NCBI GenBank assembly: GCA_030447305.1
Contig: JAUJPC010000006.1
Coordinates: 1 to 64,000 of the forward strand
Length of the DNA stretch: 64,000 nt
DNA from: Actinomycetota bacterium
Lineage (GTDB): Bacteria > Actinomycetota > CADDZG01 > JAHWKV01
Direction of reading: 5' to 3'
The translations under genes and the position numbers were made by a program. Position 1 is the first letter of the stretch, and each line of letters begins with the position of its first letter. Shown here piece by piece: positions 1-64,000 of the stretch. The notes below the pieces were generated by a model, which saw nothing but the letters and a program-made list of their open reading frames with translations, was not told the origin of the DNA and did no database searches.

Positions 1-2
1 GG

Positions 3-221
3 CTTTTGGGATGGATCTCGACACCCCGGGAACTCGTAGCACCCCCGAGCGGTTTGCAGGTGGGCGCTGACCTGCCGGCCAACGGCACGTTCGTTTCGGC
101 GGGGACAGAGACCAGGCCGCCTGAGACGGTCAACCAGGGTGAGTCTTTCCCTTGGTTCAGCACGATCATCGGCTCGATCGGCCTCATCCTACTTATGGTC
201 GCCGGAGTAGTTGCCTTTTGA
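3..221 (+). CDS. C-terminal end of an unidentified membrane-anchored protein (partial)
   Basis: The frame is open from the first complete codon of the window to a TGA at 219-221, so the gene probably begins to the left. The visible part is Pro/Thr-rich and polar and then ends in one hydrophobic stretch (WFSTIIGSIGLILLMVAGV). That layout suggests an extracytoplasmic protein held by a C-terminal membrane segment. An in-frame TTG at 6 could be a start, but no ribosome-binding site can be seen before it. The protein family is not recognisable from this piece. It lies in the same direction as the metal operon that follows, 170 bp upstream of its promoter. Confidence 0.45.
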   Translation, partial: LLGWISTPRELVAPPSGLQVGADLPANGTFVSAGTETRPPETVNQGESFPWFSTIIGSIGLILLMVAGVVAF

Positions 222-391
222 CACAGGAACGTCCCCTCCGCCTGATCGAACTTCCCTCCTGCGCAAGTGGACGGGGTTAGCAACCTGGAGAAACCAGTCT
301 TTTCCCCCTGCGCAATCTCGCCATTGGCTCCTCCGGCCCCAGCGGTGCAGTAATACTGCCGGTATCACGGTAGGGCGACACTGATAGCCGC

Positions 392-420
392 TTGACAGCA
401 GAGTTAGATCCCTCTAACTT
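392..420 (+). promoter_or_regulatory. Promoter with overlapping DtxR-type operator
   Basis: TTGACA at 392-397 and TAACTT at 415-420 are 17 bases apart and look like a sigma-70 -35/-10 pair. Between and over the -10 lies a perfect inverted repeat, AGTTAGATCCCTCTAACT (402-419), with 7-base arms and a 4-base centre. It sits directly before a DtxR-family regulator gene, so autoregulation is the simplest reading. Transcription would begin about 7 bases after the -10, at or next to the GTG at 428, so the message may be leaderless. Confidence 0.7.
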
Positions 421-427
421 TGGAGTT

Positions 428-1087
428 GTGCTTATTACAGATACGATTCAGGATTACCTAAAGACCATCTACTTGATCGCACAGGCGGGCGAAGGCGTAG
501 GGACTAGCGCCATCGCGGAGCGGCTGAAAGTCAGTCCGGCGTCGGTCACGTCAATGACCAAGCGGCTGAACTCCATGGGGTATGTGACCTATCACCGATA
601 TCGGGGGGTAGAGCTAACGGAGACCGGGACCCAGCTGGCCCTTGAGGTGATCAGACACCACCGGCTCTTAGAGGCGTACCTCCACCAGTCCCTTGGCATC
701 CCTTGGGACCGGGTACACGACGAGGCGGAGGTCCTGGAGCACGCGATCTCCGAGGACCTCGAGGATGCAATCGCCCGGATGCTGGGTGACCCGACGCACG
801 ACCCCCACGGTGATCCGATCCCTCCAAAAGACGGCCACTACGAAGAGGTTCTTCACGACTGTCTGGAGAGTGCGCCTGACGGCCCAGCTCGCGTGGAGAG
901 GGTGTCTGATCGGGACGCGGAGGCGTTGAGGTATCTCGCCAAGATCGGCCTGACGCCCGGCACCCAGATCGTTGTTGAGGGAAGGGATCCGTTCGGAGGA
1001 CCGATCTGGGTCGAGGTCGGCAAGCGGCGCCACGCGGTCGGCAAAGAGCTCGCCAATAGCGTCTACGTTTCGAGGCGGGGACTGTGA
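428..1087 (+). CDS. DtxR/MntR-family metal-dependent transcriptional regulator
   Basis: A 219-residue protein with the DtxR architecture. It has an N-terminal winged helix (QDYLKTIYLI, then a recognition helix in VSPASVTSMTKRL), a metal-binding dimerisation region (HHRLLEAYL, then EAEVLEHAISEDLEDAI) and a C-terminal SH3-like FeoA domain (GLTPGTQIVVEGRD). The residue matching DtxR Cys102 is acidic (Glu in DEAEVLEH) and an Asp precedes YLKTIY, as in manganese-sensing MntR; metal choice is inference. GTG 428 is preferred over TTG 392 because that TTG is part of the apparent -35 box. The first gene of a four-gene operon, it overlaps the next start (GTGA) and probably represses the operon when metal is bound. 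Confidence 0.88.
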   Translation: MLITDTIQDYLKTIYLIAQAGEGVGTSAIAERLKVSPASVTSMTKRLNSMGYVTYHRYRGVELTETGTQLALEVIRHHRLLEAYLHQSLGIPWDRVHDEAEVLEHAISEDLEDAIARMLGDPTHDPHGDPIPPKDGHYEEVLHDCLESAPDGPARVERVSDRDAEALRYLAKIGLTPGTQIVVEGRDPFGGPIWVEVGKRRHAVGKELANSVYVSRRGL

Positions 1088-2151
1088 GATTTCAGCTGTC
1101 CCGACGCCCCACTCGTCGAAGCGCCTCTCCGGCGGGGCCGGTTGTTAGCCGGCGCCAGCTGTTGAAAGCCGGCTCTGTAGGAGTAGCGGGTGCCGCATCC
1201 AGCACGTTGGTTGCCAAGCTGGCGGCAGCTGCTGAAAAGCACGACCATCAGGCAGCCGCTGCCGCCGTTACGCCCGGCCATACCAGCCACTTCGGCAACA
1301 TCAGCGTTGGCGAGGTAGACCTTTCGATCTTCGACCCGACCCACTACCTCAAGGAGTTTGACTACGGAAGGGTTTCGACCCTGCCCGACGGTCGCACTCT
1401 GCGTGAGTACGAGATCACTGCCGTCGACCTGGAGATCCAGGTGGCTCCGGGTGTCAACTTCGCGGCGTGGGCCTTCAACGGCAAGGTCCCGGGTCCGACG
1501 CTGCGTGCAACAGAAGGCGACCAGATTCGGATCCGTTTCACCAACGCAGGCGCTCATCCCCACACCATGCACTTTCACGGATTCCATACCGGCGGCATGG
1601 ACGGCGTTTTCGAGTTGGTCGACCGGGGTGAGACCTTTGTCTACGAGTTCGCCGCAGAGCCGTTCGGGCTTCACCTCTACCACTGCCACACCCCGCCACT
1701 AAAGCGCCACATTCACAAGGGGCTGTACGGCGTCTTCATCATCGATCCCCCGGGCGGGCGTCCGCCGGCCGACGAGATGGTGATGATGATGAACGCTTTT
1801 GACACCAACTTCGACGCAGAAAACGAGATCTACTCGGTGAACACCGTGGCTCACCACTACATGAGGCACCCGATCGAGTTAAAGCAGAATCAGCTGGTTC
1901 GCATCTATCTGGTGAACATCACCGAGTTCGACCTGATCAACTCGTTTCACTCCCACGCCACCTTCTTTAACGAGTACAAGACCGGGACGAAGCTGGAACC
2001 CGACCACTTCACCGACACGGTGATTCTTGGCCAGGGCGAGCGGTCCATCCTTGAGCTGACCTACAAGTTCCCGGGCGACTACATGTTCCACGCCCACGTC
2101 AGCGAGTTCGCGGAGCTTGGGTGGAGCGGAATGTTCTCGGTGAAACCATGA
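1084..2151 (+). CDS. Tat-exported multicopper oxidase (two cupredoxin domains)
   Basis: 355 residues. A twin-arginine signal (SRRQLLKAGSVGVAG) points to export in folded form. Copper motifs are visible: HFHGFH in the first cupredoxin domain, YHCHTPPLKRHIHKGLYG (type 1 Cys and His), then FHSHATFF and FHAHVSEFAELGWSG in the second. The length and two-domain layout resemble nitrite-reductase-like and small multicopper oxidases. The position that is an axial Met in AniA-type enzymes appears to be Leu. Substrate is unknown; metal ions (Mn, Fe, Cu) or nitrite are possible. The GTG start overlaps the regulator stop, and the stop overlaps the ZIP gene, so the genes are translationally coupled. Confidence 0.88.
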   Translation: MRFQLSRRPTRRSASPAGPVVSRRQLLKAGSVGVAGAASSTLVAKLAAAAEKHDHQAAAAAVTPGHTSHFGNISVGEVDLSIFDPTHYLKEFDYGRVSTLPDGRTLREYEITAVDLEIQVAPGVNFAAWAFNGKVPGPTLRATEGDQIRIRFTNAGAHPHTMHFHGFHTGGMDGVFELVDRGETFVYEFAAEPFGLHLYHCHTPPLKRHIHKGLYGVFIIDPPGGRPPADEMVMMMNAFDTNFDAENEIYSVNTVAHHYMRHPIELKQNQLVRIYLVNITEFDLINSFHSHATFFNEYKTGTKLEPDHFTDTVILGQGERSILELTYKFPGDYMFHAHVSEFAELGWSGMFSVKP

Positions 2152-3344
2152 CCAAGACCGAGCAACCACCCGCTCCCGCTGTCCAAACACCATCCCGTTC
2201 CCGGGTGGCTCTTATCGCCATCCCGCTGGCGATCACGGCGGCCGTCGTGCTGTTGTTCCTGCGGCTGGGGCCGGCCGGCATCTTCCCCGGCGACTTTCCG
2301 CCGGTCGAAGATGTAACGATCGGCAGGGTTACCCTGAGCCCCGGCGAGATCAAAGTCGTCGTCACCAACGGCGGTCCCTCGCCGGTGACGATCGCCCAGG
2401 TGATCATTGATGACGCCTACTGGGAGTACACCTCCGACACCGACGGACCCATCGAACGGCTCGAATCGGCGACCCTGGTCATGCCCTATCCCTGGGTCGA
2501 GGCAGAGCCGGTCAACATCACGCTGGTCAGCTCAACCGGGGTCACGTTTGAGCACACCATCGACGTGGCGACCGAGACACCCGCGGCCGACGCTCGCTTT
2601 CTGTTGACCTTCGCCCTCATCGGTCTCTACATCGGGTTGATTCCGGTCTTGATCGGCATGACCTGGAAACCGTTCCTGTCGACCCTTTCCCGCCGCTGGC
2701 TACATTTTTTTCTGGCGTTCACCGCCGGAGTCCTCATCTTCCTTGGCGTCGACACGGTGGTCGATGCACTGGAGGAGGCGGCGGCTCTGCCTTCGGCGCT
2801 GGCCGGCGTAGGGGTGGTGGTCGTCGGTTCGGCCCTCGCCTTCGTGGTTACCTTCCTGGTCGGCCGGCTCTTCCGGGCCCGAAAGGATAGTGACCCGGCA
2901 GTGGTCACCGCTTTCACCGTGGCCGCCGGCATTGGCATCCACAACCTCGGTGAGGGCCTGGCGGTCGGCGCCGCCTACCGCTTGGGCGAGATCGCGCTCG
3001 GGACTTTTCTGGTAATTGGGTTCGCAATCCACAACACCACTGAAGGGGTCGGGATCGTCTCGGTCCTCGGGAAACGGCGGATATCGATTGCAGTCCTGCT
3101 GTTACTCGGAGCCATCGCCGGCCTACCGACAGTTCTGGGGACCTGGGCTGGGGCCTTTTTCTTCTCCCCGACCTTGGCGACAGTCTTCCTCGCTGTGGCT
3201 GTCGGAGCCATCGCCCAGGTTGTCGTCGAGGTCCTTGGGGTAGTGCGCAAGGGTCCGGGCGGCTTGGCGTCTGTTCAGTCGATGGGCGGCATTGCGATCG
3301 GACTTGCCGTGATGTATCTCACCGGCGTCTTCGTCGCCGCATGA
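2148..3344 (+). CDS. ZIP-family metal transporter with N-terminal extracytoplasmic domain
   Basis: 398 residues. After an N-terminal membrane anchor (about residues 20-40) comes a 100-residue beta-rich extracytoplasmic stretch, then about eight membrane segments. The ZIP signatures are present: HNLGEGLAVGAA in the fourth and HNTTEGVGIVS in the fifth transporter helix, where most ZIPs have HEIPEG. ZIPs move divalent metals (Zn, Fe, Mn) into the cytosol. The extra outer domain is not part of a minimal ZIP and may dock the neighbouring oxidase or cytochrome; that is inference. ATG 2148 overlaps the oxidase stop (ATGA), and the gene's own stop overlaps the cytochrome start. Confidence 0.88.
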   Translation: MTKTEQPPAPAVQTPSRSRVALIAIPLAITAAVVLLFLRLGPAGIFPGDFPPVEDVTIGRVTLSPGEIKVVVTNGGPSPVTIAQVIIDDAYWEYTSDTDGPIERLESATLVMPYPWVEAEPVNITLVSSTGVTFEHTIDVATETPAADARFLLTFALIGLYIGLIPVLIGMTWKPFLSTLSRRWLHFFLAFTAGVLIFLGVDTVVDALEEAAALPSALAGVGVVVVGSALAFVVTFLVGRLFRARKDSDPAVVTAFTVAAGIGIHNLGEGLAVGAAYRLGEIALGTFLVIGFAIHNTTEGVGIVSVLGKRRISIAVLLLLGAIAGLPTVLGTWAGAFFFSPTLATVFLAVAVGAIAQVVVEVLGVVRKGPGGLASVQSMGGIAIGLAVMYLTGVFVAA

Positions 3345-3730
3345 GAAACGTGTTCCCCCTGCTTTTGGTTGCTCTGGTCGTGCTGCCAGTATGCGGCCGG
3401 AGCCCCCCTAGTGACGAGCCCGCTACCCAGTCCGTGGCCGCCCGTGGTGAAGCCCTATACACCGAGAGGGCTTGTGCGAGCTGCCATACCGTGGACGGAT
3501 CGAAGCTGGTTGGCCCGACATGGAAGGGCCTGGCCGGTTCGCAGGTTGAGTTGGCGGACGGCTCGAAGGTGCGAGCCGACGAAACCTACCTTCGAGAATC
3601 GATGCTGCAGCCCAGCGCCAAGACGGTGAAGGGATTTCCCGCCGGCCTGATGGAGACCGTCATCAAGCCCAACTCGCTGATCGACGAAGAGGTTGATGCG
3701 CTGATCGCCTACATCAAGACCCTGCGCTGA
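3341..3730 (+). CDS. c-type cytochrome, probable lipoprotein
   Basis: 129 residues with one haem-binding motif, CASCHT, preceded by GEALYTERA, and a later GFPAGLM whose Met can be the sixth haem ligand. The pattern GPTWKGL...YLRESMLQPS resembles the cytochrome domains appended to cytochrome oxidase subunit II. The N-terminus is a hydrophobic export signal ending in LPVC, a weak lipobox, so attachment to the outer face of the membrane is likely. As the last gene of the operon it could take electrons from, or give them to, the copper oxidase. The start overlaps the ZIP stop (ATGA). Confidence 0.87.
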   Translation: MRNVFPLLLVALVVLPVCGRSPPSDEPATQSVAARGEALYTERACASCHTVDGSKLVGPTWKGLAGSQVELADGSKVRADETYLRESMLQPSAKTVKGFPAGLMETVIKPNSLIDEEVDALIAYIKTLR

Positions 3731-3734
3731 TCGG

Positions 3735-4300
3735 GTTGTTTTGGTACCGCAATGTCGCCAGCTGCAGGCTCCACTCTAGATCGGCGGCCATCCGCCCTTC
3801 GCGAAGAGTCTCATCAGCGGAACGAACAACCGGGTTCCAGTAGCCGGTCATGAGCAGGACCCCCCATCGCGACTATCAGAACGCCGCCAGCCCGCTCGAT
3901 CGTAACCGCGTGCTTTTGTTTTTGAACAGGGCCATGACTCGTCCCTGGCCGGCGTATGCCCACGCCATCGCCAGAAAAGGAAGACCCATGCCGAGCGAGT
4001 AGCTAGAAGAGCCGCCCCCTCTTTGGCGGTCTGAACCACCGCAGCGGCGCTTAGGATCCCGGCAAGGATCGGTCCGATGCACGGCGTCCAACCGAAGGCG
4101 AATGCCATGCCCAACGGGGAAAGCTCCGGCGAGGCCTGATCGAACCCTGCGCAGGTCGATTCTGCGCTCCCGGTTGAGAAACGGAACTCGCAGTACACCG
4201 AGCATGGCCAGTCCCATGAGAACGACGAACAGGCCGGCTGCTTTCGTCAAGGTTGGTAACGCTCCTGAGGTGAAAATATCCTACTTGTCCGCAGATGAGG
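3735..4300 (-). pseudogene. ccdA: Remnant of ccdA (cytochrome c biogenesis thiol transporter)
   Basis: Pieces of one DsbD/CcdA-type membrane protein follow each other on the minus strand in changing frames. These are LTKAAGLFVVLMGLAMLGV, PFLNRERRI, then LGMAFAFGWTPCIGPILAGI with the typical cysteine, then SLGMGLPFLAMAWA, then IERAGGVLIVAMG and VLLMTGYWNP. At least four frameshifts are needed to join them, and the N-terminal third with the first redox Cys is missing where the IS110 remnant begins. The family delivers reducing power for haem attachment to cytochrome c. It converges on the cytochrome gene, so it was probably once functionally linked. Not expected to be functional as read. Confidence 0.75.
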
Positions 4301-4322
4301 GCGCGCGAAATGACGCCGGGCC

Positions 4323-5396
4323 TTAGGTGCCGGGCGTCAGGTCCGCTAAGCGGCTATGGGATCGAGAGTCACCCGGTAGCCGAGACTGTGGGCCACCGCC
4401 TTGGTTCCTTGGCGGATCCCTTTGGTACTCGCAAACGCTGGTACTGCGCCGAAAGGTAGGTGTCTTCGATCTGGCTGCCGCTTTGGCCGCCTCGGTCAGA
4501 TGGATGCCCAACCACTTCGAGCCCTTCGAAGACTTGCCGGACCGGGACTTACCAGCGGAGGTGGGATTTCCTGGACACATTCCTGCCCAGGAAGCCGGCC
4601 GCTCCGCCGAGCCGAATTGTTGCATGTCCACCTCGATCTCGGCAACGATCCCTTCAGCTGTGCGGCGGTCGACGCCGGTGATGGTGTCCAGCAACTCGAC
4701 CGCCTGATCGAAAGGGGCGATCACCTGGTCGATCTGAGCGGAAATCCGATCGATGATCTGCTCAGGAAGTCCAGCTTCGAAAGGATCGACTCCACGATCA
4801 GCCCGTGGTGGGGGGTGAAGCGACCTTCCAGGGCCTTTTGGAGAAACTCGATCTTGTCCCAAAGCTTGCCTCGGGCCAACTCAGCCAGGATCTTGGGATC
4901 GGTGGTTCCCGAAACCATCGCCGTCAGCATGTCCCGGCCCGAACGACCCAGGATGTCCGTGGCCACCGAGGAGAGCTTGATCCCGGCATCCTGCAGAACC
5001 TTGTCGAGGCGCTGAGCCTCCCGGGTGCGCTCCTCGACCTGAACCCGGCGATAGCGGGTGAGATCCCTCAGTTCCCGGATCGGGCGCTCCGGGATGAAGC
5101 TGGGCTGGACCAGCCCGTGCTCGACCAGCTGACAGATCCACTCGGCATCCTTGATGTCGGTCTTTCGTCCGGGGACGTTGCGCAGATGCGGGATGCCGGG
5201 CGTTGAGCACCCAGCACTGGAAAGCATCCCCCAGAACGTAAAACGGCGGCTTCCAATACACACCGGTGGACTCCATCCCCACCAAGGTGACACCGCAGGC
5301 ACATCCATAGCTCCTCCCCCTTATCGTCGGCCGATTCGTATGGGCCGCTCGGAGGAGCCTCCTATTTAAGGAATCTGAGGTTCGTGCTCGTGGCAA
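4323..5396 (-). pseudogene. Degenerate IS110-family transposase
   Basis: Read on the minus strand in three frames, the pieces match the IS110 order. GMESTGVYWKP carries an acidic residue of the DEDD nuclease, then GRKTDIKDAEWICQLVEHGL, then IRELRDLTRYR with a coiled region. The C-terminal Transposase_20 part follows (LLDTITGVDRRTAEGIVAEI, then GMCPGNPTSAGKSRSGKS with the conserved Ser region). The first DEDD Asp and the true N-terminus are not found, and the C-terminal tail (YLSAQYQRLR) is in another frame. The element is inactive as read. It abuts the truncated ccdA remnant, so its insertion may have removed the start of that gene. Confidence 0.8.
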
Positions 5397-5557
5397 CAGT
5401 TCAACGCTTCCGAGGCTCCCACGTCCGACTAAGACACGGGCTCAAAGGCATCAAGGGCGAACCGACGTCACCGAGCGACCCGAAGACATTTTCATTCGTT
5501 GAAGGCGGCCCCGCCAGGGGCCAAGGTGACTAAGACCTTCATTAAAGCGGGGGAACA

Positions 5558-5964
5558 ATGCCAGGGAAAGCTCCTGTCGCGCGCTGCACTCTCAAACGCC
5601 AGCTCACGAGTGTCCTAGCCGTAACGCTCCTTGTCGGAGCCATGTCTCTGCCTACTCGCGCCCTTGCCGCAGAGAAGGCCCCGAATGCCAAGCCCGCAAA
5701 CTTTCTGCCCGGCGCATCAACCGTACTCCGGTGGGTAAGCCAATTCCCCCCGACGCCAAATTGGCTAAAGAAGCTTCCTCACCATCGTTGCTGGCCAAAG
5801 CGGGTGAGGTGGTGGAGCGCCGAACCGAACGTTCCAAGACGGTGGTCACCGAAGACGGCCGCAACGAGACCCAGTTCTACGATGTGCCGGTCCACTTCAA
5901 AGACGCCAAGGGCAAGTGGCAAAAGATCGACACCAAGGTGGTTCCGAGCGACGAGCCCGGCTAA
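5558..5964 (+). pseudogene. 5' fragment of an RHS/YD-repeat secreted protein gene
   Basis: ATG 5558 opens a Sec-type signal peptide (LTSVLAVTLLVGAMSLPTRALA) and about 20 further residues. The frame then shifts near 5730, and the new frame reads GKPIPPDAKLAKEASSPSLL, then RNETQFYDVPVHFKDAKGKW. The latter resembles the N-terminal region of wall-associated RHS proteins (bridging text GKWQKIDTKVV). The frame ends at 5964 where a full RHS protein would continue for over a thousand residues. Only the export signal and start of the N-terminal domain remain. RHS core sequence occurs later on the opposite strand (8394-10420), so it is not a simple continuation. Confidence 0.55.
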
Positions 5965-6472
5965 GAGTCCACGCTCGTCTGATCTCCTCTAGCTCAACGT
6001 TGTTCACCGTCTTGCATCAGTTCTCGTTGAGGCACGGCCCAGAGACGGCCCAACGGCCCCCTTCTCCGCACGTTGCAGTCTATCCCCCTTGATCGGTGGA
6101 CCGTCCTGCTGGGGGGAGGACCGGATTAGGGCTGCCCGCTCGCTGCTCGAGCGGCTGGAGAGCAAGCGGGTGGCTTGTTCGAAGTGGGGACCGCCGGATG
6201 GTGTTCGCCGGCGAGCCCAGATTGAGAACTGGGCCTTCGCTCTGGACGGCGCTAAGGATGACGGTGCCCGATGGCCCGGCAGCATGCCAAAACCGTCGAC
6301 CACCATTAGGTCCGCGCGTGACGGATTCCGCTAGATCACCCCGCCGGCTGAGGCATCCCCTGACTCGACTACGGTGACCGCCAGTCTTCTCCAAGGGGTT
6401 ACTACACCATCAACCCCTAAGTACCGTCTGCGTCAGACCCTTTGACCGGAATGACCTCTCTTAATTCCACTC
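5965..6472. other. Unassigned stretch between RHS fragment and IS3 remnant
   Basis: Short overlapping frames exist on both strands, but none shows a recognisable domain, a good ribosome-binding site or a codon pattern convincingly better than its shadow frames. It may be further debris of the RHS gene or of an insertion event. Confidence 0.4.
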
Positions 6473-7803
6473 TCATTTGACCGCCCCGGCGCCTTCGGTC
6501 GTCTTTAGTCTGCGATTGTGCCTTGCTCGCTGCATTCCTTGCCTGCGCGCATCGATGATGGCGGCGTGACTGCCGTCGTGCCGCTCCGCCGGGGTGACGA
6601 ACCCGATGCCCTGGTGGAGCCTCACAAAGTTGTAGTGGTGGATGAAGCTGTCGATCATCTGCTCAACCTCCAGGGTGGCAACTCGGCGGTGTCGGCGTGG
6701 TAGAGCCTCTCGCACTTAATGGTGGCCATCCACGCCTCGCAGCTGGCGTTGTCGGCCGGGGCCCGGGGCCGGGAGAAGGTCTGGGTGATCCCGATCTCGT
6801 TGAAGAACTGCCGGGTCGACTTGGAGGTCATCTGGGTCCCCCGGTCCGAGAAAGCCCCTGGAAGGCTCTCAGGCTCCTCAGCGTAGAGCCCTTCCGCCGC
6901 CAGAGCCTTGTCCCAGGCGGTCTGTACGGAGGAAGAGGTCTTCTCGGGCCCGAAGTAGCGGCTGACGATCTTGCGCGAGCAGCTGTCGAGCACCGGGATC
7001 AGGTGGCACAGCCCAGCCCTGGTGGGGATGTCGGTGAAGTCGTAGCGCCAGGTCTGATTGGGCTCGGTGTCGTTGACCTCGGGTTTGGTGGGCCGAGGCC
7101 GGCTCCGGCGCTGGTAGCTGGGAACCTTGCCGGCCGCCCGCAGCACCCGAAGCGTCGACGACTCCGAGCACCAGACCCGGTTTAGCCGGGACAGGTGATG
7201 GGTCAGGTTGCGGTGGCGCTCATCGGCCAGCTCAGGAGATCGGCCGCCTTGATGATCTTGGATCTCTCATCGAGGGTAAGAGCATGGGGAGCGACTCTGG
7301 CCACCGGCGGCTGGTCGATTAGGTTCTGCTCGGTCAGCTGCTCGGCGTCTCGTTGCCCGATCCAACGAAGCCGGCGAGTGTCGAGCATGACGACCCGGCA
7401 AGCCTGATCGATGGTCATGCCCTGGTGTTTGGCATCAGTCACGGCCCCGACGATCTGGAGCTTGACCTCGGCGGTCAGGCGGATGGGCCCGGTCAAACCC
7501 ATTCACTTTTCCCCGCAGCAGGGTGTTCTCGATCGCCAGCTCCTTCAGGGCCTCGTTGGAGCGCTCGAGCTCCTGCTGCAGCTGGACGACCTGCTGATCT
7601 CCTTCTTGCGGCCCCGTCCCTGGCGCAGAGCCTCCAAAGATCCGTCCTTGACCTTGGCCCGGATCGCCTTGAGCTGCCAGGTGGTGATTCCCCATTTGCG
7701 GCACACCTCGGCGTCGGTGGTGTTCTTGCCGCGACGCCTCCAGGAAGATCTGCCACCTCTGATCCGGTGTCAGCCTGATGTTTCGCTGTCTGCGTTCGTC
7801 CAT
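6473..7803 (-). mobile_element. IS3-family element remnant (orfA and orfB with frameshifts)
   Basis: On the minus strand the first ORF begins at 7803 (MDERRQRNIRLTPDQRWQIF) and ends in a leucine-zipper-like stretch, LKELAIENTLLRGKV, as in IS3 OrfA. The second contains an integrase core: WRYDFTDIPTRAGLCHLIPV with the first Asp, FSDRGTQMTSKSTRQFFNEI with the second, and ASCEAWMATIKCERLY with the catalytic Glu. A final piece, MIDSFIHHYNFVRLHQGI, is typical of rve C-termini. At least three indels separate these parts, so the transposase is not continuous. Terminal inverted repeats were not identified, and the stated limits are those of the coding remnants. Confidence 0.8.
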
Positions 7804-8024
7804 CTGCTCTCCCTTCCGGGTTCATATCACCCGATCTGGGAAGGCTGCCAGGGTAGGGTCTGCGGGAGTGGATTTAGCAGGCCAAAAAGCGGTCGCAAGG
7901 TCTAGGCGGAATTGGGTCGTGAGATTGATCCGGTCATCGTATCTAGCCCACTTCGTTCATTGCCTGAAGGAGCTCAGCGCTCACATGGTGAAGAACCCGT
8001 ACTCCTCGTTGTTCCCCTATTTAC

Positions 8025-8375
8025 CTAACTAATCCTTATTATCGTTCTCGTCAAGACACCCGTCGCCTTGATCGTGGACTTGTCGAAGAGAACGAGCAAG
8101 TTCATTAACGGACTTCTGCAGGGGTGTAGCGTCAACGGGATCAGGCAGATATGAAAGCCAACCTTCCTCAAAGGCTCTGCTGCATACTTCGTTGGTCGTA
8201 CTTCTAACTGACGGAAGTATTCGTCGTCCGACATTCGTATTCTGTTGATTAGTGGCTGATAATCGTCCTCTGACTTTCTTTGGCTCACTCGCTTACTCCT
8301 CCGAGCTTTACACGAGTACAGCACTTTGGTTCCGGGCGTTTCTCGGCCGTTCCCACGGCCGAGGAGTCCCCCCAA
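8025..8375 (-). CDS. Hypothetical ORF directly downstream of the RHS tip
   Basis: A 116-residue reading frame on the same strand as the RHS remnant and just after it, in DNA that looks less GC-rich than its surroundings. No family is recognised. The middle part (SEDDYQPLINRIRMSDDEYF) reads like a genuine acidic protein, while the end is less convincing. In polymorphic toxin loci the gene after the C-terminal toxin tip usually encodes immunity; position is the only argument for that here. It may be frameshifted or not a gene at all. Confidence 0.25.
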   Translation of the reverse strand: MGGLLGRGNGRETPGTKVLYSCKARRSKRVSQRKSEDDYQPLINRIRMSDDEYFRQLEVRPTKYAAEPLRKVGFHICLIPLTLHPCRSPLMNLLVLFDKSTIKATGVLTRTIIRIS

Positions 8376-8393
8376 AGAGCGCTACACATAACT

Positions 8394-10420
8394 CTACGAT
8401 TCATGAAAGGTCAGACCTTGTTTGCTGATCAGCCGGTGAAGAAGTTGAATTTCCGCAGCGGTTAGCCGACGTCCAATCTGCTGTTCGCAAGCTCGAATTG
8501 CACCAGCAAACTCCCTGTTTTGTCTGGTGTTGTCCCCCTTCTTTTCCAAGAAGACGAAGCCACTTCGTGCACATGACCCCCCCCGAGAGGACGTAGCGCC
8601 CGGTCGAGACCGTCCAAGTACCATTCACGTCCGACATATTGACCGGATCCCCCAAGCCGTATTCGTAGGCGTTCGCGGATCCCTCAGGAACCGGATCCAC
8701 CTGCAAAAACCGCCCCAAGTTTGGGTCGTAATAGCGTTCGCCAAAGTGGTAAAGCCCCGTTCCGTCAAGGTATCCCCCCATCCATCTCCATGGGTTCGCT
8801 GGGAGTGGACCATTGACCGCGGCCTCGGTGGCGTGCGAGCCGAAGGGATCGTAGGAGTACTTGGCCCGCTGGTTTCCGGAGGGGTCCACCAGTCCGATGA
8901 CCGAGCCTAGGCCGTCGAAGTAGTAGTAGAAGTCGTCTGCTCGGGGCCCGTCCTTGTAGATAAGGTTTCCGTAGGGATCTCGGACATAAGAGGCAGTCTG
9001 GTCCCCGGTGGTCTCGGTCTGCTTTCCGAGCATTCCGTTTTCAGTCGTTGTTGAGCCCGCCGTTGTTCGCTCGGATTGCCCCATCCCGGCGTAGCCGAAC
9101 GGAACAGCGGAACTGCCGGCCTTGGTGATGGTGGTGGTCTGGTCGACTCCGTTGTAGACCGCGCTCGGATAGACGGTGAGGCGGTCTGGTTGCCTTCAGC
9201 ATCGTAGTTGAAGCCGGAGTCGATCAGCTGATCGGCGTCGTTGAAGCTGTGGCTGCCCGCTTGGTCAGAGGTTCGGTTGGTGTTTAGATCCCAGCCGTAG
9301 TTGTAGGTGGGACCGGCCACAGTGGAGGCTTGGGTTAGCCGGCCCATCCCGTCGTAGCAGTAGTTGGTGATCTTGGCACTGAAAAAGTCGTTGATGCTTT
9401 GAATTGTGTCGGTTGCCTTCCCGGCGACCGCATTGGGGCAGGTGGTGGGGGTCGGGACCGTGTAGTTGTAGTAAAGCTCGGACAACACGTTGGTGGCTAG
9501 GTCTGAGGAGGCCCTGGTGGTCTTTATGTGGGTCAGCTTTCCGGCGTTGTCGTACTCCTGGAAGATGTGGGCGGCAAAGCCGGTGGGTGCCACGAAGCTG
9601 TTGCCGTTGTAGTTGCCTCCTCCGCTGGTGGCGTACCAGGTGTGGGAGCGCAAACCGAGCTGGTTGTATGCGAACAGATCGGTTCTGCCCGAAGGCTCGG
9701 TGATCTTGTCGAGCTCGTTGGCTTTGTTGTAACGGTAGGTGGTGGTGCCTCCCTGATCTCCGAAGCCGTGAGATTGGAGGCAGCGTCGTAGCCGTAACGC
9801 AGAATGCCGACGAGGGAAGATTTTTGGTCCCCAGACGATTGAGGTCGTCATAGGTGTAGACGGTGGTCCCGCTAGCGTCCGTGCGGGAGGTCAGGTTGCC
9901 GGCGAGATCGTAGTCCATGGCGATCGAATGGGTGGAGTCGTTAAAGGAGATGTTTTTCACCCTGTCCATGGCGTCGTACGTGTAGGTGCTCACAACCCCC
10001 TTTTCGCTCTTGGAAGTCCAAAGCCTGCCCGCTCGTCGTAGGTGAACTCCTGCGGCTCGAGGGTTCCCTCTTGCGGAGGGGTGACCTTGGTGAGCTGACG
10101 GTTCACGTAGGTGTAGATCGTCGACTTTGAGCTCTGCTGGGGAGAGGTGACGTTTTCCGGCGTGGTCGAGGTGGCAACCGTGCCGTCGGCATTGATCGTC
10201 AGAATTGAGTTGGCTCCGGTAAACATGTTCTTGGCGGAGTTGCGCCTGCCGGTAGCGCTGTACCCGTAACTGGTCCAGTTGTTGGACTCAGCCATCGGGC
10301 TGGCTGAGAGTCAAGTCCATGGCAACCGCTGGATCGCTGTTTAGCTGAACCACATCGCTCTGAATTGGGAGACCCATGGTTGGTGGTGTTCGATTGCCCG
10401 GGCCCAGCGACTCCCTCGCG
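8394..10420 (-). pseudogene. RHS/YD-repeat protein, core and C-terminal tip, frameshifted
   Basis: YD repeats are clear (STYTYDAMDRVKNISF, AMDYDLAGNLTSRTD, TTTYRYNKANELDKITE). They end in the RHS core hallmark LYHFGERYYDPNLGRFLQVD, then EYGLGDPVNMSDVNG. After the hallmark a different frame reads a tip ending in GRRLTAAEIQLLHRLISKQG. Such tips are the variable toxin or delivered domains of RHS proteins, exported or surface-attached. At least four indels break the frame, and the N-terminal part with a signal peptide is absent on this strand. A comparable N-terminal piece lies on the plus strand at 5558-5964, with IS remnants between. Confidence 0.75.
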
Positions 10421-10526
10421 TCGAGCCTCGGCTCGACGGGATTGTTCGGCCAGCCTCTCACAGCTTTCAGTGCAGCGAGGTGCTCGTACGGTCATTATTT
10501 GATAGTGACTCGAAGGGATGCCGCCC

Positions 10527-11035
10527 ATGAGTAGTACCGACCAACCACATCGATTGCATTGTTGGGCAAGGAGCCGGTCGTTACGATCGGTCGGCAGGAA
10601 CTAAAGGACAAACTAGATCGTCGAGAACCCATCAAGCTTGTCATGGCGCTAAACCGCTGGGCGTTCGATGCCAAGCACATCCCAGGATCGGTTCACTTCG
10701 ATAATCCCGAAGAGCTTTACTCAACTCTCGGGAAAAGATGACGAGATCATCGTCTATTGCTCAAATGTTGATTGCCTTTCAAACGTCGCCCTGTATCGAG
10801 CTCTCCTCCAGCACGGGTACAAAAACGTGCGTCGCTACGCCGGAGGCCTTATCGACTGGGAAGAAGCCGGACTCCCGCTCGAGGGTGAGCTGATCGAAGG
10901 CGACGCGTGCCGAGCTCTCCGGTCACCGCATCCGACGGCCGTCTCATCAGTCTCCTGCGACGGGAGGACGCCATCAGCGTCGCACACGGACATCACCGGC
11001 ACCACGAGAGGGAGGAGGAGCAGGAGGCCCACTGA
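10527..11035 (+). pseudogene. Rhodanese-like domain protein with a His-rich tail, frameshifted
   Basis: Pieces of one rhodanese-fold protein read in successive frames: VVTIGRQELKDKLDRREPIK, RWAFDAKHIPGSVHFDN, then after a +1 shift near 10735 DDEIIVYCSNVDCLSNVALY with the active-site Cys, and RRYAGGLIDWEEAGLPLEGE. A second shift near 10905 restores the first frame and gives a histidine- and glutamate-rich tail (VAHGHHRHHEREEEQ). The tail stops at 11033-11035, overlapping the next start. A third indel near 10555 would join an ATG at 10527. Family members move sulfane sulfur or bind metals. The exact return to frame and the kept overlap suggest indel errors or very recent decay. Confidence 0.7.
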
Positions 11036-11220
11036 TGCCGGCCGAGCAGCAAGGTTCCGAACTCACCTGCAAGCACTGCACCAAGGTCATGGCGTTCTGC
11101 GCCTTCTGCGAGCGACATGACTGTCCGCGTCCGATCTGCTATGGCTGCCTGCGTATCCAACTGGGGCAGTCGATGGCCCATCTGCACACTCGCGGCCCGA
11201 TGAGCACCTGTGTGGGGTAG
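11035..11220 (+). CDS. Small Cys-rich, probable zinc-binding protein
   Basis: 61 residues with paired cysteines and histidines: CKHCTKVMAFCAFCERHDC followed by PICYGCLRI and an end with HLHTRG. The spacing suggests one or two zinc sites. ATG 11035 overlaps the restored stop of the rhodanese gene (TGATG), and the pair probably forms an operon. No enzymatic motif is visible. A role in metal or redox sensing alongside the rhodanese is possible but not shown. Confidence 0.7.
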   Translation: MPAEQQGSELTCKHCTKVMAFCAFCERHDCPRPICYGCLRIQLGQSMAHLHTRGPMSTCVG

Positions 11221-11384
11221 TCGCCGTTCACTCCTAAACGACCATGTGAAACGAAACCCATCACCTGTAGGTGCGGTACTGCCGGAACCCAGAGCGTGCC
11301 CTAATGCATTGAGAATGGCTCAGGACGCGTAATGGTCAGAAACGATGCCAACCCCAAATACTGATGAAGGATCATGACTCGCTT

Positions 11385-12041
11385 TTAACTGCACCCGCAA
11401 TCCTCGCCGTTCCAAAGCTCCCAGCCCTCCTTGGCTGCGACACCGGCAATTACGAGCCCGGCGATGGGATCGGCCCACCACCATCCAAGCAAGGAGTTGG
11501 CAACCAGCCCAAAGAGCAGGATGCCTGATAGATAGGCGCAGATGTTCGTCTGCGTGGAGTCTGCGTCCAGCGACCGACTGTCGAGGTCCCGGGCAGCGGA
11601 TTTCTTCTTTTGAGCCAGCACCGGCATGACGATTAAGGACACCACGGCCAGGGCGATGCCGACCGGACTGTCCTCGGACGCAGTGCCACCCACCAGCGTC
11701 TGACCGGCTCGAATTGCGATGTAGAGAGCTAACAGAAAAAGGGCGATGGCCAGGGGCTTCTTAACCTTCTCCTCAAGCTCCTCCGCGGCATGCCCGGCTT
11801 CCTCCGACTTCAGACGCCAAATGAGGATGGAGCCGGAGGTGCTCTCGACTACCGAATCCAGAGCAAACGCCACGAGGGAGACCGACCCAGCGTAGATTCC
11901 GGCCAGCAATCCCACCACAGCCTCCAAGACGTTCCAGGTGACGGTGAAGTATTCGAGCTTGAGAGCCTGATTTAGGTGATCACGCCTGGAGGCCAATTCC
12001 ATGGGGTCGAGTGTAAGACCTTGGATCCACCGGTAAGCCAC
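11385..12041 (-). CDS. Cation transporter, CDF-like membrane domain
   Basis: 218 residues, almost entirely membrane segments. Acidic residues stand where cation diffusion facilitators bind metal: FALDSVVESTSG in one helix and DADSTQTNICAYL in another. It lacks the cytosolic C-terminal domain of classic CDFs and ends in EDCGCS, a possible metal-binding tail. The same family forms the second half of the protein at 36106-37089, which has an additional N-terminal domain. Likely role: efflux of a divalent cation from the cytosol. It is divergent from the methyltransferase gene at 12134, with about 90 bp between them for promoters. Confidence 0.75.
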   Translation of the reverse strand: MAYRWIQGLTLDPMELASRRDHLNQALKLEYFTVTWNVLEAVVGLLAGIYAGSVSLVAFALDSVVESTSGSILIWRLKSEEAGHAAEELEEKVKKPLAIALFLLALYIAIRAGQTLVGGTASEDSPVGIALAVVSLIVMPVLAQKKKSAARDLDSRSLDADSTQTNICAYLSGILLFGLVANSLLGWWWADPIAGLVIAGVAAKEGWELWNGEDCGCS

Positions 12042-12133
12042 AACCTGTACCGCTTTGAGGGGCTACGAGCCCCGGTCGAGGGTTCTAAGCTTTTCCCAGT
12101 GGTGGTCGGCGGTCACACACTAGACTCGATGCT

Positions 12134-12967
12134 ATGGGCTCCGACGGTCTTCTCTTTTCCGAGCGGTTTCCTCGCTCGTCGAAATACCATCCCGAATGGG
12201 TTATGGCCCACGCGAGCGGGGGAGCGAATGCTCTTTGGCTGACCGAGTGGCTTACGTCTTCCCTAAACTTGCGGCCCGGGATGAGAGTGCTCGATCTCGG
12301 CTGCGGTCGAGCGTCGTCATCGATCTTTTTGCATCGTGAGTTTGGCGTACAGGTGTGGGCAACCGACTTATGGTTCAGTGCCACGGAAAACATCCAACGC
12401 ATCCGGGATGCCGGTGTCGAGGACGGCGTATTCCCGCTGCACGCAGATGCAAGGTCCCTGCCCTTCGCCGGGGAGTTCTTCGATGCGATTGTCTGCATCG
12501 ACGCCTATCCCTACTTTGGGACCGACGACCTATACCTGAACTATCTGGTGCATTTCGTGAAGCCGGGCGGCATCCTGGGGATCGCGGGAGCCGGGTTGGT
12601 CACCGAATTCGAAGATCAGGTTCCCGCCCATCTGCGACAGATCTGGACTCAGGATTTGTGGTGCCTGCACTCGGCCTCGTGGTGGCGGCGACACTGGGGC
12701 AAGACGGGTCTGGTCGATATTCAGGGGGCAGACACAATGCCCGACGGCTGGCAGGTCTGGCTCGAGTGGCAGCGGACGGTATCTCCGGACAACGCTGAGG
12801 AAATTAGCGCTCTCGAAGAGGATCGAGGACAGTACCTTGGCTACGTTGGTTTGGTGGCCGGGCGCCGCCATGGAGTCGAGCTGGAGGACTACTGCTGGCC
12901 GGACACCTTGCGGTCCGCCCCAGTGGATTACACGAAAAAGCCTCTGCTCAGGACGGAGGGCTCATGA
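12134..12967 (+). CDS. SAM-dependent methyltransferase
   Basis: 277 residues with a class I methyltransferase fold. Motif I is VLDLGCGRASSSIFL, a following acidic strand is VWATDLWF, motif II/III covers FPLHADARSLPFAGEFFDAI and a post-motif is VKPGGILGIAGAG. The set resembles small-molecule methyltransferases of the UbiE/cyclopropane-synthase type; the substrate cannot be told. The stop overlaps the start of the LysE-type exporter (ATGA), so the two are co-translated and may act on related compounds, which is only an inference. Confidence 0.8.
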   Translation: MGSDGLLFSERFPRSSKYHPEWVMAHASGGANALWLTEWLTSSLNLRPGMRVLDLGCGRASSSIFLHREFGVQVWATDLWFSATENIQRIRDAGVEDGVFPLHADARSLPFAGEFFDAIVCIDAYPYFGTDDLYLNYLVHFVKPGGILGIAGAGLVTEFEDQVPAHLRQIWTQDLWCLHSASWWRRHWGKTGLVDIQGADTMPDGWQVWLEWQRTVSPDNAEEISALEEDRGQYLGYVGLVAGRRHGVELEDYCWPDTLRSAPVDYTKKPLLRTEGS

Positions 12968-13575
12968 GTCTCGAGTTCTTGTTGACATCGCTCATTGTTG
13001 TGGTGACTCCCGGCACCGGCGTTGTCTACACGATGTCGGCGGGACTCTCGCGGGGGGCCCGGGCAAGTGTGATCGCTGCGGTCGGATGCACCCTCGGCAT
13101 CGTTCCGCACATGGTGGCGGCGATCACCGGTCTCGCCGCGCTGTTACACACTAGCGCGATAGCGTTCCAGACCCTCAAGTATCTAGGCGTGGCCTATCTG
13201 CTTTACATGGCGTGGAGCATGCGAAGGAATAACGGCGGGCTTACGCTCGACGAGGATAGTGCGCCCCGGTCGGCGACGAGCGTCATCGTATCCGGCATCC
13301 TGATCAACATCCTCAATCCCAAACTCACGATCTTCTTCTTCGCATTCCTTCCCCAGTTCATCAGCGCGGATGAGCCGAATCCGCTCCGCCTGATCATGCA
13401 ACTGAGCGCCGTTTTCATGTTGCTGACTTTGGTGGTCTTCGTCGGGTACGGAAGATTCGCCGCGGCTATACGGAACCATGTCATCTCCCGTCCCCGAGTA
13501 TTGACCTGGATGCGCCGCGCCTTCGCAGGTGCATTTGTCGGTCTCGCTGCGCGCCTGGCTCTCACCGACGAGTAA
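12964..13575 (+). CDS. LysE/RhtB-family amino-acid or metabolite exporter
   Basis: 203 residues and about six membrane helices. The family start is clear (FLLTSLIVVVTPGTGVVYTM), as are the GLSRGARASVIAAVGCTLG loop and ILNPKLTIFFFAFLPQF in the middle. LysE-type permeases export amino acids such as lysine, threonine or homoserine lactones. It overlaps the upstream methyltransferase by four bases (ATGA). Confidence 0.87.
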   Translation: MSLEFLLTSLIVVVTPGTGVVYTMSAGLSRGARASVIAAVGCTLGIVPHMVAAITGLAALLHTSAIAFQTLKYLGVAYLLYMAWSMRRNNGGLTLDEDSAPRSATSVIVSGILINILNPKLTIFFFAFLPQFISADEPNPLRLIMQLSAVFMLLTLVVFVGYGRFAAAIRNHVISRPRVLTWMRRAFAGAFVGLAARLALTDE

Positions 13576-13787
13576 CGACGCGAGCACAGTCCGCAAAAGG
13601 ACTACATCTTTTGGGGTCGACTTTGTGCTTGCAGCCGGGCACTCTCCACCCCGGTGTCCCAAGAGATTCCTTAATCCCCTGAAGTAAGTGCCGATAAGCA
13701 CTAGTAGGCGGCTTGAGGGTGCATCGCCTAATGAAGAAAAAGACGTTGTTCGTAGTTCCCTACTTCGGTCAAAAGGAGTGTTTTCCC

Positions 13788-14981
13788 ATGGAAAGTCCGG
13801 CGTTGACAATCAGCAGCAGACGTTTAGCACAACCGTTAGGGTTGTCGCGTTCAAGGACGGCAGTGATCTTCTCGACGGTCGTCGCGCTGCTCGGTTTCTG
13901 TATTCCAGCCTTTGCCGGCACTCCGGAGGAGAGCAGGTACATAGTAGTTTTAAAGGGCGGGCCGGCGCGAGCCGCAGAAGTGGCCCGGGAGCATTCCGCG
14001 CGCCATGGCGCTCAAGTGGGAAGGGTCTACGAGAATGCTTTGAAGGGTTACGCGGCGGAGCTCGTTCCCCACGAGGTCGCTCAGGTAAAGCGCGACCCCC
14101 GAGTTGCATTCGTCGAGCCCGACGCGATTTCCACCATAGGCGTCACCCAGAGCAGCGCCACCTGGGGCTTGGATCGCATAGACCAGGCGTCTCTTCCGCT
14201 CAATCGCACCTTCAATTACGTCCGCACCGGTGCAGGCGTGACCGTCTACATCCTCGACACCGGCATCCGCATGAGCCACAGCCAGTTCGGGGGCCGGGCG
14301 GTCAGCGGATTCGACTTCATCGACAACGACGCCGACGCTTCCGACTGCCAGGGGCACGGAACCCATGTCGCCGGCACTGCCGGCGGGAGCAGCTACGGAG
14401 TCGCCAAGGGTGCCACTTTGATGTCGGTCAGGGTCCTGGACTGCTACGGATCGGGGTACAACTCGGGCATCATCGCCGGAGTCGACTGGGTGACCGCCCA
14501 CCACCAGGCCGGTGTTCCGGCGGTGGCCAACATGAGTCTGGGAGGATCTGCTTCTTCGGCGCTGGACCAGGCCGTCCAGAACTCGATTACCGACGGTGTT
14601 ACCTACGTCGTTGCAGCAGGAAACTCCACCGCCAACGCGTGCAACTACTCGCCGGGTCGGGTTCCGGCGGCGTTGACTACCGGGGCCTCCACCTCCACGG
14701 ACGCCAAGGCGTCATTCTCCAACCACGGAAGCTGCGTCGACTGGTATGCGCCGGGAGCGGCAATAACCTCCGCCGTCATTCAAAGCGACACGGCAACCGG
14801 AACCTGGAACGGCACTTCCATGGCTGCGCCACATACGGCAGGCGTGGCGGCTCAATACCTGCAGGGCAACAGGACGGCCAGTCCAGCCACGGTGACCAGC
14901 GCCCTCAGCTCGATCGCCACCAAGAACAAGATCAGAGAAAGCTCCACGTCCATCAAGCCCCTGCTACGAACGGCGTACTGA
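13788..14981 (+). CDS. Secreted subtilisin-like serine protease (S8, proteinase K type)
   Basis: 397 residues. ATG 13788 is chosen because AAAAGGAG lies nine bases upstream; longer in-frame starts lack such a site. A Sec signal peptide ends near CIPAFAG and is followed by an I9 inhibitor propeptide ([16 protein letters not shown]). The S8 triad is complete: Asp157 in [16 protein letters not shown], His190 in [14 protein letters not shown] and Ser344 in [17 protein letters not shown], with oxyanion Asn279 in VVAAGNST. It should be an autoprocessed extracellular endopeptidase. It stands alone as a transcription unit. Confidence 0.93.
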
Positions 14982-14984
14982 CCT

Positions 14985-15412
14985 TGACGGATCAGGGTGC
15001 CAGGTTCCTTCGTCCCATCGTGGCCGCTATTAGAGTTATCTGAGCCCGTCCAGGTTTTTCGAATTCGAACTGGTTTGAGCAACGGGTTTTCGGTTATCCT
15101 CTAATCGTCCTCCCCGGCGTCTTTTTAGCGTCTTTCCTTGGCTGATGCTAAAAACAAAGAGTCGCCTCGAGCGTGCCCCCGCACCGTTCGAGGCGGCCGG
15201 GGTGGACCCAACATCCTCTGGACTCCTATCCAATCCTCTGGACTCCTATCCAACGGCTGTCTGCCACCTGCGGGATCCAAATGTTCCAACCCGGGGCCCG
15301 CGGGGAATCTCTCTATGACGGACAGGACAGCCATGCGCGGCAAACGCGGCCCTATGCGGCAACGTGCGGGCCGGCTGTTAGGCTTCCGAAACGAACGTGG
15401 AGGAGGAAAGCA
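14985..15412. other. Intergenic region with a short tandem repeat
   Basis: No convincing gene. The only structure seen is the 20-bp duplication at 15213-15252, reported separately. An in-frame extension of the downstream gene runs through this region but has no codon pattern or start signal supporting it. Confidence 0.5.
15213..15252. repeat. 20-bp tandem duplication
   Basis: ATCCTCTGGACTCCTATCCA occurs twice head to tail (15213-15232 and 15233-15252) upstream of the hypothetical gene at 15413. A slippage duplication is the simplest explanation; no function is evident. Confidence 0.85.
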
Positions 15413-16288
15413 TTGGCTGATCTAGATATTGACACCCTTGTGCTGGAGCGCGGGAAACACTCTTTCGCCGACCAGGGAATGAACGTTTTGGAGGCGGTGT
15501 CTGCGATATCACCCAACGAAAAGTTCGGTGACAGCCCGAGATCGGTGAGCCCGGTCATTTCTGCCTTTTTGAAGGAGTGGAATGATGCGCTGGACGACGA
15601 GCCTCGCCAGGAGCTCAAGCGCTTCATCCCGAAGATAGTCGGATCGATTCTGACCGAGGACGTAGAGGAGTTCCGCGCTTGGTTGGCGACGGACTGGCTC
15701 GTGCGAGTTCAGGCTCCGGCCTGGTTGCGGGCCGCCGGACTCCTGGAATTTGCGCAAGCTCTCGGGGAACAGGATCCCGTCGTGGTTCCTGATCAGGCTA
15801 GAGCCGTCCAGAAGCTGTTGGACGAGGCGGCCGCCTACGCCAACGTGGGTGCCAAGGACCTGTCCAAGGAGTGGGGTGAGGCCGGTGAAGCCGCCTGGGC
15901 AAAGGTGGGCCCCAAGGCGTGGGAGTCTGCCACCAACGGCGTGAAGATGGCGGTGCGCAGAGCTACGACCATCGGGCAGAACGCTGCCATGGCCGCTGCG
16001 GGAGTAGGCCTCAGGTACGCGGCACGAGACGCTGCGGTCGAGGTCTCTTGCGATGCCGCCTGGGATGCAGCCTTCATCGTTGCGTGGAAGGCCGCCCTTC
16101 CGGTGGGAGGCTTCACCTCCGGTGAGGCCAGCGCGAAGGCGACCGAAGCGCTGGCGCCTGTCGCCCAGGACCTGGAGAGAAAGCAGTTCGAGCTGCTGGA
16201 CACCCTCATCAACACCCGCAGGGTGCCCGAGGAGTATGTGTCCAAGGATTATGAGGGGCAGGAAAAGCGTACGTCGAAAGACTTCTAG
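15413..16288 (+). CDS. Conserved-looking alanine-rich hypothetical protein
   Basis: 291 residues from TTG 15413, which has a strong site (GGAGGAGG) just upstream. The N-terminal half (LDIDTLVLERGKHSFADQG, SPVISAFLKEWNDALDDE, DWLVRVQAPAWL) is globular and conserved-looking. The C-terminal half contains Ala-rich helices with repeated AA-W-D-AA patterns (YAARDAAVEVSCDAAWDAA). No catalytic motif or signal peptide is recognisable. It belongs to a type of actinobacterial hypothetical protein with alanine-rich helical repeats, and its function is unknown. A tiny membrane ORF follows immediately and may be in the same unit. Confidence 0.7.
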   Translation: MADLDIDTLVLERGKHSFADQGMNVLEAVSAISPNEKFGDSPRSVSPVISAFLKEWNDALDDEPRQELKRFIPKIVGSILTEDVEEFRAWLATDWLVRVQAPAWLRAAGLLEFAQALGEQDPVVVPDQARAVQKLLDEAAAYANVGAKDLSKEWGEAGEAAWAKVGPKAWESATNGVKMAVRRATTIGQNAAMAAAGVGLRYAARDAAVEVSCDAAWDAAFIVAWKAALPVGGFTSGEASAKATEALAPVAQDLERKQFELLDTLINTRRVPEEYVSKDYEGQEKRTSKDF

Positions 16289-16296
16289 GAGGGATC

Positions 16297-16395
16297 TTGG
16301 TCAAGCTGATTAAGTGGACGGTCGCCGGCTGGCTGGTGTGGTGCGGCTGGCTGGTGTTCAGGGACAACGTCTGGGCCACTTACCGGCCGGGCTAA
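16297..16395 (+). CDS. 32-residue tryptophan-rich membrane miniprotein
   Basis: TTG 16297 is preceded at ideal spacing by AGGAGGG (16287-16293), which overlaps the stop of the upstream gene. The product (VKLIKWTVAGWLVWCGWLVF then a short charged tail) is one hydrophobic segment with four Trp residues within or beside it. The close ribosome site and coherent composition support a real small membrane protein. No homologue can be named from sequence alone. Confidence 0.5.
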   Translation: MVKLIKWTVAGWLVWCGWLVFRDNVWATYRPG

Positions 16396-16493
16396 GTCGG
16401 ACGGCCGGCCCATCGAATGCACCGTTGAGAAAACTTCAAAGATCCGGGAAATCTCAGTACTGCATTTAACAATTACCGGTCAGAATTGGCCGG

Positions 16494-17267
16494 ATGCTCT
16501 TCACGCTGCGAATCTCTCTTCCCGACCGCCCGGGTACGCTAGGCAGGTTGGCGACCGCGTTTGGTCAAGGAGGCGCCAACATCCTGACCCTGGACGTCGT
16601 CGACAACGAAGCCGGCATCGCCGTGGACGACATGGTGATAGAGGCTCCTGAAGGCATGCAAAGCGCACTCCGGTTGGCTAACGACATGGTGCCCGGACTG
16701 GTAGTGGAAGATCTCCGGCCGGTTGAGGCGTTCCAGGACCACATGTCTCCAATGGAGCTCGCCGTGGCCCTGGCTGAGGCCAAGGGCAGGCAGCCGGTTC
16801 TGGAGATCCTGGTCGAGCGGCTTCCGGAGGCGCTGACGTCGGACTGGTGCGTCGTTTTGTCGTCGGGGCAGGATCACCAGGTAAATCCGCTGTCTTCGAG
16901 CATTGGTGCGCCGTCCATGGCCGAAGTGCGAGTGTCCTGGCTCCCATTGAATGGGGCAATAAGACTTCCGCCGGCCGCTTGGATGCCCTCCTCATGGACC
17001 GAGGGACCTGCAGCACGGGACGGCCAGGGAAAGTTCGAACTTGCGGCGGCCCCGATTTTCGACGCTTGCACGGCGGCGCTAATCGGACGGCGCAACGGAC
17101 CCCAGTACAGAAAATCGGAGTTGATGGAGTTCGAGTTGCTCGCCCGCATAGCTAGTTCGTGCCAGTCCAGCTCCGAGATGCACCCGCTTTCTGGGGTCGG
17201 AGATCATTTATGCCGCCCGGCCCCAATTTCGCCCGGGGCCCCATATGGCCAATCCGGTTTAAGCTAG
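16494..17267 (+). CDS. ACT-domain protein with possible GAF-like C-terminal region
   Basis: 257 residues. Residues 1-75 form an ACT domain (FTLRISLPDRPGTLGRLATA, then GGANILTLDVVD), a small module that binds amino acids or similar ligands to regulate enzymes or transcription. The remainder has a pattern reminiscent of GAF sensor domains (KFELAAAPIFDACTAALIGR, then SELMEFELLARIA) without catalytic residues. The last 30 residues are low in pattern, so a late frameshift is possible. It was probably a ligand sensor; its partner is unknown. Confidence 0.7.
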   Translation: MLFTLRISLPDRPGTLGRLATAFGQGGANILTLDVVDNEAGIAVDDMVIEAPEGMQSALRLANDMVPGLVVEDLRPVEAFQDHMSPMELAVALAEAKGRQPVLEILVERLPEALTSDWCVVLSSGQDHQVNPLSSSIGAPSMAEVRVSWLPLNGAIRLPPAAWMPSSWTEGPAARDGQGKFELAAAPIFDACTAALIGRRNGPQYRKSELMEFELLARIASSCQSSSEMHPLSGVGDHLCRPAPISPGAPYGQSGLS

Positions 17268-17352
17268 GGTTCTCAGGGCTAAGGGCACGCCCGTGCAAAA
17301 CGACAGTGGATGTGATGGACGAGTCGTTGGGTGTCCTGGGGGAGTGACATCT

Positions 17353-17423
17353 GGCGGCGTGGCCGAGTGGCTAGGCACCGGTCTGCAAAACCGTTTACTC
17401 CAGTTCAATTCTGGACGCCGCCT
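17353..17423 (+). tRNA. tRNA-Cys (GCA)
   Basis: The cloverleaf folds with acceptor GGCGGCG/CGCCGCC, D-arm GCCGAGTGGCTAGGC, anticodon loop CTGCAAA and T-arm TCCAG-TTCAATT-CTGGA. The anticodon is GCA and the discriminator base is U, a cysteine identity element. The 3' CCA is not encoded. One pair at the base of the anticodon stem is mismatched. Confidence 0.92.
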
Positions 17424-17433
17424 CTAAGTGCAA

Positions 17434-17480
17434 AAGGGTTCTCCGCTCTTCGCGACGGGGCGGGACCCTTGTGTTTGTTT
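17434..17480 (+). terminator. Probable intrinsic terminator after tRNA-Cys
   Basis: AAGGGT (17434-17439) pairs with ACCCTT (17465-17470), with further G-U and C-G pairs inside. The hairpin is followed by a T-rich run (GTGTTTGTTTCT). It lies just downstream of the tRNA. Confidence 0.5.
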
Positions 17481-17838
17481 CTATGGCTCCTCGGGGATGA
17501 TCGCCCACAGAGTCAGGTAGATAAATTCCGGTAATCGCGAGGGTGGCGATGATGAAGACGATCCGGGCCGTGGTCGGGCGCAAGCCCCTTCATTCGGAAC
17601 CGCTTGGCGGACTCCGTCGGAATCGGTATTTTTGGAACGGCGCAACGGCTTGCTACTTGGTACCTGCAGGGCCACCCCCGGGACATACGTTGTGGCGCAT
17701 AGGCAATCGGATGCCTACCCAACATGGGACGGCGCACGAGAGTAGTCGATAGGATCAAGGGACTGGCTCAAGGCGGCGGGAGCCCGGCGCGCCTGACCGG
17801 AGGATGCGAACCGACGTTTTGGAAAGGAGTGGACCCCG
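17481..17838. other. Intergenic region with no supported gene
   Basis: Several short frames exist on both strands, but none has a recognisable domain. The final 20 bases hold the ribosome site (GGAAAGGAG) of the membrane-protein gene starting at 17839. Confidence 0.45.
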
Positions 17839-18624
17839 ATGGAGGAAAAACAGCGGGAGGCCCAGGCGCCTGTTTCGGATCAGCCCGACAACGTCGCGGT
17901 GTCCCCACCGCCGGCTGACGATGTCTCGGCAACAGGTGATGAACAAACCTCTGCGGTCGAGCAATCCGGGGTCGCTTCGGCTGACGGCAGTCCGACGTCC
18001 TCCGATCGGAAAGGCGTCCGGCCTTTAGCCAAAGGCCGCGGAGGCACAGCCGGCATCTTCGCCGGTGTGGCGGTGATTGCTCCGGTTCTCATCCGAGAGC
18101 TTGCGCTGGGGAGCGAACCATATCTTCTACTTCCTCTAACGATGATCATTCTGGCAGTCGCTTTGTCGGGATTTCGGGTCGCCCAGGGAGGGCGTGACGG
18201 CAAGATCGGCCGGCTCGGCCTGTTGATGGCCGCCCTCGGAGCCATTGTGCTGACCGTAATGTTTACGATCATGGCTTACCAGGCCGTAATCCTGAACACC
18301 CGCCTTCAGAGCGGAACCTGGCTGCTTCAGTTCGGATTCTTTGCGCTGCTGGGGGGCATCCTTATCTTTGGATCCGCGAGCCTGGTGGCCGGCGTGATAA
18401 GCCGAGGACCGACCCTGCTGATGATGGTGAGTCTCGTGCTGGGCGTCGTCCTCGACCAGATCGGTGCCTTCCCGGGGTTCAGGTTTCGGTGGGGACCCGA
18501 CATCGTCCTCGGTCAGGGTATGCACTACGGTTTGAAGATTTTCGGCCTATCGCTGATTTGGCTGGGATACTCCATACTCAAAGACACCAGAGCCGAGTCC
18601 GCCGCCGTCACTCCGAGCGCTTGA
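17839..18624 (+). CDS. Hypothetical membrane protein
   Basis: 261 residues. About 60 N-terminal residues are polar and low-complexity and probably cytosolic. Then six or so membrane helices follow (GTAGIFAGVAVIAPVLIREL, LLPLTMIILAVALSGFRVA, LGLLMAALGAIVLTVMFTIM, and later ones to GLSLIWLGYSILKD). The ATG has a good site (GGAAAGGAG). No transporter signature is recognised, and the gene stands alone between two tRNAs. Confidence 0.7.
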   Translation: MEEKQREAQAPVSDQPDNVAVSPPPADDVSATGDEQTSAVEQSGVASADGSPTSSDRKGVRPLAKGRGGTAGIFAGVAVIAPVLIRELALGSEPYLLLPLTMIILAVALSGFRVAQGGRDGKIGRLGLLMAALGAIVLTVMFTIMAYQAVILNTRLQSGTWLLQFGFFALLGGILIFGSASLVAGVISRGPTLLMMVSLVLGVVLDQIGAFPGFRFRWGPDIVLGQGMHYGLKIFGLSLIWLGYSILKDTRAESAAVTPSA

Positions 18625-18652
18625 GTGCGGGCGCATTTGTAAGCATAGGTAG

Positions 18653-18727
18653 GGGCGTATAGCTCAGGGGGAGAGCGCTTCCTTGACACGGAAGAGGTCC
18701 GAGGTTCAAATCCTCGTACGCCCACCA
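18653..18727 (+). tRNA. tRNA-Val (GAC), CCA encoded; candidate attachment site
   Basis: The cloverleaf has acceptor GGGCGTA/TACGCCC, D-arm AGCTCAGGGGGAGAGCGC region, anticodon stem-loop CTTCC-TTGACAC-GGAAG (anticodon GAC) and T-arm CGAGG-TTCAAAT-CCTCG. CCA is encoded at 18725-18727. The integrase-bearing region begins downstream, and the 3' ends of tRNA genes are usual targets of tyrosine integrases. No second copy of the tRNA 3' end was seen in this window. Confidence 0.95.
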
Positions 18728-19153
18728 GTTTTTACGCACATTTCTGGGTGAATCTAGATAGGTTGCGCGCGGCCTGACGATTTTGGTCCGTCTGTGGTCC
18801 GTCAGCAATTGTTTTCCATTCGTATGTGGCGGCTGTGACCTATGGAACATGCCAGCACATAACAGCTGAACTGTTCTCTGGAAGGGCGTTCTAGGAGAGT
18901 CGAAAGCAGGCGAGCTGCGAGCTCGGGCCAGATCGGCGAGCCCTACTTCTTGAGCCCCGAGCGCCGACTTTCGAGCAATACCTATGGAACTCAAAGAAGA
19001 CGCTCGCATATTCGCACTGGTCTTCGATGTCCATCCCTCGCTGAATTAAGGACCGGGTTCAGACCGCCAGCCGCCCGATTTCGTCCGCCGCTTGGTACGC
19101 CGGGCGGACGAAGGTGCGGGGGATGCCACTCGCTCGTGTCCTAGAATGTTCCA
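18728..19153. other. Intergenic region between tRNA-Val and PIN gene, with a hairpin
   Basis: No gene is supported. The direct repeat GGTCCGTC-TGT-GGTCCGTC lies about 60 bp after the tRNA. A perfect 10-bp stem (TTCGTCCGCC/GGCGGACGAA, 19080-19112, 13-base loop) precedes the PIN gene. It is not followed by a T-run, so it is more likely a structure or operator than a terminator. This is where the left junction of the integrated element would be expected. Confidence 0.45.
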
Positions 19154-19864
19154 GTGTCGCCCGACCAAAGCGATCGTCCGCTCTGCGTTCTACTTGATAC
19201 GAATCAGTGGATCTCACACATCATGCTTCGGTCCCATCTCGCGGCATCGCTAATTCATCTCATCGAACGCCACAATGGACGGCTAGCCTTGCCCGAAGTC
19301 GTCGCCGTTGAGATCGAAGCGCATGCCGTGGCTGAATACCGGAAGGCAGTCAAACAGGCGTTGTCTACCCTTGGCCGCATTCGCATGATCATCGGTCGTT
19401 CTCCGGACCCGACGTTCCCGTCAGAGGATGCGGCGAGTGAGGCACTCTCCCAGCGACGAGAGGAGCTACGGCACGTCCTCTTTCCGACCGAGACCCAAGA
19501 CCGCCACTTCCTCGCGGCCGCGCAGATGGTTTTGACCGGAAGTCCTCCGAACTCCTCAGGGAGCCAGCAGTTCAAGGACTGTGTTCTTTGGCAGGCGGTG
19601 TTGGATCTCGTTGTCGACTACAACGTACTCCTGGTTACCGCGGACGGCGGTTTCTATGCAGACAGCAAAGGCGACACACTCACTCCAGCGCTTGCACCTG
19701 GGACCGGAGACGCCGTGATCCTGTGTCGCTCCATGGAGGCAGCTGTGTGCCGGCTGCAAGAGAACGCCCCGGTTCTGGACCTCGCGCCAATCCTCGACGC
19801 CATTGACGAATCTCTCCGCCCTCAGGTCGATGAGATCGCCCAAGATGCCGGCTTCACGGTCTAA
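19154..19864 (+). CDS. PIN-domain ribonuclease-like protein
   Basis: 236 residues starting with GTG. The PIN acidic residues are visible in order: VLLDTNQWISH (Asp), PEVVAVEIEAH (Glu), QFKDCVLWQAVLDL (Asp) and LLVTADGGFYAD (Asp). It is larger than VapC toxins (about 130 residues) and resembles PIN proteins found in mobile and defence loci, with a C-terminal extension of about 60 residues. The likely activity is Mg-dependent RNA cleavage. No antitoxin gene overlaps its start, so a simple toxin-antitoxin pair is not shown. Confidence 0.75.
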   Translation: MSPDQSDRPLCVLLDTNQWISHIMLRSHLAASLIHLIERHNGRLALPEVVAVEIEAHAVAEYRKAVKQALSTLGRIRMIIGRSPDPTFPSEDAASEALSQRREELRHVLFPTETQDRHFLAAAQMVLTGSPPNSSGSQQFKDCVLWQAVLDLVVDYNVLLVTADGGFYADSKGDTLTPALAPGTGDAVILCRSMEAAVCRLQENAPVLDLAPILDAIDESLRPQVDEIAQDAGFTV

Positions 19865-19918
19865 GGGATCAATAACGCGTGGGCCGACGCATTCATCACG
19901 GGTCGCACTGGAGAGACT

Positions 19919-20251
19919 TTGGTCGTCTTCGAGATTACCCACGACCTAGCCGCAGCCGGGGATAGACTCGCTCGCGCCATCACAAATGGTGAAGCAATCG
20001 TCGTACCGGGTCAGTCTGGGGTATCGCTGCGGGTTGATTCCATTGAGATGGAGATTTTCGGATATCGGGGGTTCGAGCCGGCGGGCGCCCTACGGATGAT
20101 GCGGTCCTCCACCGCGGGTGCTCGCCAACGCGAACACAGCCTCCGTGTGCCAGTCCCAGGGACAGCCTCTCCCATCAGAGACGGCGATTTTTACTTATCC
20201 CGGAAAGTGACGACAGTCTTCGCGACCGGAGCTCGTCGACAGCGGAGGTAG
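19919..20251 (+). CDS. Hypothetical small ORF after the PIN gene
   Basis: 110 residues, TTG start (VVFEITHDLAAAGDRLARAI, then GEAIVVPGQSGVSLRVDSIE). The first 60 residues read like a folded protein, while the end is Arg-rich and less convincing. It could be a small gene co-transcribed with the PIN gene or a frameshifted piece of a larger one. No family is recognised. Confidence 0.3.
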   Translation: MVVFEITHDLAAAGDRLARAITNGEAIVVPGQSGVSLRVDSIEMEIFGYRGFEPAGALRMMRSSTAGARQREHSLRVPVPGTASPIRDGDFYLSRKVTTVFATGARRQRR

Positions 20252-20328
20252 GAGGAGCAACCCACCAACGGTCCGCTTTTGGGAAGGTTTCGACCAGATG
20301 CCGACCCTCTATCCCAGGTGCCCGCCGC

Positions 20329-20925
20329 TCAGATTCGCCTCGGTAGATAGCGAGCGTAGCCAGTCAGGGTCAGCAAGCGAAACCTCGATTCGTCTTGGTC
20401 GCTGAGCCCCGGATGAGATCCATTCGCGTGTAGCAAGCTCCATAAGGCCTTGCCGAATTGCTGCTCGCCCTTTACCAATGTTGTGCCGGCGGTATGCAGC
20501 GCATCGAATGCCTTGTGAACCTGCCCGTCTCCACCAGCCTGCCTCATCAGCTCTTCAAGAAATGCTCTCAACTGCGAATTAGCGCTAGCCCAGTTACGGG
20601 ATGCGAAGGCGTCGATGGCTTGCCGATAATGGCCGGCGGCCGTAAGCCACCCTCTCCGCCGCAGGTCGGCTTCAACCCAAGTCACCACTTCCGTAACGTG
20701 GACACCTGCAACAATCGGGATGAGGCGGTCCTGGTCCTCATCGAACTCCCAGCCGTCGGCTGCGATTGCGTCTCTCAGCCCAGCCCACCGATGGTGGGCG
20801 CCGGCTCGCTAAACGAACGTGGGGTTGTTTTACCGGCGGCCAACATCAACCGGGCTAACTCCAGCGCGCCGTCGTTCGCTTCCTTGGAATTATCTTGCCC
20901 TCACCAGCCCTACAAGGCCCATCCA
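20329..20925 (-). pseudogene. Fragment of an abortive-infection/HEPN-like protein
   Basis: On the minus strand the N-terminal piece (NDGALELARLMLAAGKTTPR) shifts frame near 20780 into LRDAIAADGWEFDEDQDRLI. It then continues through HYRQAIDAFASRNWASANSQ, LRAFLEELMRQAGG and SLLHANGSHPGLSDQDESRF to the stop. The pattern resembles the C-terminal region of AbiJ-like and related HEPN-containing phage-defence proteins. The 5' part is missing and one indel is needed. It is probably inactive. It lies next to a PIN gene in a likely defence cargo zone between tRNA-Val and the integrase. Confidence 0.5.
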
Positions 20926-21401
20926 TACGACGAGGTGGGGCGCCAATTAGGCATTGTGAGCGCGTTCCAGAGTGGCAGTTGCTTCCGGGGAAGCATCTAT
21001 TTGACAGTCGACCTTCCCGTCGACCGGTCAGGGGGAATGGTGGCCGAGACAGGCGACGCCGTCGCCCGGTGGATCGGTCCCTTTCTAGGTGAGCCCGGGT
21101 CTAGGTGAGCCCGGGCAGCAAGACGTCCTCAGGAAGCTAGGCACCTCGGGAGCTACGGCGCGGCATGCTTTCCTGATGTTCCAGGTTCACCACGGCTCTC
21201 TTTGCCGTCTCCGACATCTTGTGGAGAGATGAGTCGCCATTACCGTAAATAACTCCTAGCCTCCCCCGCGAGGTCAATCACGTCTGGATCATGAGCACTT
21301 GGTCATCTGGTGCCGCGCTTTATTGGTCGGAGACGGGCGGCTGGTCATCGGTCGACAAAAAGCGGTCGTTCACAGACCGCCGCACCTGATGAGAGCTGGC
21401 C

Positions 21402-22592
21402 TCAGCGGACTACCTTCTCGGTTGCAGAAGAGAGGGCAGCTGACCGCCAGTTACTCGCTAACCTGGTTTGATTGAAGTCGAGGACGGTCTGGGTTGAAGT
21501 GTCGCGACCGTCCCATGCCCTTTGCAGCGATAAGGCCACCTCTTGATCTAAACCGTCGTGAACGTGCCCGTACGTATCCATCGTGGTCCGAATCGAGCTG
21601 TGGCCGAGGCGCTTCTGGATTACCTTCGGATGAACTCCCGCTTTGATCAGTAGGGCTGCGTGGCTGTGGCGCAGATCATGGAACCGACAGGGCTCGCCGA
21701 CAGTTGCCTGGACCGCCCTTTCCCAGGCTCTTCTTCGAAAGTTGCTCGCCCGCAGCGGCGCTCCCTTTTCCCCGACGAAGACCCAATCATCGCTATTCAG
21801 ATCCGGCCTTGGCGCGAGGTGGTCTCCTAACGCCTCGGCCAGGAAAGGCGGCGCCGAAATCGTCCGGCGCGACGCCCTGGTCTTGAGCGGCCCGAAGCTC
21901 TGCTTGCCCCGCACCTGCGTCATCCCTTCCTCCACGCTGATGACCCGCTCCAGCAGCTTGAGGTGCTTTACCCGTAGAGCCGCCAGCTCGCCGAATCGCA
22001 TCCCGGTATAACCGGCGGTGAGCACCAGCGCCCGGTAGAACGGGTCGATCGCCTCGGCCAGCTGGTTGATCTCCTTTTCGTCGAGGAAGCGCATTTCGAA
22101 CTGCTCGATCCGGGGGAGGTCGCGCTTGGGGGTAATCTTCCAGCAGGGCGACCTGGCGAGCGTCCCGGATGCGGTCGCCTCCTGCATCACCCACGCCAGC
22201 AGCTGATAGGCCTTGTGCACGCTGGCCGGGGCGTAGGAGGCCGCCAGCTTGGCGATCCACGCCTTGACTTCGATGATCTCGATCGAGTTCAATCGCCGTT
22301 TGCCGAAGTAAGGAAGGATCATCAGCCGAAAAACCCAGTCGTCCCGGGCCCGGGTGGTCGCCCGCTGGTTGACCTTCATGGCGAGCGCCCACTGAGCGAA
22401 CTCCCCGAATGTTACCCGGCCCAGCGCGGGGTCGACGTAGTCTCCTCGCAGCTTGGATCCCTCGACGCCGATGAGGTGGTTCTCGGCATCCGCCTTGCGG
22501 GCAAACGATTTCGAGCGCTCCTCGCCCAGAGGGTCCACCCACCGGGCGACATACGGCTTAGGCCGGTTGCCGCGTTTGACTACGTGGCCCAC
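21402..22592 (-). CDS. Tyrosine integrase of the integrative element
   Basis: 396 residues. The N-terminal arm-binding (PKPYVARWVDPLGEERSKSF) and SAM-like core-binding domains precede a complete catalytic domain. Catalytic residues: Arg in YTGMRFGELAALRV, His-x-x-Arg in FHDLRHSHAALLI, His in RLGHSSIRTTMDTYGH and the nucleophile Tyr in the same stretch. Such enzymes integrate and excise mobile elements at tRNA genes. The gene overlaps its upstream excisionase by 13 bp and points toward tRNA-Val, the usual geometry for an element end. Confidence 0.93.
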   Translation of the reverse strand: MGHVVKRGNRPKPYVARWVDPLGEERSKSFARKADAENHLIGVEGSKLRGDYVDPALGRVTFGEFAQWALAMKVNQRATTRARDDWVFRLMILPYFGKRRLNSIEIIEVKAWIAKLAASYAPASVHKAYQLLAWVMQEATASGTLARSPCWKITPKRDLPRIEQFEMRFLDEKEINQLAEAIDPFYRALVLTAGYTGMRFGELAALRVKHLKLLERVISVEEGMTQVRGKQSFGPLKTRASRRTISAPPFLAEALGDHLAPRPDLNSDDWVFVGEKGAPLRASNFRRRAWERAVQATVGEPCRFHDLRHSHAALLIKAGVHPKVIQKRLGHSSIRTTMDTYGHVHDGLDQEVALSLQRAWDGRDTSTQTVLDFNQTRLASNWRSAALSSATEKVVR

Positions 22593-22876
22593 GGCAGGTC
22601 CTGTGAGTGGGGATGGCGACGCCGGCGCGCTGCGGCGTCCGCCTTCAGGTCATGCAGCCAGTACGCCAGGTCGCCCGGGTCGAACCTGAGATGCCGGCCT
22701 ACCCGAATGGCGGGCGGCCCTTCCCCCCGATGGCGCCATCGGTAGATGGTGGCAACCGGCACCTGGAGTAGCTGAGACACCTCGACTACGTTGAGCAGCC
22801 GCACCGGCCGGATGTCCGTCTCTTGTCCCTCCGGCACGGCTGCTCGACGACCGAGTGGGTTGGCGGGCTCACTCAT
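22580..22876 (-). CDS. Excisionase-type helix-turn-helix protein
   Basis: 98 residues from ATG at 22876. The core RLLNVVEVSQLLQVPVATIY, then RWRHRGEGPPAIRVGRHLRF, is a MerR-like HTH_17 domain found in Xis/AlpA proteins. Basic C-terminal residues follow. It overlaps the methyltransferase upstream (eight bases) and the integrase downstream, so int, xis and both methyltransferases form one minus-strand operon. Expected role: directing the integrase to excision or repressing the operon. Confidence 0.8.
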   Translation of the reverse strand: MSEPANPLGRRAAVPEGQETDIRPVRLLNVVEVSQLLQVPVATIYRWRHRGEGPPAIRVGRHLRFDPGDLAYWLHDLKADAAARRRRHPHSQDLPWAT

Positions 22877-23921
22877 GCGGACCACCGCTGAGCGGCGCTG
22901 CCGAGTCATCGGAGCAAGGAACAGGGCAGTCATAGCCGCCCCAGGAGGCCTCAGGATCGGGCGGGAAGTCAAGGCGATACTTAAGCAGCGAGGTGCTCTC
23001 GGCGCCACCGTGTTGGGAGCCCCCGCTTTCAACGGTTCTGGCTAGGGCGGTTCCCCCCGATCCTCGGCGGTAGGGGGTTGCGAGCGGTTTGCGGAAAACC
23101 AGCACGTCCTCGTGGGCGATGACCAGCCGAGGAAAGGCCCCCCGCTCCCGGCTTTTGCGAGCGTGGTCCAGCATGAAGAACGACGCCCTGGGGACCAGTC
23201 GCTCATCTCTTAACCCGGCGAGCAGAGCGACGTTGCGCTCGAATAGGTCGAGCCCGGCTTTGCTCGCCAGCGAGCCGATCTCCCCGGGCAGATCGACCAG
23301 CGCTCCCCGACGGCGCCACGGGCGGACCGTCATAGCGACGATGCCGCCGGGGCGAAGCAGCCTCTCGCAACCGATCAGGATCTCCAGCACCGCCTGTTGC
23401 AGCCGGTCGAGGCCGACTGCGGCCAGGTTCGCAGGGTCCCTCGAATAGGAGTCGTTGAGCTTCTCGACGCCCCCTCCGGGAGTTGTGCGGACGTGGCCGT
23501 GCACCGACGGGCCGTACGGCGGCGAGGTTAGGACTAGGGCCACCAGGCCCCTGATGGTCGGGTCGGCGCTGGACGAGAGATGGCGACCGTCTCCGACCAG
23601 AACTTCCGCACTTCCGGTGGCCCCATTCGACTTGGCGAAGGCGACGTTGGCGATGGCGATCTCGGCCCAGCGAGGCTCGTACTCGATCCCGACCGCGTCC
23701 CGGCCGAGGTGAATCGCCTCGACCAGGGTGGTACCGATTCCGCACATCGGGTCGCAGACGATGTCTCCGGGGCAGGTGTAAGCCTGGATCGCCCGACGGG
23801 CGATCGCCGGCAGCATCTTGCCGGGGTGGGCGTCGGAGGCGGGAAGGTACCGGCCTCTGCGCTGCGACGGCGACGTTTTCTGAGCCACCGGCCAGATCGA
23901 GATGGGAAGCAGCTCAGGCAC
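22869..23921 (-). CDS. DNA methyltransferase, TSPPY type (second of a tandem pair)
   Basis: 350 residues from GTG 23921, which has AGGGAGG upstream and overlaps the stop of the preceding gene. An AdoMet motif is present (DPMCGIGTTLVEAIHLG, then GIEYEPRW), as is the catalytic motif LTSPPYGPSVHG, typical of N4-cytosine and some N6-adenine methyltransferases. A third shared block is LRPGGIVAMTVRPWRRRG. The first 30 residues are nearly parallel to the upstream protein (WPVAQKTSPSQRRGRYLPAS), so the two are paralogues. The last 60 residues are unlike it. No restriction endonuclease gene is adjacent; the enzyme may protect the element on entry into a new host. Confidence 0.88.
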   Translation of the reverse strand: MPELLPISIWPVAQKTSPSQRRGRYLPASDAHPGKMLPAIARRAIQAYTCPGDIVCDPMCGIGTTLVEAIHLGRDAVGIEYEPRWAEIAIANVAFAKSNGATGSAEVLVGDGRHLSSSADPTIRGLVALVLTSPPYGPSVHGHVRTTPGGGVEKLNDSYSRDPANLAAVGLDRLQQAVLEILIGCERLLRPGGIVAMTVRPWRRRGALVDLPGEIGSLASKAGLDLFERNVALLAGLRDERLVPRASFFMLDHARKSRERGAFPRLVIAHEDVLVFRKPLATPYRRGSGGTALARTVESGGSQHGGAESTSLLKYRLDFPPDPEASWGGYDCPVPCSDDSAAPLSGGPHE

Positions 23922-24786
23922 CGGCGCCTCCCTTCTCGAAGACCAAGACGTCCTCGTGCACCACCAAGTGGGCCGGCCATCCCCGGGCCCGCGCCTTGCG
24001 GGTCTGATTGAGCTGCCAGAACGACGGCCGGGCGACCAGATGCGAATCTTTGATCCCCGCAAGGACCGCGATCACGTGCTGCTGGTACCTGAACCCGGCC
24101 TGATGGGCGAGCCGTACAGTCGCAGCGGCCAGATCGAAGCACCGCCCCTGGCGCCGCAGGTTCTTGGTGACCGTGACCATCACTCCGCCGGGGCGCAGCA
24201 CCGCGCGGCATGCGAGGTAAACCTTCGCCATGGCGTCGAGGTAGGCCTCGTCTCGCAGGTGGCCGAGGTTTGCCCGGTCCTCCGAGTAGTTCAGCGTCTG
24301 GCGATCGCAGAGACTCCTGCCGGCAAACCAGGCGCTCTTGTCGGTGGTCCCGACCTCACAGGCGTAGGGCGGTGAGGTGGCGACCAGGTCGACCTTCCCG
24401 GCATGCTCGGCAATCACCGACTCCAGCTGCAGGGCGTCGCCGGTTCTCACCTCCCCGAGCGGGCGCGCGGCCTCCGGGAGGATGGCGTCCAGGTTGGCGG
24501 TGGCAAGCTCCGCCCACCGGGGCTCGAGCTCGATGCCGATGCCCCTGCGGCCGAGCGCGGCCGCCTCGACCACCGTGGTGCCGATCCCGCACATCGGATC
24601 CACCACCAGGTCGCCGGGGCGGGAGTAGGTCTTGACGATCCGCCTCGCGAGCTCGGGGACCATCTTGCCGGGGTGCTGAAACGACGCCGGCAGGTAGTGG
24701 CCGGTGCGCTGGTACTGCGGTGAGGTCTGTGCCACCGGCCATACGGCCAGAGGCACCGCCTCCTGTGGTGCTGTCGATGCTGCCAT
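23914..24786 (-). CDS. DNA methyltransferase, TSPPY type (first of a tandem pair)
   Basis: 290 residues. Key blocks: WPVAQTSPQYQRTGHYLPAS, motif I DPMCGIGTTVVEAAALG, GIELEPRWAELA, catalytic ATSPPYACEVGT and LRPGGVMVTVTKNLRRQG. It is shorter than its downstream paralogue and lacks that protein's C-terminal extension. The gene begins just after the divergent control region shared with the transfer genes. It is the first gene of the minus-strand operon (two methyltransferases, xis, int). Orphan methylation or anti-restriction on behalf of the element is the likely purpose. Confidence 0.88.
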   Translation of the reverse strand: MAASTAPQEAVPLAVWPVAQTSPQYQRTGHYLPASFQHPGKMVPELARRIVKTYSRPGDLVVDPMCGIGTTVVEAAALGRRGIGIELEPRWAELATANLDAILPEAARPLGEVRTGDALQLESVIAEHAGKVDLVATSPPYACEVGTTDKSAWFAGRSLCDRQTLNYSEDRANLGHLRDEAYLDAMAKVYLACRAVLRPGGVMVTVTKNLRRQGRCFDLAAATVRLAHQAGFRYQQHVIAVLAGIKDSHLVARPSFWQLNQTRKARARGWPAHLVVHEDVLVFEKGGAGA

Positions 24787-24948
24787 GGGGTTCGACCCAC
24801 GGCCCTGGGTAGCGCCTTCCTACCCCTAGAAACCGGACTTTGGGCCGTTTCGCGGACACACCGATCCCGCCCGCCTTGATCCGGGGCCGGAGTCGAGGTA
24901 GCTCTCACCAACCCCGAGGAGGCGTCGGGGAGAAGGAGGAGGTTTGTG

Positions 24949-25410
24949 ATGAACGACGGGGAGAAGAGGTCTCCGGTTGACAAGGTGGTCGAGGTTCTCG
25001 GGCTCAATCCCGGCTCGACCGCCGAGCAGCTGGCGGACAGGTGCGGGCTGGGAGGGTCGACCGTGCGCAAGGCGCTGGTCCGGCTGGAGTCGGAAGGCAG
25101 GGCCTCCCGAACCGCCGGGGGCAGAGCGGAGGGGCGCAAGCTCCCCGACAGCTGGACTCTGGTGGCCGCTGAAGAGGGCCGGCCGCCGGGGGAGATGAAG
25201 AAGAAGGACCGGCTGCCCAAGGGCCGGCTGGCGGAGCTGGTGCTCGCCCATCTGCGCAGTGTCGGCGGACAGCCGCAGTCGCCGGCCGCGGTGGGAAAGG
25301 CGATCGGCCACTCCGCCGGCGCCATCTCCAACGCCCTGCGCAAGATGGCCGAGTCGGGCGAGGTGAAGGAAGTTTCGAGCAAGCCGAAGCGCTACAGGAT
25401 CGGCGCGTAG
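24949..25410 (+). CDS. Tandem winged-helix DNA-binding protein
   Basis: 153 residues from ATG 24949 (strong AAGGAGGAGG site). Two winged-helix units repeat: VDKVVEVLGLNPGSTAEQLA with VRKALVRLESEGRASRTAGG, then LAELVLAHLRSVGGQPQSPA with ISNALRKMAESGEVKEV. They are joined by a basic Pro/Lys-rich linker. It is divergent from the methyltransferase operon and lies just upstream of the repeat-rich region at 25431-25540, so it is a good candidate for the protein that binds those repeats. Confidence 0.75.
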   Translation: MNDGEKRSPVDKVVEVLGLNPGSTAEQLADRCGLGGSTVRKALVRLESEGRASRTAGGRAEGRKLPDSWTLVAAEEGRPPGEMKKKDRLPKGRLAELVLAHLRSVGGQPQSPAAVGKAIGHSAGAISNALRKMAESGEVKEVSSKPKRYRIGA

Positions 25411-25430
25411 GCACCCCGCTCCGCCCGAAT

Positions 25431-25540
25431 TCCGACACTTTTCCGACACTTTTCCGACAGATCCGCTGCTTGCCCCCTCGCGAACCGGGCCGAAATCCAC
25501 GATCGGCGCCGAATTCCCGGCCTGTCGGAGAAGTGTCGGA
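25431..25540. promoter_or_regulatory. Iteron-like direct and inverted repeats
   Basis: TCCGACACTTT occurs twice head to tail (25431-25441, 25442-25452) and a third time in part (TCCGACAG, 25453-25460), one helical turn apart. The block TCCGACACTTTTCCGACAG (25442-25460) reappears as its complement at 25522-25540 with 18 of 19 matches, 61 bp away. The array lies between two plus-strand genes of the transfer region. Operators of an element regulator, a replication iteron set or a transfer-origin structure are all possible. Confidence 0.7.
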
Positions 25541-25584
25541 GTGCCCGTTGCCTCATAGCAGCTCCCCAGCCAAAGGAGCTGCCC

Positions 25585-26445
25585 ATGAACCAAGACTCGC
25601 CTTGTCCGTTCGAAGCCCTCGAGCAGACCTTCCGCCTGCTGGTCACCAAACCCCAGCCGCTCAGCCTCGACCTCCGGGGAATCGGCGGCGGCCTGCCCCC
25701 CGGCAGCATGCCGCTCGACCAGCTGAAGAACCGGCTGCTCCACCCCTCGGTCGGCTTCTCGGCCCGCAACGAGGCGGTGAGCCGGCTGGTCCGGCTGGCC
25801 CAGGGCGGGTCGAGCGCCTACATGGTGGGCCTGGCCGGAGTGCTGCTGCCGGGCCTAAAGCGGGCCACCGCCCCGTTGATCGAGGCCTGTCCCGGCCTGG
25901 CGGCCGACCTGCAGGCCGAGGTGCTGGCCGGCCTAATCGAGGCGGTGGCGGAGGAACGGCTGACCGGCGATCGGGTCTTCTCCCGCCTGATCTGGGCTTC
26001 CTCACGCGCTGCTCGCAGGCTGCTGTTCTCCGAGCTGAGCCACCTTACCCGGAAGGCGCGATCGCGCGATGAGCAGGATCCTCCCGCCCGCGAAGAAGGC
26101 CACCCCGACCTCGTGCTCGCCGTCGCGGTTGCCGCCAGCGTCATCACCGAAGACCAGGCCCAGCTGATCGGCGAGACCCGGATCGGAGGGGTCCCTTTGG
26201 AGCGGATCTCGGCTTCCGGCGGCGTCCCCTACGACACCTTGCAGAAGCGCCGGCGCCGGGCAGAGCTCGCTCTCGTCTCCTGGATTTCCGAGAAGTCGCT
26301 GTCCGCGGAGGGGCCAAAACGGCGGTTTCTAGGGGTGGAGGCCGGCCACGGGAGGGGTGCCCGCCGGAGGTCCTGGGTAGCGCCGGGAACCCGACCCCAG
26401 GAGGAGGTGAAGGAGTATGGCCCGCACGGATCGCCCCTCCCGTGA
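25585..26445 (+). CDS. Sigma-region-4-like protein of the transfer operon
   Basis: 286 residues; ATG with AAAGGAG upstream. Helical throughout, with a middle block (SRLVRLAQGGSSAYMVGLAG, VLLPGLKRATAPLIEACPGL) and a C-terminal part resembling sigma factor region 4 (EDQAQLIGETRIGGVPLERI, then VPYDTLQKRRRRAELALV). It lacks an obvious region 2, so it is unlikely to be a complete sigma factor. Its place between the repeat array and the pilin gene suggests that it regulates transfer genes. The extreme C-terminus is low-complexity and overlaps nothing. Confidence 0.55.
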   Translation: MNQDSPCPFEALEQTFRLLVTKPQPLSLDLRGIGGGLPPGSMPLDQLKNRLLHPSVGFSARNEAVSRLVRLAQGGSSAYMVGLAGVLLPGLKRATAPLIEACPGLAADLQAEVLAGLIEAVAEERLTGDRVFSRLIWASSRAARRLLFSELSHLTRKARSRDEQDPPAREEGHPDLVLAVAVAASVITEDQAQLIGETRIGGVPLERISASGGVPYDTLQKRRRRAELALVSWISEKSLSAEGPKRRFLGVEAGHGRGARRRSWVAPGTRPQEEVKEYGPHGSPLP

Positions 26446-26478
26446 CCACCCCGAAGGATCGGACGAAAGGAGCTGCAG

Positions 26479-26817
26479 TTGAAGATGCCGAACCGCAAAA
26501 GGTACCTGCGCACGCTTGTGGTGGCGCTCGCCGTCCTGGCGCTGGTGGCGGCCACGGCAGGGCCGGCGCTGGCTCAGGCGGGCGGGCAGACCTTGTCCGG
26601 GGTCATCGACCAGCTACGCAACATCCTTGTCGGCATCCTGGCCGCCCTGGCGACGCTTTTTCTGACCATCGGGGGCATCCGGTACATGACCGCCGGAGGT
26701 GACCCCGGCCACGTGGAGAAGGCGAAGGTTGCCCTGCGCTCGGCGGCGATCGGGTACGGGTTGGCGGCGCTCGCCCCGCTGCTGGTGAGCCTGCTCAAGA
26801 ACGTAGTGGGCGGATGA
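26479..26817 (+). CDS. VirB2/TrbC-like pilin of a type IV secretion system
   Basis: 112 residues. TTG 26479 follows AAAGGAG at good spacing. A signal peptide (TLVVALAVLALVAATAGPAL then AQA) is followed by a first hydrophobic helix (NILVGILAALATLFLTIGGI), a short polar hairpin (GGDPGHVEKAK) and a second helix (AIGYGLAALAPLLVSLLKNV). That is the VirB2 layout: cleaved precursor, two helices and a small loop. Subunits would build the transfer pilus or channel. The stop overlaps the start of the VirB6-like gene. Confidence 0.82.
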   Translation: MKMPNRKRYLRTLVVALAVLALVAATAGPALAQAGGQTLSGVIDQLRNILVGILAALATLFLTIGGIRYMTAGGDPGHVEKAKVALRSAAIGYGLAALAPLLVSLLKNVVGG

Positions 26818-27851
26818 GCGTAGCTGCGCGGATCGCAACGGCCGCGCTCATCGTGCTGGCCCTGCTCCTCGGGGCCGCCCCTGCCGCCGCCCAGATCGGC
26901 CCCTCGACCCAGCCGGCGGCGCAGCCTTCACCGGCACCCAGCCCGGAAGGCGATCCCGAGTTCTTCGATGTCGGCGGCCGGATCGGTCAGGCGATCAACG
27001 ACTGGTTCGCCGATCTGGTCGCCGCGGCGCTGAACCCGGCTCTCGACCTGCTCGGCCGCACCGTCCTCGCCACCCCGGACTTCACCCAGCAGTCGCGGGT
27101 CCGGGATCTATGGGGGATGTCGGCGCGAATTGCCAACTCCTTCTTCGTCCTGATGGTGATCGTCGCCGGGACCATCCTCATGGGTCACGAGACCGTCCAG
27201 ACCAGCTACTCGTTCAAAGAACTCGCTCCCCGGATCGTCTTCGGCTTCCTGGCCTCGAACCTCAGCTTGGTGGTCGCCGGACAGGCGATCAACCTCGCCA
27301 ACGGGCTCTCCCAGGCATTCCTCGGGCAGGGGGTCGGACCGGCCGAGGTCACCAACCTGATCGCCACCCTGGTCCTGAATGCGGTCACCGGGGGCAGCAT
27401 CGTGCTGGTCCTGATCGGGCTGGTGGTGGCGGTGATGGCGCTCATGCTTCTGGCGGTCTACTTGATACGGATGGCGCTCTCGGTGGTGCTCATCGTTGGC
27501 GCCCCGGTCGCCCTTGCATGCCACGCCCTGCCCCAGACCGAGGGAATCGGCCGGACCTGGTGGCGGGGGCTGGCGGCGTGCCTCGGGATTCAGGTCGCCC
27601 AGTCGGTGGTGCTGGTGACCGCCCTGCGGATCTTCTTTGCCTCAGACAGCCGCGCCATCTTGGGCCTGTCGGTCGGGGGCAGCCTGGTCGACCTGGTGGT
27701 GGTCGCCTGCCTGCTTTGGATCCTGCTCAAGGTCCCGTTCTGGGCGAGCAGGGCCGTGTTCTCCGGCAGGAGCGGCTCCACCGTCCGGCTGGTCAGAAGC
27801 TTCGTCGTGTACAAGGTGCTGCACCGGGCGGCGTCGGTGGCGGCGCTGTGA
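26814..27851 (+). CDS. VirB6/TrbL-like polytopic membrane protein
   Basis: 345 residues with a signal peptide (ALIVLALLLGAAPAAAQ), a Pro-rich linker and about seven membrane helices (NSFFVLMVIVAGTILMG, RIVFGFLASNLSLVVAGQAI, VLIGLVVAVMALMLLAVYLI, VVLIVGAPVALACHALPQTE). A conserved-looking TWWRGLAACLGIQVAQSVVL resembles TrbL/VirB6 family cores. It would form the inner-membrane part of the channel. Start and stop overlap its neighbours (ATGA, GTGA). Confidence 0.78.
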   Translation: MSVAARIATAALIVLALLLGAAPAAAQIGPSTQPAAQPSPAPSPEGDPEFFDVGGRIGQAINDWFADLVAAALNPALDLLGRTVLATPDFTQQSRVRDLWGMSARIANSFFVLMVIVAGTILMGHETVQTSYSFKELAPRIVFGFLASNLSLVVAGQAINLANGLSQAFLGQGVGPAEVTNLIATLVLNAVTGGSIVLVLIGLVVAVMALMLLAVYLIRMALSVVLIVGAPVALACHALPQTEGIGRTWWRGLAACLGIQVAQSVVLVTALRIFFASDSRAILGLSVGGSLVDLVVVACLLWILLKVPFWASRAVFSGRSGSTVRLVRSFVVYKVLHRAASVAAL

Positions 27852-30469
27852 ACCGGGTACGGATACCGGCCGACGTCGAGCGGGAGGACCGCATCCTCGC
27901 CGGGCTGACCGGCCGGCAGCTGCTGATCCTCGCCCCGGCAACGATCGCTCTCTGGGCGGCGTTCGCAGCCTCCCGCCGGGTGGTTTCGCCTCTGCTTTTC
28001 GCCGTCCTGGCATTGCCTTTCGCCTTCGGGGCGCTGACCCTGGCCCTGGGCCGCCTGGACGGGCTGGGGGCGGACCGGCTTGCCTGGGCCGCCCTCCGCC
28101 AGCGCCGGGCACCACGTCGCCTGGTTCCCTCGGCCGACGAAGCTGGATCTACGGTACGAAGACGCGGCAAGGAATCCCCGAATCGGCTCGGGCGGCTGGA
28201 GTTGCCCGCCAGGTCGATCGACGACCGCGGCATCGTCGACCTGGGCAGGAACGGCTACGCCCTGATCTGCTCGGCAACCTGGATCAACTTCGGGCTGCGA
28301 AGCCCCGAGGAGCAGGCGGTGCTGGTCGGGGCGTTCGCCAGGTTCCTGAACTCGGTGGGCACTCCGCTGCAGATCGTCGTCCGAGCGGAGCGGGCCGACC
28401 TCTCGCAGAAGGTTTCCGATCTAAGACATGCTGCCGCGACGATGCCGCACGCCGCCCTCACCGCGGCGGCGCTCGAGCACGCCGGCTTCCTCGAGGCGTT
28501 GGCCGAAAGTCGGGAAGTCTTTCGGAGCCGGGTCCTGGTCATCTTTAGGGAGCCCCGCTCCGCAAGCCAGTCTGCCGGGATTTTGAGGCGGCGTGCCGAG
28601 GACGCCCGGACCGCCCTGGCAGCCGCAGGGATCACTCTGACACCGCTTTCGGCATTTGAGGCCTATCAGGTGCTGGCCCGGGCCGCCGACCCCGAACTGT
28701 CCCGACAGACCCCGCCTTCGGGATCCGCCGACCGGATCGTCACCGCCCAGGTCGCAACCGCCCCGGGAACCGGCAGATCGGGTGAGAGCTACGAGCCGCA
28801 TCTTCCCGACTCGGTCGAGGTGCTCCCCAAGTCGCTGCGGGTCGGGGAGCACCTGTGCCGCACCTTTGCGACAACCGGCTACCCGAGGGAGGTCGGGCCC
28901 GGCTGGCTCGAGCCGGTGCTCGGATTCGGGGAGCGGGCGGAGGTCGCCCTTCATATCGATCCGATCCCTCCCGAGCTCGCCGCTTACCGGCTCCGCCGTC
29001 AGCGCGCTCGCCTCGAGTCCTCCCGGCGCCTGGATGCCGAGCGGGGCATGCTCGCCGATCCCGACCTCGAGGTGGCGGTTGCCGATGCCCACGACCTGGC
29101 CGGGCGGCTGGCTCGCGGCGAGGGGCGGCTCTTCCGGGTCGGCCTCTACGTCACCTTGTGGGCCCAGAGCGAGGCGGAGGTGGAGCAGTCCTCGCGCAAG
29201 CTCCGCGCCCTTATGGCGTCCCTGCTCCTGCAGGCCCATCCGGCGAGCTGGCGCTCCCTTCAGGGATGGGTTTCCACTCTGCCCCTCTGTCTCGACTCTT
29301 TGGGCATCGGCCGCACGTTCGACACCCAGGCGCTCGCCGCCGCCTTTCCCTTTGCTTCGGCGGAGTCGCAACACTCGGCCGGCGTGCTCTACGGAAAGAA
29401 CTCCCGCACCTCGGGGCTGGTGCTGTGGGACCGGTTCGCCCAGCCGAACTACAACTCGGTCATCCTCGCCCGCTCCGGCGCCGGCAAGAGCTATCTGGCA
29501 AAGCTCGAGGCACTCCGCAGCCTGTATGCCGGCGTCCGGGTGCTGGTGATCGATCCCGAGGACGAGTACCGGCGGATGGCCGAGGCGGTGGGCGGCACGT
29601 GCGTCGGTCTCGGCGCCGCCGGCTGCCGCCTCAACCCGTTCGAGCTCGGCCAGGAGCCGGATGCGCTGGTTAGGCGGGGTCTTTTCATCCATACCCTAGT
29701 GGGACTCCTGCTCGGCGCCGAGCCTCCCCCGGCGGCCAGGGCCGCGCTGGATCGGGCGATCGTCGGCGCCTACTCCGCCGCCGGGATCACCAGCGACCCG
29801 GGTACCCACCGGCTGCCCGCACCGGTCATGTCCGATCTGCAGCGGGCGCTGAAAGCCCAGGGAGACCGGGAGTCCGAGGAGCTGGCGGAGCGCCTGGCGC
29901 CCTTCGTGTCGGGAACCTTCCGGAGCCTCTTCGACGGGCCGAGCACCGTCCAGGACGAGGGGCAGCTGGTGGTCTTCAGCCTGAGGCGGCTGCCCGAGGA
30001 GCTGAAGGGCGCGGGCACCCTGGTGGTGCTCGACGCCATCTGGCGGCAGCTATCGGATGCGGCCAACAACGGGCCGAAGCTGGTTCTGATCGATGAGGCC
30101 TGGCTGCTGATGCGCGATCCCCGGGGGGCCAGGTTCCTGTTCCGGCTCGCCAAGTCGGCGCGAAAGCTTTGGTGCGGCCTGACGGTGGTGACCCAGGACG
30201 CCGGCGACCTGCTGGAAAGCGAACTCGGCCGGGCGGTGGTTGCCAACGCCGCCACCCAGATCCTGCTCCGGCAGGCTCCCCAGGCGCTGTCCCGGCTGGT
30301 GGAGTCGTTCGACCTGTCGGAGGGGGAGCGGGCATTCCTCGCCGGCGCCCGACCCGGCGAGGGCCTTTTGATCGGCGGAGCCGACCGGGTGGGCTTCCGG
30401 GCCCTGGCGAGTCCCGCCGAGCACCGGCTGATCACCACCGACCCGGCGGAACTGGCACGAGAGGACTGA
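27848..30469 (+). CDS. PrgI-VirB4 fusion ATPase
   Basis: 873 residues. The first 100 resemble PrgI-family proteins (NRVRIPADVEREDRILAGLT, then two membrane helices in LILAPATIALWAAFAAS and LLFAVLALPFAFGALTLAL), usually a separate gene. The rest is a VirB4/TraC ATPase with an N-terminal domain, Walker A ARSGAGKSYLAK (Lys547) and Walker B PKLVLIDEAWLLM (Asp749). Such ATPases energise pilus assembly and substrate transfer. GTG 27848 overlaps the previous stop (GTGA); the frame is open further upstream, but only in a shadow of the VirB6-like gene. Confidence 0.88.
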   Translation: MNRVRIPADVEREDRILAGLTGRQLLILAPATIALWAAFAASRRVVSPLLFAVLALPFAFGALTLALGRLDGLGADRLAWAALRQRRAPRRLVPSADEAGSTVRRRGKESPNRLGRLELPARSIDDRGIVDLGRNGYALICSATWINFGLRSPEEQAVLVGAFARFLNSVGTPLQIVVRAERADLSQKVSDLRHAAATMPHAALTAAALEHAGFLEALAESREVFRSRVLVIFREPRSASQSAGILRRRAEDARTALAAAGITLTPLSAFEAYQVLARAADPELSRQTPPSGSADRIVTAQVATAPGTGRSGESYEPHLPDSVEVLPKSLRVGEHLCRTFATTGYPREVGPGWLEPVLGFGERAEVALHIDPIPPELAAYRLRRQRARLESSRRLDAERGMLADPDLEVAVADAHDLAGRLARGEGRLFRVGLYVTLWAQSEAEVEQSSRKLRALMASLLLQAHPASWRSLQGWVSTLPLCLDSLGIGRTFDTQALAAAFPFASAESQHSAGVLYGKNSRTSGLVLWDRFAQPNYNSVILARSGAGKSYLAKLEALRSLYAGVRVLVIDPEDEYRRMAEAVGGTCVGLGAAGCRLNPFELGQEPDALVRRGLFIHTLVGLLLGAEPPPAARAALDRAIVGAYSAAGITSDPGTHRLPAPVMSDLQRALKAQGDRESEELAERLAPFVSGTFRSLFDGPSTVQDEGQLVVFSLRRLPEELKGAGTLVVLDAIWRQLSDAANNGPKLVLIDEAWLLMRDPRGARFLFRLAKSARKLWCGLTVVTQDAGDLLESELGRAVVANAATQILLRQAPQALSRLVESFDLSEGERAFLAGARPGEGLLIGGADRVGFRALASPAEHRLITTDPAELARED

Positions 30470-30473
30470 CCCG

Positions 30474-31604
30474 GTGAGGTGGACGGTGGGCGGCCTCGCC
30501 GCCGTGTTCTTAATGCCCGTGCTGTTCATCGCCGCCGCGTTCGGGGCCGTCTCACCGGTCCCCGCTACCCAGCTGGACTGGGGCGGGAGCCCGGAGAGCC
30601 TGTCGGAGATACCGGATGCCATGCTCGAGCTGTATCGGCAGGCGGCGGCAAGGTTCGGGGTTCCGATGCCGGTGCTTGCCGCCGTCGGAAAGGTCGAGTG
30701 CGACCACAACCGCAATCCGGCGTGCGCCCGTCCCAACTCCGCCGGAGCGCTCGGGCCGATGCAGTTCCTGCCGGCGACCTTCGCCCGCTACGGCGGCGCC
30801 TCGGGCAGCCCCAACCCGTCCGTCCTCGACCCGAGGGACGCGGTCTTTGCCGCCGCCGCCAAGCTGGCCGCCGATCGAGTGGCGGAGGATCCCTGGGCGG
30901 CTCTGTACTCCTACAACCACTCCGACGGCTACGTCTCGGCGGTGGTGGGGTGGGCGGTGGCCTACGGCTGGGCTCCGGGCAACTCCACCCTGACGCGCGC
31001 CGTACTTCACCACCCCAACCTGTCGCTGCGCGGCCCGGCCCGGGCGGACGTAGCCGCCGGCCGGGTCGACGGGCGGGTCCTCGCCGCCCTCGCGGTGCTG
31101 GCGAACGGCTACCGCCTCGGGGAGCTGGGCCCGTTTGTGTCGGGGCACTCTACGTACGTCGCCGGAACCGACCGGATCTCCAACCACTTCCTCGGACGGG
31201 CGGTCGACCTCCCCGTCGTCAACGGCAGGGCGGTGTCGTCGGCGAACCGCTCCGCCCGCTCGCTGGTGACCGATCTGCTGGATCTACCCCCGGCGCTCGT
31301 TCCCGACGAGATCGGGGCACCGTGGGAGGTCGACGCCTCCGGCGTCGACGTCTTCACCGCCGACCACGCCGACCACATCCACCTTGGGTACGGACCCCAA
31401 GTGACGTTTATTGCATCTGATGAAGGATTCGAGGACTCTGACGATCGATCCCGTACGTACCCGCCGTCGGTTCGAGGGGGTCGCTATCCCATCTCTGGAT
31501 CATACGCTGCGCCCGGTCCCGGGCACGGTAATCCCGCCTCGCTTGCATCAGATGCACGATACTCGCGTCCAGTTGTCGTTGATAGAAAGGTCCTGGATGC
31601 CTAA
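30474..31604 (+). CDS. Lytic transglycosylase-peptidase fusion (VirB1-like), 3' end disturbed
   Basis: 376 residues as read. After a membrane anchor or signal (LAAVFLMPVLFIAAAFG) comes a lysozyme-like SLT domain (VLAAVGKVECDHNRNPACAR with the catalytic Glu, SAGALGPMQFLPATFARYGG). A second domain has SNHFLGRAVDLPVVNG and DHADHIHLGYG, a metal-peptidase-like His/Asp pattern of the M15 type. Both would open peptidoglycan for the transfer channel. From about 31404 the sequence no longer looks like protein and runs into the upstream region of a recombinase gene. A natural C-terminus may therefore have been replaced by insertion of the next module. Confidence 0.8.
   Translation: MRWTVGGLAAVFLMPVLFIAAAFGAVSPVPATQLDWGGSPESLSEIPDAMLELYRQAAARFGVPMPVLAAVGKVECDHNRNPACARPNSAGALGPMQFLPATFARYGGASGSPNPSVLDPRDAVFAAAAKLAADRVAEDPWAALYSYNHSDGYVSAVVGWAVAYGWAPGNSTLTRAVLHHPNLSLRGPARADVAAGRVDGRVLAALAVLANGYRLGELGPFVSGHSTYVAGTDRISNHFLGRAVDLPVVNGRAVSSANRSARSLVTDLLDLPPALVPDEIGAPWEVDASGVDVFTADHADHIHLGYGPQVTFIASDEGFEDSDDRSRTYPPSVRGGRYPISGSYAAPGPGHGNPASLASDARYSRPVVVDRKVLDA
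31412..31556. repeat. Pair of TGCATC-N-GATGCA palindromes upstream of the recombinase
   Basis: TGCATCAGATGCA (31544-31556) is a perfect palindrome around one base. A near copy, TGCATCTGATGAA, lies at 31412-31424, so 11 bases are inverted between the two. They bracket the 5' region of the recombinase gene and could be recombinase binding sites, an operator, or an end of the inserted module. Confidence 0.5.
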
Positions 31605-32718
31605 CAGAAGAGTCGACATTGCCGGCGCGGCGCATCTGATCCTCGTTCCCGGCACCACCCTGCTGCACCCCGAAGAAACGGTTCTGGAGGCGATGCTGAC
31701 TGGCTGGACGCACCAGATGCGCAGCCGGCTCTTGGCTCAGGGATCCATCGCTCCGCGGATTGCAACGGTGCGTCGCTTTTACGAGTTCACCAATGAGTAT
31801 CCCTGGCGATGGAGTCCCAGTGACCTGGAAGAGTGGACGTCATCTCTGGTTTCCGATCCGCGGCCTCTAGCTCACTCGACGGTGCGCAGCTACCAGCTGG
31901 CGGTGGCCATGTTCCTGGACTACCTGACTGACCGTCGCTACAGCTGGGCCGAGGAGTGCGAGCAGCGCTTCGGGACCCACCCGGTGCAGATCTGCCACGA
32001 GTGGAACATGGCCACCCACACTAACGGCTACGAGGGCAGGCCGGCGGTGAGGCCGATGTCGAGGGAAGAGTTGCAATCCTTCTTTGACTTCGCCGACGAT
32101 CAAGTCGAGAAGGCTCGCCGCCTCGGGCGGAAGGGATGGATCGCAGCCTTCCGGGACGCCACCCTGTTCAAGGCCATCTACGGTTGGGGGCTCAGGCGCC
32201 GGGAAGCGGCCAAGCTCGACCTGATCGACTTCGGCCCCAACGCTGCTTGCCCCGAATTCGGTGGCTTCGGGATGCTCTCGGTCCGCTGGGGCAAGGCGGT
32301 CAAAGGCAGTCCTCCTCGACGGCGAAACGTCCTGTCCGTGATGCCCTGGGCGGTGGAGGCGCTTGAGCAGTACGTCGCCGAAGTCCGTCCTTGCTACTGG
32401 TCCGGGGCACCGCTGTGGCCGACCGAACGGGGAGGTCGTATCCAGGCACAGTACGTGTCCGACCGCTTCAACGACTACCGCCAGGAGCTAGGGCTGGGCG
32501 CCGAGCTGCATCCCCACTGCCTTCGCCACTCTTACGTGACCCATCTGATCGAGGACGGTTTCGATCCGTTCTTCGTTCAACAGCAAGTCGGCCATGCCTG
32601 GGGATCGACCACGGCGCTGTACACCGGCGTCAGTTCCGACTTCAAGAATCGGGTCTTACGGAAGGCCCTCGATTCCATCTACCTGGGTGCAGTCAACCAG
32701 ACAGGAGAGACCAGATGA
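31597..32718 (+). CDS. Tyrosine recombinase of a three-gene module
   Basis: 373 residues from ATG 31597 (GAAAGG upstream); longer in-frame starts run through the palindromic region. Catalytic residues are in place: Arg in YGWGLRRREAAKLDL, His-x-x-Arg in HPHCLRHSYVTHLIEDGF, and His and Tyr in QVGHAWGSTTALYTGV. The N-terminal SAM-like domain covers RFYEFTNEYPWRWSPSDLEE. The stop overlaps the HTH gene (ATGA). The module (recombinase, HTH, zinc-ribbon recombinase) resembles Tn554-like recombinase groups in layout. Confidence 0.88.
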   Translation: MPNRRVDIAGAAHLILVPGTTLLHPEETVLEAMLTGWTHQMRSRLLAQGSIAPRIATVRRFYEFTNEYPWRWSPSDLEEWTSSLVSDPRPLAHSTVRSYQLAVAMFLDYLTDRRYSWAEECEQRFGTHPVQICHEWNMATHTNGYEGRPAVRPMSREELQSFFDFADDQVEKARRLGRKGWIAAFRDATLFKAIYGWGLRRREAAKLDLIDFGPNAACPEFGGFGMLSVRWGKAVKGSPPRRRNVLSVMPWAVEALEQYVAEVRPCYWSGAPLWPTERGGRIQAQYVSDRFNDYRQELGLGAELHPHCLRHSYVTHLIEDGFDPFFVQQQVGHAWGSTTALYTGVSSDFKNRVLRKALDSIYLGAVNQTGETR

Positions 32719-33047
32719 CCCTTAAGGACGCCAAGCTCGACTACCTCTGGAATCTGCGCCAGCTGATGGCTGCCCGCAACATGTTTTCAACCACCGACCT
32801 CGCCCCTCTACTGGAAGAGCGCGGCATCCATCTGTCTGCCGCCCAGGTCTACCGGCTGGTGACCCAGGTTCCGGAGAGGCTTAGCCTGAGGACGCTGGTG
32901 GCGCTCTGCGACATCCTCGAGTGCTCCCCGAGCGACCTCATCGAGCCGGCAGCCGGAGCCAAACCCGAAACCGTGAAGGCCGTCGCATCAGGTGGCGGGA
33001 AGGCCAAGGCCGTTACCCCCACCCGGGCCAGGGTTGCCAAGCGATGA
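32715..33047 (+). CDS. XRE/Cro-type helix-turn-helix protein
   Basis: 110 residues. A compact HTH domain is seen (LWNLRQLMAARNMFSTTDLA, HLSAAQVYRLVTQVPERLSL, RTLVALCDILECSPSDLIEP), followed by a basic, Ala/Lys-rich tail. The family is common between recombinase genes in actinobacterial mobile modules and probably regulates or assists recombination. Its start and stop both overlap neighbours by four bases (ATGA). Confidence 0.82.
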   Translation: MTLKDAKLDYLWNLRQLMAARNMFSTTDLAPLLEERGIHLSAAQVYRLVTQVPERLSLRTLVALCDILECSPSDLIEPAAGAKPETVKAVASGGGKAKAVTPTRARVAKR

Positions 33048-35163
33048 GCTGGGAGGACCGTCCTTTCGACTGCTCTCGGTGCGGAGCACACCGACTGCGT
33101 TGCGGCATGGGGTGGAAGACCGGCTCACCTATCTGCAAGACCTGCTACGCACACGATCTAAGTGTTCCGGAGGCAGTCCTGAAAAAGCGGGTGGTCATCC
33201 AGGCCGTCAGAAGACTGGAGCCGCAGCTGTCCGAGGAGCAGATCGCCGGGGCCATCGAGGCATCGGTGGACAGCCACGGCGGTCTGCGGACACTCGCGCG
33301 CCAGGTCAGCTCCACGCCGGAGGTTCTGCTGGGCTCATCGCTTTCAACCAAACTCACATGCGGCTTCGTCGAGCAGTTGCTTGCGGCAGGCGCAATCGCA
33401 GTCAGTCTGCCGGTCTGCCCGGCATGCGGCAAGAGTGCTCCGATCCAAAAGGCCGGCCCCGACCTGCGTGCCTGCACAAGCTGCGAGACCCGCCGGGCCG
33501 GACATCTGCCCTGCTCGAAGTGCAACAAGACCCGCCGGGTAGCTGGCCGAGGCGAGAGCGGCGAGCCACTGTGCAGCTCCTGCCGTGCAAAGGATCCCAC
33601 CCTGTGGAGGACCTGCAGCATCTGCGGAGAGCTTGGGAGGGTCAACCAGCGCACCGAAAGTGGCGAGGCTGTTTGCCTGGTTGCTACCGGCAACCTCCGG
33701 GTTGCTGCGATGTCTGCAAGCGGGTCCGGATGATCACTTCCCGTAACCAAGGCCGGGCGCTGTGCTCCACCTGCTACGTGCGTTTCGGGCACCGCAAGCC
33801 CTGCGGGCGCTGCGGCCGGGTGCGCAGGATCGCCCGCAAGGCCACCGAGGACACCCCTCAGCTTTGTCACGCCTGCTGGTGGGAACCGATCGCGGTCTGC
33901 AGTAGGTGCGGATTGGAGGGGATGTGCAACGGCATCCAGCGAGGGGCACCCCTGTGTCTGCGCTGTCGGCTCGACGACCGTCTGACCGCGCTGGTCCTGC
34001 CGGATCGAGAGGCGCCCGAATGGTTCATGCCGCTTCGTGAGGCGATCCTCACCGTCGGCAACCCACGTTCAGGCCACGTTTGGGTAGGGCGCAGCCCCGC
34101 CATCGCGGTGCTTCGGGATCTTGCCAGCGAGACGATCCCACTGAGTCATGAGGCGCTGGACACCCTGCCTCAAACTCCTTCGATCACTCATCTGCGTGAC
34201 CTGCTGATTGCCTCAGGCGCACTACCGGAACGAGACCCCTACCTAACCAGGCTTGAGAAGACGATCGAAGCCAGTGCAGCTTCGACCGCCGACCCCCACG
34301 CCGCCCGAACCTTGAGGGCTTTCGGCAGATGGGGCGTGCTTCAACCCCTGCGGCGCAAGTACGAGCGCCAGGAGTTGGGCACGATCGCGGTCAAGAACGT
34401 GAGAGTAGTGGTTGAAGATGCTGCACGCTTTCTTGCCTGGCTTCAAGGCCGGAGCAAATCGCTCTCCCAATGCAGTCAAGCCGATCTGGATAAGTGGCTT
34501 GCCACCCACTCCAGCTCCCGCCAGCCGGCCCGAACATTCATCGTCTTCGCCATGAACAAGGGGGCGATGAGCAAACTGTCGCTGCCCAAGATCGTCAAAT
34601 CGCCTCCAACGGCGTCCAGCGACCTGAACGGACGGCTCGCCATGGCCCACCGGCTTCTGACTGACGAGGGGCTCGACCCAGCCGACCGTGTGGTTGGAGC
34701 TCTGGTGGTGATCTACGGCCAGCGTCTGACCAACGTCGCCAAGTTGACCGTCGAGGACATCATCGAGGAGGGGGGTCAGATCTTTCTCAAATTGGGGAAC
34801 GACGCGCTCCTCATACCAGCTCCGCTCGGGACCTTTCTACAGAAGCTTCCCTGGCGACGCCAGATTGGGGTCGCCGGCAACCTTCAGTCCTCGAACTGGC
34901 TCTTCCCCGGCCGGCAGGCGGGACGCCATCAGCACCCGGACCATCTGAGGGTGCGGCTCAAGAGAATCGGCATTCGGTGCAACCCAAGCCGCAACGCAGC
35001 CCTCATCCAGCTCGGAAGCGAAGTCCCCGCACTGGTCATGGCCGACCTTCTCAATCTTCACCCCAGCACCGCCTTCAGATGGACCGGGATCTCAGGTGGC
35101 AACTGGACACACTACGCAGCCGACCGGACCCGGTCGTTCGACCTCAGAGGGGAGATCAATTAG
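33044..35163 (+). CDS. Zinc-ribbon protein with recombinase-like C-terminus, one frameshift
   Basis: ATG 33044 opens a chain of CxxC pairs (FDCSRCGAHRL, CKTCYAHD, CPACGKSAP, CTSCETRRAGHLPCSKCNK, CSICGELGRV). Near 33680 one base is missing, and the next frame goes on with CDVCKRVR, KPCGRCGRVRRIARK and CSRCGLEGMC. A long helical region with a recombinase-like core follows (VVGALVVIYGQRLTNVAKLT). Total about 706 residues. The C-terminus lacks a clear His-x-x-Arg...Tyr set, so it may be a non-catalytic partner, like TnpB/TnpC subunits of recombinase groups. It would be intact but for the single indel, which may be a sequencing error. Confidence 0.7.
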
Positions 35164-35243
35164 ATGAAATTCTCAAGACACAGCACACCTGCAGCCGAGA
35201 CTCGGATGGCTCCGTCATTGTCTCTCGATCGATGGAGGAGCCG

Positions 35244-35615
35244 ATGCGTCTGATTTGGATTGGCCTTGCAAGTTTCTTTGGAGGAATCAGCCGCTATCTC
35301 GTCGAGGGCTGGGTGAGCTCGGCAACTCGCGGTTCGTTTCCGTTGGGAACTCTTGTGGTCAACGCGACCGGCTCGTTTCTTCTCGGATTGATCTTCACGG
35401 TGCTCACCGAGCGGTTCCTCCCGCATCCCGACTTTCGGGTCGCGGCCACCGTCGGTTTCGTGGGCGCCTACACAACGTTTTCGACGTTCGCCTTCGAGAC
35501 ATTCAGGCTTGCTGAGGACGGTGCGATGGCGCTAGCCGCGCTGAATGTTGTTGCCTCGATCGCTGTCGGCCTGATTGCGGTGTGGCTCGGAATCGTTGCG
35601 GGGAGGGCACTATGA
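35244..35615 (+). CDS. crcB: CrcB/FluC fluoride channel
   Basis: 123 residues and four membrane helices; ATG 35244 has GGAGGAG upstream. Family marks: FFGGISRYLVEGW, LVVNATGSFLLGLIF (conserved Asn and Gly) and GFVGAYTTFSTFAFE with the TTFST phenylalanine/threonine track. Fluc channels work as antiparallel dimers and let fluoride leave the cell. Many species carry two half-length copies; only one is present here. The stop overlaps the DUF190 gene. No fluoride riboswitch was recognised upstream. Confidence 0.92.
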   Translation: MRLIWIGLASFFGGISRYLVEGWVSSATRGSFPLGTLVVNATGSFLLGLIFTVLTERFLPHPDFRVAATVGFVGAYTTFSTFAFETFRLAEDGAMALAALNVVASIAVGLIAVWLGIVAGRAL

Positions 35616-35956
35616 AAATCGAGGGTCAGGGAAAGCTGCTGCGCATCTTCATCGGCGAATCCGACACCTGGCACGGAAGACCGCTTTACGAGGCAATCGT
35701 GCGGCGACTTCGGAAGGAGGGCCTCGCGGGGGCGACCGTGTTTCGGGGGATCGAGGGATTCGGTGCCCACAGCCGCCTTCACACTGCACGCATCCTCCGA
35801 CTCTCCGAGGACCTACCGCTTCTCATCGAGGTCGTCGACAACGTGGAGGCCATCGAGAAAGTGTTGCCCATCCTCGATGAGATGGTCTCGGAAGGCCTCG
35901 TGACGATGGAGAACGTACAGATCGTCGTCTATCGCGCCAAAGGTAAGCCTTCTTGA
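35612..35956 (+). CDS. DUF190 (PII-like) protein
   Basis: 114 residues from ATG 35612, overlapping the crcB stop (ATGA). Core pattern: LLRIFIGESDTWHGRPLYEA, GLAGATVFRGIEGFGAHSRL and LPLLIEVVDNVEAIEKVLPI. DUF190 proteins have a PII-like fold and are often encoded next to crcB. They are thought to act as regulators, though the ligand is not settled. The operon pairing supports a role in fluoride response. Confidence 0.9.
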   Translation: MKIEGQGKLLRIFIGESDTWHGRPLYEAIVRRLRKEGLAGATVFRGIEGFGAHSRLHTARILRLSEDLPLLIEVVDNVEAIEKVLPILDEMVSEGLVTMENVQIVVYRAKGKPS

Positions 35957-36105
35957 CGTCGATCGAAGGCAGCATTCGGGAATTCGGAATGCGGTCCACT
36001 ACCAAGATGAGGTCAAACGGCTGGCTGCGTCTGCCTCAACAAATTCAGCATTCCAGGAAGCTGAACCTGGAACCGTCAACTTCCACGGGTCTTATCTTCG
36101 GCGGT

Positions 36106-37089
36106 CTAGGCGCAGCAGAAGTCCTCGGTCGTCCAAAGCTCCCATCCCTCCTTGGCCGCGAATCCGGCTATTGCCAGTCCGGCAATCGGGTCTGCCCACC
36201 ACCAACCGAACATGGCGTTGAGAAGCAGTCCAGCGAGAAGAAACCCGGAGAGATATGTGCAAAGCCAGGTCTGGGTCGAGTCGGCTTTCATAGCCCGACT
36301 GTCGAGCTGCCGAGCAACTTTTCGCTTTCGCGATGCGAGCAGCGGCATCACAACCAGAGACGCGACTGCAAGCCCAATGCCGACCGGGCTTTCCTGAGCG
36401 GCGTTGCCCCTGGTGAGATCAAACAAGCTTCGGCCAGCAACGTAGAACGCCAGGGCAAGAAAAGCGACAGCCACCATCCGCACCGCCCGTTTTTCCAAGT
36501 CCTCGGCGGATCGGTTGGCGACCGCCTCAGCTCGCAGCCTCCCATAAAGAATCGTCCCAGAACTTGCCTCAACGACGCTGTCGAGGGCAAAACCCACGAG
36601 GGCGACCGAACCGGCGGCAACTCCGGCCAACATTCCGACCACCGCCTCGAGGATGTTCCAGCCAATCGTAAACACCTCAAGATTGAGGCCTTTGGTCAGG
36701 TTCTTGCGGCGGACTTCCTCAGGCACGCCCGTGTCGGACCACTCCCCCAAAGCTTTCGACTCCTCCTCAGCGTCCCGCTCCAGCGACTTGCGCGCAGCAC
36801 TACGCCTACTGTCGTCAACTACTTCCTTGGGGATAGACCGAAGCGCCGCTGCCACCAGCGCCGGAATGATCACGGCGTCATCCAAGTGCCCGATTACCGG
36901 CAGGAAGTCTGGGATGAGATCAAAAGGCATCGCAGCGTAGCCGAGGGCAAGGCCCAGCAGCCAACGACCTCTCCTGGGGGTGCGGGGGTCATTGAAGACA
37001 AGGCGGCAGACGGCAATCTCATCCCTGAACCACCGTCTCACGTCTTTAAGTCCCGGCTTGGAAGCCCTGCGTTCTCTCGTAACGGACAT
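36106..37089 (-). CDS. DUF1232-CDF fusion cation transporter
   Basis: 327 residues. The first 115 residues are a DUF1232 domain (YAAMPFDLIPDFLPVIGHLD, then DAVIIPALVAAALRSIPKEV), a short membrane-associated module of unknown function. The rest is the same CDF-like membrane domain as the protein at 11385-12041: FALDSVVEASSGTILYGR, then KADSTQTWLCTYLSGFLLAG, WWWADPIAGLAIAGFAAKEG. It ends in TTEDFCCA. The transporter acidic residues are kept. The gene converges on the crcB operon, and its location inside a mobile module suggests it is cargo for ion stress resistance. Confidence 0.82.
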   Translation of the reverse strand: MSVTRERRASKPGLKDVRRWFRDEIAVCRLVFNDPRTPRRGRWLLGLALGYAAMPFDLIPDFLPVIGHLDDAVIIPALVAAALRSIPKEVVDDSRRSAARKSLERDAEEESKALGEWSDTGVPEEVRRKNLTKGLNLEVFTIGWNILEAVVGMLAGVAAGSVALVGFALDSVVEASSGTILYGRLRAEAVANRSAEDLEKRAVRMVAVAFLALAFYVAGRSLFDLTRGNAAQESPVGIGLAVASLVVMPLLASRKRKVARQLDSRAMKADSTQTWLCTYLSGFLLAGLLLNAMFGWWWADPIAGLAIAGFAAKEGWELWTTEDFCCA

Positions 37090-37241
37090 CGGTCCATCTT
37101 TGCATGGACCAAGGCGGGAGATCGAAGCCCTGAGCAGCGGCTCGGGAGGGGTCCGGCCCGGGCGCTATTAGCTCACCCAAGTGCAGGCATTCAGGTACTT
37201 CGAATATCTGCGTCCACCACCATTGGGGAAAGGAGACGGGA

Positions 37242-39733
37242 TTGACTCTTCTTTCCGCCGGCGACCTCCTGGAGAGCCCGCTCGGTCGCTACCTGCTCGA
37301 CCCGGGCGGGGCGATAAGGGGCTGGCTGATCGATGCATGGAGCACGATGAGGCCCTGGGCCGAACTCGGCCTCAAGGTTCTGGCAGCGCTGGCGATATTC
37401 CTCGGGGCAGTCGCCCTGCTCGTCAGCTTGAGGCGGCGTTCGGCGTCCAAAGGCGCGGCTAGGTGGATGTCCATCCTCCTCCCTCCCGAGGTGGATCCCA
37501 CCGGCGCCTCGGCTCTGTGGCTTAACCTGGTCGAGCTGCTCCGCCCGCCCTGGCGTCGCCTGCTCGACGGCCAGCCCCACCTGGCCTTCGAGTACCTGTG
37601 GTCGGTCGATGGCCTGCGCATCGGCATCTGGGTTCCCGAGGCGGTGCCTCCGGACTTGGTGGAGCGAGCGGTAGAGGCGGCCTGGCCGGGTTCCCAGGTT
37701 GTGCTCTTCGAGCCCCCCGAGCCGTTGGGCGGCTCGGGAACCGTCCTGGCCGGGGAGCTCCGGCTGGAGGCGGCGGAGCACTTCCCGCTGCGAACGGACC
37801 ACTCCTCGGATCCGCTCCGTGCCCTACTCGGCGCCGCCGGCGGGGTGCGCCCGGGGGAGTCGACGGCCGTCCAGGTGCTCGCCCGACCGGTGGGTGGCGG
37901 CAGGCTGGCGCGCTGTTACCAAGCCGCTCGCACGCGCCGCTCCGGCCGCTCTGCCGATCGCTGGACCGGGTGATCGAAGCCACCACCCCCGGTGCCAAGG
38001 CGACGGCTGTGGCGGCAGCCGAGGATCCCTCCCGGGCACCCGACGTCCGGATGATCTTGGACAAGGCCTCCGGTCCGGGTTGGGAGATGGTCGTGCGCTA
38101 CGGGGTCGGCACCGAATCGGAGGGGAGGGAGGTCCGGCGGAGGCTGCGGGGGAGGGCGCACGCGGTCGCCTCGGCTTTCGGGCTGTTCACTGGGCGCAAC
38201 CGCCTAGCGCGGCGCTGGCTGCGCCGTCCCGAGCGGGCTCTGGTTTCGCGTCGCCTGGGGCGGGCCGATTTGGTCTCGGTCGACGAGTTGGCGGCTCTGG
38301 CCCACCTTCCCACCGACCGCTCGATCCCCGAGCTGGTCCGGGCCGGCGCCGCTCCGGTGCCTCCGCCGAACACAATCCCCCTCAAGGGTAAGGTGCTGGG
38401 CGACAGCGACGCCGGCCGTCGGCGTCCGGTAGGCCTGGATCCTGCGGACGCCGCCTACCACCTCCACGTGATGGGGGCAACCGGCTCCGGGAAGTCGACG
38501 CTGCTCACCAATCTGGTGATCGGCGACGTTGCGAGTGAGCGGGGAGCGGCGGTCATCGACCCCAAGGGCGACTTGGTGGTCGACATCCTTGACCGGATCC
38601 CCGACGAAGCGATCACCAGGGTGGTGTTGATCGACCCCCGGGATCCGTCACCCCCGAGCATGAACGTCCTGGCCGGCGAGGACGTCGAGCTGGCGGTGGA
38701 TCACCTCGTGGGCATCTTCCACAACATCTTCCGAGCCCACTGGGGCCCACGGACCGACGACGTCCTACGGGCCGCCTGCCTCACGCTGCTTTCCGATCGC
38801 AAGAACTCGACCATCGCGGACATACCGCTACTGCTCGCCGATGGCAAGTTCCGCTCGAAGACAATTTCCGGGCTCAAGGACTCCGATAGCCTGAGCGGGT
38901 TTTGGCAGTGGTACGACGCGCTCTCGGAAGCGCAGCAGGCGCAGGTGGTCGGTCCGGTGATGAACAAGCTCCGGGCGTTTTTGATGCGCGAGTTCGTGCG
39001 AAAGGTGGTCGGACAGACCGAGTCTAGTTTCGACATGGGCAAACACGTTCTGGACGGCGGCCTACTGCTGGTCCGGATCCCGAAAGGGATCGTGGGTGAC
39101 GAGACCTCCAAGCTGCTGGGCTCCCTGGTGGTCGCCCGGGTCTGGCAGGCGGCGATCGCCCGGGCTAGGTCAGGATTAGGGGACCGGAAATATTGTGCCC
39201 TCTACATCGACGAGTGCCATAACTTCCTCAACCTGCCCCGAAGCTTCGACGAGATGCTCGCCGAGGCACGCGGGTACCGGCTCAGTTTGGTTCTCGCCCA
39301 TCAGCATTTGGCCCAGCTGCCGGGCGAACTTCGGGAAGGCATCTCGGCCAATGCCCGCAACAAGATCTACTTCAACATGTCGCCCGAGGATGCCCGCGTC
39401 CTGCAGCGTCACACCGGCCCGGTCCTCGATGAGCACGCGCTGTCGCATCTGGGCGGCTACCAGGCCGCCGCCCGACTGGTGGCAGCCGGCGTAGACGCTG
39501 CCGCATTCACTCTTCGAACCCGGCCGGTAGCTCCGCCGATTGAAGGTCGCGCCGACGAAGTGCGGGTCAGGTCCTCCGAGACCTTCGGCGCCAAGGCTAG
39601 AAGGAGCGCAGCCGCGGAGGCGAGGAGAAGAGCCCTCGACCCGAGTCTGAAGGCGCTTGACGGGCCGGCTGACCCTCAATCAACCGAGCAGCCAGTAGAT
39701 CACAGCACCGATCAGCCAGGCGATCAACCATGA
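37242..39733 (+). CDS. VirD4/TraG-like coupling ATPase, one frameshift
   Basis: TTG 37242 has AAAGGAG upstream. The first 220 residues hold a membrane anchor (LKVLAALAIFLGAVALLVSL) and a soluble domain. Near 37915 the frame shifts by one base, and the new frame runs on (LCRSLDRVIEATTPGAKATA). The ATPase core is complete: Walker A HVMGATGSGKSTLLTNL, AAVIDPKGDLVVDILDRIPD and Walker B KYCALYIDECHNFLNLP, then SLVLAHQHLAQLPGELREGI. About 830 residues in all. It couples the DNA-protein complex to the secretion channel. The frameshift is the only defect, and whether it is real decides if the element can transfer. Confidence 0.85.
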
Positions 39734-39770
39734 CTGATCCGGGTTCCTACACCGAATCCCGGCGTGAACC

Positions 39771-40652
39771 GTGCTCTCCAACCGGATCGCTGGTAACTCC
39801 GACTTCTTTGGCGAGTCTGTCTTGAATTCGACATCCAGGCTCAGAGTCTCCGACGATCTGATCGACCACGTGATCCGAACCACGACGAAGAGAGATCACC
39901 TCATCTGCGAGCTGGCTCACGACCACAGAGTCCTGACAGCCAATCAGATTGCTGATGCTTTCTTCGACACCGGGTCACGAGCACGGCTTCGTCTGGTGAA
40001 CCTCTATCGCAAACGTCTGCTTGATCGTTTCCGGCCCTACGAGGCAAAGGGTTCGGCACCGTTCCACTACCTGATCGGCTCAGTCGGCGCGCTCGTCGTG
40101 GCTGCCCGGCAAGGAGTCGACCCGTCCGAGATTGGATACCGTGCCGATCGTGCTCTGACCTGGGCCGCCAGCCCGCGCCTCGACCATCTGGTGGGGGTGA
40201 ATGGTTTCTTCATGAGTCTGCTCGGGGTCGCCCGGAGAAGCGGCGGCCGGGCCGCACTAGAGCAGTGGTGGTCGGAGCGCCGATGCGCCAAGTCGATGGC
40301 GGGCATTGTTTTGCCTGACGGCTACGGTGTCTGGAACGAGGCCGGTCACCGCATGGAGTTCTGCCTGGAGTACGACATGGGCACCGAGACGCTCGGCCGA
40401 CTCGTCGAGAAGCTCGTCGGCTACGCGGAGCTGCAGAAGGCGAGCGGCGTGCGCAGGTGGGTACTTTTCTGCTTCCCCGGTCGCCGCCGCGAGGCCGAGG
40501 CGCGAAAGCATCTGGCCGGGTCGACGGTCCCGGTCGCGACGGCGCACGACGTATCTAACCCGGCCGGGCAGATGTGGCTACCGGTGAATGTCGAAGGTCC
40601 ACGCAGGTCGCTATCGGGGTTGCCGGTGTGGGATTTACCAAATAGGGATTGA
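39771..40652 (+). CDS. Replication-relaxation family protein
   Basis: 293 residues as read from GTG. Winged-helix start (TTKRDHLICELAHDHRVLTA, then NQIADAFFDTGSRARLRLVN) and a middle block (PRLDHLVGVNGFFMSLLGVA, EFCLEYDMGTETLGRLVEKL) fit the replication-relaxation family of plasmids and conjugative elements. No classical relaxase was found in the window, so this is the best candidate for handling the DNA end. An ATG at 39730 overlaps the coupling-protein stop (ATGA) but is in another frame and stops near 39820. The true start may therefore lie there with an indel in between. Confidence 0.7.
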   Translation: MLSNRIAGNSDFFGESVLNSTSRLRVSDDLIDHVIRTTTKRDHLICELAHDHRVLTANQIADAFFDTGSRARLRLVNLYRKRLLDRFRPYEAKGSAPFHYLIGSVGALVVAARQGVDPSEIGYRADRALTWAASPRLDHLVGVNGFFMSLLGVARRSGGRAALEQWWSERRCAKSMAGIVLPDGYGVWNEAGHRMEFCLEYDMGTETLGRLVEKLVGYAELQKASGVRRWVLFCFPGRRREAEARKHLAGSTVPVATAHDVSNPAGQMWLPVNVEGPRRSLSGLPVWDLPNRD

Positions 40653-40716
40653 CTACTCCTCGTGGCGGTCTGATACTCATAGTGTTTTCTTGTCATCGGC
40701 CTAAGCGGGGTCGCCT

Positions 40717-41304
40717 TTGACTCAGCGCGAGACATTACGCCAGAAAATCTGCTCTTTCAGCCGAATTCCTCCCCCCGCGCTTCCCTGCCTCGTCGCTCTT
40801 CTGTGCGTTCTCGCCATCGCCGCCTGCAACCGGGGTAGCCCAAATGACGCTGCCCCCGCCCAATCGCCGGCTCCCGCGGCAACCACATCCCCAACTGACG
40901 CCAATGCAGCCGCAGTCCTCGCTGCATGGCGTCGCTACTGGGATGTTTACGTTTCCGTGGGAGGCGAGCTGAACCTGCCGGATCCGAGGCTGACGGAAGT
41001 TTCAACCGGCGAAGCACTCCGCGCGCTCAACTCTGGATTCATCGCTCTCAAGGCGGGAGGAGAGGTAGTCAAGGGAAAGGTCGAGCTGGCACCAAGGATC
41101 GTCATGGTCAATGGGACCTCTGCAACGTTGACCGACTGTTACACGAACAGACTCTTCAGGTTCCGTGCAGACACCGGTGAGCCGAGCGGTACGACGGATC
41201 CCACCACACGCCTCGTAAACGTCAGGATGGTGTTGGAGGGCGGCTCCTGGAAGGTCAAGACCATAGGCCATGAGAGCGACGGATGCGTCCCGGATTCACA
41301 TTGA
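40717..41304 (+). CDS. Predicted lipoprotein of the transfer cluster
   Basis: 195 residues. The signal peptide ends in a good lipobox (LCVLAIAACNRG), followed by a Pro/Ala/Thr-rich tether and a compact domain (AAWRRYWDVYVSVGGELNLP, SATLTDCYTNRLFRFRADTG, RMVLEGGSWKVKTIG) resembling the small NTF2-like or secreted folds often found beside pilus genes. It probably sits on the outer face of the membrane and may stabilise the secretion apparatus. The family name is uncertain. Confidence 0.7.
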   Translation: MTQRETLRQKICSFSRIPPPALPCLVALLCVLAIAACNRGSPNDAAPAQSPAPAATTSPTDANAAAVLAAWRRYWDVYVSVGGELNLPDPRLTEVSTGEALRALNSGFIALKAGGEVVKGKVELAPRIVMVNGTSATLTDCYTNRLFRFRADTGEPSGTTDPTTRLVNVRMVLEGGSWKVKTIGHESDGCVPDSH

Positions 41305-42161
41305 ACCTCGTTGCCCTGGGAGCAGTCCTTCTCACTGCATTGCCGACTTCCGCGGTCGCTGCGAAAGCGGACGGCAGCGCGGACATGATCGGCTGGACCG
41401 ATGGTCAGGGAGTTGGTGCTCGCGTGAGCGTCGAATCCAAATCAGCTACTAGAGGCGCGTCGCGAAGGTCCGGCAAGACCCCCTCGGGCCCACAATGCAC
41501 GTATTCGCCGCTTCCCCAGAACCTACTTGAGCTTGCCGAATCCGCAGCAGCGGTCGGCTACGTCGATCCCAAGGGCAACTTCGAAGGCGCCTGGTATCGG
41601 AAGGAGTGCATCGAGGATGGTCTGAGCACCCTGACGGTCGACTGGCGCAAGGCGCCAACCCCGAGACAGCCGGTCGATTTGGCCGGGGTTGCCCTGCGCG
41701 CCCTAAATTACGTTCCCATACCCGAACCGGCGATCGGGATGAATCCGGCCGCGGAAAGGGTGCAGCTGGTCAACGTCCCGATCGTGCTCTGGATCGATCC
41801 GGGGGGCTGGACTCCGGTTGGCACATCGGCCTCGGCCGGAGCCTCGACGGTGAGCGTCCAAGCGGTGCCGCTCCGCATCACGTGGGACATGGGAAACGGC
41901 GATTCAGTGGTTTGCGGCCCCGGCCTGCCCTACAGCGGGCAATCCTCCATAGACGCCCCGGGCACCTGCTCCTACACCTATCGCCAGCCCTCCGGCTCCC
42001 AGCCGGGCGGGGTCTTCACGGTCACTGCTACGGCCGAGTGGCGCGCCAGCTGGACCTCGACATCCGGTGCAGGCGGCGACCTCGGCACGGTGAGAAGGGT
42101 GGCCTCGCGAATCCTGCGGGTCTCCGAGCTGCAGGCGATCAACACCGTCCCGGCTGATTGA
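41283..42161 (+). CDS. Secreted hypothetical protein of the transfer cluster
   Basis: 292 residues with a Sec signal (LVALGAVLLTALPTSAVAAK). The body has Trp- and Gly-rich beta pattern (NVPIVLWIDPGGWTPVG, RITWDMGNGDSVVCGPGLPY, SYTYRQPSGSQPGGVFTVTA), similar to secreted proteins that accompany Tad loci in Actinobacteria. Paired cysteines (CTYSP, KECIED, VVCGPG, GTCSYT) could form disulfides outside the cell. It overlaps the lipoprotein gene by 22 bases. Confidence 0.68.
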   Translation: MRPGFTLNLVALGAVLLTALPTSAVAAKADGSADMIGWTDGQGVGARVSVESKSATRGASRRSGKTPSGPQCTYSPLPQNLLELAESAAAVGYVDPKGNFEGAWYRKECIEDGLSTLTVDWRKAPTPRQPVDLAGVALRALNYVPIPEPAIGMNPAAERVQLVNVPIVLWIDPGGWTPVGTSASAGASTVSVQAVPLRITWDMGNGDSVVCGPGLPYSGQSSIDAPGTCSYTYRQPSGSQPGGVFTVTATAEWRASWTSTSGAGGDLGTVRRVASRILRVSELQAINTVPAD

Positions 42162-42183
42162 CGAGTTGAAAGGGAGGCGATTA

Positions 42184-42855
42184 ATGAGTGTGACAGCGGA
42201 TCGAGGTTCGGCTCCGGTCCGGGACGGCTACCTGCCCCCGATCGCCCGCACCAAACCTCTAATGCGCAGGCGATCCCTTCCCATGATCGCGATCGGTATC
42301 CTGTGCACCTTCGGGGGTGCGCTGGGCTTCGGCCTCATCTATTTAGGGGCCCACGACCGTCAGGCGGTGCTGGTGGTGGCCCGGACGGTCGAGCCGGGTG
42401 AGCTGATCCGGGACTCGCACCTTCGAGTCGCAAGGATCGCCGCGGACGAAGGCCTCCGGCCGATCGCCGAACGCGAGCGTGGGAGCGTCGTCGGCCGGCG
42501 GGCGGCGGTTGCGCTGGCACCGGGCACCCTGATCACGAGAAGCCAGATCGGAGACGGCCCGAGGATTGCCCCCGGGTTCTCGGCGGTCGGCCTGTCGCTC
42601 AAGCCGGGGCAATTCCCTCCCGGCCTGGAGGCCGGCGATCGCGTGATGCTGATCGTATCTGCCGGTGCCCAGACGCCGGCCGAGGGAACCGCTCGACCGC
42701 CTGTGATTCCCGAGGCGCAGGTCTTGCAGATCTCGCCGGCTCCGGATCACTCGGGGTCCGTACTCGCCTCGGTGCTGGTGCCGACTCCGCACGCTCCCGA
42801 CGCCGCCCGAGCCGCCGCCGCGGGTCAGGCGAGCCTGGCGCTGGTGGGTTCCTGA
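42184..42855 (+). CDS. SAF-domain protein (CpaB/RcpC-like)
   Basis: 223 residues from ATG 42184 with AAGGGAGG upstream. One membrane helix (MIAIGILCTFGGALGFGLIY) is followed by an SAF domain (VLVVARTVEPGELIRDSHLR, then GRRAAVALAPGTLITRSQIG). In Tad systems CpaB/RcpC spans the envelope and helps to pass the pilus. It is the first clear gene of the Tad-like set, and its stop overlaps the TadZ-like gene (TGATG). Confidence 0.82.
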   Translation: MSVTADRGSAPVRDGYLPPIARTKPLMRRRSLPMIAIGILCTFGGALGFGLIYLGAHDRQAVLVVARTVEPGELIRDSHLRVARIAADEGLRPIAERERGSVVGRRAAVALAPGTLITRSQIGDGPRIAPGFSAVGLSLKPGQFPPGLEAGDRVMLIVSAGAQTPAEGTARPPVIPEAQVLQISPAPDHSGSVLASVLVPTPHAPDAARAAAAGQASLALVGS

Positions 42856-43652
42856 TGCCGGTTGTGGTGCTTGCAAGCCTCAAGTCCTCCCCGGGCACTA
42901 CGACCGCCGCCCTGGCGCTGTGTCAGGTCTGGCCCCGCGCACCGCGGGTGATCTTGATCGAGGCGGACCCGGCCGGCGGCGACGTCGCAGCTCGGACGGG
43001 AGCCTCGCCGGATCCCGGTCTTACCACCCTGGCCGCGGCCGGAAGGCGCGAGATCACCCCGGCGATGATCGAGCAGCACTGCCGGTCGGTGGCGGGCGTG
43101 CCGGCCCTGCTCTGTTCACCCCAGCCCCAGACGGCGGCCGCGGCGTTGAGCACCGTCGCACAGCGCATGGCGTCGCTCCTTGGCGACCTAGGCTACGACG
43201 CGGTGTGCGACTGCGGACGCCTCCAACAAGGCCACCCTGCCGCGCCTCTGATCCAAGCGGCCGACCTGATCCTGATCGTCGCCCGCCCGACTGCAGTCGA
43301 ACTCTCGCGGGTCGCGACCGCTGCCAAAGAGTTGGGCGGCAGAGCCCGCGTGCTGCTGGTCACAGGATCACCTGTTCCGGGATCGACCGAATACCCTTCG
43401 GCCGAGGTGGCGCAGGCGGTCGGGGTGCCGGTTATCGGCACGATGCCCTACGACCCGGCGGCGGCCTCAACTCTTTGGAGCGGGTCGGCCGGTCCCCGCG
43501 TCCTCGAGCGGTCGCAGCTGTACCGCTGGGCACGTCGGATCGCATCGGCGATCCTCGTGGGTTCCGCGCTCTCGGCGGTCGAGCCTCAGCCTCCGGCCCC
43601 AGGTCAGCTCTCGTTGCCGCTTCTTCGCCGCGCCGGGCAGGTGGTCCGGTGA
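42855..43652 (+). CDS. TadZ/MinD-like P-loop protein with deviant Walker A
   Basis: 265 residues resembling the SIMIBI/ParA group (VILIEADPAGGDVAARTG, later LILIVARPTAVELSRVATAA, GVPVIGTMPYDPAA). The P-loop reads LKSSPGTTTAALAL, with Pro-Gly-Thr where ParA has Gly-Gly-x-Gly-Lys-Thr, so ATP hydrolysis is doubtful. TadZ/CpaE proteins localise pilus assembly to a site at the membrane. The TGATG overlap with the SAF gene and GTGA overlap with the TadA gene support a tight operon. Confidence 0.78.
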   Translation: MPVVVLASLKSSPGTTTAALALCQVWPRAPRVILIEADPAGGDVAARTGASPDPGLTTLAAAGRREITPAMIEQHCRSVAGVPALLCSPQPQTAAAALSTVAQRMASLLGDLGYDAVCDCGRLQQGHPAAPLIQAADLILIVARPTAVELSRVATAAKELGGRARVLLVTGSPVPGSTEYPSAEVAQAVGVPVIGTMPYDPAAASTLWSGSAGPRVLERSQLYRWARRIASAILVGSALSAVEPQPPAPGQLSLPLLRRAGQVVR

Positions 43653-44968
43653 TCGATCCGGGGGTCGAGCGGCTGCTCACGTCCCGAGTGACCGAGACCC
43701 TGGTTGCGCGCATGCAGTCGTTCTCCAGAGGTCGGGGCAGGCCGATGGAGCCGGGCGACCAGAAGGTCCTGGCCTCCAAGCTGGTGAACGACGCCCTGGA
43801 GAACTACGCCGCCGAGTGCATCTCGTCGGGGCGAGCGCCGCTTGATCCGCTCGAGGAGGACCGGCTGTCACAGGTCATCCTCGACCAGCTCTTCGCCGCC
43901 GCCGGCCTGCAGCCCCTCTTGGAGAACCCGCTGATCTGCGAGATCAACGCCACCGGATGCGACGACGTCTGGATCCGCTATCACGACGGCACCCAGGAGC
44001 GCGGCCCCCGCCTCGCCTCCTCGGACGAGGAGCTCGTGGAGCTGATAAGGGCGCTGGCGCGGGACGGCCTCTCCGAGCGGCGGTTTGATGCGGGCTGCCC
44101 CCGGCTGTCGCTCCAGCTACCCAACGGGGACCGGCTGTTCGCCGCGATGTCGGTGTGTCCCCGCCCGATTCTGTGCATCCGCCGCCACGACTTCGAGAAC
44201 CTGGCCACCCTCGACCAGCAGATGGAGGCCGGGATGATCGATCCGCTGCTCCGCGACTTCGAGGCGGCCGCGGTCCGTGCCCGCAAGAACATCGTGGTGT
44301 GCGGCGCCACCGGCGCGGGCAAGACGACCCACGTCCGGGCCCTCGCCAACGAGATCCCGCCTCACGAGCGGATCGTCACCGTCGAGGACTCGCTCGAGCT
44401 CAACCTCCACCGTTTCCCCGAGCTGCATCCGCAGGTGATCCCGTTCCAGGAGCGGGAGCCGAATGTCGAGGGGGAGGGTGCCGTTTCCATGGCCGAGCTG
44501 GTCCGGTGGGCGCTGCGGTGCAGCCCCGACCGGGTGATCGTAGGGGAGGCACGGGGAGCCGAGGTGATCCCGATGCTTCTGGCGATGACGATGGGCACCG
44601 ATGGATCGATGTGCACCATCCACGCCAGCTCCTCCAAGGGTGCCTTCACCAAGCTCTCGACCTACGCCGCGATGGCGCCCGAGCGCCTCACCCTGGAGGC
44701 GGCCAACCTGCTGATCGCCGGAGCGGTCGACTTCGTGATCCACATCGCCCACAAGGTGACGCCGGGACGTCGTACCGAGCGCTTCGTGTCCTCGGTCCGG
44801 GAGGTGGTGGGAGCCGACGGAACGATGGTCGTCTCCAACCAGGTGTGGCGGCCCGGACCCGACGGCCGGGCGGTGCCGGCGACCGCGCTTTCCCCCGAGA
44901 CCGCAGAGCACCTCGCAGCGTTAGGCTTCGATCCGTCCCTCCCCATCTTCGCCGGAGCCCAACGGTGA
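43649..44968 (+). CDS. tadA: TadA/CpaF (VirB11-type) secretion ATPase
   Basis: 439 residues from GTG 43649. Type II/IV secretion ATPase blocks are complete: an N-terminal domain (FAAAGLQPLLENPLICEINA), Walker A VVCGATGAGKTTHVRALANE (Lys225), an acidic box (IVTVEDSLELNLH) and Walker B region ALRCSPDRVIVGEARGAEVI, then GSMCTIHASSS. TadA hexamers power assembly of Flp pili through TadB and TadC. VirB11 of T4SS belongs to the same superfamily, so it might serve the conjugation channel; its position before TadB and TadC favours Tad. Confidence 0.9.
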   Translation: MIDPGVERLLTSRVTETLVARMQSFSRGRGRPMEPGDQKVLASKLVNDALENYAAECISSGRAPLDPLEEDRLSQVILDQLFAAAGLQPLLENPLICEINATGCDDVWIRYHDGTQERGPRLASSDEELVELIRALARDGLSERRFDAGCPRLSLQLPNGDRLFAAMSVCPRPILCIRRHDFENLATLDQQMEAGMIDPLLRDFEAAAVRARKNIVVCGATGAGKTTHVRALANEIPPHERIVTVEDSLELNLHRFPELHPQVIPFQEREPNVEGEGAVSMAELVRWALRCSPDRVIVGEARGAEVIPMLLAMTMGTDGSMCTIHASSSKGAFTKLSTYAAMAPERLTLEAANLLIAGAVDFVIHIAHKVTPGRRTERFVSSVREVVGADGTMVVSNQVWRPGPDGRAVPATALSPETAEHLAALGFDPSLPIFAGAQR

Positions 44969-45819
44969 CCTGGCTGGTGGGCGGCTTGGGCGCGCTCTTC
45001 GGGCTGGGGATGTTCTTGTCGGCGGCCGGGTTGCGGGGCGGGCCCTCGACATCGGACAAGTCGCGGAGACCAAGGTTCGGGCGCTCCAACCGCCAGGATT
45101 TTCTCCTGCGGACCGCTCTGGCCCTGGTGTGCGGGCTCGCGGTTGCGCTCCCGACCGGCTGGCTGGCCGCCTCGCTGCTGTCTGCCGCTTTGGGCGCCTT
45201 CGGCCCGACGATGTTCGGCGGAAGGGCGGCGCGCCGCCGGCAGCTGGAGCGCATCGAGGCGATCGCGGCGTGGACGGAGATGCTCCGCGACGTGAGCGCT
45301 TCGGGAGCCGGTATTCAGGGGGCGGTAGCGGCCACTGTGCCGGTTGCTCCCGAGCCGATCCGGCCGCAGCTGGAAGCCCTGGCGGTGAGGCTCGAGCGGG
45401 ATCGGCTAGTCCCGGCGCTCCGCAGATTTGCCGACGACGTGGGGGACCCGCTGGCGGATCTGGTCGTGGCGGCGCTCATCACCGCCTCAGCCGAGCAGAC
45501 CCGACGCTTCGGGGACCTCCTCTCCTCGCTGGCCTCGGCCATCCGGGAACACGCCGCGATGCGGCTGAGGATCGAGTCCGGGCGGGCCAGGGTCCGGGCG
45601 ACCGCCCAGGCGGTAGCGGCGATCTCCATAGCCTCATCCGCCGGGTTCGTAGCCTTCGACCGAGGTTTCCTCGCCCCCTACGACTCGCTGCTCGGGCAGC
45701 TGGTTCTGCTGGTCATCGGCGGCTGCTTCGTCGGCGCCTTCTACCTGCTCGGCCGCCTGGGCAGATCGGTGGACCCCCCGAGGCTACTAATGCAGGAGGC
45801 GGCGGAGATGGGGACGTGA
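44965..45819 (+). CDS. tadB: TadB-like membrane platform protein
   Basis: 284 residues. N-terminal helices (LVGGLGALFGLGMFLSAAGL), a soluble domain with the T2SSF pattern (IAAWTEMLRDVSASGAGIQG, ALRRFADDVGDPLADLVVAA, ALITASAEQTRRFGDLLSSL) and C-terminal helices (LLGQLVLLVIGGCFVGAFYL). With TadC it forms the inner-membrane platform on which TadA acts. Start and stop overlap by four bases (GTGA) with both neighbours. Confidence 0.86.
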   Translation: MTWLVGGLGALFGLGMFLSAAGLRGGPSTSDKSRRPRFGRSNRQDFLLRTALALVCGLAVALPTGWLAASLLSAALGAFGPTMFGGRAARRRQLERIEAIAAWTEMLRDVSASGAGIQGAVAATVPVAPEPIRPQLEALAVRLERDRLVPALRRFADDVGDPLADLVVAALITASAEQTRRFGDLLSSLASAIREHAAMRLRIESGRARVRATAQAVAAISIASSAGFVAFDRGFLAPYDSLLGQLVLLVIGGCFVGAFYLLGRLGRSVDPPRLLMQEAAEMGT

Positions 45820-46709
45820 CGGCGGCTCTGGCGTGCGGGGCGCTCTTCGGCCTGGGGGTCGTGGTCGCCTGGCTCGGGATGCGACCCCGCACGGTTCCTC
45901 TGGCCGAGGCGCTCGCCCGTCTCGACGGTTCCGCCGCCGAAGACAAGAGAGGCGGTTCCGGAGAGGGGGGGCTGGCGGGACGAGTTGGACCGTTGGTCGT
46001 AGAGGTCCTCTCCCGCTTCGGCTTGGACCTCGCGCGGACCAGGCGGGACCTCGAGGTGTCTGGAAAGAGTATGGAAGCCCATGCCGGAACCAAGGCGGGC
46101 GTCGCGATCTTCGGTGCCTTGCTCGCGCCGGGAATGGCCGCGGTGATGGCATTGGGCGGGGTTTTCATGCCCTCGTCGCTTCTGGTCACCCTCAGTGCTG
46201 GCGGTGGGGTGCTCGGTTTCATCGTTCCCGACTTGCTGCTCAAGGCCCAGGCGGAGGAGCTGAGAGACGAGGCCCGGCGGGGGCTCGGCGCGTTCCTGGA
46301 CCTGGCGGTGATCGTCCTGGCCGGTGGGGGCGGAGTGCAGACCGCGCTGGAGCGGGCCGCGTACGGCGGCGACGGGTGGGTGTTCAACCGGATCAGGGCC
46401 GCCCTGGAGAGCGCCCGCGCCGCCCGCTCCACTCCCTGGGCGGCGCTGGCGCAGCTGGGCGAGCGCCTGGGAGTAACCGAGTTCGGCGAGCTTGCCGCCA
46501 GCGTGGCACTGGCGGGCACCGAGGGCGCCCGGGTTCGGGAGTCGCTGGTCGCCAAGGCGGCGTCTCTGCGCTCGCACGAGCTGGCGGCGGCCGAGTCCAA
46601 GGCGGCTTCGGCCACCGAGGCCATGTCGGCACCGGTCGCCCTGCTGGCGGTCGGGTTCGTGTTGTTCCTGGCTTTTCCCGCGGTGATGGCGGTGCTCGCC
46701 GTTTCGTGA
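45816..46709 (+). CDS. tadC: TadC-like membrane platform protein
   Basis: 297 residues; GTG overlaps the TadB stop. Membrane helices (GTKAGVAIFGALLAPGMAAV, LLVTLSAGGGVLGFIVPDLL) and a T2SSF-type soluble part (LGAFLDLAVIVLAGGGGVQT, ALERAAYGGDGWVFNRIRAA, SVALAGTEGARVRESLVAKA) end in a final helix (VALLAVGFVLFLAFPAVMAV). It is the TadB partner in the assembly platform. Confidence 0.86.
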   Translation: MTAALACGALFGLGVVVAWLGMRPRTVPLAEALARLDGSAAEDKRGGSGEGGLAGRVGPLVVEVLSRFGLDLARTRRDLEVSGKSMEAHAGTKAGVAIFGALLAPGMAAVMALGGVFMPSSLLVTLSAGGGVLGFIVPDLLLKAQAEELRDEARRGLGAFLDLAVIVLAGGGGVQTALERAAYGGDGWVFNRIRAALESARAARSTPWAALAQLGERLGVTEFGELAASVALAGTEGARVRESLVAKAASLRSHELAAAESKAASATEAMSAPVALLAVGFVLFLAFPAVMAVLAVS

Positions 46710-46740
46710 TCGTTCGACCGGAAAGGGGTGTGTGTAGCAA

Positions 46741-46935
46741 ATGATCGAGCTCGACTATCTGGGATTGATTCTGCAACGGCTGGCCGGTGCCCTGCGTGCA
46801 CTTCGGGATGAGAGGGGCAGCCCGGCGATCGAAACCGTGCTGATCACGGCCGGGCTGGCGGCCCTTGCGATCGCGATCGTGGCGATAATCGCCGCCAAGG
46901 TTACCTCGACCGCCAACAACATCCCGACGAAGTAG
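46741..46935 (+). CDS. Flp-like minor pilin
   Basis: 64 residues, ATG with GGAAAGGGG upstream. A short basic leader with ERGSPAIETVLITAGLAALA, in which Gly-Ser and a Glu precede one hydrophobic helix, fits Flp/TadE class pilins processed by a prepilin peptidase. No prepilin peptidase gene (TadV) was recognised in the window. It follows TadC after a 31-bp gap. Confidence 0.75.
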   Translation: MIELDYLGLILQRLAGALRALRDERGSPAIETVLITAGLAALAIAIVAIIAAKVTSTANNIPTK

Positions 46936-46940
46936 TCGGA

Positions 46941-47342
46941 ATGTCGGCGATTTCGCCGGCAGACGCTGCCGGCGGGGAGTCGGGCGCAGGCTCGCTTGAG
47001 GTCGTCCTAACCATGCCGGCGCTGATCCTGCTAATCACCGCAGTGGTCCAATTCGCACTGTGGTCGCACGGCAGGCACGTGGCGCTGGCCGCCGCCCAGG
47101 AGGCGGCGGAGATGGCGCGGATCGACGGAGGCAGCGCCGACCTGGGCAGGCAGCGAGCGGTCGATTCCATCGCGCAAGCGGCGCCCCGGCTGCTCATCGG
47201 TCCCGAGGTGGACGTTTGGCGGGGCGCCGAATCCGCCGGGGCAACCGTCCGGGGGGCCGTTCCCAGTCTCATCCCCGGAGTCACACTCTCGGTGAGCGGC
47301 CGGGCCGGCGGGCCGGTGGAGTCCTTCCGGAGACCGGCATGA
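46941..47342 (+). CDS. TadE-like pseudopilin
   Basis: 133 residues. ESGAGSLEVVLTMPALILLI is a TadE-type N-terminus with a conserved Glu before a single helix; the rest is a periplasmic/extracytoplasmic domain (HVALAAAQEAAEMARIDGGS). It sits in a row of three TadE/TadG-type genes that overlap at starts and stops. Confidence 0.78.
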   Translation: MSAISPADAAGGESGAGSLEVVLTMPALILLITAVVQFALWSHGRHVALAAAQEAAEMARIDGGSADLGRQRAVDSIAQAAPRLLIGPEVDVWRGAESAGATVRGAVPSLIPGVTLSVSGRAGGPVESFRRPA

Positions 47343-47764
47343 CCGCTCTGGCGGGTCGCCGTCCCGGCGAATCGGGAAGCGCCAGTCTCGAGCTGGCCCT
47401 CGTCACACCGGTCCTGCTGCTCCTCCTCCTTTTTATAACGGCGCTGGGGCGGCTGGGCGCAACCAGGTCCCAGATCGACGCTGCGGCCGCCCAGGCCGCC
47501 CGTGCCGCGTCGATCGGGAGGACCGCGACGGACGCTACCGCTCAAGCCCGGGAATCGCTGTCGGCGGCCACGTCGGCCGGTCTGCCCTGCACCGAGACCG
47601 CAACCGGTGTCGACGTGAGCCGGTTCGGTCCCGGGGGGCTGGTCGTCGTGGAACTCACCTGTCGGATCGAGCTTTCGGCCGTCTCAGGCATCGCCATCCC
47701 GGGATCCAAACTGCTGCAGTCCCGGGCGGTGGCGGTGGTGGATGCCTTTCGGGGTGTCGGGTGA
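47339..47764 (+). CDS. Second TadE/TadF-like pseudopilin
   Basis: 141 residues from ATG 47339. ESGSASLELALVTPVLLLLL gives the TadE-type segment. The extracytoplasmic part has two cysteines (GLPCTETATG, VVELTCRIEL) that may be bonded. It overlaps the preceding gene (ATGA) and the following GTG (GTGA). Confidence 0.78.
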   Translation: MTALAGRRPGESGSASLELALVTPVLLLLLLFITALGRLGATRSQIDAAAAQAARAASIGRTATDATAQARESLSAATSAGLPCTETATGVDVSRFGPGGLVVVELTCRIELSAVSGIAIPGSKLLQSRAVAVVDAFRGVG

Positions 47765-48174
47765 GCCGCGGCGAGGAGGGTCAGGTCACCGCCTTCGTGG
47801 TCGGTACGGTGCTGGCGCTTTTTCTTCTGGGCGGGTTGGTGATCGACGGAGGCTACACCCTCGCCGCCCGCCGCCGGGCGTTCGACGAGGCCAGCGCCGC
47901 GGCCAGGGCGGGTGCCCAGGCGCTGGACGTCCAAGAGTTCCGATCATCGGGCCGGCACCTCCTCGATCCGGCGGCGGCGGAGCGGGGCGCCCGGTCCTTC
48001 CTGGCCGCCACCGGCCAACGGGGGAGTGTCGAAGTTACCGGCGATCGCGTGGCGGTGGAGGTGGTCGTATCCCAACCGATGGCGATGCTGCGAATCGTCG
48101 GTTTGAGTCAGATCACGGTCACCGGTAGGGGAAAGGCCAGGCTGGCCGGAGCCTGCGGGGCGGGGGCTCCGTGA
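47761..48174 (+). CDS. TadG-like protein
   Basis: 137 residues. EEGQVTAFVVGTVLALFLLG and GLVIDGGYTLAARRRAFDEA match the TadG-like Flp-secretion family start, in which a helix is followed by a D-G-G turn. TadG proper is longer with a von Willebrand domain; this one is short, as in many actinobacterial clusters. It overlaps both neighbours. Confidence 0.76.
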   Translation: MSRGEEGQVTAFVVGTVLALFLLGGLVIDGGYTLAARRRAFDEASAAARAGAQALDVQEFRSSGRHLLDPAAAERGARSFLAATGQRGSVEVTGDRVAVEVVVSQPMAMLRIVGLSQITVTGRGKARLAGACGAGAP

Positions 48175-50791
48175 AGATTCCCACACCACTTCGCCGGGGC
48201 GCAGCCACACTCGGACTCGTCGCCCTCGGCCTCGGCGTGCCGCTCGCGCTTGCGCTTGCAGTGGGATGGCCCCTTCCCACGGACCTTCCGAGCGCCGACC
48301 GGCTGAGGGAAGCGCTGACCGAAGGGTGGGTGCTCGATCCCAGTTTCGTGATCAAGGGTCTCGCGATCCTCTGCTGGCTGGCGTGGGCGGAGATCGCCGT
48401 CTGCATGGTCGTCGAGGTGAAGGCGGCGGTCACCGGGGCCGCGGCGCCGAGGATCCGCTTTGCCGGTCCGCTGCAGCCCTTGGTGGCGAAGCTGGTGGCG
48501 GCATCGATGGTCTCGGTGCTCGTCTTCGGAAGCCGGGCGGTGGCGGTCGCCCATCCGCCGCTGAGGGCGGCGGTGGCGATGTACCGGCAAGCGACGCCCT
48601 TGCCTTCCGTGCCCGAGCCCGCCAGGAGCGTGACCGAGTCGGAGGACCCGGCGGGACAGCCACCGGCTCAGATCACGGTTCGCCCCCGCGACAATCTTTG
48701 GGATCTGGCCGAGGCGCACCTCGGAGATCCCTTCCGGTGGCGGGAGATCTTCGAGCTTAACCGAGGTCGCCTCCAGCCGGACGGCCGCAGCCTCACCGAT
48801 CCCTCCCTCATCCGGCCCGGATGGGTCCTCGACCTTCCCGACTCGAAACCGCACCCCCCGCAGACTGCGGGGGGAGCGACCGGTCAAGCGGATGCTCAGG
48901 AGCAACCTACCCCCGTCGGACCGACCCCTAATGCTGCCGAGGACCGAAATGCGGCATCGTCGGAGGACGAAGAACGGGCGCCGGAGCAAAGCCGGCCCGA
49001 CCGCCGGCCGGTCTCGATCCACCTTCCCGGCGGGTCGGTCGTTTCGATCGGCCTCGCGCTGGGTGTCGCGTCCGCCCTGGCCGCGATTCGCCTCCACCGG
49101 CGCCGCAACTACCGGCCGTCCCCGCCTGCTCCGGCCGAACTGACGCTCGAAGCTGATCAAGACGGGACGTCTCGTGCCTTGCTTGGTGCGGCGCAAGCCG
49201 CTTCAGTTAGCGAATCAAGCGAGAACGCACCCTTCCCGTTCCGTGGGCTGAGTGATCAAGGCTCGGGCAGACTCGTGATTGGGGAGCGGGAAGGCCGTGA
49301 GTTCGACGTCGACTTGTCTTCGCTCGGAGGGCTCGCCCTTACGGGGAACGGGGCTTATGCGGTGGCGCGCTCCGTCGTTACTACCGCACTGGCCGAAGGG
49401 AACAGCGGCGTCTTCGAGGTGGTAATGACGAAGACGACAGCCGAACGGCTGGTGCCCGGCGTCCGGCCTTTCGAGGGTCTCCGCTTCGCCGCGAGCTCAG
49501 GCGAGCTGATGCGCATCGCCGAGGCGGAGCTGCTCCACCGGACCCGGCGTCTGGCCGATGTTGAGGATCTTGGGGCCTTCGGAGAGGCGACCGGGGAGCC
49601 AATTCCGACGCTCCTGGTTGTGGTGGATCGGCTCGACGAAGGAGAACGATCGTGGATCACCACCATAGCGGGCCTCGGAAGAAGGCTGGGAGTCACTCCG
49701 ATCTCTATCGGATCCGACCTGGGCTTCGACGGTCGGATCGAAGTCGATGACGAGGGGAAGGCTGATGGCAAGCTGGCCAACGCCCCCGGAATTCTGGCCG
49801 ACCTCACCCTCCACAGGCTCATGGAGGAGGACGGGCGAACGATCCTCAAGACGTTGGCGGCCGCCACGAATCTGGCGGAGGAGCTGCCCCTCGAGAAGGC
49901 TCGGGCGCCGGTTCCGTCCAGCGATGGCCCGGCCATGCCGGTTCCGAGCGTTGAACCGGGCGGGCTGATCAAGGTTCAGCTTCTCGGTGCCTACCGGGTA
50001 GAGATAGCCGGCCAGGAGGTGAGGAAGGGCTTAAGGTCCAGCGCCCGGGAGCTGCTAGCGTTCTATCTGCTGCAGCCCCACGGGGCGACGCTGGAAAGGG
50101 CAGTCGACACCCTGTGGCCGGATATGGAGCTTTCCAAGGCATCGGACAAGTTCTGGGCCGGCGTCAGCAATCTACGTTCGCTGGTGAGAGAAACGACCGG
50201 CGAGGAACACAGGGTCCTTCAGAAGAACTTGGGGGGTTACGTTATCGAACCAGGGTTGTTCGAGGTCGACGTCTGGCGCCTTCAAACGGGGCTCTCGGCC
50301 CTCAAGAACTCGGAATTCGAAGTTGAGCGACACGCGGCCGATGTTCTGGCATGTTATGGAGGAGATCTTCTTGATGGCACTATTACGAATGGGGGGAACC
50401 GTGGCGGGAGGAACTTAGGCGAAAGACGTTGGATGCGTGCGTTCGCTTGGCCGAGCTAGCGGAGCTGAACGGCGATTTCGAAATTTCTCTCGACACTCTC
50501 GAAAAGGGCATCGCTATCGATCCTTATGCAGAGAACCTTTATCAACGAGCAATCAAGCTGTTAGTTTCGCTGCGCAGGTCCGCGGTCGCCGGACAGCTGT
50601 TCCAGCAGCTAAGAACGCGCCTGAATGACCTCGACTTGGAACCTGACCCAGAAACCGTCAGATTGTTGAAGCAAACGTTGAGTTCAGCGGTAGTTGGCTC
50701 TGTAAGCGATCCCAATAGTCGTCGTACGTTTTCCGCCACCTCTAGGGAGAATTTCAAAATGGAAGAATGCCGACAAATTCAGATTCTTTAG
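48171..50791 (+). CDS. Membrane LysM-BTAD regulatory protein, one frameshift
   Basis: About 870 residues across two frames. N-terminal helices (LGLVALGLGVPLALALAVGW, GLAILCWLAWAEIAVCMVVE) precede a LysM domain (ITVRPRDNLWDLAEAHLGDP, RWREIFELNRGRLQPDGR) for peptidoglycan binding. A further helix, a long middle region and a C-terminal bacterial transcriptional-activator (BTAD) domain follow (RSSARELLAFYLLQPHGATL, LERAVDTLWPDMELSKASDK). Near 50380 one base must be skipped, and the BTAD helices continue (RRKTLDACVRLAELAELNGD, GKGIAIDPYAENLYQ-like repeats). It could link wall status to gene control, or its BTAD part may be a protein-binding scaffold. It ends the Tad operon. Confidence 0.75.
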
Positions 50792-51855
50792 ATCTGCCTG
50801 GTCTCCAAATCTCCCGGACCGGGTTCAAAGTTGGCGACTTTCTCGCCTGGCAACGCGCTGGGTCGCTCACACTAAGCCCTAGCTTCCAAAGGCGTCCAGT
50901 TTGGCCAACAAGAGCCAAGTCGTACTTGATCGATACGATAATCCGGGGCTATCCGATGCCGGTGATCTTCTTGCGGGAACTAACCCCCGCGGAACCCACG
51001 CTCGATCCAATAAGGGAAGTCGTCGATGGTCAGCAGCGGATTAGAACCCTCATTTCTTACGTCACTCCACACTTATTAAAGGATTTCAAACCAGAAAGAG
51101 ACAGTTTCACGATGCTGCGATCTCATAACCGCCTGCTCGCAGGCAAGCGATTTAAAGATCTGCCTAGCGATATTCAGCGGCGCATAACTTCGTATGAGTT
51201 CAGCGTGGACGTGTTCCCTTCTTACACCGACGACAGGGACATCCTTCAGATTTTTGCTCGAATGAATTCCACGGGGGTGAAGTTAAACGCGCAGGAACTG
51301 CGCAACGCCGAATTCATTGGTGAGTTCAAGAACGCCATGTACGAACTGGCTGCCGAGCAGCTCCCGAGATGGCGCTCATGGTCACTTTTCACCGAAGACG
51401 AAATTGCCAGGATGGACGAGGTTGAATTAACCAGCGAGCTTGCCGACCTTATCTTGCATGGCGTAGCCGGAAAATCTAAGCCGCGCTTAGACCGCCTCTA
51501 CCGAAAGTATGAAGAAGAGTTCTCCGCGGGTGAGGAGGTGGGTCGACGGTTTCGAATTGTGATGGATCAGTTGGACGCCAGGTTGGGCGACGCGCTCCCA
51601 ACGATGCAATTTCGTCGCCGTCCTCTTTTTTACAGTCTCTTCGGAGCCTTTTACGACAAGATATTCGGGATAGGTTCCCCGATTGACGGTAAGGCTGCTA
51701 CACCACCGCCAAAAAGTTGGATCGAATGGGTTCTCAGGGCGAGTGACGAAATCGCGAACCATCGCGCTCCAGATCATATTCAAGAGAGCACGGAACGCCG
51801 TACTACCCATCTAGCTTCGCGAAAGGCTTTAGTCGGTTATCTGCTAGGCGAATAG
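50767..51855 (+). CDS. DUF262 (ParB-fold) domain protein
   Basis: 362 residues. Typical blocks: VGDFLAWQRAGSLTLSPSFQ, RRPVWPTRAKSYLIDTIIRG, YPMPVIFLRE, the motif VVDGQQRIRTLISYV (residues 85-99) and LQIFARMNSTGVKLNAQELR. DUF262 folds like ParB/sulfiredoxin and forms the N-terminal half of GmrSD type IV restriction enzymes, where it binds or hydrolyses NTP. Here no C-terminal DUF1524 nuclease is fused. The next gene encodes a HEPN-type protein and abuts it exactly. The DNA looks less GC-rich than the Tad operon, which suggests a separate origin. Confidence 0.85.
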   Translation: MPTNSDSLDLPGLQISRTGFKVGDFLAWQRAGSLTLSPSFQRRPVWPTRAKSYLIDTIIRGYPMPVIFLRELTPAEPTLDPIREVVDGQQRIRTLISYVTPHLLKDFKPERDSFTMLRSHNRLLAGKRFKDLPSDIQRRITSYEFSVDVFPSYTDDRDILQIFARMNSTGVKLNAQELRNAEFIGEFKNAMYELAAEQLPRWRSWSLFTEDEIARMDEVELTSELADLILHGVAGKSKPRLDRLYRKYEEEFSAGEEVGRRFRIVMDQLDARLGDALPTMQFRRRPLFYSLFGAFYDKIFGIGSPIDGKAATPPPKSWIEWVLRASDEIANHRAPDHIQESTERRTTHLASRKALVGYLLGE

Positions 51856-52470
51856 GTGCCGAGGGCTCGGCGCGATCTTCCACGAGAGTTTCTAAAGCGA
51901 ATGGCACGCCTAGAACGTACACGCGTCCGAGTGGAGGATCTTCATGCTAAGTCACTTCTCAACTCTCGGGACTTGGACGTGGTGTACGAAGGACTATTTC
52001 TTGAGTGTGTGACTGCTTTCGAAACGTTTCTTGAAACTCTCTTTTTCGCCACTGTTATGGGGCAGCTCGATTTCCCCGTGAGGCGTGTGAAATCGCGAAT
52101 TGAGGTTCGATCTTCACAAGTTCTTAGGGTCATCGTTAAAGGCGATCGGCAGTTCGTGGACTGGCTGCCCTATGAACATACCGAGCGGAGGGCCAAGATG
52201 TACTTGCGGCAGGGTCGGCCTTTTTCGGACTTAACTGATGCGCAAACGTCCCTAATCCAACGGGTTGTCTGGACGAGAAATGCGATCGCTCATCAAAGTC
52301 GGGAGGCAAGGCAAAAGTTTGATCGCAATGTTCTTGGCTCTACTCCGCTGCTACCACGGGAAAGAAGCCCTGCCGGGTTCCTTAGGTCACAGCCCAGAGG
52401 TCCTGGATCGACTCAGTTCCAACTGATGACGAACGAACTTATCCGCATCTGCTGGGATCTCACGAATTAA
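51856..52470 (+). CDS. HEPN-domain protein, partner of DUF262
   Basis: 204 residues, GTG directly after the DUF262 stop. The motif RNAIAH (Arg141-x4-His146) in VVWTRNAIAHQSREARQKF is the catalytic pattern of HEPN ribonucleases. Other blocks (LFLECVTAFETFLETLFFAT, YEHTERRAKMYLRQGRPFSD) resemble the MAE_28990/MAE_18760 HEPN group that is often paired with DUF262. As a pair they may form a toxin-antitoxin or anti-phage unit; activity is inferred. Confidence 0.78.
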   Translation: MPRARRDLPREFLKRMARLERTRVRVEDLHAKSLLNSRDLDVVYEGLFLECVTAFETFLETLFFATVMGQLDFPVRRVKSRIEVRSSQVLRVIVKGDRQFVDWLPYEHTERRAKMYLRQGRPFSDLTDAQTSLIQRVVWTRNAIAHQSREARQKFDRNVLGSTPLLPRERSPAGFLRSQPRGPGSTQFQLMTNELIRICWDLTN

Positions 52471-52660
52471 GCCCTGGAACTCCTTTGGGCCGTAGTGGGC
52501 GCGGCACAGGCTCTCCGATCTCCCCGCTGCTCCCGACACCCACAATTGGCATCGCTATGGACGCAGGAGCATCCTTCATCAGCCCGAGAACCGCGCCAGC
52601 CACGACAATCATGCCTACGATCCGGAGCATCCAGACCGCGACGGCGCGGCCCCTTCCCAT
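52460..52660 (-). CDS. Small membrane ORF, uncertain
   Basis: 66 residues on the minus strand with one hydrophobic segment (MLRIVGMIVVAGAVLGLM) after a basic start. It converges on the HEPN gene and ends just inside it. It may be a real small membrane protein or chance; no ribosome site of note and no family are recognised. Confidence 0.25.
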   Translation of the reverse strand: MGRGRAVAVWMLRIVGMIVVAGAVLGLMKDAPASIAMPIVGVGSSGEIGEPVPRPLRPKGVPGLNS

Positions 52661-52778
52661 TTCCCCTCAGGACCATGGATCCTGTGTTCTGTGGGACCTC
52701 CGCCCTAAACGCCTAAGTACCTACCAATGGGCACTATGCGGCGGGCGGACCGCAAGTCGATTCCGCTGATGACCCCGC

Positions 52779-53921
<1,143 letters not shown>

Positions 53922-54010
53922 ACGCCCCTTCCGGGCGCGAAGCGACGCTGCGTCTTACGCTTGGCGCCGTCGGCAGGACGGCGAGTACGGCATGGCAGAC
54001 GGCCGAGAGG

Positions 54011-54038
54011 TTGCCCTTCGAACGTGTTCCCGTACCAT
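54011..54038 (+). promoter_or_regulatory. Putative promoter of the hsd operon
   Basis: TTGCCC (54011-54016) and TACCAT (54033-54038) with a 16-base spacer precede the AGGA ribosome site (54047-54050) and TTG start of hsdR. The match to consensus is moderate. It lies within the 140 bp between the IS end and the gene. Confidence 0.4.
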
Positions 54039-54060
54039 AGAGGCTTAGGAAACACACAAG

Positions 54061-56739
54061 TTGGACGAAAAGGAACGACAGACACGGAAGCAACGCATCG
54101 ACCCCCGACTGAAGCAGGCGGGTTGGTCGGTCGTTCCGTACAGCGGCGCTGACCTCAACCTCTACAAAACGGCTGGCGTCGAGGAGTTCCCTACTGCGAA
54201 CGGCCCCGCAGACTATGCCCTCTGCGACAACGGCACCATTCTCGGAGCGGTCGAAGCCAAGAAGGTCACAACGGGCGCGCAGGGCGTCCTGACGCAGGCG
54301 CAGCGGTACTCGCAGGGCTTCACTGGCATCCCGGTCGACTACGGCGACGGCTGCCACGTTCCGTTCCTGTACTCCACCAACGGCGAGGTCATCTGGTTCC
54401 AGGACATCCGTCATCCGCTCAACCGCTCGCACAAGATCACTGGTTTCCACACGCCATCGGCCTTGCACGAGTTGCTAGGACGGGACCGGGAAGCGTCGCT
54501 AGCCAAACTGCCGGGCATCCCGTATCACGGCCTTCTGCGGGATTACCAGATTGAGTGTCACGAGGTCGTTGAGGAAGCCATCGCCAAACGCAAGCAAAAG
54601 ATGCTCGTCACGATGGCGACCGGCACCGGCAAGACGCTAACCATGGTTAGTCAGGTCTACCGGCTGATGAAGTCCGGCACAGCCCGGCGCATCCTCTTCC
54701 TGGTCGACCGCCGCGCGCTCGCCGCCCAAGCGGTCCGCTCGTTCGCGTCGTTCGAGGCCGAGCCGGGCCTCAAGTTCGACAAGCTCTACGAGGTCTACAG
54801 CCAGCGCTTCAAGAAGGAGGACTTCGAGGAGGGCGAAGCGTTCGACCCCAAGGTGCTCCCCAACAAGTACCTGACTGACCCGCAGCCCGGTCACGCTTTC
54901 GTCTACGTCTGCACCATCCAGCGGATGGCGATGAACCTGTTCGGCAAGGACGCCGGCTTCGACATCGGAGACGAGACCAAGGACGACGACGCCGACAAGC
55001 TGGACATCCCCATCCACGCCTTCGATCTCATTATCGCTGACGAGTGCCACCGTGGTTACTCCCGGAAGGAGCAGTCGACCTGGCGTGACACGCTCGACTA
55101 CTTCGACGCCACCAAGATTGGGCTAACAGCCACGCCGGCGGCTCACACGGTCGCCTACTTCAAGCAAGTCGTCTACCGCTACGACTACGAGCGAGCTGTC
55201 GCCGAAGGCCACCTCGTTGACTACAACGTCGTCAACATCAAGTCGAACGTCCGGCTGAACGGCGTCTTCCTCAAGGAGGGCGAGAGCGTGTCGGAGGTCG
55301 ACACCCATACCGGCGTTGAGCAGCTCGACCTTCTTGAAGACGAGCGTGAGTTCGCCACGACCGAGGTCGAAAAGAAAATCACGGCGCCGGACTCCAACCG
55401 CAAGATTCTCGAAGAGATTCAGAGATACGCCGTCGAGCACGAGCAGGAGACCGGGCGCTTTCCGAAGACACTTATCTTCGCCGACAACGACCTGCCGCAT
55501 ACCTCGCACGCCGACCAACTCGTCGACCTCGCTCGCGACATCTTCGGCCGCGGTGACTCGTTCGTCTCGAAAATCACCGGTCGTGTTGACCGACCGCTGC
55601 AACGCATCCGGGAATTCCGCAACCGGCCCAACCCTGGCATCACCGTGACCGTCGACCTGCTCTCGACCGGCGTCGACATCCCGGACCTTGAGTTCATCGT
55701 CTTCGTGCGGCCGGTGAGGTCCCGCATCCTGTTCGAGCAGATGCTCGGTCGCGGTACTCGCAAGGGTGAGAAGTATCCCGACAAGTCGCATTTCGTTGTC
55801 TTCGATTGCTTCGACGGCACGCTCTTCGAGTACTTCCGCAACGCCACCGGCATCACTGCGGAGGCGCCCGAGGCGGATGCCCGGCCTATAGCGGACATCA
55901 TCGAGGACATCTACAAGAACAAGGATCGCGAGTACAACGTCCGCCGTCTGGTCAAGCGGCTGCTCCGCATCGACAAGCAGATGTCGGGCGACGCTCGCGA
56001 ACTGTTCGGAGCCTTCATCCCGAACGGTGATGTAGGCGCCTTCGCTGAGGCGCTCCCGACGATGCTCAACCAGTCCTTCGCCGAGCTGATGAAGACGCTG
56101 CGGGACAAGAGCTTTCAGGAGTTGCTCCTCAACTACCCCCGGCCACCTCGCGTTTTCCTCGTCGCTCACGAGGCGCAGGACACGGTGACTTCCGAGTACC
56201 TCATCAAGGGCACGACCGGTAAGGAGTACAAGCCCGAGGAGTACCTCATGGCGTTCGAACGCTTCGTGCAGGAGAACGCGAGCACCATCGACGCCCTGTC
56301 CATCCTGTTGTCGAAGCCAGCTAGGTGGGGCACCGAAGCGCTCAAAGGGCTGCGCGAAGCACTAACCAAGGCGCCGGAACACTTCACCGAAGCGAACCTG
56401 CAACGCGCCTTCGAGGCGAAGCACCACAAGGCGCTCGCCGACATCATTTCGATGGTCAAACGAGCGGCGATCGAGTCGTCGCCGCTCCTCACCGCTGACG
56501 AACGTGTGACCGCAGCGGTCGAGACGGTCGTCGCCGACCGCACCCTGACCGCCGACCAGATGAAGTGGCTCGACTACATCCGACAGCACTTAGTGGCGAA
56601 CCTCTCCATCGACCGCGACGACTTCGAGAACGTGCCCGTGCTGCTCAACCGCGGGGGCTGGGGCAAGGCCAACAAAGTCTTCGACGGCGAACTCGAAGAG
56701 CTGCTCGCTGAACTCAACAAGGAACTGGTGGCTGCCTGA
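54061..56739 (+). CDS. hsdR: Type I restriction enzyme R subunit
   Basis: 892 residues, TTG start. The N-terminal nuclease domain has the PD-(D/E)xK pattern (NGPADYALCDNGTILGAVEA, then KK). The translocase follows: Walker A LVTMATGTGKTLTMV (about 187-192), DECHRGYS (327-330), LTATPAAHTV (355-359) and later helicase motifs (TGVDIPDLEFIVFVRPVRSR, then FEQMLGRGTR). The C-terminal part is EcoEI-like. HsdR cuts DNA after ATP-driven translocation when the HsdM/HsdS complex meets unmethylated sites. It is intact, the first gene of the operon, and its stop overlaps hsdM (TGATG). Confidence 0.95.
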   Translation: MDEKERQTRKQRIDPRLKQAGWSVVPYSGADLNLYKTAGVEEFPTANGPADYALCDNGTILGAVEAKKVTTGAQGVLTQAQRYSQGFTGIPVDYGDGCHVPFLYSTNGEVIWFQDIRHPLNRSHKITGFHTPSALHELLGRDREASLAKLPGIPYHGLLRDYQIECHEVVEEAIAKRKQKMLVTMATGTGKTLTMVSQVYRLMKSGTARRILFLVDRRALAAQAVRSFASFEAEPGLKFDKLYEVYSQRFKKEDFEEGEAFDPKVLPNKYLTDPQPGHAFVYVCTIQRMAMNLFGKDAGFDIGDETKDDDADKLDIPIHAFDLIIADECHRGYSRKEQSTWRDTLDYFDATKIGLTATPAAHTVAYFKQVVYRYDYERAVAEGHLVDYNVVNIKSNVRLNGVFLKEGESVSEVDTHTGVEQLDLLEDEREFATTEVEKKITAPDSNRKILEEIQRYAVEHEQETGRFPKTLIFADNDLPHTSHADQLVDLARDIFGRGDSFVSKITGRVDRPLQRIREFRNRPNPGITVTVDLLSTGVDIPDLEFIVFVRPVRSRILFEQMLGRGTRKGEKYPDKSHFVVFDCFDGTLFEYFRNATGITAEAPEADARPIADIIEDIYKNKDREYNVRRLVKRLLRIDKQMSGDARELFGAFIPNGDVGAFAEALPTMLNQSFAELMKTLRDKSFQELLLNYPRPPRVFLVAHEAQDTVTSEYLIKGTTGKEYKPEEYLMAFERFVQENASTIDALSILLSKPARWGTEALKGLREALTKAPEHFTEANLQRAFEAKHHKALADIISMVKRAAIESSPLLTADERVTAAVETVVADRTLTADQMKWLDYIRQHLVANLSIDRDDFENVPVLLNRGGWGKANKVFDGELEELLAELNKELVAA

Positions 56740-58166
56740 TGACGGACGTCGTTTCGAAGCTCTGGGGCTTTTGCCACACCCTCCGCCATGACGGCGTGGA
56801 CTACGGCGACTACATCGAGCAAATCACCTACCTGTTGTTCCTCAAGATGGCCGACGAGCGCGGCCTTGAGCTACCCGAGGACACCGACTGGGCCTACCTC
56901 CGCAAGCAGAGCGGCACCGAGTTGCTGGACGCCTACGTCGAGGCGCTACGCCTCCTCGGCAAGCAGCCGGGCATTCTCGGCGACATATTCAGCGGCGCCC
57001 AGTCGCGCTTCACCAACCCGGTCAATCTCAAGAAGCTCATCGGTCTCATCGACGAGACCGAGTGGACGTCGCTCGACGTCGACGTCAAGGCTGCCGCGTT
57101 CGAGGGCCTACTCGAGAAGGCCGCTGCCGAAGGGAAGAAGGGGGCTGGCCAGTACTTCACGCCCCGGCTGTTCATCCAAGCGATGGTCCGCTGCATCCAG
57201 CCCGACCCGCGGGTAAGCAAGGACTTCGCCATCGGAGACCCGGCGTGCGGGACCGGCGGCTTCCTCGTATCGGCGTACGAGTGGCTGCTCGAACAGACCG
57301 GCGGCGCCCTGGATCGTGACATCGCCAAGAGAGTCCGCACGCAGACTTACTTCGGGCAGGAACTTGTCCCACGGCCAAGGCGCTTGGCGCTGATGAACCT
57401 CTATCTCCACCAGGTCGAGCCGCACATCAAACTCGGCGACTCCATCTACGAGACGCCGGACGCCAAGCGATACGACGTCGTGTTGACCAACCCGCCGTTC
57501 GGAACTCGCGGAGCGAACGCCGTCCCGGACCGGGACGACTTCGTCATCGGCACTAGTAACAAACAGCTCAACTTTCTTCAGCACGTGCTGACGACTCTCA
57601 AGCCTGGTGGGCGCGCCGCAGTCGTTGTGCCCGACAACGTCCTGTTCGCCGACCAGGCCGGCGACGTCTTCAAGGTTCTGATGGAGGACTGCGACGTACA
57701 TACCGTCCTTCGTTGCCCACGCGGCACGTTCAGCCCCTACACCCAGGGCACGAAGACGAACGTTCTCTTCTTCACGAAGGGGAGACCAACAGCTACGACG
57801 TGGATCTACGACGCTCGCGCGAACATCCCGAAGATCACGAAGAAGTCACGGCCCCTCACGGAAGCGCACTTCGCCGAGTTTGAACGCTGCTTCGGGGTCG
57901 ACCCCCACGGCCAAGCCAAACGCTCCGAGTCCGACTCCCCCGGAGGACGCTGGCGAAGCTTCTCAGTCGAGGACGTGATCGCCCGTCATTACAAGCTCGA
58001 TAGCTTCAAGTGGCTCCGCGATGACGAGGCTGACGATCTCGACGAGCTGCCCGAGCCCGAGGAACTCCTCACAGACGCCGCCGAGGAATTGCGTCTCGCG
58101 CTCGATGACATCGGGGACTTGCATCGGCTCCTTGAGGAGACGGCCGGAGGCAACGGTGAGACATGA
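56739..58166 (+). CDS. hsdM: Type I DNA methyltransferase M subunit
   Basis: 475 residues. HsdM N-terminal domain (WGFCHTLRHDGVDYGDYIEQ, then YLLFLKMADERGLELP), AdoMet motif I DPACGTGGFLVSAYEWL (residue 167 on) and motif IV LTNPPFGTRG (NPPF, 251-254) place it with N6-adenine methyltransferases. It modifies one adenine in each half of the target and, with HsdS, forms the core that HsdR joins. The gene overlaps hsdR and hsdS at its ends. No defect is visible. Confidence 0.95.
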   Translation: MTDVVSKLWGFCHTLRHDGVDYGDYIEQITYLLFLKMADERGLELPEDTDWAYLRKQSGTELLDAYVEALRLLGKQPGILGDIFSGAQSRFTNPVNLKKLIGLIDETEWTSLDVDVKAAAFEGLLEKAAAEGKKGAGQYFTPRLFIQAMVRCIQPDPRVSKDFAIGDPACGTGGFLVSAYEWLLEQTGGALDRDIAKRVRTQTYFGQELVPRPRRLALMNLYLHQVEPHIKLGDSIYETPDAKRYDVVLTNPPFGTRGANAVPDRDDFVIGTSNKQLNFLQHVLTTLKPGGRAAVVVPDNVLFADQAGDVFKVLMEDCDVHTVLRCPRGTFSPYTQGTKTNVLFFTKGRPTATTWIYDARANIPKITKKSRPLTEAHFAEFERCFGVDPHGQAKRSESDSPGGRWRSFSVEDVIARHYKLDSFKWLRDDEADDLDELPEPEELLTDAAEELRLALDDIGDLHRLLEETAGGNGET

Positions 58167-59514
58167 CTGGCCGGTAGTGCCTCTCGGCGCGCTCCTAACC
58201 GACGTCCAGCCCGGCTTCGCCTCTGGCAAGCACAACTCGGAGGGCAGCGGCCTACCTCATCTGCGGCCGATGAACGTCAGTACTGGCGGCGCTATCGACC
58301 GCTCGACGATGAAGTATGTCGATCCTGGCCTGGCCGACAAGCCAGAGCGTCGTCTCAAGGCAGGCGACGTTCTGTTCAACAACACGAACAGCCCTGAGCT
58401 AGTCGGGAAGACCGCGGTATTTCAGGACGACGACGAGCCGGCGTTCTCGAATCACATGACGCGCATCCGTTGCGACAGCGCTCGCCTTGACGCTCGCTAC
58501 CTCGCGTCACGACTCCACCACGCGTGGAGAGAGGGTTGGTTCGCCGCGCACTGCAACAACCATGTGTCGCAGGCGAGCATCGGTCGTGATGTTCTGAAGT
58601 CATTCCCAATCGAGCTTCCACCCGTCGAAGTTCAGCGAGCAATTGCCGACACCCTGGAGCAAGCGTCGACGCTCGCTGTTAGCGCCTCATCACACCTGGC
58701 GAAGGCTCAGCAGCAGCTCCAGGCTGCACGGCGCGCCGTCCTCGCAGCGGCGTGCGTAGGGCGATTGACCGCCGACTGGCGGGAGGCGCACCCCGACACA
58801 CTGTCGCTGGAGGATGCGCTTGCCCAACTGCAACCTAAGACCAGACGGCGAACGCGCGAGACGCAGGTTGAGCTATCACTTCCGGAGCTTCCGGCCACGT
58901 TCACCCTGGCAACGTTGGGCGACGTTGCGGAAATACTTGAGTACGGGACGTCGAAGCGATGTGATGCCACACGGGACACCGGAGTGCCGGTTCTACGCAT
59001 GGCCAATATCCAAGGCGGTCAACTCGACCTCAGCAATCTCAAGTACTGCGAGCGAGACGAGGAACTCGATCGACTAATGCTCGACCAGGGCGACCTCCTG
59101 TTCAACCGGACCAATAGCCCCGAGCTGGTGGGCAAGAGCGCCGTCTTCGCAGCTGACGAACCAATGAGTTTTGCCTCGTATCTCATCCGCGTTCGCTTCA
59201 TGGCTGAGTTCGCCCTTCCCGAGTTTGTGAACTACTGGCTCAACTCAGCATGGGGTCGAGAGTGGGCGCAGCTTGTGAAGACCGACGGCGTAAGCCAATC
59301 CAACATCAACGGAACCAAGCTCGCTCTCATGCCGCTGCCTCTGCCGCCGCTAGAGGAGCAACGGGTCATCGTCGAACGTGCGTCGACTGCCTTGGCGGCC
59401 GCGGAGCGCACGCACCACAGGGCGGCTGCGGGAGAGCGGATGGTCGAGAGTGCGCGGCAGGCGGTCTTCGCAAAGGCCTTCCGAGGCGAGCTCGTCAACG
59501 CAGAATCGCCATGA
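58156..59514 (+). CDS. hsdS: Type I specificity subunit with two target-recognition domains
   Basis: 452 residues from GTG 58156, which overlaps the hsdM end by 11 bases. Two similar halves are visible. Each has a target domain ending in a conserved block (DVLFNNTNSPELVGKTAVFQ and DLLFNRTNSPELVGKSAVFA) followed by a helical spacer (PPVEVQRAIADTLEQASTLA and PPLEEQRVIVERASTALAAA). The layout gives a bipartite asymmetric recognition sequence, which cannot be deduced. The last bases overlap the start of the fourth gene (ATG 59511). Confidence 0.93.
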   Translation: MRHDWPVVPLGALLTDVQPGFASGKHNSEGSGLPHLRPMNVSTGGAIDRSTMKYVDPGLADKPERRLKAGDVLFNNTNSPELVGKTAVFQDDDEPAFSNHMTRIRCDSARLDARYLASRLHHAWREGWFAAHCNNHVSQASIGRDVLKSFPIELPPVEVQRAIADTLEQASTLAVSASSHLAKAQQQLQAARRAVLAAACVGRLTADWREAHPDTLSLEDALAQLQPKTRRRTRETQVELSLPELPATFTLATLGDVAEILEYGTSKRCDATRDTGVPVLRMANIQGGQLDLSNLKYCERDEELDRLMLDQGDLLFNRTNSPELVGKSAVFAADEPMSFASYLIRVRFMAEFALPEFVNYWLNSAWGREWAQLVKTDGVSQSNINGTKLALMPLPLPPLEEQRVIVERASTALAAAERTHHRAAAGERMVESARQAVFAKAFRGELVNAESP

Positions 59515-61315
59515 CGCTCGGACCGTTCGACATCACTGCCGAGCGCATCCAGGCACCAGGCCAGAGTTTCACACCGTTCGGGAATCGCCTGTTAGTCGTA
59601 CAAGTCAGTGCATCTCGCGTCCACGGGCACCAGCTCGCCATCAACTCGAACGAGACGACACCCGACGGCGGTGTCGACGCTGCCCTTCGAAACGGCGTGG
59701 GCACCGATTTCATGCCACCGGCGACTCGGCATGGCAATTCAAGCGCACCGGCATCGGGGTCACAAGCCTGCGCTGCTGAGTTCGAGAACGCGGCCTGGGC
59801 ACACGAGTTTATCCGCTCCGGCGGTGCCTACATCATGGTCATTGGGACGCCATATCCAGACAACCTCATCGAGGCACGCCGTCGAAAGATCGCCGAGAAG
59901 GCAGTTGAGTTGGACCTGCTTGCAGGCGACGACCCTGACCGCATCCGCGTATACGACGCGAACCGGCTAGCTCGGTGGGCGTCCCGATTTCCAGCGGTCG
60001 CCGTGAGCCAGCTCTCTGGCGGGCAAGGACTCGTCGCCGTCGACTTCGACAGTGGTCGAGCGGCTTTACCTACACGACATCCTGGGTGCCTGACAATGAA
60101 CGCAACGCGGCCGCCGAATCCATCCGGGCGCAGGTGGCGTCGCAGGGTCAAGCTGAGGTCCGAATCCAAGGCGACATCCGGCATCGGAAAGACCAGGCTC
60201 GTCATGGAGGCGCTCCGAACGCCGGAGTTGCAGCCACTTGTGGCATACGTCGCGGATGCCAATGCCGTGAGCGGAGAGCTGCTGACCCACCTTGTCAGCG
60301 AGGGCCGCACCGCCGTGCTGGTCGTCGATGAGTGTCCTGTGAGCGGCACATCAAGCTTGTCGAGCAGTTGCCGGCCGACCCGACGATCAAGCTCATCACG
60401 ATCGGAGACCTCGGAGCCGCCCTCTCACGCGGACCGGTTATCGGGGTCCAAGCAATCGACTCTGATGCCGCCGATGAGTTTCTCAAGATCAACTTCTCGA
60501 CTTTGTCGCCAGAAGCTCGCCGATTCGTCGCCGATCACAGCCAAGGCAACCCTCGTTGGATGATTGCGCTAGCCGGGAAGGTTGCCGGGGCATCGGATGC
60601 GCAGGCGGCGGACCTCATCGCCTTAAACGACATCGAACAGTTCATCGCAACGCTGTTGCCGGAGGGGCGGGGTTTTTTTGCGCGGCGGCACTGGCGCTCC
60701 TTGAGCGAGTGGGCTGGGGCGGCGACCTGCGTTATCAGGTCGACCTGTTGGTCTCATTCGCCGGAGTCACGATGGAAGAGATGGAGACCGCTGCGTCCGA
60801 CCTTTCGCGGCGGGGTCTTCTCAACCGCACCGGCCGGTACCGCGCAGTCTCTCCGCATCCACTCGCCGTCTACCTCGCCGCCGAGGCATGGCGCGAACTC
60901 GCCGAGCGGGTGGTCGATGAGTTCATACCGCAGCTCGACGAAGACATGGCTCTGGCCTTCTTCCGCCGAATCGCCGACCTCGGATGCTTCCAACCCGCCC
61001 GATCCGTACTCCCTCGACTGTTGTCATCGGGCGGCCCATTTAGCTCGCTCTCCGACCTGGAAACGAGCGGGCTTGGCCGTGTCCTGACGCAGCTGGCGAA
61101 TTGTGACGCCCGAAGAGGTCGCGTTGCATCTTCGCGAACTCATTGAGCAGGTCGATCCAGAGACGCTCGCCTCACAACGCAACAGTCGACGGGATCTCGT
61201 CTGGACGCTGGAGAAGCTGGCGTGGCACAGCAGGACGTTCGAAACCCCGGCCGACAGTCTCCTCAAACTCGCGGTTGCCGAGAACGAGACATACGCGAAC
61301 AACGCCACGGGGCGT
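59511..61315 (+). pseudogene. Nuclease-STAND NTPase gene (Avs-like), frameshifted and truncated
   Basis: ATG 59511 overlaps the hsdS stop. Joined across about four indels, the product begins with an Mrr-like PD-(D/E)xK region (LLVVQVSASRVHGHQLAINS, TTPDGGVDAALRN, then WQFKR in another frame). A P-loop follows (SGIGKTRLVMEALRTP), then AVLVVDEC as Walker B, IGDLGAALSRGPVIGVQAID, SDLSRRGLLNRTGRYRAVSP with a winged-helix look, and helical repeats. The order matches antiviral STAND (Avs-type) proteins, whose nuclease is triggered by phage proteins. The frame runs into IS copy 2 (NETYANNATG then IS sequence), so the C-terminal sensor is lost. Confidence 0.6.
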
Positions 61316-62455
61316 GGGGTGCCAAAACTGAGATCGCATCGTCACGCCGCTCTTCGATACTCGTGAATCAGGCCGCCAAGGATGTCGTGGCGCTCTAGGC
61401 GGACCGGTTGGTCAGGCGCCGAAGAAAGAGCTGAAAGTCGTTCCGGCGTCTCCAATTCAAGGCTTCGGTGAGGCCGCTCCTGATTAATGGCGAATGTAGG
61501 TCTGAAGGACCTGATACAGGTGTCGCCGGCCGGGAACCAGGATCCAGTCTAGGCATTCGCTTTTAACGGTAAGCACCCACCGCTCGGCGAAGGCGTTAGC
61601 GTTCGGCGCCCCCACCGGGGTTCTTAAGATTCTGGTGCCCTGGGCTTCAAAGACCTGGTTGAACCCACCCCAGAACTTGCTGTCCCGGTCGTGGATCAAA
61701 ACCTCGGCGGCGCAGAAGCGGCAGGAGCGTCGATTGATCGGTTCCTCGCCTGCTGAGTGACCCACGCCGAACCGGGGTGGGCAGTCACGCCGCCCAGGTG
61801 AACCCGCCTGGTGGCCAGCTCGATAAAAGAAAAGGATGTACAAGGTCTTCAGCCGAACCGTCTCGACGGTGAAGAAGTCGCAGGCCAAGGTGCCATGGGC
61901 TTGGGCTCGCAGGAACTGAGACCAGCTCGGTCCGCTCCTTCGGGGGGCCGGCCCGATCCCATGGGCCTGAATAACCCTGCGGATCGAGGTGGCGCCGACC
62001 CTCACTCCTACCTTTTGCAGCTCACCTTGGATCCTTAGGTACCCCAGCGGGGATTCTCCTGGCCAAGCGCACGATCAGTGCAACCGTTTCAGGGGGCAGT
62101 GGCCGCCTTCCAGGCTTGCTTTCCTTCTTATATCTCCACTTGCGCTTGACCAGGTGGAGGTGCCAGCGGAGCAGGGTGTGCGGGGTAACCATGAAGCTGC
62201 CCCAGCGTTGCCTGGGCAGGATCCGGCTGAGCGCGGCCAGAAAGAGACGGTCAGTTGGCCGCAGATCTGGCCGAGCGACCTGGCGGCGCAGGATCTTCAG
62301 CTGGTGACGCAAGACGACGATCTCGAGGTCGATGGAGTTCTGATTGCGGTGGGGGAGCAGCCGAAGGAGTTCGGAGCAGCAAGTACAGGATCGATAGGAA
62401 CATGGGCTGCGATGCTATTGGAGCGTGATTGAGCCGCAAAACCGGGTTTTGTACC
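61316..62455 (-). mobile_element. IS copy 2, inverted relative to copy 1
   Basis: The left end GGGGTGCCAAAACT (61316-61329) matches copy 1; the right end is altered (GGTACAAAACCCGG on the complementary strand). The coding parts match copy 1 almost base for base ([58 protein letters not shown]). It shares copy 1's indels in homopolymer runs but lacks an extra C found only in copy 1. It cuts off the STAND gene on one side and the membrane-protein gene on the other. Confidence 0.85.
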
Positions 62456-63392
62456 GTCCGGCTTAGCTCTGCTGGTCCTGATCAAGTCCTCGAACATCGT
62501 GACCTCAATCCGGGTAGGCGTCCAGCTGACGTTGCCCTCCGGAAAGACCACGCCGTCGAGAGTGATCCGACGGTCCACCGGATTCTCCGGTGGTGGCGTT
62601 TTCTCAAAACCGCTTCCCCTGATGACGATGACCTGGTCAGGAGCGAGCGGAATCCGACGCGGGATGACCGCCGTGATGCCCGGTTTTTCGTCCGTCTGGA
62701 GCGCCTTCTTCGTCGTGTAGGTTGCCGCCGAGAGCCCAGCGAGCGCGATCAAGGTGGTCGGCAGGTCCGGCAACCCCTCGCCGGGATCGGTGAGGAACTC
62801 GACAAAGAAGAATCCAAGGGTAAGAAGATTGAAGGCGAAGTACTGGAAGTCGAGCAGGTCGATTTCACCATGGTCGTTGCTGACTACCTCCTCTAGGCCT
62901 TGCGTGATCGTCCCTTCCTGTTCCTTGGGAAGCTTGTCCTTGGTCACCGCGCCGCCGGCGATCTTGGATGTGGTGAGGGCCTTCGCGCCCAGCGCCGCGG
63001 CCAGCGGGAATCCGAGGAGCACGAAGTACTCGGCCTGCAGCGGCTCGGCGATTGTCTGGTCGAAGTCGAAGGACCGAGCAGCAGCGCACTTGGACGCACT
63101 GCGGTTCGCTCCCTCGCCACACCCGATTGAGCGGCCCAGAAAAAGCAGATACGTCAACGCGAAGAGCACGGCAACCGTCCAAAGCGAAGCTTGAAGCTTC
63201 GACGTCGACGCCCGGTTGTCCGACCCGATCACCAGCCCCTTTACACCCCCTACGTCGTTGCGCAACCGCAGAGGCCTTCGGACTGTTCTTAAGGAGCACA
63301 TGGAAGATCCAGCCCACCACCCCAACTGCACCCAACGCTAAGACGCCAGCGAGAAAGCGGCCGATGACAAAGGGCAACTCCATCAACGGCAC
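62456..63392 (-). pseudogene. Truncated membrane protein, frameshifted
   Basis: From ATG 63392 the minus strand reads a membrane start (VIGRFLAGVLALGAVGVVGW, IFHVLLKNS) and shifts frame near 63265. It continues with further helices (TVAVLFALTYLLFLG, YFVLLGFPLAAALGAKALTT, YFAFNLLTLGFFFVEFLTDP, LPTTLIALAGLSAATYTTKK). A C-terminal beta-rich region (PDQVIVIRGSGFEKTPP) resembles an IPT/TIG-type fold. The frame then enters the IS end. It is probably a multi-pass membrane protein of unknown role that lost its C-terminus to the IS. Confidence 0.55.
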
Positions 63393-63545
63393 CGGCCAAC
63401 GAACGTTGCTGCCGATGTTCCTTGCCTTAAGAGCGAATCCGTGACAGGAACCATTGCTCCATCATCGATCCGCCGCTGAGCACGGCGGAATCCGTACTTC
63501 TACCTATTTATTCCTGAGCAGGTCAGGCACAAGCCGACCAAACCG
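63393..63545. other. Intergenic region
   Basis: No gene, repeat or promoter is convincing in these 150 bases between the membrane-protein start and the MITE-like element. They may hold the promoter of the former. Confidence 0.4.
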
Positions 63546-63861
63546 CCTGTGGGGTGCACAAATTCGATTAGCCGTTCGTTCCGCTTCTTCCGCGATCCCT
63601 TAGGGTCTTGACCTCCCGCAACTCAGGACGTCTCGTTCCTCTACATCGCACTACGGCCCTCTGTTCGGAGAACCACCAAAGATCCCGAACTCGTCATAGT
63701 CCGTCATCAGCTCGAGGTGCTACGGCGGCAGGTAAAGCATCCCCGTCGACAGGTCAAGCGACCGCAGTTCTAATTGCGACCGAGCCGTCCTCTCCTCCCT
63801 CAGCCCCCTACTACCCTCCGGAATTGGCCGCTTGGGCGCGAAAATTTGTGCACCCCACAGG
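63546..63861. mobile_element. MITE-like element with perfect 19-bp inverted ends
   Basis: CCTGTGGGGTGCACAAATT at 63546-63564 is repeated as its exact complement at 63843-63861. Inside, bases around 63687-63750 encode [19 protein letters not shown], clearly related to the N-terminus of the IS transposase in this window ([17 protein letters not shown]). The rest has no open frame. It is best read as an internal deletion derivative of a larger IS of that family that may be moved in trans. Confidence 0.75.
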
Positions 63862-63869
63862 TCGGCATC

Positions 63870-64000
63870 TTCCCTACCATGCAGCGGTAATCCGGCTGGT
63901 GGGAGCGGTGCTGGCCGAGCTCCACGACGAGTGGCAGGTGAGCCGACGCTACATGAGCCTGGAGTCGCTCACCAAGGTTGGCGGCGACGCCAAAGACGAT
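63870..64000 (+). pseudogene. C-terminal piece of an IS256-family transposase (cut by window end)
   Basis: One frame reads [20 protein letters not shown], then [20 protein letters not shown], the conserved end of IS256/mutator transposases. The DDE catalytic part upstream is missing, because the preceding bases belong to the MITE-like element. The gene continues beyond the window only by its tail. It is a remnant. Confidence 0.75.

Follow-up and report, generated by a model that had tools for sequence, protein, structure and literature searches.

Several described systems bear on the locus considered here. PD-lambda systems were named in a functional screen in E. coli, according to the available part of PMC9519451, and the accessible portion of PMC10952713 tables PD-lambda-4 under P-loop NTPase. 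Avs proteins bind phage proteins – the titles of PDB entries pair Avs3 with terminase and Avs4 with portal – and follow the order nuclease, STAND NTPase and helical sensor. Type I restriction–modification (R-M) operons, for their part, can house further defence genes. As described in the sections available from PMC3506569, PrrC, found with PrrI, is an anticodon nuclease encoded in an hsd operon and bound to the Hsd complex. Experimentally tested cases are DarTG2, located between hsdS and hsdR (PMC12255303), and TgvAB, located within a type I operon (PMC11411939), as far as the excerpts of these two papers go. Searches of open-licence papers turned up no description of an hsd operon that carries a STAND gene of the PD-Lambda-4 type.

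The window analysed here – the whole stretch of 64,000 nucleotides from an Actinomycetota genome – holds a gene that brings these themes together: a member of a known antiphage family, now decayed and clipped by an IS, in a type of site known for guests. It resembles PD-Lambda-4 in that the remnant falls into the same family by an ordered profile match, yet differs from it in lacking the C-terminal half and in being the guest of a type I operon. With DarTG2 and TgvAB it shares the position of an independent defence gene seated in such an operon, although the effectors differ. With PrrC it shares a nuclease effector encoded among hsd genes; whereas PrrC cuts anticodons and is attached to Hsd, the present family has a DNA-nuclease fold, a sensor of its own and, often, no detectable hsdS in the genome.

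On the forward strand, hsdR (54061–56739; 892 aa) and hsdM (56739–58166; 475 aa) are both open, the stop of the former being overlapped by the start of the latter. Their products match the Pfam models EcoEI_R_C (4.1e-38), ResIII (1.4e-33) and HSDR_N (9.7e-7), and N6_Mtase (2.5e-59) and HsdM_N (4.6e-11), respectively. The open frame of hsdS, on the same strand at 58021–59514, matches Methylase_S in two stretches (4.2e-16); its true start is probably near 58160, the earlier part of the frame overlapping hsdM. These three co-directional genes, with their family domains, constitute a type I R-M system, and the nuclease–STAND gene follows in the same direction, again with overlapping ends: the stop of hsdS (59512–59514) and the ATG of the next gene (59511) share the letters ATGA. 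This four-base overlap supports the operon membership proposed in the initial annotation.

Unlike the open hsdRMS genes, the fourth gene (59511–61312, forward strand) comprises about 598 codons distributed over three frames, with the C-terminal half absent. Its parts, all on the forward strand and all with approximate limits, are an N-terminal, frame-broken PD-(D/E)xK nuclease region (59511–60060), identified in the window reading by residues invariant in relatives; a STAND NTPase region (60061–60660), identified by translation, alignment and the fold of an intact relative; and a winged helix with the first helical repeats (60661–61312), identified by alignment to the intact relative L026 and by its structural model. 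In the translation of the window, DGGVDA lies at about 59664–59681, WQFK, in a different frame, at about 59732–59743, the P-loop TSGIGKTR at about 60171–60197 and the Walker B motif VLVVDEC at about 60312–60335, each of them where it had first been noticed. The winged helix and helical repeats that had been claimed along with these motifs are present in the L026 model but are not seen in the window itself.

Scanned singly, four frame pieces match the PADLOC family PD-Lambda-4_A in order, at profile positions 43–316 (E 2.4e-9), 339–399 (E 0.0097), 444–560 (E 2.4e-5) and 566–640 (E 0.013); since separate pieces line up on one profile, the reading as a gene is more than chance. The joined read-through matches positions 35–630 of 1283 (E 2.3e-35), that is, the N-terminal half of the profile. 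When the own genome was searched with PD-Lambda-4_A, three of the four piece locations were recovered and nothing else, the C-terminal half being missing from the genome by this search, so that the window copy is the remnant of a family member and not a working one.

A frame-tolerant alignment places residues 1–603 of L026 (1196 aa, from an Acidimicrobiales assembly) on 59511–61312; 280/593 positions are identical, and the alignment needs seven frame changes but crosses no in-frame stop. As the same aligner introduces four changes into the open hsdR, none into hsdM or hsdS, and 0, 2 and 2 into three intact relatives, seven is an upper estimate and some of the changes may be noise; the stops in the window translation prove several of them real. 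At the position of the conserved helix Glu (L026 position 31), the window reads Gln.

The gene is not only frame-broken but also truncated, because it ends at an IS copy that the initial annotation did not mention (61309–62451, reverse strand; a broken rve-type transposase). A second copy, inverted and 94% identical to the first, lies upstream of hsdR (52786–53928, forward strand; rve_3 2.9e-14); the transposase frames of both are broken, and the pair brackets hsdRMS and the STAND remnant. With its frames broken and its sensor half gone where the IS begins, the window copy is non-functional as read. The possibility of a simple IS insertion was rejected: an own-genome search with the C-terminal half of L026, which carried no positive control, located the remainder of the gene neither past the IS nor elsewhere, and by eye no target-site repeat is seen around the IS copies. 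Even without such repeats, the inverted pair might be a composite transposon. Thirteen further IS-related places occur in the genome (66–81% identity, mostly partial); the contig of the window, 217 kb long, holds six of these, which points to an accessory region rich in IS remains.

What the complete protein looks like can be judged from intact relatives, which are single proteins, mostly of 1190–1300 residues. The structural model of L026, built with 37 others (38 of 80 loci in the alignment; mean pLDDT 87.9), comprises an alpha/beta domain at residues 1–165, the NTPase to about 380, a winged helix to about 450 and helices to the end. In Foldseek its best match is Avs3 (8dgc_A, E 1.6e-10), followed by SAMD9, a TPR-STAND protein, Apaf-1 and Avs5 filaments, although whole-chain TM-scores against Avs3 are low (0.21/0.15). 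VIA-align superposes residues 165–490 on NLR resistosomes, Avs5 and AAA+ proteins with Z about 11. The P-loop and Walker B motif in the window, together with this fold in the intact relative, identify the STAND NTPase; the helical C-terminus of the STAND architecture is lost from the window copy. The nuclease–STAND fusion read from the broken frames is thus upheld by the PADLOC match, the L026 model and its fold matches, the intact protein being predicted to consist of a PD-(D/E)xK nuclease followed by a winged-helix STAND NTPase and a long helical solenoid. Two archaeal loci depart from the single-chain layout. In Haloarcula marina (L010, 11935–15712) the family is split into two overlapping genes, one for an ATP-binding protein of 346 aa and the other for a protein of 914 aa; in an archaeal assembly (L080, 8337–11059) the match begins at profile position 220, in the NTPase part, and is preceded by a separate, overlapping ORF of 206 aa, with hsdM about 6 kb upstream.

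For the nuclease domain, the first 184 residues were modelled separately with 27 of the 80 loci aligned (pLDDT 91.0). D52, G54, D56, Q77 and K79 are invariant in 27/27 aligned relatives, and a helix Glu, E31, is present in 32/38 aligned rows. Foldseek yields weak matches, the best being EcoO109I (E 0.056), and a PDB search with a profile of the domain gave no sequence match. VIA-align pairs the domain with Can2 (Z 9.3, rmsd 3.2, 124 residues) and Avs4 (Z 7.5, rmsd 4.6, 150 residues), and also with MspJI, FokI, SgrAI, EcoO109I and other PD-(D/E)xK enzymes. The GGxD...QxK motif and the fold together make this a PD-(D/E)xK nuclease. Of the ‘Mrr-like’ label attached to it at the outset, the motif part stands; the fold itself comes closest to Can2, with Avs4 and type II enzymes next.

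At the level of sequence families, PD-Lambda-4_A was the sole family matched in the PADLOC scans. The PADLOC library holds Avs models, none of which matched. No Pfam model reached its cut-off on the family members scanned, AAA_16, NB-ARC and nSTAND appearing below threshold only, and five tested members matched no NCBIfam model. The profile searches that had been proposed as a check therefore return a defence family, PD-Lambda-4_A, but leave Pfam STAND matches sub-threshold and no Avs-named profile; a PADLOC label by itself proves no function. The suggested kinship with Avs proteins accordingly holds in fold – Avs3 is the best PDB match and the nuclease domain resembles that of Avs4 – but not in sequence family. 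The family also differs from Avs3 and Avs4 in length, with about 1200 aa compared with 2028 and 1534 residues, respectively, in the listed chains. A partner gene B, hinted at by the _A suffix alone, did not appear by name in the listed families (25 of 266) for 48 upstream neighbours.

Within the family, the actinobacterial relatives tested (L026, L027, L031 and L032) match PD-Lambda-4_A only to about position 690–825, whereas L008, L009, L011 and L035 match it over nearly the whole length. This difference implies that the sensor end varies between branches and that, unlike in PD-Lambda-4 itself, the close relatives of the window copy carry another sensor; judging from the sequences, the sensor end of the actinobacterial branch (L026–L034) has apparently either diverged or been exchanged.

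The survey of relatives used a three-sequence alignment, as an eight-sequence one proved too diverse for the genome scan, and kept 80 of 108 loci, a sample that leans toward relatives with the two peptide patterns of the profile. Among viral contigs, a scan with a single protein gave 0 matches and the three-sequence profile four; no phage records matching the plasmid homologues were found. Across 396 genomes of the phylum, one PADLOC profile search gave one match at E 1e-6, and a second gave none, in a run that had no positive control and missed the own genome too.

Intact STAND genes of the family lie within a type I operon at three of the 80 homologous loci: L031 (HsdM-unknown-HsdS-HsdR-STAND, with a 2-bp gap before STAND), L061 (HsdR-HsdS-unknown-DUF5131-HsdM-STAND, 54 bp after HsdM) and L071 (HsdM-PDC-M04A-PDC-M04B-HsdS-20 bp-STAND-HsdR, with a 1-bp overlap with HsdR). 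The last of these occupies the hsdS–hsdR slot that the available text reports for DarTG2. At L071, too, the PADLOC candidate pair PDC-M04A/B lies between hsdM and hsdS (802–1948), which makes two guests in one type I operon. At two further loci, 18 bp separate the STAND gene from a directly preceding type IIG gene (L047) or type III Mod gene (L097), and in L030, L064, L080 and L094 hsd genes lie at a distance from the homologue. A linkage count with the Hsd queries of the window alone overlooked HsdR at L031 as well as the L071 genes; added queries recover part of these. The repeated hsd adjacency anticipated by the initial annotation thus exists, in three type I operons with intact homologues, but only in 3/80 loci. 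The R-M linkage of intact relatives is real but loose, and this repeated, loose linkage is the useful result: hsd operons, along with single type IIG and type III cases, now count among the sites that carry NLR-like bacterial alarm proteins.

Methylase_S was found in 6/11 homologue-bearing genomes searched – hand-picked from the 80 loci, with completeness figures not given – and in 9/14 control genomes; it was not detected in the genomes of L026, the closest relative, L028, L029, L032 and L033. In 14 plasmid neighbourhoods (three unannotated), the homologue sits amid other defence and plasmid genes, mostly solitary; upstream of the homologue on one cyanobacterial plasmid lies a type I R gene. 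In a tree with 77 rows – the 69 loci, out of 80, whose products have ≥1100 residues, together with seven plasmid homologues and the window reading – the type I-linked rows fall on separate branches and, judged by the starred branches, require at least two changes. The window groups with the unlinked L026, L031 with unlinked Microbacteriaceae and L071 with L075; the branch of L061 is long and its placement unsure. As 5/11 tested genomes lack detectable hsdS, the data do not support a general rule of dependence on type I systems or of control by them, and the early suggestion that an alarm protein of this kind might be controlled by the accompanying type I system is not borne out, plasmid homologues also being mostly solitary.

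In our assessment, the fourth gene is probably a solitary, Avs-like PD-Lambda-4_A antiphage gene that became the guest of a type I operon and is inactive here, and an Avs-like abortive-infection nuclease is the most likely role for such a guest. The intact protein would be one chain of about 1190–1300 residues, with nuclease, STAND NTPase/winged helix and helical solenoid. By analogy with the folds of Avs3 and Avs4, the solenoid would bind a phage component, the NTPase would then oligomerise the protein and the grouped nuclease domains would cut DNA without sequence choice; the infected cell would presumably be killed or stalled. Sharing the operon may ensure common expression with hsdRMS and provide a second line of defence behind restriction, a role for which contact with Hsd subunits would not be needed. 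In this genome, the sensor half would have been lost through an IS-associated rearrangement, with hsdRMS staying open.

A tighter arrangement on the model of PrrC, in which Hsd silences the intact protein or the protein senses failure of Hsd and goes off upon a block or alleviation of restriction, has the four-base overlap with hsdS in its favour, as well as the location of the gene within, or immediately behind, R-M genes at L031, L047, L061, L071 and L097 and the precedent of PrrC with PrrI (in the available text of PMC3506569). Upstream neighbours point the same way when spacing is tight. Among the 72/80 loci with at least 500 bp upstream, 12 have a co-directional ORF of at least 100 aa that ends no more than 60 bp from the start or overlaps it, and R-M genes account for 5/12 of these, compared with at least 4 of 74 randomly drawn local neighbours matching N6_Mtase or Methylase_S (Fisher p 0.002, with thresholds chosen after the data were seen and the background a lower bound, some of the 74 belonging to the hsd operons described above). 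Over all 48 hand-picked same-strand upstream neighbours, however, the excess (6/48, one of them Mrr-type, vs 4/74, the background again a lower bound) is not significant (p 0.15). Three R-M types and differing operon orders are involved, the linkage at 3/80 type I loci is not the regular one expected of a PrrC-like effector, and both the genomes without a Methylase_S match, that of L026 among them, and the mostly solitary annotated plasmid homologues argue against coupling, which we regard as improbable. The broader proposal that a subset of PD-Lambda-4-type STAND genes has been recruited repeatedly into several R-M types as a second-stage alarm upon restriction failure, the switch taking input from the R-M enzyme or from its DNA products, seems to us just as improbable. 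The same lack of R-M linkage at most of the 80 loci, with a local R-M background near homologues that is already at least 4 of 74, would suit a chance neighbour, defence genes being prone to cluster and a STAND gene having landed behind hsdS without common expression or function. Operon-like spacings – the overlap here, the gap at L031 and the overlap with hsdR at L071 – run counter to such an accident, and we consider it unlikely, if somewhat less so than coupling. The question whether restriction and abortive infection are linked in their workings or simply expressed together can be put to the test with the intact systems of L031, L061 and L071, though not with the window copy.

A further question concerns the state of the gene itself rather than its role. 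Its frame breaks could be assembly errors in a living gene that is merely truncated, or that exists intact on unassembled DNA. Zero in-frame stops in 593 aligned codons are unusual for an old pseudogene and leave room for assembly indels; small indels also distinguish the two IS copies, in two instances as a changed length of a single-base run, and the genome is a draft of 7 contigs. Set against this, the adjoining hsdR, hsdM and hsdS have open frames, as do most genes between 17 and 56 kb, the helix Glu has been replaced by Gln, and indels do not explain the truncation at the IS, beyond which the C-terminal half was not found in the search run without positive control. Decay and assembly error gave no distinguishable pattern in the open-frame statistics of stretches of the genome. 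We find this explanation doubtful, though less so than either rival account of the operon.

Upstream of the operon, the window contains further genes of some interest. At 50767–52470 (forward strand), a GmrSD_N (DUF262) protein matches the PADLOC families NsnA (1.2e-37) and PD-T4-2_A (1.8e-21), and is followed without a gap by a 204-aa protein with HEPN matches below threshold only; this pair, just upstream of the IS pair, is possibly another two-gene defence system. Before it, at 48171–50791 on the forward strand, lies a gene whose product we take to be a LysM/BTAD-like protein, with an apparent frame change near 50459, continuation in the ORF at 50429–50791 and a possible further break.
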